34,173 nt of DNA from a virus. Positions 1 to 34,173 of the stretch are shown here, piece after piece (the stretch's first letter is position 1; each line of letters starts with the position of its first letter). The notes beneath the pieces were generated by a model that was given only the letters and a program-made list of their open reading frames with translations, was not told where the DNA came from and did no database searches. Location: positions 1 through 34,173 of the IMG/VR virus record IMGVR_UViG_3300046492_000243; one strand, written 5' to 3'. The position numbers and the translations under genes are program-made.

Positions 1-1400
1 AGCGCGCCTTCGTCGAGGCGTTCGACCAGCAATTGCTTGCCGCGCTTCCAAGTGGTCATCAGCACGAACAGGGCGATACCGGCGATCACCGGGAACGCAC
101 CGCCCTGAACGATCTTCGGCACGTTGGCGGCGAAGTACAGGCCGTCCACCAGCAGGAAGCCGATCAACACCGGCACCGCGAGGATCGGTGGCCACTTCCA
201 CAACAGCAGCATCACCGCCGACACCAGAATGGTGGTCATCAGCATGGTGCCAGTCACCGCCACGCCGTAAGCCGAGGCCAGTGCGCCGGAGGATTCGAAG
301 CCCAGCACCAACAGGACCACGCCGACCATCAGCGCCCAGTTCACCGCGCCGATATAGATCTGGCCCTGCTCGTCGCTGGAAGTGTGCTGGATGTACATGC
401 GCGGAATGTAGCCGAGCTGAATCGCCTGACGAGTCAGGGAGAACGCGCCGGAAATCACCGCTTGCGAGGCGATCACTGTGGCCATGGTCGACAGACCGAC
501 CAATGGAATCAACGCCCAGCTCGGTGCCAGCAGGTAGAACGGGTTACGCGCCGCCTCCGGGTTGTCGAGCAGCAAAGCACCCTGACCGAAGTAATTGAGC
601 ACCAGCGCCGGCAATACCAGGATGAACCACGCGCGGGCAATCGGCTTGCGACCGAAGTGGCCCATGTCGGCGTACAGCGCTTCGGCACCGGTCAGCGCCA
701 GCACCACGGCGCCGAGAATGGCCACGCCCATGCCTGGGTGCACCGTGAAGAAACGCACGGCCCATAGCGGGTTCATCGCATGCAACACTTCTGGCGTGTG
801 GCTAATGCCATACACGCCGAGCGCGCCGAGGACGAGAAACCAGGTGACCATGATCGGCCCGAACAGGATGCCGATTCGCGCGGTGCCATGGCTCTGAATC
901 AGGAACAACCCGACCAGCACCACCAGCGACAGCGGCACCACCCAATGGTCGATGCCATCGAATGCCAGCCCCAGACCCTCAATTGCCGATAGCACGGAAA
1001 TCGCCGGGGTAATCATGCTGTCGCCGTAAAACAGCGCCGCGCCGATCAGTCCGCACACCACCAGCAACGAGCGCAGTTTCTTGCGATGCCCTGCCGCCCG
1101 CCGCGCCAGCGCCGTGAGCGCCATGATGCCGCCCTCGCCCTGGTTGTCGGCGCGCAGCACGAACATCATGTATTTGATCGACACGACCCAGATCAGCGAC
1201 CAGAAGATCAACGACAGAATGCCCAGCACGCCGTCGTGGTTGACCGGTACGCCGTAACCGCCGGAAAACACTTCTTTAAGGGTGTACAACGGGCTCGTGC
1301 CGATGTCGCCGTAAACTACCCCGACCGCCGCGACCAGCATGCTCAGCGGCTTGGAGGCCGAACCCTCGGCGCCTGCCGCATGACTACTTGCCTGACCCAT
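1..1400 (-). CDS. kup: Kup potassium uptake permease, 3' end outside window
   Basis: Low-affinity K+/H+ symporter of the Kup/HAK/KUP family in the inner membrane. The minus strand reads from an ATG at 1400 for 466 residues without a stop to the window edge; the family is about 630 residues, so the cytoplasmic C-terminal part is missing from view. The N-terminus carries the family hallmark [17 protein letters not shown] near residue 27, followed by [12 protein letters not shown] and many hydrophobic helices, including the [16 protein letters not shown] segment typical of helix 3. An AGGAG lies 5 bases before the start. It is divergent from rimO across 290 bases. This is host DNA flanking the prophage. 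Identification is secure from the motifs; nothing looks damaged. Confidence 0.95.
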
Positions 1401-1571
1401 CCAACACTCCTACTTCTCAGAACCGGCTTCTTTGAATGAAGCACTATGCTTTGTGGTGCAGCATGCGCTGTTTTACCTGTTGTTACAGACCATTTGTTGA
1501 CTGTAAAAAATTGGTAAAGCTCAACGGCGCGAAGCATAGCGCAGCACTCGTCGTATTTCCCTGCATAAAGC

Positions 1572-1600
1572 TGGTCAAGTGCGTTGCCCGCCGCTAGAAT
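1572..1600 (+). promoter_or_regulatory. Candidate native rimO promoter, now orphaned
   Basis: A TGGTCA hexamer at 1572-1577 and TAGAAT at 1595-1600 are separated by 17 bases and lie about 90 bases before the original rimO start at 1691, with GAGG just before that start. This is a sigma70-like match by eye (4/6 and 5/6). After prophage insertion it would transcribe only the rimO stub and phage left-end DNA. Confidence 0.35.
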
Positions 1601-1690
1601 TGCGCACTTTTTGATCAGAGGCGCACCTTAAGCGCCCGTCCGTCGGCTTTCGCACCCAGAAAGCGATGTCACAAAATACCGAGGTTAGAC

Positions 1691-1807
1691 ATGTCCACCA
1701 CTCCTGCGCCGGCCAATCCAAAGGTTGGCTTTGTATCTCTGGGTTGCCCTATTGATTATAAAAATATACGGCCAGGTGCCCATGGAGTGTTGAGCAAACC
1801 AAGCTGA
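1691..1807 (+). pseudogene. rimO: rimO 5' fragment cut off by prophage insertion
   Basis: The ATG at 1691 with a GAGG upstream starts MSTTPAPANPKVGFVSLGCP, the N-terminus of RimO, the MiaB-family methylthiotransferase acting on ribosomal protein S12. After the Cys-Pro codons the frame enters phage DNA, reads 18 unrelated residues and stops at 1805-1807. The continuation of rimO ([12 protein letters not shown]) is found at 33526 onwards. The fragment contains one conserved N-terminal cysteine but no radical SAM domain, so the 38-residue product cannot be an enzyme. Confidence 0.92.
1745..1749. other. attL core (left prophage junction)
   Basis: TGCCC here is shared with 33521-33525. Left of it the sequence is rimO coding DNA; right of it the sequence becomes AT-rich and non-rimO. 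Joining the left arm here to the right arm after 33525 restores a continuous rimO frame. A short core with little flanking identity is usual for large serine integrases, whose crossover is within a 2-base overlap; the exact dinucleotide cannot be fixed from this sequence alone. Confidence 0.85.
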
Positions 1808-2255
1808 TAAAAAGGGGGACATTCTTTTCGCCTGCTCCATTACTGCCGTGTTCGTCCCCTACTGAATCCCACATGGCCGTACCGGGGATGCCTGGTCAAA
1901 TCAGTCGCAAACAGCCGAAAAGCTCCCCATTCCCGCAGCCCAGCAGATCGAGGCCTCCAGCCCACACTGCTACAATAAAAAACTCATATTGCTTTTTTTG
2001 AAGACGCCCCCCCATTCAAGAAAAAATCTCAACAAAGCCCAGCCCTAACGTTCAGAAAGATCCAACATCTGAGCATCCCGCGATAGACTGGATCGGTTAA
2101 CCGCTGTCGCAAACTGGGTCAGCCTCAAATGAGCAATCGGTTGCGTCGTGATAACACTAGTGACAGGATGCAATCGATTAGCAAATCTTATAGTTTGAGA
2201 AAAGAATTAAGAGATGTGTCGCGATGAACAGCTCGACAATAGAAAAGGAACATTC
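1808..2255. other. AT-rich left-end non-coding region
   Basis: I see no convincing gene here. It holds two imperfect inverted repeats: GGGGAC (1815-1820) against GTCCCC (1854-1859), and TTTTTTTGAA (1993-2002) against TTCAAGAAAAAA (2015-2026), the latter able to act as a terminator in either direction. The attP left arm and the promoter of the cargo gene must lie in this stretch, but I cannot assign them. Confidence 0.5.
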
Positions 2256-3548
2256 ATGAGCTTGACATTCATTAAATCTGCAAAATACCCAACTCCCTTG
2301 GATACATTTGGATTTAAGCTTGAAACAATCCCAAACATCAAAAACTCTTGTCTTTTCGTTTTGGATGCGAATGTACTACTACTACCATATGGCGCAGATG
2401 CCAGCAGTTTAAATGCAATAAAAACCGTTTATCAAAAGCTATCGACACAGAAGCGTTTATTCATTCCTGCCCAGGCAGCTAGAGAATTTTTCGACAACCG
2501 CTCCAAGAAGCTCGCAGACATTCACGAACTTTTGTCAAAAAAAATGAACCAAAGTTTTCAGTTCATTTCTAGCCACCCATTCCTTAATGAAATAACCGAG
2601 TTCAAAACGGTAATAGAAAAAGAAAATCAGCTAAAAGACCTGATGAAAGATTATAGAAAGGCAATAACGAAAACCCTTGATATCATTCAATCTTGGGGAT
2701 GGGATGATCCCGTTAGCAAGATGTATCATGAAGTTCTTTTTAATTGCGTTCTTTCCGGTTCAGAAATTTGTGAAAAAGAAGTCGAAGCCGATCTAGCCCG
2801 ACGAAACAGCCTCAAAATACCGCCAGGGTATAAGGATTCAGGAAAGAGCGAGAACCAAGCTGGTGATTTGTTGATTTGGCACGAACTGCTTCGCCTCGGA
2901 TCAACCAACAAACAGCATGTGATCTTCGTTTCTGGGGACGAGAAGGCAGACTGGTGGCATCAGAGCGGGGGTAAAAACCTGTACCCTCGATTTGAACTTG
3001 TAGATGAGTTCAGAACAAAAACCGAAGGAAGGTCATTTCATATCATCAGTCTTTCAGACCTCTTAAGGATTTTCAACGCGGACGCAGATGTAGTAGATGC
3101 AATAGAAACAACAGAGCGGAACGCTTTTATCTCAACGTCTACATCATCGATTCATAACGACATAATAGTTCCAACCATACTAGGCATCATCCACCATTTA
3201 AAGTCACTCATCAGGGAATACGATGTGGAGATGATGAGGAATCAATCTGAACGTATGACCGCCATGCGAGTAGCGAGTGAAGAAAACAAGCCAGATGTAT
3301 GGCACGCTTTTAACGAGCTAGATAATGTTGCAAATAGAAAGTTAATGAACGCGTATGAGAACATCAAGATGGACGTATTACTTCACCGCGATGGCTTTCT
3401 GGAATCACTACCTACATCCATCTTACTTAAAAGATCTAAAAAAATCAGCAATGCGTATGAACGCCCAATTAACAGTTTTGGAGTTGAAACTGTGATCAAT
3501 GATCTCGAATACCTAGCTAAGAGCTATGAGGACTCTGATTTCTATTAA
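2256..3548 (+). CDS. PIN-like domain nuclease (PIN_8 type), probable cargo or defence gene
   Basis: The 430-residue product has the acidic pattern of PIN-fold ribonucleases: FVLDANVLLLPY (D37), REFFDNR (E77), GDLLIWHELL (D204) and VIFVSGDEKADWW (D228). The closing PRFELVDEF resembles the standalone PIN-like family often labelled PIN_8. The region after about residue 270 is not recognised. I chose the ATG at 2256 because AAGGAA sits 6 bases upstream; an in-frame ATG at 2214 has no such site. The gene is visibly AT-richer than the phage and host around it, stands alone, and lies at the attL edge, where temperate phages often carry exchangeable cargo. A role in anti-phage defence is inference from family and position; the RNA target is unknown. 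Confidence 0.7.
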   Translation: MSLTFIKSAKYPTPLDTFGFKLETIPNIKNSCLFVLDANVLLLPYGADASSLNAIKTVYQKLSTQKRLFIPAQAAREFFDNRSKKLADIHELLSKKMNQSFQFISSHPFLNEITEFKTVIEKENQLKDLMKDYRKAITKTLDIIQSWGWDDPVSKMYHEVLFNCVLSGSEICEKEVEADLARRNSLKIPPGYKDSGKSENQAGDLLIWHELLRLGSTNKQHVIFVSGDEKADWWHQSGGKNLYPRFELVDEFRTKTEGRSFHIISLSDLLRIFNADADVVDAIETTERNAFISTSTSSIHNDIIVPTILGIIHHLKSLIREYDVEMMRNQSERMTAMRVASEENKPDVWHAFNELDNVANRKLMNAYENIKMDVLLHRDGFLESLPTSILLKRSKKISNAYERPINSFGVETVINDLEYLAKSYEDSDFY

Positions 3549-4272
3549 ATTGAATTGACTCAAAACATATCCAGCCGGTATTGCCTGATTAACCATTACT
3601 GCGTAGCCGCTGAAAACTTTTATTGGGTCTTTTGAAAACATCAGACAAATGCCTAGTGACTGCGGGTTAAGCCGCGGTTGTCGGCGAATTTCCAGGCAGT
3701 ATCAGGCATGGTTTCAGCAGCCCTCGAGGGGCCAGGGTTAATGATCCTCATTCGTTCGTACGAAGAAAAAATATGCAGCGCCCTGATCACGGTACAAGTC
3801 AAGCGGGGCGTCGCCTATGGGGAAGTTCTCTTCTTAACCGACACGTAAGTTTTACTATGAAAATTGATAGAGCTCGTTTATAAAAATTGACAAACCCCAT
3901 GATTTTTCAGATTCCGCCCAATAAAATCGGGTGTTCCACCACAGCCCGTTCGCTTCGACGCCTTGGGCCGATGTGCAACCGCACTTCATTTCTTATCAAC
4001 ACTTTGCATTCTGTGAAATTTCCGGCCGCATGCCGAGCCCCACAGCCGGCTTGGGCTGGAGATTCGTTTACACCTCAACCGGAATTGCAAAAAAAAAGGA
4101 CACAAAGCCCGTCGGCGGGAGGGGGATAAGTGCTTTTTCAACAGATTTTTTCTTGGCTGCAGGATTTTTCGCAAAAGGATCATCCGCAGGCATCTTGCAA
4201 GGCGAGCTTGTCTCCAGCGATCGCCAACTGCCGTCAGTCGCTCTGGTGATGCCGGGGCTTGCCTCGCTCGAT
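3549..4272. other. Non-coding region between cargo gene and SOS operon
   Basis: Open frames here are short, lack good ribosome binding sites and show no recognisable family, so I call no gene. The only notable feature is an A-rich run near 4089 followed by a small GCCCGTCGGCGGG hairpin-like element. Confidence 0.4.
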
Positions 4273-4294
4273 ATACTGTTTGCATATACAGTAT
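4273..4294. promoter_or_regulatory. LexA (SOS) box
   Basis: ATACTGT-8-ACAGTAT is a perfect 7-base inverted repeat and gives CTG-N10-CAG, the LexA box of gamma-proteobacteria. It lies 23 bases before the start of the following small operon, so repression by LexA and release after DNA damage are expected. Confidence 0.85.
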
Positions 4295-4316
4295 ATTTAC
4301 AGAGTAGACATGGCCG

Positions 4317-4568
4317 ATGATTAGAGAATCTGGGGCATCCGTTACGCCGGAGCCGTTCGGGATAGCGCAGTGGCGGTCCATGCTGCGCGATGAGGTGTCA
4401 TTGCTCGCAATGCCTGGCGCCCATCACAAGGCACTAATGAGGCAAGCACATGCACTGCACCAGGGCAAAGTGATCGATGCTGACGAACTCGGTGACTTCT
4501 TGGAGTTAGCGGACGCGGCGCTGGCCTATGCGGTCGAATCGCTACTTGACCTCGCCGATGACGATTAG
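4317..4568 (+). CDS. Small SOS-controlled phage protein, unknown function
   Basis: An 83-residue acidic protein with EPFGIAQWRSMLRDE near residue 12 and a helical, acidic C-terminus ending in LADDD. I do not recognise a characterised family, though the sequence has the look of short proteins found behind LexA boxes in Pseudomonas prophages (impression from memory, not checked). It has no signal peptide or membrane segment. The stop is 8 bases before the start of the next gene, so the two form an operon under the LexA box. An ATG at 4310 is out of this frame and closes after five codons. Confidence 0.7.
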   Translation: MIRESGASVTPEPFGIAQWRSMLRDEVSLLAMPGAHHKALMRQAHALHQGKVIDADELGDFLELADAALAYAVESLLDLADDD

Positions 4569-4576
4569 GAGGCACC

Positions 4577-4873
4577 ATGCACGTACTGGTCACTCCTATG
4601 CGCCTACGTGGTGTGGCGCTAGAACCGAAGGAGCGGCGCCGCTATGTAGCGATCCGAGGCAACGTCATGGTCAACTCCACGATGTGCCATGAATTAGGCC
4701 GTGCCGCTAACGTTGCGCGCGTTGAGGTGGGGATGCCGCTCGATCCGGATCCGCTGCCCCCTCTGCTCGATGCAACACTGGCAGGAATGGCGGTCACAGG
4801 ATTCGTATTGAGTGGCATCGAGTACGTTGATGGATGCGCCTACGCGCAGTCATGGTGGTGTCGACAGGAGTGA
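4577..4873 (+). CDS. Second protein of SOS-controlled operon, unknown function
   Basis: A 98-residue protein with a strong AGGAGG site 4 bases before the ATG. It contains four cysteines, three of them in the C-terminal half (NSTMCHELG, VDGCAYAQSWWC), and a hydrophobic stretch LAGMAVTGFVLSGIEYV. I cannot assign a function. Its place directly after the previous gene and a terminator-like hairpin 22 bases past the stop close a two-gene DNA-damage-inducible operon between the cargo gene and the late genes. Confidence 0.7.
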   Translation: MHVLVTPMRLRGVALEPKERRRYVAIRGNVMVNSTMCHELGRAANVARVEVGMPLDPDPLPPLLDATLAGMAVTGFVLSGIEYVDGCAYAQSWWCRQE

Positions 4874-4894
4874 GATAGTTTCTATTAAAATGAC

Positions 4895-4915
4895 GCAGGG
4901 GCCATTGGCCCCTGC
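4895..4915 (+). terminator. Hairpin after SOS operon
   Basis: GCAGGGGCC-ATT-GGCCCCTGC is a perfect 9-base-pair stem with a 3-base loop, 22 bases after the stop at 4873. There is no long T run on the plus side, so termination efficiency is uncertain. Confidence 0.6.
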
Positions 4916-5523
4916 TGCTAACGCGCTACATATCCCTCACGAGAATAACTAACCGAATACTCCAATAAACAGTTTGGAGCAGCCGAATCATCTCTTCGGG
5001 AAGATATCGATTTATTACTGTAAGCATTAGATGTACCTCGAAGGTATCGCGAAGGCTTGGGTTACTACCGTCCCTAACAATCTAGTCTAATTCGAACGAA
5101 AGCGATTTGATTTGTTAAATACTTGCTCGCAAGTAGGCGCGCAACTAACGATCTCTCGCAATTGTTCGAGCTTGACGGCGTTACTGCATACCCATACCCT
5201 TTGAAGTGAAGGCAACAAAGATGTATGGCACGTAGGGAGGTAGCCGATGTTAACCGGCATCTTAACCACACGCCAGTGCGCAGATGGCGCATCCGAGGAA
5301 CACAACAAAGCCAGCGCCTAAGCTGGCTTTGTTGCGCTTGACGTTGAAGCATCACTAGCCTTGGCGGGGGGATGCCGGAAAATCAAGGCTTTCGCCCCAA
5401 TCGGCCACACTCAAGTTAGCCATACTCGGCTAACAGCAAACGCCGGTGTAAACACTTAGCGGTTAGATATTTAAGACGAGCGGTATCGTAAAGAAAAAGA
5501 CATTGATTTAAAGCGGGACTTTC
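4916..5523. other. Non-coding region between convergent SOS and late operons
   Basis: About 600 bases without a convincing gene; open frames are short and without family resemblance. It contains the long hairpin at 5303-5334 and ends at the late-operon terminator. Room exists for a small RNA, but I see no clear promoter. Confidence 0.45.
5303..5334. terminator. Perfect 13-bp hairpin, terminator or structured RNA
   Basis: CAACAAAGCCAGC and GCTGGCTTTGTTG pair perfectly over 13 bases with a 6-base loop GCCTAA. It stands between convergent operons. The stem ends in a T-rich arm, so it can act as a terminator, but there is no gene immediately before it on either strand. Confidence 0.5.
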
Positions 5524-5543
5524 GAGGGCCTCAACAGGCCCTC
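5524..5543 (-). terminator. Probable terminator of the late operon
   Basis: GAGGGCCT-CAAC-AGGCCCTC forms an 8-base-pair stem with a 4-base loop about 85 bases past the last late gene (stop at 5627). Further GGCCCT repeats follow up to 5575 and allow alternative pairings. Confidence 0.55.
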
Positions 5544-5626
5544 AACAGACCCTAAAGAGGCCCTAAAGAGGCCCAGCAACATGGTGACTTGCATGTCGTG
5601 GCTATTAATCTGTCGGGCAAAGTTGT

Positions 5627-6604
5627 TTACAACGTTACGTCTAGTAACTTAGCTGCAAGTATCTGAGCCGTCGCTGCCTTGGTGATAAACGCCGTCGCAT
5701 CGCTAGGGCTTGGAGATGGGCCTGGGACGTGGGTGTGGGCAGCCAACTGCGTATTCATTTGCTGCAACAAATCCAACGTATCGCAAACCACCTGGAACAG
5801 ATTCACGCCTTCGGATCCGATCCAGTTTTTCGGCGCCTGTAGACGCTGACTGGCGCCGGCCACGCTTTTACGCAACCCCTCGATCCGCTCCTGCATGTCC
5901 CCGCCTACCGTGGCGTTGTGCTTCTGACCCACGACTAGATTCAGATCCCGCCCAGTCGCCTGGTGCAGGTCATCGACCGCCGCCAGGCTTGCAGAACCAC
6001 CGGACAGCAACTTGAGCGCGCCCAGCGCCTCAATCTTCTTGATGCCACCCACGGTCTCGGTCGAATGGTCGTCGACCGTCCTGGTGTGATTCTGGAAGGC
6101 CTCGGTGTTGTCCAGGGCTTCGACTTCGCGCTCGATCGCCTTGTCCTGAATCTTTCCATCGGTCTGGCGCAGCCAGTTGCCATCCGCGTCGACGCGCTGC
6201 TGGCAGGCTTCGCTGTGCTGCCACACCTGGTCGCCCTTCGGCACACGGGGCAGGCTCAGACCGTGCGGCAGGATCTGCGTGATGAACGGCTTGTGCGGCA
6301 GGCCATAGGCGAAACAGATCACGACCGTTGTGCCCTCCTCCGGAAAGCCAAACATCCCCGCTTCTTGCCCGCCCATCGGCGCCGGCAATGGCAGGCCTTC
6401 GAGGATCGGCAGATCCGGATCAGGCTCGCCATCAGCCAGCAGCACCTCGACGTCGACGCCAAAGCGCGGCCGGAAGTCGTCACACAGCCCGGGCGCCGCC
6501 GGCGCATCCGGTACCGCAACCACGCGACCAAAGCGCGGCAGGTGGTAACCGCCGCTCAATTCAGGAAATTGGCGCGCTACGCTGCGCTTTATTGCGTCGT
6601 CCAT
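5627..6604 (-). CDS. Baseplate spike protein, gpV-like
   Basis: A 325-residue protein. The first 110 residues resemble the OB-fold baseplate V domain (RFGRVVAV near residue 25, GMFGFPEEGTTVVICFAYGLPHKPFITQI near 84-112), as in P2 gpV and VgrG-type spikes. The next part is rich in short polar strands and ENHT-like repeats expected of a triple-stranded beta spike, and the end (QLAAHTHVPGPSPSPSDA) resembles the tip region of such proteins. The ATG at 6604 overlaps the preceding gene by 16 bases; a longer open frame upstream is only the antisense-free reading of the previous gene in another frame. It is the last late gene. Role: piercing the host envelope during sheath contraction. Confidence 0.75.
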   Translation of the reverse strand: MDDAIKRSVARQFPELSGGYHLPRFGRVVAVPDAPAAPGLCDDFRPRFGVDVEVLLADGEPDPDLPILEGLPLPAPMGGQEAGMFGFPEEGTTVVICFAYGLPHKPFITQILPHGLSLPRVPKGDQVWQHSEACQQRVDADGNWLRQTDGKIQDKAIEREVEALDNTEAFQNHTRTVDDHSTETVGGIKKIEALGALKLLSGGSASLAAVDDLHQATGRDLNLVVGQKHNATVGGDMQERIEGLRKSVAGASQRLQAPKNWIGSEGVNLFQVVCDTLDLLQQMNTQLAAHTHVPGPSPSPSDATAFITKAATAQILAAKLLDVTL

Positions 6605-7281
6605 TTGATCGCCATTTGATTGCCGGCGAGAGTCACGCTGGTGATCCGTTCGCCCTGGTTGATGGTTGCGCCTGGTCGAAGCCCCGGAAGGGGCGCGATC
6701 ACCGCGCTTTGATTGCCTTGGTAGCTGTCGAACAGTTCGACCGGCAGCTGCAGCGCAGTGCGGGTACCGAAGAAGCTGTCGGCCCAACTGCCCACGAACA
6801 CTTCGCCGTCGCCCTGCTGCTGCCAGATGAAGTCGGGGATGTTGAAGACGTTGGCCAGACTGTCCATCGCCAAATAGCCCGCCGCCAGGCTGTAAAAATA
6901 CGGCGCTTTGACCTTGGCATAAGTCTTGTCCGGAACCCGAAAGCCCAGCCCGGTCTTCTCGCTGATCTCGGCCAGCACGGCCTGCAGGTCGACGTGACGC
7001 AGGTTCAACGGCAAAGGGTTGGCCAGGATCGAGGACAACTCGCGGCAAGCCACCAGCTGCTGGGTGCTGTTGGCGGCGGTCGACCGTTCGACGTAGCCAA
7101 GGAAGTGACGCTGCAGCGTGCGCTCGTTGTAGCCGATATCCAGCGTCACCAGCCCTTTCAACGATTCGCCGGCCTGCACTGTGAACGTCGCACGGCCAGG
7201 GCTTTTGATGTCCAGGCGCACTTCGTCCTTGATCAGCGGGTAGACCTGGCCGGCGATCGTCAAAACCTTATGCAGCTTCAT
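6589..7281 (-). CDS. Baseplate hub protein, gpD-like N-terminal half
   Basis: The 230-residue protein begins MKLHKVLTIAGQVYPL and shows beta-rich hub-type sequence (GYVERSTAANSTQQLVACREL; LQAVLAEISEKTGLGFRVP), like the first domain of P2 gpD and T4 gp27. P2 gpD is about 390 residues, so this is short; in the K139 branch the hub function seems to be split over smaller neighbours. The start overlaps the preceding gene by 4 bases and the end overlaps the spike gene by 16. It should form the central hub between tube and spike. Assignment rests on position and weak motif similarity. Confidence 0.6.
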   Translation of the reverse strand: MKLHKVLTIAGQVYPLIKDEVRLDIKSPGRATFTVQAGESLKGLVTLDIGYNERTLQRHFLGYVERSTAANSTQQLVACRELSSILANPLPLNLRHVDLQAVLAEISEKTGLGFRVPDKTYAKVKAPYFYSLAAGYLAMDSLANVFNIPDFIWQQQGDGEVFVGSWADSFFGTRTALQLPVELFDSYQGNQSAVIAPLPGLRPGATINQGERITSVTLAGNQMAIKWTTQ

Positions 7282-7832
7282 GTTTTGGGCGCCAGGTAGT
7301 CATCCAGCTTCTTGAGGGTCTTTTCAAAGCCGCTCAATTCTTGGGCCTCGCTTCCAGTCCCACCACCGGCCGCGCCGCCTGCGACGCCGCCGACCGCCTG
7401 ACCAGGTGCAGACTGAGCACTGACGCCGTTCGCTGCCCGTCGCTGTTCGACCTTCTCGGGGTTCGAGGCTTTTTCCGACAGTGTGAACTGGACCAGCCAA
7501 GCGGCCAGCGTGTCGTCTTCCCGGGCGCTGACACCGTCCGAAAACTGCACCTCACGAATGCCGAACGCGGCGGCGGTATCGTTGACGATCCGGTACATCT
7601 TGAGCTGGCCACCGCCGGCCGTGGCCTCGGCCAGACGCATGATCGTGCGCATCTGCACCGCATCAACGAAGGGGATCATCAGCGACACCGCTAGGGTTTT
7701 CGGCTTGAAGCCCTTGTGGGCAGTCTCGGTGTTGCTGGTTTGGCCAGACATGTCATCGGCTTCGATGCGCAGGTTGGCGGTGATCTTCATCCGCTTGCCC
7801 AGGACCTGCTCGCCGTCGAGTAATAGCGTCAT
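7278..7832 (-). CDS. Baseplate complex protein of K139-type phages
   Basis: A 184-residue protein starting MTLLLDGEQVLGKRMKITAN. The first 130 residues look like a compact beta domain similar in style to tail/hub adaptor proteins; residues 130-165 are a flexible Gly/Ala-rich linker, followed by a helix ending KKLDDYLAPKT. I chose the ATG at 7832 because it gives the usual 4-base overlap with the upstream gene; the longer frame to 7907 has no support. The position between the fibre block and the hub suggests a role in baseplate assembly or joining hub to tube. No catalytic motif is visible. Confidence 0.55.
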   Translation of the reverse strand: MTLLLDGEQVLGKRMKITANLRIEADDMSGQTSNTETAHKGFKPKTLAVSLMIPFVDAVQMRTIMRLAEATAGGGQLKMYRIVNDTAAAFGIREVQFSDGVSAREDDTLAAWLVQFTLSEKASNPEKVEQRRAANGVSAQSAPGQAVGGVAGGAAGGGTGSEAQELSGFEKTLKKLDDYLAPKT

Positions 7833-8752
7833 AGGCCGACCAGCTCCCGCACGAAGCTCAAGCCTTCCAGCGACCCCACCAACAGCACGCCTGCAGACAG
7901 CACCCACTCATGACCTGGTGCTTCGCCCTCGAGCAGCGAGCGGCGCAGTTCGTTGACATCACCAGGACCGATCAGCCGTGCGCGCATGCTGGTGTCGGCC
8001 GAGCCTCCGGCCAGCAGCGCCTTGAGGTCATTTAGCTGTTGATCCCGGCCCTGCTGCTGCGCCGCTTTACGTGTGGCCAGCGCTGCCAGATCGGCCATCG
8101 GTGAACTGTCGGCCGCGTAGCTCTCAAGCACCGCCAGTTGGCCGGACATCGATTGCTTCGCGGCTTTGACCAATGTGCAGCGTTCGAGCGGCAGCGATTG
8201 CCAACGCGGCAGAGGGCCAGAACCGGGGATAACCCACTTGTCTGTCTCCAGCGTCGAAAGATGCGTGGCGCGGCGTTCGGTCCGCACCAGGTCGGGAATC
8301 GGCAGCAGCGCATTGAAGCGCGACAGCGTGGCGGCCAGTTGGGCGTAATTGGTGCCCAGGAACATCAGTGACAGCGCGTACTGCGGTCCGGTCGGCCGAC
8401 CAGTGTCGGTGGCGTCGATCAGTTTGCCGGCCAGCTGCTGCAGCAGATTCGGCGCAGACAGAAAACGCTGGGTGCCTCGTCCCTGGCCAATGCCGCTTTG
8501 GAACGGTGTCACCACCAGACAAGCAGGCGCCTCACCTAACTGCCCCGCCATCGCTGCACGGCCGGCGGCGATCGCGCCTTTCGCCGCGTCGCCGACTGGC
8601 CCCGGGTTCGTGCTGGTCATGCCGTCGAGGCTCGCCAGACGTAACGCGGTGCTGGCCAGCTCGCCGCCGGCCAGATCCTGAGCCGCGCTCAGTCCTTGCA
8701 TCCATTGCGTGGCTTGTTCTGGCCAGCGCATGGTCACCGGTGACCAAGTCAT
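7829..8752 (-). CDS. Conserved late tail-region protein, unknown function
   Basis: A 307-residue protein with no motif I can name. It is alanine- and leucine-rich and largely helical, with a region FLSAPNLLQQLAGKLIDATD and a hydrophobic C-terminus VLLVGSLEGLSFVRELVGL. It overlaps its neighbours by 4 bases on each side, so it is translationally coupled within the tail/baseplate block. Similar-sized unassigned genes occur at this place in HP1/K139-type phages. A tail or baseplate assembly role is inferred from position only. Confidence 0.55.
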   Translation of the reverse strand: MTWSPVTMRWPEQATQWMQGLSAAQDLAGGELASTALRLASLDGMTSTNPGPVGDAAKGAIAAGRAAMAGQLGEAPACLVVTPFQSGIGQGRGTQRFLSAPNLLQQLAGKLIDATDTGRPTGPQYALSLMFLGTNYAQLAATLSRFNALLPIPDLVRTERRATHLSTLETDKWVIPGSGPLPRWQSLPLERCTLVKAAKQSMSGQLAVLESYAADSSPMADLAALATRKAAQQQGRDQQLNDLKALLAGGSADTSMRARLIGPGDVNELRRSLLEGEAPGHEWVLSAGVLLVGSLEGLSFVRELVGL

Positions 8753-9456
8753 GCCGAAAGCTTCCAGGTGACGGCTTTCATCATCTTGAGATCTTTGCTT
8801 TGCCGAGCTTTGTCCAAGGTTTCACGCAAACTGTCCGCGTGCTGCTGAGCACCCTGCTTGAAACGCACCAGGTCCTGACTGACGCGCTGCAACTGGGCGA
8901 TGGTGTGCGGTCGGAATGCCTTCACCTGTTCGGCGTCCCAACATGGGTAAACGTCGTCCACGCCCAGCAGCACCTGGCCATTGAGATCCACCTGGTCATC
9001 AATGGCACTGCTATAGCGGTGCACCTCCCCCAAAGCCTTGGAGTTGAAGCCACCGGCGACAAAAGCCGTGTAGTCCGCTTCGATCATCAGCAGCTTTTGG
9101 CCCTGCAGTGCAGTCAACACTGCGTCGATGTCATCCACCCAAGCGCCGTTTTTCCAGACCTGATTCGGCCCGGGCTTTTTCAGGGTGTATCCGGACGGTA
9201 TCCGCTCAAATCCTTCCAGGGTGCGGGGCTCGCCGGACACCGTGCTGTAAACCACCACGCCGCCCAAGTAGTCCACCAGTTGCCAATTCTCGCCGTTCCA
9301 GCATGCGGCCTGATGTTCGAGGGCAACAGGTGGTGGTGTTTCAACGCAGCCGCCGGGGATCAGGTACACACCAGGCTCAAGAGGCGATTCGTCAGCCTCA
9401 GTGGTACCAATGAACATCCCCAGGTGGTCGGTCTGATAAACAAGTTTCTCGGTCAT
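8749..9456 (-). CDS. Tail fibre assembly or accessory protein
   Basis: A 235-residue protein right after the tail fibre gene. It contains segments typical of fibre chaperone/accessory proteins: WNGENWQLVDYLGGVVVYST, a GYTLKKPGPNQVWKNGAWVDD repeat-like unit, and a helical C-terminal half ending in a basic helix. I chose the ATG at 9456, which has GAGA 6 bases upstream; ATG at 9462 and TTG at 9468 are also in frame. It likely assists folding or attachment of the fibre. Specific family not certain. Confidence 0.65.
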   Translation of the reverse strand: MTEKLVYQTDHLGMFIGTTEADESPLEPGVYLIPGGCVETPPPVALEHQAACWNGENWQLVDYLGGVVVYSTVSGEPRTLEGFERIPSGYTLKKPGPNQVWKNGAWVDDIDAVLTALQGQKLLMIEADYTAFVAGGFNSKALGEVHRYSSAIDDQVDLNGQVLLGVDDVYPCWDAEQVKAFRPHTIAQLQRVSQDLVRFKQGAQQHADSLRETLDKARQSKDLKMMKAVTWKLSA

Positions 9457-9464
9457 GCGCATTC

Positions 9465-11054
9465 TCAATACTTGATGCAGAAAAGAAGGGCGATGTTCTT
9501 TGGCCGCGTTTCGGCGGCGCCGGCAGCATTAACGGTGATCGCGTGAGAGTGGTTACCGCTGCCATTCATACCTACGTTGTGCGAATGAGCTCCAGCCCAT
9601 GCAGTTTCATGCGCACCGCTCGACTGTTGCACCGAATTGACGCCGGGCGCACCTTGACCAATACCGGGCGCACCTGCAGTCGCGTGGGTGTGCGCTCCTT
9701 GCGAATCAGTCCACGCGCCGTGGATGTGATTACCATCTGCGCCGGCCGACGCAGTGTGAGTGTGGGACTGATGCATCATCTCTTGATAAGCGCCCAGCAC
9801 TCGGGCGGCATCGATACCGCGTCCATCGTCCAGCCCGCGAAGAAACAGGCCACGCAGATCAGGTACGCCGAAGGTACTGGTGCCGTCACCGGCCCCAAAC
9901 ACCGTACCGATACGCGCAAAGAGGCTGGCAAAGGTCGTGCGCGACACCACGGCGCCGTTGCACTTGAGCCAGCCAGTTGGCGCTGTACTCATCGCGAACG
10001 AAGCCACCATGCCCGTTAACGATTCACCGACCTGTTGCTGGAGTCTGTTGAGTGCCGCCGTCGTAGCCAGAATCTCGCTACTGTTGGTGCTGGGGTCGTC
10101 GCTCTTGGCGTTCGGCAGATTGCCCAGGTCCACGTCTTCTTTGGTGGTCGCGCGGGCGCGCAGGAACTCGTAATCACCCGTGCGCGCCGCGAAGTGCTTC
10201 ACCAGCGGCCCGTCGATCAGCTCGACACTTCGGCGATCGGTGACGGTGCCGGCGTTCGGCAAATCCGCCAGTGCCACGCAGTAATGGCGTACCCCGGCGC
10301 TGTCGGTGTAGTCAGGGCGATCGGCGGCAAACACCACGTTCCAGCTGGCCACGACATCGCTGAGTTCGCGCTGTAGGGAAACGTCCAGCCACGCCGTGGT
10401 GGGGAATGCCGGCGGCACTACCGCAAGCGCGGCGGAGCGCACCAGGCGAATGCCTTCGACATAAGCGCTGCCCGGTTGCAGCAGGTAAGCGCTGCCGACC
10501 TTCACCAACTGCAGCGAGGCGCCGAAGAAGCACGCACGGCCAAAGACGTCGCGGTTGTTCAGTCGCTCACGCTCATCGATGCCGGCCAAGCGCACGGTGA
10601 AGTCGTGCTGCCAGGTGCTGGCATCGATCGTGATGCCGGTCAGCGCCTGGGCGCCGTCGAACGCCACCAGAAAGTTGCGCGTCAGGTTGTTGCCGATCTG
10701 CAGCGGAGGGATGTTGCGGCGCTTGATCTGCAGCGGCACATAGGCCACGGCAAACAGCACGCCTTCGGCCGTCTCCAGCCCGATCCAGTTGAAATCCCAG
10801 TCGCCGACGTCAGAGCCGATCTGCGAGCTGTAGACCACCTGGTTGGGGTTCACGTAGCCGGCGTTTTCCTTGGGAATGTCGTAAACGTGAACGATCTGCG
10901 CGGCGGCAGGTTTCGACGCGGCGCGATCCACCGGCCCGCTCGGGTCAAGCCCGGGCACGTTGGCAAAAATAAAGCGCGTGACATCGAGGCCCAGCTGGGC
11001 GGCGTGTTTCTGCGCGATCAGGCTTTCACCCGCAAGGGTAATACTGGCTCCCAT
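9465..11054 (-). CDS. Tail fibre / tail-collar protein
   Basis: A 529-residue host-recognition fibre. Residues 1-160 match the conserved attachment domain of P2 gpH-like tail-collar fibres (start MGASITLAGESLIAQKHAAQ). Around residue 350-410 is a tail-collar domain (GWLKCNGAVVSRTTFASLF ... FGVPDLRGLFLRGLDDG). The C-terminal 100 residues carry repeated HxH motifs (SHTHTA, HIHGAW, HTHATA, HSHNVG, HSHAIT) and end KNIALLFCIKY, the usual distal end of such fibres, where HxH pairs can bind metal along the trimer axis. The following gene is its probable accessory protein. The C-terminal part is the likely host-range determinant. Confidence 0.9.
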   Translation of the reverse strand: MGASITLAGESLIAQKHAAQLGLDVTRFIFANVPGLDPSGPVDRAASKPAAAQIVHVYDIPKENAGYVNPNQVVYSSQIGSDVGDWDFNWIGLETAEGVLFAVAYVPLQIKRRNIPPLQIGNNLTRNFLVAFDGAQALTGITIDASTWQHDFTVRLAGIDERERLNNRDVFGRACFFGASLQLVKVGSAYLLQPGSAYVEGIRLVRSAALAVVPPAFPTTAWLDVSLQRELSDVVASWNVVFAADRPDYTDSAGVRHYCVALADLPNAGTVTDRRSVELIDGPLVKHFAARTGDYEFLRARATTKEDVDLGNLPNAKSDDPSTNSSEILATTAALNRLQQQVGESLTGMVASFAMSTAPTGWLKCNGAVVSRTTFASLFARIGTVFGAGDGTSTFGVPDLRGLFLRGLDDGRGIDAARVLGAYQEMMHQSHTHTASAGADGNHIHGAWTDSQGAHTHATAGAPGIGQGAPGVNSVQQSSGAHETAWAGAHSHNVGMNGSGNHSHAITVNAAGAAETRPKNIALLFCIKY

Positions 11055-11062
11055 GGGGGCTC

Positions 11063-11587
11063 CTAAAGACTGGCAACCAGCGTTTGCTGGTCGTCGTTGA
11101 AGTCGACCAGCGCGATGCGAAACGGCACCGGCGTGATGGTCACGAAGTCATAACGGCGGCAGGTGCGGCCGTATTGCTGAATCAAAACCCGCAGCAGTTC
11201 CGGGTTCTGTGAAAGCTGGGTGTCCGAGAAACGCAGCAGCACGACGTCCCAATCCCGATCAGGCATGCGCTCCTCGATCTCGATGTAGCCGACGCCCAGG
11301 CGCTGCAGGATGCGTTTCATCCCGGCGGTGCTGCCGGCGTCGACCGCGTTGATGAAGGCGAACTTCACGCGCAAGCGGTACATGCTTTCGGGCTCGCCTT
11401 TGAAGCGCGTGATGTCGCGCTGCCAGGCCAGCAAATCGAGCATGGTCAAATGGCAGGTATCAGCGTCCAGCTGCAGCAGCGGCCAGCGTAACCAGCCCTC
11501 AACCTTGCCCCACCAGGACTGCGCGGCGTCCTTGAGCTTGGTCAGCTCGGTACCGGCCAACCAGAATTTCAGCTCGAGCTTAATCAT
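11063..11587 (-). CDS. Baseplate wedge protein, gpI-like
   Basis: A 174-residue protein between baseplate J and the fibre, where P2-type phages encode gpI. It contains LTMLDLLAWQRDITRFKGEPESMYRLRVKFAF, a typical pattern in tail protein I homologues (helix with paired aromatic and basic residues, then a compact C-terminal part). It starts inside the end of the J gene (8-base overlap). It should link the wedge to the tail fibre. Confidence comes from order plus moderate motif similarity. Confidence 0.75.
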   Translation of the reverse strand: MIKLELKFWLAGTELTKLKDAAQSWWGKVEGWLRWPLLQLDADTCHLTMLDLLAWQRDITRFKGEPESMYRLRVKFAFINAVDAGSTAGMKRILQRLGVGYIEIEERMPDRDWDVVLLRFSDTQLSQNPELLRVLIQQYGRTCRRYDFVTITPVPFRIALVDFNDDQQTLVASL

Positions 11588-12755
11588 TGGTCAGCACCTC
11601 CAAACTCTGGATCCGGGGGATGTTCAGCTCTGACAGAATGTCGTCGTTGTCGAAGTGCAACGACTCGATCCCCGGGAATTGCTGGTGCAGCTCTTCGCCC
11701 AGACGACTGAAGGAAAAACGCGACTGTGGATAAGTCAGCGTCGGCTGGTAGTCGCTGGCGGTGCTTTCGCGAAACGCGGCGCGGATGAACAGCGCGGTTT
11801 CGTCCTGCAGGGTTTGCCGCTGGACATCGCTCAGGGTGGAGCGCGGCCAGAGGGTCACCCGCAACGCGTGCAGGGTTTCCGGCATGACCATCACCAGCAG
11901 ATCGTCACCGTGGCCATGGTTGCCCTGGTCCCTGATGTGCGAGTTGATTTGCTCCAGGTAAGTCGCTGCAGGCACGTCAGCATCGAACAGCACAAAGGCG
12001 TTGGCACTGCCCGGGCCACGTGGCGCGCCATGCTCGAAATAGACACCGTCCGGACGCACGCCCGGGAACGCAGAAATCATCGCTCGATACACCGCGTCGG
12101 TGTGCCATTGGTTGACCGCCGAGAACTGATTGCGCACGCGCAGACGCAGCTCGTCGTTGGGCTCCCTGTCCGCGCCTGGTGTGGTCAACCAGCCGTCCGC
12201 GTTGACCACCTGGGCGATGCCTGGAATCGGCACTGGCAACACGGCGTAGTAGCCGGGCGCCAAGTTGTAGCCACTGCCAACGTCCACCGCTTCGACCGGT
12301 ACCAGCAACTGCATCAGGCCATCGGTGAAGGTCCCGACCGCCGTGGTCACCAGTTGGTAAACGTGGCCATTGATCGCGGCGGACTGCACCACCGTGCCTT
12401 TCGCGACCTCGAGCGCGCCGCCCGGGGCGACCCGGGTGAACAGCAACAGGCCGCTGGCTTTGGTCGCACCCTTGCGCTCGACATTCACACCCCAGGCCAG
12501 CATGTCGAGCCAAGCATCTACGGCGGTTTTGACGAAGAAATTCGGCAGCACCGTGGAGACAAAAAAGTCGAGGATCCACAGCACGGGTTTGGTCACCAAC
12601 GCGGTGACCACCCGCCAGAACGGCGACCAGGTGCTGGTGTTGCTCAGCTTGCTGCCCTGGGCGAGTACTTCCGCTTCCCACGCCTGGCGCAGTCCAGCCT
12701 CAGTGCTCGGAATGCCGGCATCGGCCAAGGCCTGTTTGAAATCCACGTCACTCAC
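11580..12755 (-). CDS. Baseplate assembly protein, gpJ-like
   Basis: A 391-residue baseplate wedge protein. The segment VAPGGALEVAKGTVVQSAAINGHVYQLV followed by VDVGSGYNLAPGYYAVLPVPIPGI and then GADREPNDELRLRVRNQF is the recognised signature of the baseplate J family (T4 gp6/P2 gpJ). Length is slightly above P2 gpJ (about 302). The start overlaps the DUF2590-like gene by 4 bases. It assembles around the hub to form the contractile-tail baseplate. Confidence 0.88.
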   Translation of the reverse strand: MSDVDFKQALADAGIPSTEAGLRQAWEAEVLAQGSKLSNTSTWSPFWRVVTALVTKPVLWILDFFVSTVLPNFFVKTAVDAWLDMLAWGVNVERKGATKASGLLLFTRVAPGGALEVAKGTVVQSAAINGHVYQLVTTAVGTFTDGLMQLLVPVEAVDVGSGYNLAPGYYAVLPVPIPGIAQVVNADGWLTTPGADREPNDELRLRVRNQFSAVNQWHTDAVYRAMISAFPGVRPDGVYFEHGAPRGPGSANAFVLFDADVPAATYLEQINSHIRDQGNHGHGDDLLVMVMPETLHALRVTLWPRSTLSDVQRQTLQDETALFIRAAFRESTASDYQPTLTYPQSRFSFSRLGEELHQQFPGIESLHFDNDDILSELNIPRIQSLEVLTND

Positions 12756-13069
12756 AACGTCACCTCGATACTGCCAAATTTCAGGGTTGTGGCCGTCACC
12801 AGGAACTGCCCAGATTCAATTTGGGTAATCAGTGCCGTACCCGGTACGAGGCGTTCGTCCGCCTCGACCAGCAGCTCCAGTTGCTGAATGCAGTCGCGCT
12901 GTTTCAGGCGGTTGCGCTCGGCCACCAACGTCACCAGCAGGCCGCTGTCGCGGATCATGTGGGCGATGTCTTGGGCGATGCTGGCTCGGTCATCGATCAG
13001 CTCGGGCTGACGGGACGGATCGAGCACCAGGTCGTTGTCGTGGATCAGCAGGTCGATGTATTCGCTCAT
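12752..13069 (-). CDS. DUF2590-type baseplate protein, gpW-like position
   Basis: A 105-residue protein with IAQDIAHMIRDSGLLVTLVAERN in the middle, resembling the DUF2590 family known from K139-type phages and, by length and order before J, equivalent to the small wedge protein gpW of P2 (T4 gp25). It overlaps the tape measure stop and the J start by 4 bases each. A helical segment followed by a beta C-terminus fits a gp25-like fold. Confidence 0.7.
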   Translation of the reverse strand: MSEYIDLLIHDNDLVLDPSRQPELIDDRASIAQDIAHMIRDSGLLVTLVAERNRLKQRDCIQQLELLVEADERLVPGTALITQIESGQFLVTATTLKFGSIEVTL

Positions 13070-15051
13070 CCCGGCACCGCCATGCTCATCATGTTTTCAA
13101 GCTCCAGCGGGGTCATGGGCTTGGCGGTGTTGATGTTCAGTGTTTCCACATGGGTGCCCTTGTTCTGGCTGCTGTTGTTGTTCTGAATGCTGGTTAGCAG
13201 GCCGCCCGCCGGCACGGCGTTAGGCCGCGCTGGCGACAGGCTTGGAATAGCCGCGTTGATGGTCTGCTGGGCTTTTTGCGCAGCTGCAGAGGCGTCCACG
13301 TTGTTGACGCCAATGTCGGTACCGGGCACTTCAGGCATGGCGCCGAACTTGGTCTCGATGTCGACGCCGGGGATCTTGTTCAGCATCTCGATCAGGCTGT
13401 TGATCGACTTGTGAAAGATCGCGACGATGCCGTCCCAAGCGGCCTTGGCCATGCCACTCCAGCCGCCCATGGACGTGAACCAGTCCGACAGCGCGGTGAG
13501 CTGATCGCTGACCCACTTGAACGCCTCGCTGTTCATCAGCGCAGCTGTCCAATCGTCCCAGTAAACGACCGCCGCAATCACGGCCGCGACCAGGGCCATG
13601 ACGCCGATCACGATCCACACGACCGGGTTGGCTAGCATCGCCGCGTTGACCAGCCAGATCGCGCCCTGCCACAGCATCATCGCGCCGCGAATCAACGCCA
13701 TCGTCGTGTAAAGGATCGTCAAGCCAGCCACGTACAACGCAATAACAGCGACCTGCAGCAGGAAGCCGGCAACGGCGCGCAAGTTGAGCAACTGCACGAC
13801 TTTCCAGACGGTCACCATGGCGAGCCAGGCCATGCGCCCGGCGCCGATCGCAAAGGTCAGCAATGACATGGCGGCAATGAGCCCCAGGATCGTCAGCGAG
13901 ACGATGCCGATCACCCGGGTGATGTTGGGGAACATCTGGGTCCAGCGGGTCATGGTGCCGGCAATGCCGGAAAGCTTGGCCATCAGCGGCGTCAGGATCG
14001 GGATCAGTGCCTGGCCGAAGGCGATGCGCAGCGCTTCGACCGCTGCTGCAAATTGTTGCCACGGATCCACCATGGCTTTGGCCATGTTCTCGGCGTCCTC
14101 GAGGCCGCGAACCTTGCCGAGCTTGTCCATGCCATTGCGCAGCCGATCGGTGTCCTTGGCCAGGGACGTGATGACCTGCGCACCCTCCCCGCCGAACGCC
14201 TCCATCAGTTTGGTGTTGGCCGACGCACTGGTCAGATCGCCGAGTTTGCCCTGCAGCTTTTCCATGATCTGCAGCATGGGCAACGCCTTGCCGTTGGAGT
14301 CGGTGAACTTCATTCCCATCTTTTCGGAAGCGGCGCCCAGGTTCTCGAAGAACGCTTTGTAGCGGCCGCCGGCATCACCACCTTCCATGGTGCTACTCAG
14401 CGAACCGATCACCGCGAATTGCTCGGCGATGTCCACGCCGGCGGCGGTGGCGATCGAGCCGACTTCCTTGAAGGCGTCCTTGAGCTGGGCGCCGTCGGTG
14501 CGGAACAGTTGCACGGCTAACGCCGTCTGCCCGCCCAGCTTTTCAACCCATTCGCCCTTGCCCATCGCATCGGCCTGGCCTTTGAACAGGTTGTACATGG
14601 TGCCCACGTAGGCGCCCATGGTTTCGGCGTCAGACTTGGTCGCCTTGGCCAACAGGTTGCTGGTATTGGTGAACGTGGCCAGCTGGTTACCGGTCAGGCC
14701 TTTGATCGCGCCTTCGATCGTGTACGCCGACGCGACAAAATCCCGGGCGTTCTCGCCATAGGCCACCGAGAACTCCAGAGATTTTTGATTCAGCGCCGTG
14801 AGCGCGTCCTCAGCCACGCCCAAGGATTTGACCTCGCCCAGGGCGCGGTTCATTTCCAGCGCAGGCTGCAGCGATTCGTTGATACCGACGAAAGCACCCG
14901 TGACACCGGCCAAGCCCATGCCCATCGTTTTGATGTTCTTTTCGCTTTGCTCGGCAAGGTCGGAAAAACCCGTTTTCACCTTGCCCAACGGTGCAGTGAC
15001 CTTGTCGGTCAGGGCCAGGATGAAGTCCAGGCGGGCGCTACGGTCGGCCAT
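13066..15051 (-). CDS. Tail tape measure protein, gpT-like
   Basis: A 661-residue protein that sets tail length and leaves the tail tube during injection. It begins MADRSARLDFILALTDKVTAPL, a usual TMP start. Residues 50-330 show the TP901-type tape measure core (LAKATKSDAETMGAYVGTMY; FAVIGSLSSTMEGGDAGG). Between about 370 and 500 are several strongly hydrophobic segments (VIGIVSLTILGLIAAMSLLTF; VVWIVIGVMALVAAVIAAVV) that may insert into the host inner membrane. It follows the frameshifted tail chaperone gene directly, the expected order, and ends by overlapping the next gene by 4 bases. Confidence 0.93.
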   Translation of the reverse strand: MADRSARLDFILALTDKVTAPLGKVKTGFSDLAEQSEKNIKTMGMGLAGVTGAFVGINESLQPALEMNRALGEVKSLGVAEDALTALNQKSLEFSVAYGENARDFVASAYTIEGAIKGLTGNQLATFTNTSNLLAKATKSDAETMGAYVGTMYNLFKGQADAMGKGEWVEKLGGQTALAVQLFRTDGAQLKDAFKEVGSIATAAGVDIAEQFAVIGSLSSTMEGGDAGGRYKAFFENLGAASEKMGMKFTDSNGKALPMLQIMEKLQGKLGDLTSASANTKLMEAFGGEGAQVITSLAKDTDRLRNGMDKLGKVRGLEDAENMAKAMVDPWQQFAAAVEALRIAFGQALIPILTPLMAKLSGIAGTMTRWTQMFPNITRVIGIVSLTILGLIAAMSLLTFAIGAGRMAWLAMVTVWKVVQLLNLRAVAGFLLQVAVIALYVAGLTILYTTMALIRGAMMLWQGAIWLVNAAMLANPVVWIVIGVMALVAAVIAAVVYWDDWTAALMNSEAFKWVSDQLTALSDWFTSMGGWSGMAKAAWDGIVAIFHKSINSLIEMLNKIPGVDIETKFGAMPEVPGTDIGVNNVDASAAAQKAQQTINAAIPSLSPARPNAVPAGGLLTSIQNNNSSQNKGTHVETLNINTAKPMTPLELENMMSMAVPG

Positions 15052-15058
15052 GTGTGTC

Positions 15059-15522
15059 CTATCCGTTCAGCGCATGGGCAATGCCGTTGGCCACAGCAAA
15101 TTCCATGCGCTTCCAGTGTTCGTCTTCCAGCCACTTGGCCGTGCCCATGTTCTCGATGGTGGGCTCGGCACCAGGCAGCCAACGGTTGGTCAGGGCCATC
15201 AGCTGGCCCAGCCCGTCCTCGGTCAGGCGGTCAGCGTGCTCAAGGGCTTTTTTACGATGATCCCGATGTCAGGGGCGTACTCCTCGAGCAGCGCGCCGGC
15301 GATCTGCATGGTGTTAACCGGGTTAACCATCAGCTCGCGCAGATCGGCCTTTTGCGCCGGCAGCACGGTGGTGCTCAGCAAGTTGAAGGACGGCGCAACC
15401 TTGTTGTTGGCGGTCATGGCGTTGAAGTACTTGGTCACGTCCTGGGGCGTCAGGTTGAAGGCGAATTCTTTCTCGCCGATTTCCAGGGTGATTTCGCGGG
15501 ATTGGATCTGGCTCATGTTCAT
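15059..15522 (-). CDS. Tail assembly chaperone long form (E+E' by -1 frameshift)
   Basis: The product joins 15522-15247 and 15247-15059 through a -1 ribosomal slip on A AAA AAG, giving about 154 residues. After the slip the reading continues KKALEHADRLTEDGLGQLMA, then WLEDEHWKRMEFAVANG, and ends at a TAG at 15059-15061, 8 bases before the tape measure start. This matches the P2 E/E' and lambda G/GT arrangement, where the minor long form binds tape measure protein while tube subunits polymerise. The downstream frame has no start codon of its own in a good context, which supports frameshifting. Confidence 0.85.
15223..15522 (-). CDS. Tail assembly chaperone short form, gpE-like
   Basis: A 99-residue protein, the major product when no frameshift occurs. 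It contains EITLEIGEKEFAFNLTP and YFNAMTANNKVAPSFNLL, resembling phage tail assembly chaperones of the TAC_10/K139 type. Two in-frame ATGs (15522 and 15516) are possible; neither has a strong ribosome binding site. The last eight codons lie after the slippery site and are absent from the long form. Confidence 0.85.
   Translation of the reverse strand: MNMSQIQSREITLEIGEKEFAFNLTPQDVTKYFNAMTANNKVAPSFNLLSTTVLPAQKADLRELMVNPVNTMQIAGALLEEYAPDIGIIVKKPLSTLTA
15247..15253 (-). promoter_or_regulatory. -1 ribosomal frameshift site A AAA AAG
   Basis: On the coding strand the zero-frame codons are GTA AAA AAG, which form the heptamer A AAA AAG, one of the most efficient bacterial slippery sequences. Slipping one base back opens a 62-codon frame that ends just before the tape measure gene. 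Confidence 0.85.
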
Positions 15523-15559
15523 GTCCGTTTTGGTGGTTGGGTTAAAGGGGTGATTCGGG

Positions 15560-16018
15560 TCAGCGCAGGCACACCTGGCTGACGTAGTCCTGCAGGCCCA
15601 GGATCATTTGCGTGCTGAGGGCAAGCTGATCTCTGAGGGTGAAATAATCCGGTCGAGCGTCAGCTGCGAGTTCTGCGGTACCTGCATCAGCCACGCCGCC
15701 GGCGGCGGTGGTGTCTGGCGTGGTGCTGCTGCAGGTGGCTTTGACGCGCAGCCGCTGACGGCCATCGGCAACGTCAAGGCGCAAAGCATCGATTTCAGTG
15801 CGTGCATCGGTCAGTTCCTGGGTACGGTTACGGTCGATCGCGTCTCGGTCAGCGATCATCTCGCCGGTGATTCGGGCCGCTTCACGCAGGCCGCTGGCTT
15901 CGTACTGGGCTGCATCACGCTCGGCGCGCGCGGTGTCGCGCTGTCCCTGCAGGATGTCGAACCCAACGAACGCCGCCAGGCAGGCCAGCAGTGGAAACAG
16001 AAGCTCGCGCAGCATCAC
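15560..16018 (-). CDS. i-spanin (Rz-like)
   Basis: A 152-residue lysis protein with one N-terminal membrane segment (LLFPLLACLAAFVGFDIL, residues 6-23), then a long coiled-coil periplasmic part (RAERDAAQYEASGLREAARI ... DARTEIDALRLDV), the plan of inner-membrane spanins. It starts within the last codons of the lysozyme gene. Together with the nested o-spanin it should fuse inner and outer membranes at the end of lysis. The C-terminal extension after residue 95 (GLQDYVSQVCLR) is longer than in lambda Rz. Confidence 0.82.
   Translation of the reverse strand: MMLRELLFPLLACLAAFVGFDILQGQRDTARAERDAAQYEASGLREAARITGEMIADRDAIDRNRTQELTDARTEIDALRLDVADGRQRLRVKATCSSTTPDTTAAGGVADAGTAELAADARPDYFTLRDQLALSTQMILGLQDYVSQVCLR
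15604..15807 (-). CDS. o-spanin lipoprotein (Rz1-like), nested in Rz
   Basis: A 67-residue frame lying wholly inside the i-spanin gene in the +1 frame. Its N-terminus (MLCALTLPMAVSGC) is a lipoprotein signal peptide with the lipobox VSGC, Cys20 being the lipidated residue, and the mature part is short and proline-rich (SKPPAAAPRQTPPPPAA). This is the Rz1 architecture. The internal ATG at residue 7 is also a possible start. The product is expected in the outer membrane facing the periplasm. Confidence 0.85.
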   Translation of the reverse strand: MHALKSMLCALTLPMAVSGCASKPPAAAPRQTPPPPAAWLMQVPQNSQLTLDRIISPSEISLPSARK

Positions 16019-16548
16019 AAGTCCTCAGCGCACACGGTGGCTTCGTCCCGCCGGCGAGCGTGCAGCCCTGGTACAAATTGTTTTCGGCCTTGGGCATCGG
16101 TCACAAACGACCACACCGGTGTTTTGCCATCCGGCGCCCAGGCCAACGCCTTGCAGCCCTCGGCGATGCGACCGGCATTGATCAGGCCGACAGCCCGACT
16201 GGCGCAGGTACTGGCCACGCCGAAGTTGTGCGAGTGGCTGCTCAGGGCGTCGAAGGTCTTCTGGCCGATCGCCTGATTGCTCAGGCAGTCAGCCAGAGCC
16301 AGTTGGCCTTTCTCGATCACCAGCTCCTCCACCTCGGCACAGCGTGCCGGCGACCAGTAATCACCGACGATCAGCGGATACGGACTGGTGTAACGGGTGA
16401 TGCCCTTGCACACCGTAGGCAGGCCACGGGCCAACTTGTCGGCGTACACAACGTTCTGGCCGTTGCCTTCCCACTTGCCCAGGAACGCGAGCAAAGGCGC
16501 GCTGGCCAGCACAATGGCGCCGGCGGCAATTTTGTTGCGCAGGCTCAT
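16015..16548 (-). CDS. Phage lysozyme (GH24), SAR-type endolysin
   Basis: A 177-residue muramidase that hydrolyses peptidoglycan. Residues 8-24 are a weakly hydrophobic Ala-rich segment (AAGAIVLASAPLLAFLG) without a clear cleavage site, suggesting a signal-arrest-release domain. The catalytic triad of the T4/P21 lysozyme family can be read as E27 (WEGNG), D37 (VVYADKLARG) and T45 (LPTVCKGIT). The C-terminal part AVGLINAGRIAEGCKALAWA and GLHARRRDEATVC is typical of the family. It lies between holin and spanins with 4-base overlaps, a compact lysis cassette. Confidence 0.88.
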   Translation of the reverse strand: MSLRNKIAAGAIVLASAPLLAFLGKWEGNGQNVVYADKLARGLPTVCKGITRYTSPYPLIVGDYWSPARCAEVEELVIEKGQLALADCLSNQAIGQKTFDALSSHSHNFGVASTCASRAVGLINAGRIAEGCKALAWAPDGKTPVWSFVTDAQGRKQFVPGLHARRRDEATVCAEDL

Positions 16549-16841
16549 GGGAACAGGATCCGCAGCAGAGCAGGACCGACCATCTGCGCGACCACGCCCA
16601 GTACGGTCAGCACCGCTAGCATCCGGGTAACCTTGATGCCGATATCGGACACGGTGGCGGTCAGCTCGCGCTGGCCGTTATTCAGATCCGAGAGCTGTAC
16701 AGCCATGTGTTCAAACTCGCCCTCCAATCGCGTGACACGCGTGGGGACCGTTTCATGGCGTTCCTCAAGGTCGCTGACGCGGTGATCTAACACAGCAAGG
16801 CGACTCTCAAGGGTGGCTTTCGGCGTGGCACGAGCACTCAT
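16545..16841 (-). CDS. Putative holin with N-terminal coiled coil
   Basis: A 98-residue protein with a charged coiled-coil region (residues 11-60, LAVLDHRVSDLEERHE and EGEFEHMAVQLSDLNN) and a single C-terminal membrane segment (residues 74-96, MLAVLTVLGVVAQMVGPALL). This layout resembles XhlA-type holin or holin-associated proteins. Its ATG at 16841 overlaps the zinc-finger gene by 4 bases, and its stop overlaps the lysozyme start. Role as holin is inferred from topology and cassette position; an antiholin or holin partner is possible. Confidence 0.7.
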   Translation of the reverse strand: MSARATPKATLESRLAVLDHRVSDLEERHETVPTRVTRLEGEFEHMAVQLSDLNNGQRELTATVSDIGIKVTRMLAVLTVLGVVAQMVGPALLRILFP

Positions 16842-17050
16842 CGGCGCTGTCCTTTTTCGGCAAAAGATTCGCAGGGTGTGCAGCGAAGAATTCCTGGAGC
16901 AGCACGACGCTGCTCGGGTATCGGTTCTTCGCAATCCAGGCAATGAATCCGACTCGGTCCCGTTGGGCGCGGTCTCGCGAGATGGGAAGCGAGCGAGCGC
17001 TCACGCTCCAACTCAGAAATCGCCTTAGCGTCGTCGAGCCAGTCCCCCAT
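16838..17050 (-). CDS. TraR/DksA-type C4 zinc finger protein
   Basis: A 70-residue protein with Cys37-X2-Cys40 ... Cys57-X2-Cys60 and the DksA/TraR signature (IHCLDCEEPIPEQRRAAPG). The N-terminal half is a charged helix. Phage TraR proteins bind RNA polymerase through its secondary channel and mimic DksA plus ppGpp; whether this one does is inference. The usual acidic tip motif can be looked for in DDAKA near the N-terminus. It sits between tube and lysis genes, the position seen in many K139-like prophages of Pseudomonas. Confidence 0.85.
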   Translation of the reverse strand: MGDWLDDAKAISELERERSLASHLARPRPTGPSRIHCLDCEEPIPEQRRAAPGILRCTPCESFAEKGQRR

Positions 17051-17499
17051 CAGCGCAGACCCTCGATCTCGGCCGCAGCCAGGTACGGCACGCCGTTGAT
17101 GCGGATGAAGTCCGGACTGGAAACATCGAACGGCACCTTGTGCTTGGTTTTCTCGCCGCCTTTCGGGTCGACACTGAGCAGGCTGGACACCTTCAACTTG
17201 CAGCCGAAGGCCTCGATGCGCAGCTCTTCATCGCCTGCTTTGGCGAAGAACACCGAATCGAAAGGCTCCAACTGGCGGAAGCTGCCGGCAGAGCGCGCCG
17301 CCTCGATCAGCAGGTTGAAGTTGTTGGTGTCGAACTCGAACTCGCCACTGGCAGACACATCGCCGTCAACGGTGCCGTTGGGCACGCCACGGGTTTGCGC
17401 CACGGCTGTGTTGTCGGTGATATCCAGGGTGCAGCTTTCGACATGGATCTGCAGATCGCCAAGGTTGATGTCGAAGTTTTTACCGCCAATACGGGACAT
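17050..17499 (-). CDS. Tail tube protein, DUF2597-type
   Basis: A 149-residue beta-rich protein beginning MSRIGGKNFDINLGDLQIHV. It resembles DUF2597 proteins of K139-like phages and occupies the position of P2 gpFII directly after the sheath gene (5 bases between). The tube polymerises as hexameric rings inside the sheath. No cysteine or enzymatic motifs of note. Confidence 0.8.
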   Translation of the reverse strand: MSRIGGKNFDINLGDLQIHVESCTLDITDNTAVAQTRGVPNGTVDGDVSASGEFEFDTNNFNLLIEAARSAGSFRQLEPFDSVFFAKAGDEELRIEAFGCKLKVSSLLSVDPKGGEKTKHKVPFDVSSPDFIRINGVPYLAAAEIEGLR

Positions 17500-17504
17500 A
17501 AGGG

Positions 17505-18620
17505 TTACTCCGAATCTTCGCTGGAAAGGTCGAGGGCAATGTTGGCCGTCAGGTCTTTCGGGCAGTTGAGCGGCCGGATCTTGATGTAGATCTCAACCTT
17601 GGTTTTGGTGTGCCACACCAGGACGATGTCGCCGTCTTTGGGCGATTCGATCTCGCCCGGGAACACTTCGCCGGCGAAGGTGGTGGACTTGGCCATCTGG
17701 CGCAGCGGCTTCATGAATGCGCTGATAGCGGCAGCCATGCTGTTGGGCGAATTGTTCAAGCGACGATCACCGACACGGCGGATCAGCAGCGGGCGGACTT
17801 GGCGAGCGGCCTTGTCGGCCAGGCGCAGGTACTCGACCACCTGAAAGTCACTGGCAGGCGCATCGAGCATGTTGCCGTCGCCCCAGAACACGCCCGGGTA
17901 ATCGGCATAGGTTTGCGACACGGAGAAACGTGCGGCGTCCAGCTCGGCGCGAATGGCGGACGGCAACGGCACTCCTTCCTTGTCGACGGGAACGGGGCCC
18001 AGGCCCAGCAGTGCACCAGACGCCACGCGCATCGGACTGTCGGCAATGCTCACGGCCGCATTGGCCAGTCGACCAGCCAGCACGCCAAGGTCGTTACCGT
18101 GCAACTGCGGCACGACCAGAACACGCGGCGCAGCCAGATCGGCGGTAATTTTCTTCTGCTCGATCAGGTATTCCGACCAGGTCTGCTGCACGGTGATGCC
18201 GGTACTTGCCGCCATGACGAAAGCGCGACGGCCAAAGGTGTTGTTCAGTCCGATCGCCGCGTCATGCATGATCGACAGTTCATTGCCGGCTTCCACTGGC
18301 GTAGTAATCACCACCGCCTCGACGGAAAAGCCTTTCTGCTGGGCATTGGTCAGTGCTTCGGACCAGCTACCATCGGCCGCGATCGGAGCGGCCAGACACG
18401 CCCAGCGATCGCCGCCGTTGAGACGTGCGGCCGTTATCTGGGTTTTCAGATCACTGGCCGGAATACCCAGCGAACCGTCGAGGTCGCTGTCGGTGTTGAG
18501 GGCGAGCAACTGGCCGACGTTTTTGGCGGCGGTGCCGATGAAAAGGAAATAGCGTTCGATCTCAGTCACGGCACCCTGGCCGAGATTGAGGTTGTTAACG
18601 CTGACTTTGCCGAGTGCCAT
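17505..18620 (-). CDS. Tail sheath protein, DUF2586-type
   Basis: A 371-residue contractile sheath subunit, like DUF2586 proteins of K139-type phages and equivalent to P2 gpFI. The start MALGKVSVNNLNLGQGAVTE is typical of this family, and the middle contains DYPGVFWGDGNMLDAPASDF, a sheath-like segment. I chose the ATG at 18620, with GAGG upstream; the open frame to 18830 would run into the neighbouring gene. Presence of sheath and tube shows a myovirus with a contractile tail. Confidence 0.85.
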   Translation of the reverse strand: MALGKVSVNNLNLGQGAVTEIERYFLFIGTAAKNVGQLLALNTDSDLDGSLGIPASDLKTQITAARLNGGDRWACLAAPIAADGSWSEALTNAQQKGFSVEAVVITTPVEAGNELSIMHDAAIGLNNTFGRRAFVMAASTGITVQQTWSEYLIEQKKITADLAAPRVLVVPQLHGNDLGVLAGRLANAAVSIADSPMRVASGALLGLGPVPVDKEGVPLPSAIRAELDAARFSVSQTYADYPGVFWGDGNMLDAPASDFQVVEYLRLADKAARQVRPLLIRRVGDRRLNNSPNSMAAAISAFMKPLRQMAKSTTFAGEVFPGEIESPKDGDIVLVWHTKTKVEIYIKIRPLNCPKDLTANIALDLSSEDSE

Positions 18621-18631
18621 GCAGTGCCTCG

Positions 18632-19315
18632 CTAGCGGGGTGAATTTAGGATTTGTTGGAGCACCTGGTTCAGCAGCGAGGCGGTATCGCCTTCGGTGCC
18701 GACGCCGATGAATTGGCGCTTGGGCAAGGTGATCTCCCAGCTTTGTGCGCCGCTGCTCTCGGTTTTTTCGTCGTCCAGGATGCGGATCAGTAGCCCCGCC
18801 CTGGCGTAGTTGACGTGTTCTTGAATCCAAGCCACTGACGGTCTGGTCAGAGACTTCTTGCCCTCCTGGCGAACCTTGAAACCCAACTTGCGCAGGCGCT
18901 TAGCCTGCTTTTCCGTGGCAGCCAGGCCGGCGGGAACCGTATTCCACCGCTTCATTTGAGCGGCCGTACGGCGCTCACTGACGCCGTTGTGTTGTTGCGC
19001 CGCGACCCAACTGGTCAGGGCATTTTTCCAACCGAGAACGGCTTCGTCGGCACTGACGCTGGTGACCTGCATCAGCTTGGCCAGACCCGCTTCCATCTTC
19101 TTTTTGCCCTTGCTCGACCCCTTGCGCGCCTCGAACGGCGAGCCGTCCAGGTTCTGCTGATCGCGCACGCGCTTGCGGCTCATTGATCGCACACGCTTGG
19201 AGACGTTGTTCAGCAAACGCCGGCGCAGTTTTGGCGGCAGGCTGAGCAAGGCCAGTTGTTCCTGCGCCCCGAGATAGCCCCTGATGTCGAGGTCGACGGT
19301 GCTACGACCGGCCAT
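18632..19315 (-). CDS. Virion morphogenesis / tail completion protein, gpS-like
   Basis: A 227-residue basic protein. The pattern LPPKLRRRLLNNVSKRVRSMSRKRVRDQQNLDGSPFEARK is the hallmark of the phage virion morphogenesis family that includes P2 gpS. It overlaps the gpR-like gene by 14 bases and precedes the sheath gene, the expected order. It helps complete the tail at the head-proximal end. Confidence 0.85.
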   Translation of the reverse strand: MAGRSTVDLDIRGYLGAQEQLALLSLPPKLRRRLLNNVSKRVRSMSRKRVRDQQNLDGSPFEARKGSSKGKKKMEAGLAKLMQVTSVSADEAVLGWKNALTSWVAAQQHNGVSERRTAAQMKRWNTVPAGLAATEKQAKRLRKLGFKVRQEGKKSLTRPSVAWIQEHVNYARAGLLIRILDDEKTESSGAQSWEITLPKRQFIGVGTEGDTASLLNQVLQQILNSPR

Positions 19316-19748
19316 GGCTCGACACCTCGCCGTGTTCGGCGACCCACAGGTCAAACGGGATGAACGACCAGGCCGTGCCGAAGGCTTCGATCTCGCCCTC
19401 CGGATCCTCAGCCAGGTACTGCGGCTCGACGAACTCCAAAGTGATGTCTACGTCGGCCAGATCGTTGTCGAGCATCGTGATATCGAACTTCGCCGCCGCC
19501 AGTTCGTCGCGGTCCTGGTCGTTGCTCTCGAGCCAACTGCCCACCAACGCCATGAGGCGCCCCGGGTGATCGGCGAAACGCTCCAGCGCGATCGTGGCGC
19601 TGTAGCGCATGTCACCCATGCGCATGCCACCAACGTCGGGCTTCCAGATCAGTTCGAGATTCACCTGGTTGGTCCAGCTGTCGAGCTGCTCGGACTCGAC
19701 CAGGCGGCGCTCGATCAAATACGCCGTCAAAGCGCGGAGCTTGATCAC
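19302..19748 (-). CDS. Tail completion protein, gpR-like
   Basis: A 148-residue protein starting MIKLRALTAYLIERRLVESEQLDSW, as P2 gpR homologues do, with ERFADHPGRLMALVGSWL in the middle. It overlaps gpL-like and gpS-like genes at either end. It acts with gpS in finishing the tail for joining to the head. Confidence 0.82.
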   Translation of the reverse strand: MIKLRALTAYLIERRLVESEQLDSWTNQVNLELIWKPDVGGMRMGDMRYSATIALERFADHPGRLMALVGSWLESNDQDRDELAAAKFDITMLDNDLADVDITLEFVEPQYLAEDPEGEIEAFGTAWSFIPFDLWVAEHGEVSSHGRS

Positions 19749-20206
19749 AGCAGTGCCGCCGTAATGCGGCCACGGCCCTGCAGCGAACGCACGGCCTGTT
19801 GGCTGAACTCAAGGAATGTTTCTTTGCGCTCGGGGGCTTCCTTGCCAAGGTTCTCCGCGCTTTCGCGACGGATGATCGAGGCGAATTCCGGCAGCAAGCT
19901 GGCCTTAGCACGGCAATACACAGCGCGCTTGTACGTCTCGGCTTGATAGGTGCGCTCCGGCAGGACGGTGGTGTCTGCAGATTCAACGCGTGACACTCCA
20001 GCGCCCTGCCAGCGCGCTTTTAACTTGGCGAGATCACTGTTGACCTCGGTCATGGCCGTAGCCAGGTTGATGACCAGCATCTCTACCAGGTGCTCCGCCG
20101 GCAGGCGGTAACCCTTCTGAAACTCGGTCACGGAGAGGTCCGGCCAGAAGCCGTCGTTCTCGATCGCTTGTTCCACAAAAGTGGTGGGTTTCCCGGAAAA
20201 GCTCAT
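19745..20206 (-). CDS. Head completion/stabilisation protein, gpL-like
   Basis: A 153-residue protein with FWPDLSVTEFQKGYRLPAE and the helical VEMLVINLATAMTEVNSDL, as in P2 gpL family members. ATG 20206 is chosen; a GTG at 20278 in frame would add 24 residues without support. It follows the small terminase gene after 97 bases, the only sizeable gap in the head gene block. Confidence 0.82.
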   Translation of the reverse strand: MSFSGKPTTFVEQAIENDGFWPDLSVTEFQKGYRLPAEHLVEMLVINLATAMTEVNSDLAKLKARWQGAGVSRVESADTTVLPERTYQAETYKRAVYCRAKASLLPEFASIIRRESAENLGKEAPERKETFLEFSQQAVRSLQGRGRITAALL

Positions 20207-20303
20207 TGCTGGCCACTCGAATAGGGCGGGAAGCCTGTTTTCAGTGGGACGGTCCATAAATGGGCGGCTCACTTCCACAGGTTCCCGCTGGGGGGGTAGT
20301 CGG

Positions 20304-21029
20304 TTATTCGGAAGCCGGGTTAGCGGCGGCTTTTTTGGTCAAGGCCTTGCGGACCTTCTCAATGCGTGTGTCATTGCCGGCTTGGGCATACAGCTCGGTC
20401 GAGCGCTCCAAGTGCTTGAGCGCGACTTCCAGATCCCCGGCCTCCATGGCTCGCATACCGATCAACTTGTGGTACTTGCTCGGGATCTGTTCAGTCAGGT
20501 TCCACTTGCCGTCGACCAGCGGCAGCAGGTCGGACAAGTAGGGTTCCGGACTTCGGTTTGCCTTGTATTCGGCGTAGGCCCACTCACACACAGCGTCGGC
20601 AACAAAGGTCTGGATATCCCGGCGCTTGAAGCGCTCCGGCATTTCTTGCCCCTGCTCGATCAGGAAGTCCGCCAGCTCCAGGGCGTCGTCAAACTGGACG
20701 GTATCGAACAGCCAGACCATTACCTGCACCGCAACGCGGTTCGGGAAATTCAGTCCCGATTCGCAGTAGCGCTGGACGTATTCCTGGTACTTGGGCAGCA
20801 ACTCGTCCCGCTTGAGTGCCTGGCGCCCGGCCAAGCCGTTGATTGCGCTGATGCGTGCCAGATCGATGTCCAACGCCGCTTCCTGCAGCATCAAGTACTT
20901 GCGCGCATTTGCCGGACTGCTCAGCGCGTCGGCAGGGGTGTAAGGCATGGCCGCGCTCGACAGAGCTTCAGCAACGGCAGTTACACCCATAGCCAAGGTG
21001 CGGCGCTTATGCGCCAGGGCCAGGCTCAC
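20304..21029 (-). CDS. Terminase small subunit / endonuclease, gpM-like
   Basis: A 241-residue protein of the P2 gpM family, with LARISAINGLAGRQALKRDELLPKY and FPNRVAVQVMVWLFDTVQFD. The GTG start overlaps the capsid gene stop (GTGA). In P2, gpM works with gpP to cut cos DNA, so a cos-type packaging mechanism is expected. The C-terminal 50 residues are a TPR-like helix pair (MEAGDLEVALKHLERSTELY). Confidence 0.88.
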   Translation of the reverse strand: MSLALAHKRRTLAMGVTAVAEALSSAAMPYTPADALSSPANARKYLMLQEAALDIDLARISAINGLAGRQALKRDELLPKYQEYVQRYCESGLNFPNRVAVQVMVWLFDTVQFDDALELADFLIEQGQEMPERFKRRDIQTFVADAVCEWAYAEYKANRSPEPYLSDLLPLVDGKWNLTEQIPSKYHKLIGMRAMEAGDLEVALKHLERSTELYAQAGNDTRIEKVRKALTKKAAANPASE

Positions 21030-22045
21030 GCCGCGAGCTCCACGTTCTCGGTCAGCGCGATCTTCTCCAGCTGCTCGATCACATAGCCCTCGTTGCGGCT
21101 GTTGTAATCCTCGACGCGGGAGCGTTTCGGGTTGTCGACCGTCTGCTTACGCCAGCTGGAGTCCTGGAAGTAAATCGACAGGTTGTCCCAACTGGTGACC
21201 AGCACGCCGTTGACCGGGAAGAACGGCACGCTGAAGCTCGGCAGACCGCCGTAGGTGGCGATCACCTGAGCATCTTCAATGCGTTCTTTTTCAGTCGGGA
21301 CGTCGCCCTGTTTGGCGTACAGCTTGGCCTTGTCAGCGGCCAACAGGTCGGAGCCAATGATCGCGACCAGGTCGCCGCCGTCGCGCAGGCGCTCGTCCAC
21401 CATCTGCTTGGTGTCGTGTACCAGGGCATCGAGGTTGGCGTAATCACCGTCCGGCCCCAAAGTCACCTTGCCAGCGACCTTGCCTTCCTTGAGCACCTGC
21501 TGCGGGGCCTGCTCGCGCAGCTGTTGCAGCCAACCCTTGTTCACGTCCTGCAGCATCGGATACTGCTCGATGTCGGTCTGCGCAGCCGCTTTCACGCCGT
21601 GGAAACCGACCATGATGCGGTCTAGGGCGATCTGTTTCTGAACAGCAGCAGAGTACTTTTGATGGAAATCAGGGAACTTGGCCCAGGCGTCGATCTTCGC
21701 GTAAGGAAGGCCCACGTCAGATTCGGTCGACGACAGCTCATAAGTGCTGTCATCAAGCGCCGATGCGTCTTTCGCCTCGCGGTCAGTGGTCTTGGTGTTG
21801 GTACGGCCGGTAACGGGGCCGGATACACCAAGGAACACTTTCTGCCCCTTGATTTCACTCACGCCAATAACGTTGATCCGCTGCAGGAAGTCCGACTTGG
21901 CCGTGATGGCCTCGTTCAGCTCCTGGGCAATGGTCGGCTCGACGCTGAACTGCTTCGTGGCTAGTTCAACGTCGTAGTTTTCAGCAATGGCGAGCTGCAG
22001 CTCCGCGTACATTTGGGCGCCGAAGGCACTCAGGGAATAGGCCAT
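21026..22045 (-). CDS. Major capsid protein, gpN-like
   Basis: A 339-residue HK97-fold capsid subunit of the P2 family. Motifs include IMVGFHGVKAAAQTDIEQYP and NKGWLQQLREQAPQQVL, and VDNPKRSRVEDYNSRNEGYVIEQ near the end, all typical of gpN homologues. P2 gpN is 357 residues and loses its N-terminus by gpO protease cleavage. The start is one base after the scaffold stop region, so expression is coupled. Confidence 0.93.
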   Translation of the reverse strand: MAYSLSAFGAQMYAELQLAIAENYDVELATKQFSVEPTIAQELNEAITAKSDFLQRINVIGVSEIKGQKVFLGVSGPVTGRTNTKTTDREAKDASALDDSTYELSSTESDVGLPYAKIDAWAKFPDFHQKYSAAVQKQIALDRIMVGFHGVKAAAQTDIEQYPMLQDVNKGWLQQLREQAPQQVLKEGKVAGKVTLGPDGDYANLDALVHDTKQMVDERLRDGGDLVAIIGSDLLAADKAKLYAKQGDVPTEKERIEDAQVIATYGGLPSFSVPFFPVNGVLVTSWDNLSIYFQDSSWRKQTVDNPKRSRVEDYNSRNEGYVIEQLEKIALTENVELAA

Positions 22046-22046
22046 G

Positions 22047-22967
22047 TCAGAGCACCCGCTTTTTTACAGTGGTTACAGGACCCGCGTTGCGCGGCAACTG
22101 GCGACCGTTCGAGGTGTTCTGCAACGCAGAGAATTGCTTCTGCAGCGCGTCCAGTTTCGCCAGTACGGACTGATTGCCTTTGGCCTTGCGGCGGAACTCG
22201 CGCTCCTCCTCGGCAGTGGCGACGATGTCGTCTACGGCCGTGCTGACATCATCGATCAGATCCTGATCGGGTTCGGGTGCATCTGCGGCGGCAGGCTCAA
22301 TGACGGCTTGAAGGCCGGCAGCGACAACCAGCAGCTGCGCCACCAGGGCTGTCAAAGCCGTTGCTGTAGCTTCATCCATTGGGGGTTTGCTCTCTGTGTT
22401 GGGTGGAGTGGTTTCGGTGGGCAGCACGCCGGTGGCGAACCGCTTGAAAAAAGCGGTCAGGGCGTTGATTAATCCGCTCTCGCCGGTATTCGGGCTGTCA
22501 TCCTGCAGACGGCCAAGTTCGACCGAGGCCGCGTAATACGAGGCGCGGTTATTCTTGTGGGAGAAATAGAGTTCCTGAGTGCCTACGCTCGCGGGCTGGT
22601 CGGTTACGCCCATACCGGTCAAGTAGGCTTTGCCTTTGCCCCGGAAGTCCGGGGTGATCTCGATGCTGGTGAACAGTTTCTGGCCCTGGTCATTCAGGTA
22701 CAGCAGCCGGTCGTTGGGCTTCAATTGCGCTTCCAGCGCCACTTCACCCGGTTCCAGATCTTCGGCTTCTTCCACCAAACGCACGGCGTAGACGGTGCCG
22801 TGGGAACCGGGCCAGCGCTCGTGATCGCACCAGATCACTGCCGTGTAAAAGGATGGCTTGTAGGTTTCAGCGATATCGCGCAGTTCCTGGGGAAGGATCA
22901 CTCGACCATCAACGGTCGCGCCGCTGGTGGCGACACGTTTCCAGAACGAAACAAGGGAACGGGGCAT
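22047..22967 (-). CDS. Capsid scaffold and maturation protease, gpO-like
   Basis: A 306-residue protein of the P2 gpO family. The N-terminal protease part has D20 (ATVDGRVI), H49 (IWCDHERWPG) in the same places as P2 Asp19 and His48, and a probable catalytic serine in TDQPASVGT (S127). Residues 210-300 are an alanine- and acid-rich helical scaffold part with a basic end. ATG 22967 is preferred because MPRSLVSFWKRV fits the family start; a TTG at 22985 is in frame. It is the first gene of the 17-kb minus-strand late operon. Confidence 0.9.
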   Translation of the reverse strand: MPRSLVSFWKRVATSGATVDGRVILPQELRDIAETYKPSFYTAVIWCDHERWPGSHGTVYAVRLVEEAEDLEPGEVALEAQLKPNDRLLYLNDQGQKLFTSIEITPDFRGKGKAYLTGMGVTDQPASVGTQELYFSHKNNRASYYAASVELGRLQDDSPNTGESGLINALTAFFKRFATGVLPTETTPPNTESKPPMDEATATALTALVAQLLVVAAGLQAVIEPAAADAPEPDQDLIDDVSTAVDDIVATAEEEREFRRKAKGNQSVLAKLDALQKQFSALQNTSNGRQLPRNAGPVTTVKKRVL

Positions 22968-23129
22968 GGGGATAACTGCGCTCAATCGGTGATTTGAGCC
23001 GCCAAGATATGGAGCGAATCGCTCTCTAACAAACGGTTCAATTGCGCGTTTCTCCTAGATTCAAAAACTAGGAGGATCGCGGAATTTAACACCGCGTTTT
23101 CACCGTTTTCGCCGCATAGACTGCGGCCC
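22968..23129. promoter_or_regulatory. Divergent late promoter region with several dyads
   Basis: This 162-base space separates the two late operons. It contains CTCAA/TTTGAG-like repeats (22981-22998), GAGCGA-A-TCGCTC (23012-23024), CTCCTAG-N9-CTAGGAG (23052-23074) and CGCGG-N9-CCGCG (23078-23096). P2-family Ogr activators bind dyads upstream of late promoters; the perfect 7-base repeat near the middle is the best candidate here. I do not see the exact TGT-N12-ACA site of P2. Confidence 0.55.
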
Positions 23130-25187
23130 ATGTACTACTCGACCGAAGTTAAAGAAGCCGCCAAACGCCTGTTTCTGCGCCGCTGTAAGGCCAAGGAAAT
23201 TCAGGCGCAACTCAACCTGCCCAACATCCGGATCGTCTACTACTGGATCCGCCAGGGTGGATGGGAGGACATGCTGTCGGACGAGGAGCCGCTGACCGCT
23301 GTTGGCCGGCGTATCACCTTGCTCCTGGACAAGGTCGGCAGCCTGTCCAAGGACGATTTAAACGAACTCGACCGGCTGACCGCCGTGCGCGAACGACTGC
23401 TAAAGCAAGCGGCCAAACCGGCGCCGGCGGCGGCATCGATCGGAGACGATCCGGGCGACTCCTCGGAACCTCGCCAGCGACCCCGTGGCGAACGTTCCGG
23501 CCGTGGCGAGGGCGGCGGCAGGAAGAAAGAGAAGAAGGCCAAGAACGACATCAGCGGGCTGACCGAAGTCGACTTCCTGGACAAGTTCATCAGCAAAATG
23601 TACCGCTACCAGCAGGAGCTGTTCGCGGCCAAGCAAAACCCGCTGACCTGCCGGATCCGCAACATTCTCAAAAGCCGGCAGGTGGGCCTGACCTACTACT
23701 TCGCCGGCGAAGCATTCATGGACGCAGTGTTGAGTGGCGACAACCAGGTCTTTCTGTCGGCCAGCCGATCACAGTCCGAGATCTTCCGCAGCTACATCAT
23801 CCAGTTCGCCAAGCAGTGGTTCGACATCGAGTTGACCGGCAACCCGATAGTGCTGAGCAACGGCGCCGAACTGCGCTTTCTCAGCACCAACAGCAGCACC
23901 GCCCAGGGCTACCACGGTCACGTCTACGTCGACGAATATTTCTGGATCCGCGACTTCGAAAAACTCAGCACCGTAGCCAGCGCCATGGGCACCCACAAAA
24001 AATGGCGCAAGACCTATTTCTCGACGCCCAGCGCGGTGTCGCACCAGGCCTACCCGTTCTGGACTGGCGAAGAATTCCGCAACAGCAAGCGCGGGAAAAA
24101 GGCCGGCGGCACCTGGCCGATCGAGGCGGCGTATACCCAAGGTGCGCTGTGTCCGGACGGCCAATGGCGCAAAACCATCACTATCCAGGATGCGATCGAC
24201 GGCGGCTGCGATCTGTTCGACCTCGAGCAGCTGCAGCTGGAGTACGACGAGGACAAGTTTCAGCAGCTCTTCTACTGCAAGTTCATCGACAGCACACAGA
24301 GCGCGTTCGGCCTCAAGGATCTGGAGCGGTGCTATTCCGACCTGTCGCTGTGGGAGGACTACAAACCCGAGGAGGAACGACCGTTCGGCAACAGCCCGGT
24401 CTGGCTGGGCTATGACCCGAGCCGGACTCGCGACGACGCGACGTGCGTTGTCATCGCCCCACCGCTCGAGCCAGGCGCGAAGTTCCGGATCCTGGAAAAG
24501 CACAGCTGGCGTGGTCACTCGTTCACCTACCAGGCCGCTCAGGTCAAGAAGCTGACCGAGCGTTTCAACGTCCAGCACATCGGCATCGATGTCACAGGCG
24601 TGGGTTACGGCGTGTTCGACCTGGTGCGCGACTTCTACGCCAAAGCGACTCCGATTCACTACAGCCTTGAGACGAAAAACGCCCTGGTGCTCAAGGCTCA
24701 GGACACGATTCAAGGCAGTCGCATCGAGTGGGATGCCGGCTGGACCGACATCGCTCAAGCCTTCCTGACCATCAAACGCGGCGCCACCAACAGCGGCCAG
24801 ATCACCTACAGCGCCTCGCGTACCGACGCGACCGGCCACGCCGATATCGCGTGGGCGGTCATGCACGCCCTGGCCAACGAACCTTTGAACACCAACAAGC
24901 GGCGTCGTAGCCGCTACGTCACGAGTGGAAACAATGCCCAAGCATCGACGCAGAAATCGCCCGGTCAACCAGCAGGCGCAACAGCAGCAGCCCATGCGGG
25001 CGTTTACGTTCGGCGAACCCGAGCAGGTGCTGTCGGGCAACATCGGCGAGTACCTGGGGGTGTTCCTCAGCGACGACGGCGAGATCTACAAGCCGCCGGT
25101 GTCGCGTCCCGGCCTGGCCAAACTGCTGCGCGCCAACGCGCACCACGGCGCAATCCCGAAGTTCAAGCGCAACCTGCTGCTGCGTGA
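23130..25187 (+). CDS. Terminase large subunit ATPase, gpP-like
   Basis: The packaging motor. Residues 1-45 form a DNA-binding helix-turn-helix-like start (RCKAKEIQAQLNLPNIRIVYYWI). The ATPase part has Walker A KSRQVGLT (181-188) and Walker B VYVDE (265-269). The nuclease part has acidic motifs GYDPSRTRDDA, IDVTGVGYG and HADIAWAVMHAL. Residues 100-140 are a charged, low-complexity linker. The frame continues 85 residues past the portal start, overlapping it by 254 bases; the extra tail (Arg/Gln-rich) looks like translation of portal DNA in the wrong frame, suggesting a lost stop near 24926. Confidence 0.92.
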   Translation: MYYSTEVKEAAKRLFLRRCKAKEIQAQLNLPNIRIVYYWIRQGGWEDMLSDEEPLTAVGRRITLLLDKVGSLSKDDLNELDRLTAVRERLLKQAAKPAPAAASIGDDPGDSSEPRQRPRGERSGRGEGGGRKKEKKAKNDISGLTEVDFLDKFISKMYRYQQELFAAKQNPLTCRIRNILKSRQVGLTYYFAGEAFMDAVLSGDNQVFLSASRSQSEIFRSYIIQFAKQWFDIELTGNPIVLSNGAELRFLSTNSSTAQGYHGHVYVDEYFWIRDFEKLSTVASAMGTHKKWRKTYFSTPSAVSHQAYPFWTGEEFRNSKRGKKAGGTWPIEAAYTQGALCPDGQWRKTITIQDAIDGGCDLFDLEQLQLEYDEDKFQQLFYCKFIDSTQSAFGLKDLERCYSDLSLWEDYKPEEERPFGNSPVWLGYDPSRTRDDATCVVIAPPLEPGAKFRILEKHSWRGHSFTYQAAQVKKLTERFNVQHIGIDVTGVGYGVFDLVRDFYAKATPIHYSLETKNALVLKAQDTIQGSRIEWDAGWTDIAQAFLTIKRGATNSGQITYSASRTDATGHADIAWAVMHALANEPLNTNKRRRSRYVTSGNNAQASTQKSPGQPAGATAAAHAGVYVRRTRAGAVGQHRRVPGGVPQRRRRDLQAAGVASRPGQTAARQRAPRRNPEVQAQPAAA

Positions 25188-25968
25188 GCTGATTCCCTCG
25201 GCCGGCTGCAGCGCTCGAACGATGGGCTGCGCGGGGTTGGATTACATGGTGTTTGGCGAAGCGTTCTTCTACCGCGACACCAACGCTTTCGGCCAAGTCC
25301 TGGAGCTGCAGCACCTGGCAGCGATCAACATGCGGATCAAGGTCGACGGAGGCTTCCGGATGCTGCTGCCCGACAACAAGTTCATGGACTTCGATCAGGA
25401 CGAGATCGAGCACGTGCTCGACTATGACGTGGAACAGAACATCTACGGGGTGCCGGACTACCTGGGCGGCATGCAGGCACTGCTGCTCAACGAAGCCGCC
25501 ACGTTGTTCCGCCGGCGCTACTACAGCAACGGTGCCCACGCCGGTTACATCTTCTACACCAACGACCCGGACCTGACCGAGGAGGACGAGGACAACCTGC
25601 GCGCGCAGATCAGCTCCAGCAAGGGTGTGGGCAACTTCCGATCAATGTTCGTCAACATCCCGAACGGCAAAGAGAACGCCATCCAGATCATCCCCGTGGG
25701 CGACTTCCAAGCCAAAGACGAGCTGGAGAAGGTGAAGAACATCACCCGCAACGACGTGATTGCCGCTTGGCGAATGAACCCAGCGCTCGCCGGCATCATT
25801 CCGGAGAACAGCGGTGGTTTTGGCGACATCGAAAAGATTGACCGGGTCTATACCAGCAATGAGATCCGGCCGATTTGTCAGCTGTTCGACCAGGTGAATG
25901 CCACGCTACGCCCGGACAGGCGAATTAGCTGGAAAACCCCAAAAGAAGACGAAAAAACCACTGACTAA
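24934..25968 (+). CDS. Portal protein, gpQ-like
   Basis: A 344-residue P2-type portal. It contains FTFGEPEQVLSGNIGEYLGVFL, YGVPDYLGGMQALLLNEAATLFRRRYYSNGAHAGYI and WRMNPALAGIIPENSGGFGDIEK, the strongest family signatures. The ATG at 24934 follows GTGGAA; a GTG at 24925 is in frame. It forms the ring at the capsid vertex to which terminase docks. Confidence 0.93.
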   Translation: MPKHRRRNRPVNQQAQQQQPMRAFTFGEPEQVLSGNIGEYLGVFLSDDGEIYKPPVSRPGLAKLLRANAHHGAIPKFKRNLLLRELIPSAGCSARTMGCAGLDYMVFGEAFFYRDTNAFGQVLELQHLAAINMRIKVDGGFRMLLPDNKFMDFDQDEIEHVLDYDVEQNIYGVPDYLGGMQALLLNEAATLFRRRYYSNGAHAGYIFYTNDPDLTEEDEDNLRAQISSSKGVGNFRSMFVNIPNGKENAIQIIPVGDFQAKDELEKVKNITRNDVIAAWRMNPALAGIIPENSGGFGDIEKIDRVYTSNEIRPICQLFDQVNATLRPDRRISWKTPKEDEKTTD

Positions 25969-25981
25969 ATACACAGTATTA

Positions 25982-25994
25982 GGTGATTATCACC
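25982..25994. promoter_or_regulatory. Palindrome before ogr-like gene
   Basis: GGTGAT-T-ATCACC is a perfect 13-base palindrome 47 bases before the start of the zinc-finger activator gene. It may be an operator for that gene; no second copy was found. Confidence 0.35.
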
Positions 25995-26040
25995 ATAGGT
26001 GACGGCATAATGATGGCTCTGAAACCCTGGGGAGGGAACC

Positions 26041-26301
26041 ATGCGAATCTACTGCACTGCCTGCGACTACAAAGGACGTATCAGTTCACGGGAGGAAATT
26101 ACTCGTGGCTATGTGAAGCTCTACTGCCAGTGCCTGGACGCGAAGTGCGGGCACACTTGGGTATCCGAACTTACATTCAAGCATTCCTTGAGACTTCCAG
26201 CCCAACACCTCGACACACTCCTTCTAGAGAGAATCAGAAGTTTGCCGGCGGATCAGCAGCAAGAACTGTTCCTGCAGGTCGGCTCCTCGCAACCAGGCTG
26301 A
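26041..26301 (+). CDS. ogr: Ogr/Delta-type zinc-finger late activator
   Basis: An 86-residue protein with Cys5-X2-Cys8-X22-Cys31-X4-Cys36, the spacing of P2 Ogr and P4 Delta zinc proteins, followed by a short helical tail. GGAGGG lies 4 bases before the ATG. In P2 the protein contacts the RNA polymerase alpha subunit to start late transcription. Its target here should be the divergent region at 22968-23129. An additional cysteine (C29) lies next to the motif. Confidence 0.85.
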   Translation: MRIYCTACDYKGRISSREEITRGYVKLYCQCLDAKCGHTWVSELTFKHSLRLPAQHLDTLLLERIRSLPADQQQELFLQVGSSQPG

Positions 26302-26590
26302 CCCAAGTACCCTGTTCGCAACATCCTCGACGCGCCCCAGCCTCCCCGCTCTCGTGGCCCCACTGCACATCTCTCAACACCCACACCGGAATGCCTGCAG
26401 CGCAGGCATATAAGCCGCCTGCACCATCTCAGCTGATACCCACAACTCTGGCGCGGCGGAACCCGCGCAGCGGCCGGTGGTCTGACAATTTCGCCCCAAA
26501 AATCTCAGCCGCGCCGCCCGATCGTGCCCGCGACCGCCGCTCGCAAATTTCGATTGCACCTCGGCGCGCCCAATTACTGCTTTTGACGCC

Positions 26591-26673
26591 TGCTGGATCC
26601 ACGGCACTGGGTGCCGGGTATCCAGCACCGGGTGCAGGGCACTGCCCTGCCGCTGGGCGGGCGCGTAGCCCGC
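26591..26673. repeat. Cluster of three hairpins
   Basis: Three hairpins follow each other: TGCTGGAT ... ATCCAGCA (26591-26627) with an inner CGGCAC-TGG-GTGCCG; GCAGGGCA-C-TGCCCTGC (26634-26650); and GCGGGC-GCGTA-GCCCGC (26657-26673), followed by an A-rich run. The group could terminate transcription from the ogr side or be a replication or packaging signal. Confidence 0.6.
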
Positions 26674-26772
26674 GATCCTCATAAAAAATCTGAGCGCAGC
26701 GAACTGAGCCCTTGGGCGAAGGCATCATCTTGGACCCAACACACCGACCCTGTGGACACCTCGAAAGCCTCT

Positions 26773-26809
26773 TTTTATACCCAACGGGGGTGCTGAAGGG
26801 GGTATAAAA
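26773..26809. repeat. Inverted repeat TTTTATACCC / GGGTATAAAA
   Basis: Perfect 10-base arms at 26773-26782 and 26800-26809 with a 17-base spacer, next to an AT-rich stretch and 14 bases after a DnaA-box-like sequence. A binding site for the replication initiator is plausible. Confidence 0.5.
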
Positions 26810-27006
26810 TTCCATTTAATTCAAAGGCTTTCTGGTTGCCCCGTTTGCGCGCCGGCGGCGCGACTAAATCGCGCTGTAAAGGAGGCGTACACATGGCCGA
26901 TTGCCGCCATGGCGATGCACGGCGGGAGGTTGAGTGCTGAGATAGGATGTTTTCTCGACTGCCAGACGTAGCCTGGCCTCGCAGGGGATGCGATCGTGTC
27001 AGGGGG

Positions 27007-27912
27007 CTAGGTGTCTTTCTTGACCTGGATGCTGCGCATCAGGCGCGCCAGAGATTCGTCCACGCCACCAGGCCTACTGTCGGGTGCCTGGGAAGCCCTA
27101 ACACGACCGGGTGAATTGACCTGCTCTGGCATCTCCCCCTGGCTGTGAGCCACCTTGCGTGCCTCACTACGTTCCCAGTTAGTACGTGACTTCTCGCGCC
27201 GTAAGGCTTCCAGGGACGCCTTCTCCTGACGCGCTAGGCGAAGCCCGCTGATGTCACGCAGCTCCTTTTCACGCTTCTTCAGCGCGGCCTTTTTCGCCCG
27301 ATGCCAGAGGTACCGTACACCGAGGTCAGCAAAGAACTTTTCAGTGAATCGCACCAGGACACGAGTTCGCACCAGGTTAAGTCCAGCTTCGTCCTTTTCA
27401 TCCAAGCGAATTTTCTCGACGCGCCGGTAAACATAGTCGGCCAGTTCCATGCTGTGCAGCAGGCGGTTGAAGGACGCAGCAGAGACGCCGCTATCCTCTG
27501 CGACACCGCACTGGGTGTTGAGGAAAAACTGCCCCCGCTCGACGTCGAGCCATCCCATAACGCCTGTCGCCAGATCCAGGCGTAGAAGCATCTGCTCGGC
27601 AACCTTAGCCAGCGCATCGAATTTCTCAGAGCGTGTACGGCGGCCACCGTGAATGGTGTCCAGATCGCGTAGGTACATACCGCGCAGGTCGCCGATTTGG
27701 CTCAGGCGCTTGAACGCCATCCGCAGAAGGGGGTTTTTGAGCTGCTGGCCAGTCAACCGGCGGGGAGCGGAATACCGGGGTGCGCGAGCAGGCGCTCGCA
27801 GAGCCGCGTGGGGATCTTTCTTGTCGCGATGCACAGCAGTAGGTCGGCCATTTCTGGGGCCGGCCTTGCGGTCGCTCGTTCGCGATTTGATGTCCTTATC
27901 CGGCGGAGTCAC
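27007..27912 (-). CDS. IncFII RepA-like replication initiator
   Basis: A 301-residue basic protein. Residues 60-225 resemble plasmid IncFII-type RepA proteins (RLSQIGDLRGMYLRDLDTI; KFDALAKVAEQMLLRLDLAT; DSGVSAASFNRLLHSMELADYVYRRVEK; VLVRFTEKFFADLGVRYLW), a winged-helix initiator for theta replication. The N-terminus is Arg/Lys/Pro-rich and the C-terminus is charged and probably disordered. It overlaps the previous gene by 4 bases and so is expressed from the cro promoter as an early lytic gene. P2-like phages normally use a rolling-circle gpA instead; none is present here. Confidence 0.75.
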   Translation of the reverse strand: MTPPDKDIKSRTSDRKAGPRNGRPTAVHRDKKDPHAALRAPARAPRYSAPRRLTGQQLKNPLLRMAFKRLSQIGDLRGMYLRDLDTIHGGRRTRSEKFDALAKVAEQMLLRLDLATGVMGWLDVERGQFFLNTQCGVAEDSGVSAASFNRLLHSMELADYVYRRVEKIRLDEKDEAGLNLVRTRVLVRFTEKFFADLGVRYLWHRAKKAALKKREKELRDISGLRLARQEKASLEALRREKSRTNWERSEARKVAHSQGEMPEQVNSPGRVRASQAPDSRPGGVDESLARLMRSIQVKKDT

Positions 27913-28541
27913 AGGCGGGTATTCACCTGTTGCAGGATAGGTTTCTGGTGCTGCTCGAGCAGCACGTCTTCGGCACGCGAGCGAAGCTCACAGCACCGCG
28001 CTTCGACTGACCGGAGCCTATCGACAAAGCTAGGTAGCTTGTCGATGTCTTGGAGGTCGATATGACCGTCTGCAAGGATCTCGCTGCCCAGGGCAACTGT
28101 ATCGCCCAGCCTGGCCACGAGCAGGCCGAACGCACACAGCGGATTGCCGTCACCTTCCTGCTCGCGTGCGCCAGTCAGACCGTGACGACTGGCAAGCTCA
28201 TTGATGCAATCGTCTTTGAATTCGCCGTCAAGAGCTTCTACCCAGGCCTCTTCAAGCCAGCACGGCAAATCCACCTCGCCGTTGAGCCAGCGGCCAACAC
28301 GACGCAGCCAGGCCCCTGATGCTCTCAGAAACGCCGGCGCGTCGTTGCCCTTGGCCAGTTCGTCGAAATCGGGCACGTCCTTGCTAGCAGCCTTGTCTGG
28401 AACGATGCGATGCAGATTGCTGCTTAGTAACTGGGCAAAGTCGTCCTGGCTGAAACCGGTGCGCGCGATCATCTCAACGGCATGGGCCACCAGCACCTGA
28501 TCACGGGACATGGACATCTGTCCTGGATTGGACGTGTTCAT
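27909..28541 (-). CDS. Early protein between cro and repA, unknown function
   Basis: A 210-residue acidic protein, overlapping cro and repA by 4 bases on each side. The first 60 residues have a helical, HTH-like look (MSRDQVLVAHAVEMIARTGFSQDDFAQLL), and the last 50 are a coiled coil (DRLRSVEARCCELRSRAEDVLLEQ). I recognise no family. Coupling to repA suggests a replication accessory or regulatory role, which is inference. Confidence 0.65.
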   Translation of the reverse strand: MNTSNPGQMSMSRDQVLVAHAVEMIARTGFSQDDFAQLLSSNLHRIVPDKAASKDVPDFDELAKGNDAPAFLRASGAWLRRVGRWLNGEVDLPCWLEEAWVEALDGEFKDDCINELASRHGLTGAREQEGDGNPLCAFGLLVARLGDTVALGSEILADGHIDLQDIDKLPSFVDRLRSVEARCCELRSRAEDVLLEQHQKPILQQVNTRL

Positions 28542-28795
28542 ACGAGCTTCTGCCCAATAACCTGCGAGTCACCACCAGCGGTCCCGCCCCCTAACTGGGG
28601 CGTAGGAAGGACTTTGTTTGATGGAAATGGGCGCAGTTCTTCAGCTGTGTAGGAGCCATCAGCGTGCACAGACACGATGATTTTCCGACCCAACCTGATT
28701 GCCTTATGTACGGCAGCGGGAGTGACCCCGAAGGCTTCCGCAACCGCTGCCTGACCAATTTTGGCGGCTAATTCAGACAATGAGATTTGATTCAT
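28538..28795 (-). CDS. cro: Cro-like repressor
   Basis: An 85-residue protein whose first 62 residues closely follow lambda Cro: a helix-turn-helix (GQAAVAEAFGVTPAAVHKAI), then GRKIIVSVHADGSYTAEELRPFPSNK, matching Cro's beta strand region and C-terminal segment. The ATG at 28795 fits the Cro start. It is divergent from cI across 181 bases holding the operators and is the first gene of the early operon. Confidence 0.88.
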   Translation of the reverse strand: MNQISLSELAAKIGQAAVAEAFGVTPAAVHKAIRLGRKIIVSVHADGSYTAEELRPFPSNKVLPTPQLGGGTAGGDSQVIGQKLV

Positions 28796-28827
28796 AACAG
28801 GGCATCTCTGGGTAGACGCCACAATAT

Positions 28828-28907
28828 TAACCTGAGGTATCGTCGGCCGCAACAGAAAAGATACCTGGGGTATTTTTATGGACTCTGTAATAAGAAACCT
28901 TGGGTAT
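28828..28907. promoter_or_regulatory. Three CI/Cro operators between cro and cI
   Basis: Three 13-base sites are TAACCTGAGGTAT (28828-28840), ATACCTGGGGTAT (28861-28873) and AAACCTTGGGTAT (28895-28907), spaced 33 and 34 bases start to start, about three helical turns. A weaker fourth (28928-28940) keeps the same spacing. The dyad consensus is ATACCTNAGGTAT. The arrangement recalls the triple operators of lambda OR, though spacing is wider. Confidence 0.8.
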
Positions 28908-28934
28908 TTTACGAACGGTCACTAACGATGCCGC

Positions 28935-28957
28935 AGGTAAATTATTTTAATTTACCT
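28935..28957. promoter_or_regulatory. 23-base palindrome before cI
   Basis: AGGTAAATTA-TTT-TAATTTACCT is a perfect 10-base-arm palindrome 19 bases before the cI start. It includes the same ACCT/AGGT half-sites as the operators but with wider spacing and an AT-rich centre, so it may be a different site or part of the cI promoter. Confidence 0.6.
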
Positions 28958-28976
28958 CCGGTTTATCATTGCCCCC

Positions 28977-29696
28977 ATGAATAAGAAGCCACCCCTTCCC
29001 CCCGAGCTTTTCGATGAGTGCAAAGCTGCCAACGAGCTCTACCTCTCGAAGAAAAAAGAACTCAACTTAAACAAGCGAAAGATTGCCGATGAAATCGGCG
29101 TGAGTCCTGCTGCAGTGGCTCACTACCTGAACGGCATCAACGCACTGAACATCAAGTTTGCGTCCGCCTTGGCAAAGCTTTTGGGCGAGCCAGTTGAAAA
29201 GTTCAGCCCGCGTCTCGCTGCGGAAATTTCGGGGCTTGCGGCAACCACTGGGCATGCCAATGTCAGCCCAATGCTGCAGCCATATAGAGACGGCAGGGAA
29301 TATCCGCTAATAACTTGGGTAGACGCTGGCCAAGGGATCGAGTCGTTAGCCAGTTACCCGTCGGGCATCTCTGACGAGTGGCTTAGCTCTACGGAAAATG
29401 CTGGTCCAAAGGGCTATTGGTTGAGGGTCAAGGGCAAATCCATGACCTCTGACAGCCACCCTACTTTTCCAGAAGGCACACCCATCCTGATCCGTCCTGA
29501 GGGCTTTGATGTCATCAGCGGGAAATTTTATGTTGCTCGAAACACTGTCAGTGGAGAGACGACATTCAAGCAGTACACGATGGATGCGGGTGTCGGTTAC
29601 CTGGTGCCGCTCAATCCCAGCTATCAACCGGTTGTACTGGACGGCAACTGGGAAATCATCGGCCGGGCGATCGACGCCAAAATCACCGGAATGTAG
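28977..29696 (+). CDS. cI: CI-like repressor with S24 self-cleavage domain
   Basis: A 239-residue lambda-type repressor. The N-terminal HTH is at about 33-58 (KRKIADEIGVSPAAVAHYLNG). The C-terminal LexA/S24 domain shows the cleavage pair Ala117-Gly118 (WVDAGQG), the nucleophile Ser155 (VKGKSM) and the general base Lys198 (GETTFKQY). RecA-stimulated self-cleavage and SOS induction are therefore expected. It is divergent from cro and followed after 23 bases by a gene that probably shares its transcript. Confidence 0.92.
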   Translation: MNKKPPLPPELFDECKAANELYLSKKKELNLNKRKIADEIGVSPAAVAHYLNGINALNIKFASALAKLLGEPVEKFSPRLAAEISGLAATTGHANVSPMLQPYRDGREYPLITWVDAGQGIESLASYPSGISDEWLSSTENAGPKGYWLRVKGKSMTSDSHPTFPEGTPILIRPEGFDVISGKFYVARNTVSGETTFKQYTMDAGVGYLVPLNPSYQPVVLDGNWEIIGRAIDAKITGM

Positions 29697-29719
29697 CCAG
29701 TGCCAACCAAGGAAAAATC

Positions 29720-30271
29720 ATGTTCATAACGCAACCAGGTAATCCAGCATTAGCTTATGTGGAGGATTTCTGCCGGTACGTAGCTCAAGATCAGGTCCCC
29801 ATTGTCATCCCGTACAAACCGCTGGTTGGCAAGCCACAGAACGAATGTTTCAGCATCGTTCCAGAGCAAGTCGTCGCTGAGGGTGGAAAACAGCTGATAG
29901 GCTGGGCGATCTGGGAGACTTCCGGTCTGTACATCGAGGCCGAGTTCCACACTGTCTGGCAAGATCCACAAGGGAACCTTATTGACCTGACTCCTCGTCG
30001 CTACCAATTCGAGACCATCCTCTTTCTGCCCGACCCTCGCCGAGAATATCGCGGCAGACAGGTCGATAACATCCGTCGCCCGCTGGTGGATGATCTGGAC
30101 GTAATTCGCTTTCTGCACCTCGCAACAAGGCGCTTCGAGATACTCAACAAGGGCGACTTGGCCGATCAACATGGAGAACTCGCCCTTCCACCCCGTGTCC
30201 TGCGGGATTACCGGAAGGTAGAAAAGGAAGTGATGCAGCTTCAACATCGGCTTATTCGCCGCTACGAGTGA
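29720..30271 (+). CDS. Lysogeny-expressed gene behind cI, unknown function
   Basis: A 183-residue soluble protein. The central part (GGKQLIGWAIWETSGLYIEAEFHTVWQDPQGNLIDLTPRR) resembles a widespread uncharacterised motif with GW.IWE and EFH.VW.DP.G.L.D.TP. The C-terminal third is basic and helical. AAGGAA is 6 bases before the ATG, and only 23 bases separate it from cI, so it should be expressed in the lysogen. Such genes often modify the host or exclude other phages; that is inference. The enzymatic nature is unknown. Confidence 0.65.
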   Translation: MFITQPGNPALAYVEDFCRYVAQDQVPIVIPYKPLVGKPQNECFSIVPEQVVAEGGKQLIGWAIWETSGLYIEAEFHTVWQDPQGNLIDLTPRRYQFETILFLPDPRREYRGRQVDNIRRPLVDDLDVIRFLHLATRRFEILNKGDLADQHGELALPPRVLRDYRKVEKEVMQLQHRLIRRYE

Positions 30272-30309
30272 AGTAGCCCCGATGCTGCGCGGCTTCTGAA
30301 TCAATGTTT

Positions 30310-30609
30310 TCATGATGGCACCTGCTGGGCACGTTTACGCGGCTCAGGTGTATTCTGTATGTCTAGACCTGGTGGTGCGCTATGGACCACGATATGGCCC
30401 TGCCCGATCTTGAAGTTCTTGATCACCGCGATGCACACGTTCCACGCCTCACGCGCCACCGCTTCGCCAGATTCAACCACGTTGCCCTGGTCATCGATGA
30501 TCGCCAGGCGCGCAGGCCGGCCATCCGCTGTGGTGAACTTGTAACCGCTGGTGACGTTGGCAGCGATACGGCCATTTTCCAAGGTTCCTGTCTCCGGGAT
30601 ACCGATCAT
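30310..30609 (-). CDS. Third gene of second CI-type operon, unknown
   Basis: A 99-residue protein, beta-rich (GYKFTTADGRPARLAIIDDQGNVVESG) with no recognised family. Its ATG overlaps the stop of the preceding gene (ATGA). It ends 38 bases from the convergent plus-strand gene. Its place in an operon under phage operators suggests early lytic expression. Confidence 0.65.
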   Translation of the reverse strand: MIGIPETGTLENGRIAANVTSGYKFTTADGRPARLAIIDDQGNVVESGEAVAREAWNVCIAVIKNFKIGQGHIVVHSAPPGLDIQNTPEPRKRAQQVPS

Positions 30610-30842
30610 GGCCGTGTTCCTTGTTCAGTTTGGTCCGTGTACTTGTTTACGATCAACGCGATGGTATTTGCGTGCGATGCCCGATCGATCTGGGCGCTGT
30701 CGATAGCCGGCCAATTCTCGGATTGGATAGCAGAATCGATACCCAAGTTCGCGCTTCTCCAACCCGACACGCTATGCGAAAGGATCTGCCTGTCTTGCTC
30801 TGAAAAGCCGGCCAATATCAATAGGAGCTGAGAGTTGGTCAT
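30606..30842 (-). CDS. Second gene of second CI-type operon, unknown
   Basis: A 78-residue small protein, starting at ATG 30842 with AAGGAG 6 bases upstream and overlapping the preceding stop (ATGA). It contains a helical FSEQDRQILSHSVSGW segment. No family recognised. An ATG at 30848 is also in frame but lacks proper spacing. Confidence 0.65.
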   Translation of the reverse strand: MTNSQLLLILAGFSEQDRQILSHSVSGWRSANLGIDSAIQSENWPAIDSAQIDRASHANTIALIVNKYTDQTEQGTRP

Positions 30843-31378
30843 TGCCACTCCTTGATTTCGCGGACGAAATTGGAGAGCAGGTCGTAGGCTTTATCAGGAT
30901 CTGCGGGCATCAGCGCCGGAGCCGAAATACCGGCACCACCCAATAAAAATCTGAAATACGTCTGTTCTGGATTCTCAGCGGCTGTTGTCAGTAGCAACCT
31001 CAGGTCATGCATTCCCGACTGCGGCAACAGATAGAGTCCACGGCGGCTTGTTGCAGCATTGCGCAACAAGAACTCCAGATCCCGATCGAGGATAGGCTGG
31101 GCCATACGTTCGTAATGCACGTTGGCCAGCTCTTCTACGAACTGCTCGACCCTATGAGCCGTATCGCCCTGAAGGCCGAGGGTAAGCGTGTTTACCGTCT
31201 CACCCAACCGGACCTGCACAGCAACGTCGGAACCACATTGCTCGATCGTCAAATTGGCTAGGAGAAAACTCGGTGCGTAGTTGCAGACGAGAGGAAGGGG
31301 GAACACGCCGTTCTGTTTGACGTGCTCTGCCAGCTGCGCTCTGGCTTCAAATGAAAGGCTAAAGGTAGGGCGAATCAT
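30839..31378 (-). CDS. First gene of second CI-type operon, unknown
   Basis: A 179-residue protein. The ATG at 31378 has a perfect GGAGG 9 bases before it; an ATG at 31435 in the same frame does not. The protein has a beta-rich N-terminal half (FLLANLTIEQCGSDVAVQVRLGETVNTLTLGL) and a helical C-terminal half ending LLSNFVREIKEW. No family recognised. It lies 62 bases downstream of three operator sites, the same sequence as at cro/cI, so repression by CI in the lysogen is expected. Confidence 0.7.
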   Translation of the reverse strand: MIRPTFSLSFEARAQLAEHVKQNGVFPLPLVCNYAPSFLLANLTIEQCGSDVAVQVRLGETVNTLTLGLQGDTAHRVEQFVEELANVHYERMAQPILDRDLEFLLRNAATSRRGLYLLPQSGMHDLRLLLTTAAENPEQTYFRFLLGGAGISAPALMPADPDKAYDLLSNFVREIKEWQ

Positions 31379-31439
31379 GCGGTTGACCTCCGTTGAAATC
31401 AGGACACCACTTTGGGTTCCTGAGTTGACGGACATAGAT

Positions 31440-31493
31440 TAACCGCAGGTATCTTTTTAAATCAATACCTCAGGTATATAAAACCTGAGGTAT
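31440..31493. promoter_or_regulatory. Second operator cluster, three CI/Cro-type sites
   Basis: TAACCGCAGGTAT (31440-31452), ATACCTCAGGTAT (31465-31477, a near-perfect dyad) and AAACCTGAGGTAT (31481-31493) match the sites at the cro/cI region. They lie before the operon 31378-30310 and right after the DUF1654-like gene, and should bring the operon under CI/Cro control. Confidence 0.8.
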
Positions 31494-31502
31494 GCGTTTC
31501 CG

Positions 31503-31760
31503 TTAGCCCAAATGCTGATTCGTCCACGTCAGACCAACAGCCCCACATTCCAAACGTGTAACCCGCACGCAGTCCTCAACGTCCAGTTGGTCAAGCAAGC
31601 ACTCCCAGTCATCAAGCTTTTCACTTGCTAGTTTCGCAATGATCGTCCGTCTTCGCGTCTGCGCGGCCGAGCTATTGACCTGCCGATGAATGCGGCGGGA
31701 AAGCTGTTCGAATGGGGTATGCGATAGCTCAAGACCACCGGGATGGACGCTGTGGGACAT
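31503..31760 (-). CDS. DUF1654-like small protein under LexA control
   Basis: An 85-residue protein resembling the Pseudomonas DUF1654 family (LSRRIHRQVNSSAAQTRRR; LDDWECLLDQLD ... VRVTRLECGAVGLTW). AAGGAG is 6 bases before the ATG at 31760, and a LexA box lies 18 bases further up. Function of the family is not known to me. It lies just after the integrase in the same direction but has its own promoter region, so it should be induced by DNA damage. Confidence 0.7.
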   Translation of the reverse strand: MSHSVHPGGLELSHTPFEQLSRRIHRQVNSSAAQTRRRTIIAKLASEKLDDWECLLDQLDVEDCVRVTRLECGAVGLTWTNQHLG

Positions 31761-31777
31761 TAAACGCTCCTTGCCTG

Positions 31778-31797
31778 TACTGTACGTATAACCAGTA
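31778..31797. promoter_or_regulatory. LexA (SOS) box before DUF1654-like gene
   Basis: TACTGTACGTATAACCAGTA gives CTG-N10-CAG with matching TA flanks, the same format as the box at 4273-4294. Confidence 0.78.
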
Positions 31798-31825
31798 TAT
31801 GATAGCTCCTCGCCAGCCCACAACA

Positions 31826-33445
31826 TCAGTCCCAGTCTTCGCTGGCGACCCATTCACCCGTCTTCCGGCTGATCTGCAAGAGCCTGTGCTGACCGGTACG
31901 GGAAAGCAGTTGCACATCAATAAACTTGCTCTTGCGATCCTCGTCGCCCATCCCTCGCATATAAACCACGATCCGCTGGAAGGTATCCATGACCAACTGG
32001 CGCACCTTTTCCCTGGCTGCGTAGTCACCCACAGCGACGAGGGCAGCCAGTTCTGTCCATTGCTCATGCTGCGCTGGCTTGCCAGAACCAGCCGCTACCG
32101 CTAGTTCGTATTCAATGCTCGCCACATTCCTTTCTGCATCAAGCTGCTGCGCCTCCAGCTCGCGAGCTTTACGCACGAAAGAAACCGGCGCGGGGCCGTC
32201 ATCATCTGCAAGCAGAGCTGCGGTGACTTTTTCGAGTTGGTCCGAAATTTTTTGTACCGCAGCCCGCGCACCCACCAGTTGATGGCGAAGGCCTTGACCA
32301 TCGTCACCAAGCTGCATCAATCGCTGCAGGTTGAGGCGGTCAGAGCAGAAGTTCAGCAATGCTTTCTCAATCGGGACCACGCTGCACGAACCACCGGAGC
32401 CGCAGCCGTCGTTTCGGCTGTATGACACACAATGCAAGCGGCGATGGCCGTCTGCGAGCGTGCCGTCAGCACGGGCGCGGCTCATATAGTTCTGTCCAAT
32501 AACGGCGGTACCGCAATAGCCGCAGTACGTCAGGCCGATGCCAGTGATAATCCCTGGAATCTCGCCTTTCATCCTGCGCCGTAATCTTTGGCCACCCATG
32601 TGCTGCAACTCGGCCCATTCCGTTTCCGACAATAGCCGTGGGTAGTAATCCTCAAGGACAAACTCCTCACCCTCAACTGTCAGGCTCTTGGCTCCTCGCA
32701 GTGCCTTGAGCTTGATCATCCGGTAGATCTGCAGAGTGGTAATTCCAAGGTCGCTGTAACTCAGCCCCTCGTCGTGCAAGATACGAACTGCGCGAGCTGC
32801 CCCCATCCCCTCCAGATACAGTTGCAGAGCTCGACGTACGGTAGCAACTCGCTCAGGAATAAACTCCCATTCGGTACCAGTCCACTTGAGCCACTGAGGA
32901 TCTTTGCCGTTGCGGATCTGCCCCCGATAGGTGCCAGCCTGCCAAGCCTCGCATAGTCGCCGGATCGAGGCCTTCACTCGCTTGCTCTTAGTATCCGACT
33001 CTTCGTGAGCGCGGATCATGACCAGGAGCGAGTAAACAAGGTCCATCGGCTGGGCCTTCAACCCGGCACGGTTGTACTCCCGGCCGTCACTGGCGGTCAC
33101 AACGGTTATGCCGGCATTGATAATTTGCGCAAGTTGGGCTTGAGCCTGGATCGGCTCAGCACGGCTCAAACGATCCAGTCCTTCCACGACCAGGACTGAG
33201 CCGGACGCGATTCGCCCTTCCTCGATCGCCACCAGGAAAACCCCGAGGGCTCCCTGGGTAATGTGGCGTTGGTGATATGCGGATAGACCTTCGTCACGCA
33301 TGGATAGCGAATCGTCGAGCACCAGGCCTTTTTCAGCAGCCCACTTCTGGGCGTACTGCAACTGACGATCGGCGCTACCACCGGTGGACTGTCGAGGGTC
33401 TGAGAAGCGCAAATAGCTGTATACTCGCGCACCGTTTTTAGCCAT
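31826..33445 (-). CDS. Large serine integrase
   Basis: A 539-residue site-specific recombinase. The resolvase domain begins RVYSYLRFSDPRQ, with catalytic Ser15, followed by a GLDRLSR region and an Arg/Ser-rich helix E area. The recombinase domain spans about 160-300, then a zinc ribbon (CGYCGTAVIG ... CVSYSRNDGCG) and a coiled-coil part around residues 370-440. GTA-rich start choice: ATG 33445 gives the usual MxxxxxRVYSYLR start; an ATG at 33472 is also in frame. It ends at the attR side and is divergent from the rebuilt rimO start only 31 bases away. It should catalyse attP x attB integration in rimO; the needed excision factor is not identified. Confidence 0.92.
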   Translation of the reverse strand: MAKNGARVYSYLRFSDPRQSTGGSADRQLQYAQKWAAEKGLVLDDSLSMRDEGLSAYHQRHITQGALGVFLVAIEEGRIASGSVLVVEGLDRLSRAEPIQAQAQLAQIINAGITVVTASDGREYNRAGLKAQPMDLVYSLLVMIRAHEESDTKSKRVKASIRRLCEAWQAGTYRGQIRNGKDPQWLKWTGTEWEFIPERVATVRRALQLYLEGMGAARAVRILHDEGLSYSDLGITTLQIYRMIKLKALRGAKSLTVEGEEFVLEDYYPRLLSETEWAELQHMGGQRLRRRMKGEIPGIITGIGLTYCGYCGTAVIGQNYMSRARADGTLADGHRRLHCVSYSRNDGCGSGGSCSVVPIEKALLNFCSDRLNLQRLMQLGDDGQGLRHQLVGARAAVQKISDQLEKVTAALLADDDGPAPVSFVRKARELEAQQLDAERNVASIEYELAVAAGSGKPAQHEQWTELAALVAVGDYAAREKVRQLVMDTFQRIVVYMRGMGDEDRKSKFIDVQLLSRTGQHRLLQISRKTGEWVASEDWD

Positions 33446-33463
33446 TAGAAAAAAGACCCTGAT

Positions 33464-33481
33464 GAGGATCATCCTATGATG
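33464..33481 (+). promoter_or_regulatory. Phage-supplied RBS and start codons for rimO
   Basis: GAGGA at 33464-33468 is 7 bases before ATG 33476, followed at once by a second ATG at 33479. All of this is phage DNA, 40 bases before the crossover, so translation of the rebuilt rimO depends on phage sequence. Confidence 0.75.
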
Positions 33482-34173
33482 ACAGTAAAAGCCCCGCGTG
33501 TAGGAATGATATCGTTAGGGTGCCCGAAAGCACTGGTCGACTCCGAGCGCATCCTGACTCAGCTGCGCATGGAAGGTTATGACGTGGTGTCCACCTATCA
33601 GGACGCCGACGTTGTAGTCGTCAACACCTGCGGTTTCATCGATTCGGCCAAGGCTGAGTCGCTGGAAGTGATCGGCGAAGCGATCAAGGAAAACGGCAAG
33701 GTGATCGTCACCGGTTGCATGGGCGTGGAAGAAGGCAACATCCGCAACGTCCACCCGAGCGTGCTGGCCGTGACCGGCCCGCAGCAGTACGAGCAAGTGG
33801 TCAACGCTGTGCACGAAGTGGTGCCGCCGCGTAAAGATCACAACCCGCTGATCGACCTGGTGCCGCCGCAAGGCATCAAGCTGACCCCGCGTCACTACGC
33901 CTACCTGAAGATCTCCGAAGGCTGCAACCACAGCTGCTCGTTCTGCATCATCCCGTCGATGCGCGGCAAACTGGTCAGCCGTCCGGTCGGTGATGTACTC
34001 GACGAAGCTCAGCGCCTGGTCAAATCCGGCGTTAAAGAGCTGTTGGTGATCTCGCAAGACACCAGCGCCTACGGCGTTGACGTGAAATACCGCACCGGCT
34101 TCTGGAACGGCGCGCCGGTGAAAACCCGCATGACCGAACTCTGCGAAGCCCTGAGCACCCTCGGCGTCTGGGT
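33476..34173 (+). CDS. rimO: RimO, rebuilt with phage-encoded N-terminus; 3' end outside window
   Basis: The radical SAM methylthiotransferase that modifies Asp88 of ribosomal protein S12. Phage DNA encodes residues 1-15 ([15 protein letters not shown]); from the Cys-Pro codons on it is host rimO ([12 protein letters not shown]). The N-terminal MTTase domain has cysteines in SLGCPKA, VNTCGF and VTGCMG; the radical SAM motif CX3CX2C is at [14 protein letters not shown]. The native leader at 1691 encodes VGFVSLGCP, so the phage copy conserves the first beta strand. The gene has an open frame to the window edge. Confidence 0.93.
33521..33525. other. attR core (right prophage junction)
   Basis: TGCCC shared with 1745-1749. 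To the left is phage DNA that mimics the rimO 5' end, to the right is genuine rimO. The integrase gene lies 76 bases to the left, the normal place of int beside attP. Confidence 0.85.

Follow-up and report, generated by a model that had tools for sequence, protein, structure and literature searches.

A PIN_8 nuclease gene in the cos-proximal cargo slot of a P2-like Pseudomonas prophage is a candidate single-protein anti-phage system

The prophage and its left-end gene

The window analysed here is an entire IMG/VR virus record of 34,173 bases. Judged by its sequence, its core is a P2-like (Peduoviridae) temperate Pseudomonas prophage, with a DNA identity of ~74-81% to Pseudomonas phages UFJF_PfPro and phi3 in the structural genes. 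The prophage splits a host gene that we take to be rimO from reading the sequence and from general knowledge, without a database match; the remainder of this gene at attR carries a radical-SAM CxxxCxxC motif. The features relevant to this study are as follows.

1691 to 1752, plus strand: attL, passing from the 5' stub of rimO (MSTTPAPANPKVGFVSLGCP) into phage DNA, with the junction at ~1741-1752; an identical stub occurs in the sister prophage L019/G392
2256 to 3548, plus strand: PIN_8 nuclease gene, 430 aa, with predicted catalytic residues D37, E77, D204 and D228 (Pfam, alignment, AlphaFold, VIA-align)
2349 to 3095, plus strand: predicted PIN core with helical insertion, residues ~32-280 (Pfam 33-248; AlphaFold pLDDT mostly >90; VIA-align rows 24-276)
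3096 to 3545, plus strand: C-terminal part, residues ~281-430, predicted helical at low confidence (AlphaFold, comparison of relatives)
3963 to 4155, no strand: conserved cos block of 193 bp, with the cohesive end GGCGGGAGGG at 4114-4123 (matched to both ends of the linear record PQ412991, UFJF_PfPro)
31826 to 33472, minus strand: large serine integrase, 548 aa (phrog_95, E 4.6e-58; relatives found)
33475 to 33535, plus strand: attR, a new rimO 5' end from the phage fused to host rimO (KALVDSER...), as read in the sequence

Because the start of rimO lies at the left and a replacement start at the right, the integrase appears to insert into the 5' end of rimO, with the phage supplying a substitute. 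Although the prophage splits rimO, the new 5' end brings a start codon of its own, and lysogens should therefore retain a working gene. The early region (25983-31435) encodes a CII-like activator and a CI-type repressor and has no recognisable P2-like gpA replication gene; the phage thus seems mosaic, combining P2-like structural genes with another early module.

The PIN_8 gene is the sole substantial open reading frame between the rimO/attL junction (~1741-1752) and cos (4114-4123), and its GC content of 40.5% (GC3 41.8%) compares with mostly 53-65% in the other genes of the window. An earlier sequence-only reading had described it as solitary and deviating in base composition, and both observations hold. 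The same reading was wrong in calling the region non-phage: the stretch belongs to the phage itself, being its variable segment near cos, and contains the conserved cos block. An alternative upstream ATG is present at 2214, and the start at 2256 is favoured by homologues and by an AAGGA ribosome site. No clear promoter precedes the gene, and 1752-4114 holds no open reading frame of antitoxin size with a credible ribosome site.

A split PIN nuclease core

The Pfam family PIN_8 (PF18476) matched residues 33-248 with an E-value of 4e-37 and 128.8 bits, far above the cut-off of 26.1, and the profile was covered over the full domain (positions 1-227 of 227). PIN_12 / DUF4935 (PF16289) also matched, more weakly. 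When 46-47 relatives taken from genomic and viral contigs were aligned, D37, E77 and D204 were invariant and D228 was present in at least 90%. N39, R183, P189, P190, G191, D194, W208, K230 and W233 were likewise invariant in the PIN_8 alignment, and D228 and D232 were nearly so. The protein thus shares the conserved residues of PIN_8 as well as the N-terminal placement of the domain.

The AlphaFold model of the 430-residue protein has a mean pLDDT of 80, with block means >90 over most of residues 21-290, and the four acidic residues fit its beta/alpha order. The core is split in sequence: the first beta strand with D37, and E77, are followed by ~125 residues that form mostly helices, and then by D204 and D228. 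The best VIA-align matches of the model were PIN domains, namely Rrp44 of the exosome (Z 9.8), PH0500 (9.7) and Nmd4 (8.9), followed by F-plasmid VapC (8.8), PAE2754 (8.3) and protein-only RNase P (8.2); some of these names are our reading of the entries. The structure alignment did not include L120 and L025. Foldseek alone gave a weak result against the PDB (best E 0.4, not significant), plausibly because the PIN fold is interrupted by the long insertion between E77 and D204, and its best viral match was another PIN-like protein (E 3.5e-3). A search by sequence for relatives of solved structure yielded none that was convincing.

Together, profile, alignment and model indicate that the first two thirds of the protein are a PIN_8 nuclease domain. 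This agrees with the sequence-only reading, which had proposed a PIN-like nuclease from four acidic residues including D37 and D228 and had named structure prediction as a check, with the absence of a nuclease fold counting against it; the predicted model is instead closest to PIN domains.

An exchangeable C-terminal part

The last ~130 residues are predicted to be helical with pLDDT of 45-72. Over residues 31-282, the core shares 59-61% identity with those of L002, L003 and L025, whose C-terminal parts are unrelated (8-11%). The closest relative, in genome G733, is 65% identical in the core and 30-31% in the C-terminal part, barely above shuffled controls (mean 23%, maximum 29.6%). Within the family, this C-terminal part is seen only in that relative, and used alone as a query it found no relative in the viral contigs. 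Many other C-terminal parts occur among PIN_8 relatives, including a PcrA/UvrD tudor domain in two, which hints at a connection with RNA polymerase or DNA repair for those proteins. The tudor carriers are probably L077 7941-9125 and L081 7962-9164, as assigned by eye.

From these alignments, close relatives differ by exchange of the C-terminal part, and this part changes faster than the core. A constant nuclease with an exchanged, fast-changing tail would be expected if the tail senses or targets something.

The cos-proximal slot

Parts of the conserved block match the two ends of the UFJF_PfPro record, both of which carry GGCGGGAGGG, placing the cos site at 4114-4123. The PIN_8 gene lies 562 bp from cos, between attP and cos in the virion and between attL and cos in the prophage. 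When viral contigs were scanned, the cos sequence turned up in at least 80 loci, and we took a census of 54 of these for proteins of at least 130 aa located 100-2200 bases from cos. Content was variable, with 76 proteins in 49 clusters among the matches listed. Known defence genes include AbiLi (E 2.6e-91) with AbiLii (E 4.2e-28) in L188, AriA with AriB (PARIS) in L138, and DUF4238-Pers in L133. Other genes in the listed loci encode OLD/AriA-like ATPases (L165, L197), a BsuBI/PstI restriction enzyme, DUF4435 and DUF3800, and a response regulator, a phosphatase and a DnaJ protein occur there without an evident defence role.

The sister prophage G392 has an integrase 100% identical to that of the window and the same rimO stub, and in its attL-cos slot a DUF4238 gene replaces the PIN gene. 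The PIN gene was not found in the eight closest integrase relatives searched, several of them fragments, with the slot read directly in five. A second serine-integrase phage (G825, integrase 73% identical) carries its own PIN_8 gene, which has the same orientation and lies 419 bp from cos. At 25% identity, common inheritance of the two genes is unlikely, and PIN_8 has probably entered the slot twice, on separate occasions.

Two observations concern neighbouring cargo. SRAP (SOS-response-associated peptidase), UmuD-like and UmuC-like genes lie across cos in the sister prophage G392 (L019, reverse complement 1973-4470), forming a second cargo position in these phages. Another prophage beside kup, at the rimO site, has at L193 8206-9216 a gene for an unassigned protein of 336 aa, located 368 bp from cos; it has no Pfam or PADLOC match and is one more candidate for defence.

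The sequence-only reading had interpreted the gene as cargo at attL and suggested looking for other cargo in related prophages, with conservation as a core gene in all relatives as the outcome against it. That the gene was not found in the integrase relatives searched, and that DUF4238, AbiL and PARIS occupy the same slot, support cargo over core. That reading of the slot is right but incomplete: this cargo position next to cos belongs to the phage itself, and the precedent to set it against is the hotspot of P2, not a generic attL position. In P2-like E. coli phages, the position adjacent to cos is described as a hotspot for anti-phage genes, from which one DUF4238 protein, acting alone, confers strong resistance to T7 (Rousset et al. 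2022, PMC9122126). The likeness to the P2 hotspot (old/tin) lies in an accessory gene adjoining cos in a variable segment of a P2-like phage, with AbiL, PARIS and DUF4238 defence genes in the relatives' slot. The present case differs in being a Pseudomonas phage with a serine integrase and in a slot bounded by attP and cos rather than gpA and gpQ; the text of PMC9122126 does not mention PIN.

PIN_8 genes in other mobile elements

Of 398 genomes in the genus to which G149 belongs, read as Pseudomonas from its kup/rimO region, 27 contain some PIN_8 relative, one of them full length at 52% identity (G733). This homologue sits in an unrelated prophage, between what we take, from reading the genes, to be an integrase remnant and lysis genes, with a presumed lambda-like tail-tip gene in the same prophage. 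The PIN_8 copies of L003 and L025 also adjoin integrases. With PIN genes and integrases located by profile and family searches in 34 viral contigs of at least 30 kb that have a tyrosine integrase, 11 PIN_8 genes lay within 1.5 kb of the integrase compared to 3.6 expected at random placement (p ~0.0005, related contigs not being independent). Enrichment at contig ends was weak (p ~0.04-0.12) and we do not rely on it.

PIN_8 genes occur in ~70 viral contigs, on plasmids and in bacterial genomes, and tblastn of the protein against 50,697 phage records found no relative. No evident partner gene lies beside the homologues in L120 and L203. PADLOC has no model that matches the window protein, and its relatives give only weak, scattered matches. 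Our literature search found no published test of PIN_8 and no paper naming PF18476; the DUF4935 paper that it returned is a genome survey, and the function of the PIN_8 family is not established in the searchable literature.

A proposed role in anti-phage defence

We consider it reasonably probable that this gene encodes a prophage-borne, single-protein and probably autoinhibited PIN RNase that serves in anti-phage defence. The sequence-only reading had proposed an anti-phage or toxin role. The slot, with the defence genes of relatives and the P2 precedent (PMC9122126), strongly suggests the anti-phage half; the toxin half, in the toxin-antitoxin sense, is not supported, there being no antitoxin partner. 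Against defence stand the lack of a PADLOC match, the slot genes without an evident defence role, the lack of a clear promoter and the low-confidence C-terminal model.

In the mechanism we propose, the PIN_8 core, with an Asp/Glu metal site and split by the helical insertion, would be held inactive in the uninfected lysogen. Since one protein without an antitoxin must stay harmless there, autoinhibition relieved by infection would be the simplest arrangement. The C-terminal helical part or the insertion may sense something made or altered by the infecting phage, and the activated core would then cleave RNA (tRNA, rRNA or mRNA, like other PIN RNases), causing growth arrest or cell death (abortive infection) before the rival phage matures. 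Members of the matched PIN families are RNA-cutting enzymes, which makes cleavage of RNA, ending in growth arrest or abortive infection, the likeliest outcome.

A close functional precedent is DS-3, a single-protein PIN system from DefensePredictor that has no antitoxin and requires its catalytic residues for defence (PMC13092281); DS-5 is a further PIN system from the same work. Compared by description only, DS-3 resembles the window protein as one protein without an antitoxin whose PIN domain is split in sequence. It differs in that its split runs between the N and C terminus, whereas both halves lie within the N-terminal two thirds of the window protein.

Three other roles can be set against defence. 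The protein might act for some other host trait, such as RNA turnover or the stress response, as a lysogenic-conversion gene with no part in defence. Slot genes without an evident defence role would fit this, but known defence genes are frequent in the same slot, PIN_8 is sporadic in Pseudomonas (27/398 genomes) and PIN_8 genes lie near integrases, so that we regard this role as unlikely. The proximity of the fold to F-plasmid VapC (Z 8.8), the shared catalytic acids and the location of a small accessory gene on a mobile element would suit a free-standing VapC-like toxin or addiction gene that stabilises the prophage and is not triggered by phage. Unlike VapC, however, the window protein has no adjacent antitoxin gene, as no neighbouring frame of antitoxin size with a credible ribosome site occurs in the slot; the L120 and L203 homologues also lack an evident partner, and the protein, three times as long as VapC, contains a helical insertion and a C-terminal part in addition. 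We hold this to be distinctly unlikely.

The remaining role, service in the phage's own lytic cycle through host RNA shut-off or counter-defence against tRNA- or RNA-based immunity, seems to us very unlikely. The gene is phage-encoded and PIN_8 is found in viral contigs, but it was not found in close relatives with the same core genome, it lies outside the structural operon, and the tblastn search drew its blank among phage records even though relatives exist on plasmids and in bacterial genomes. Anti-phage defence by a single PIN RNase is the reading that we prefer.

More tentatively, PIN_8 as a whole may be a broad, uncatalogued family of one-gene phage defence systems, carried by prophages beside cos or the integrase, in which a constant autoinhibited PIN RNase core is combined with exchangeable C-terminal sensors.

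The window protein offers a specific and testable candidate for a widespread, uncharacterised nuclease family, with residues to mutate and a part to swap. The cos-proximal hotspot of E. coli P2 has a counterpart in P2-like phages of Pseudomonas, including a serine-integrase branch inserted in rimO. If the C-terminal parts are sensors, their exchange on a constant core would provide a direct route to the triggers of single-protein systems.
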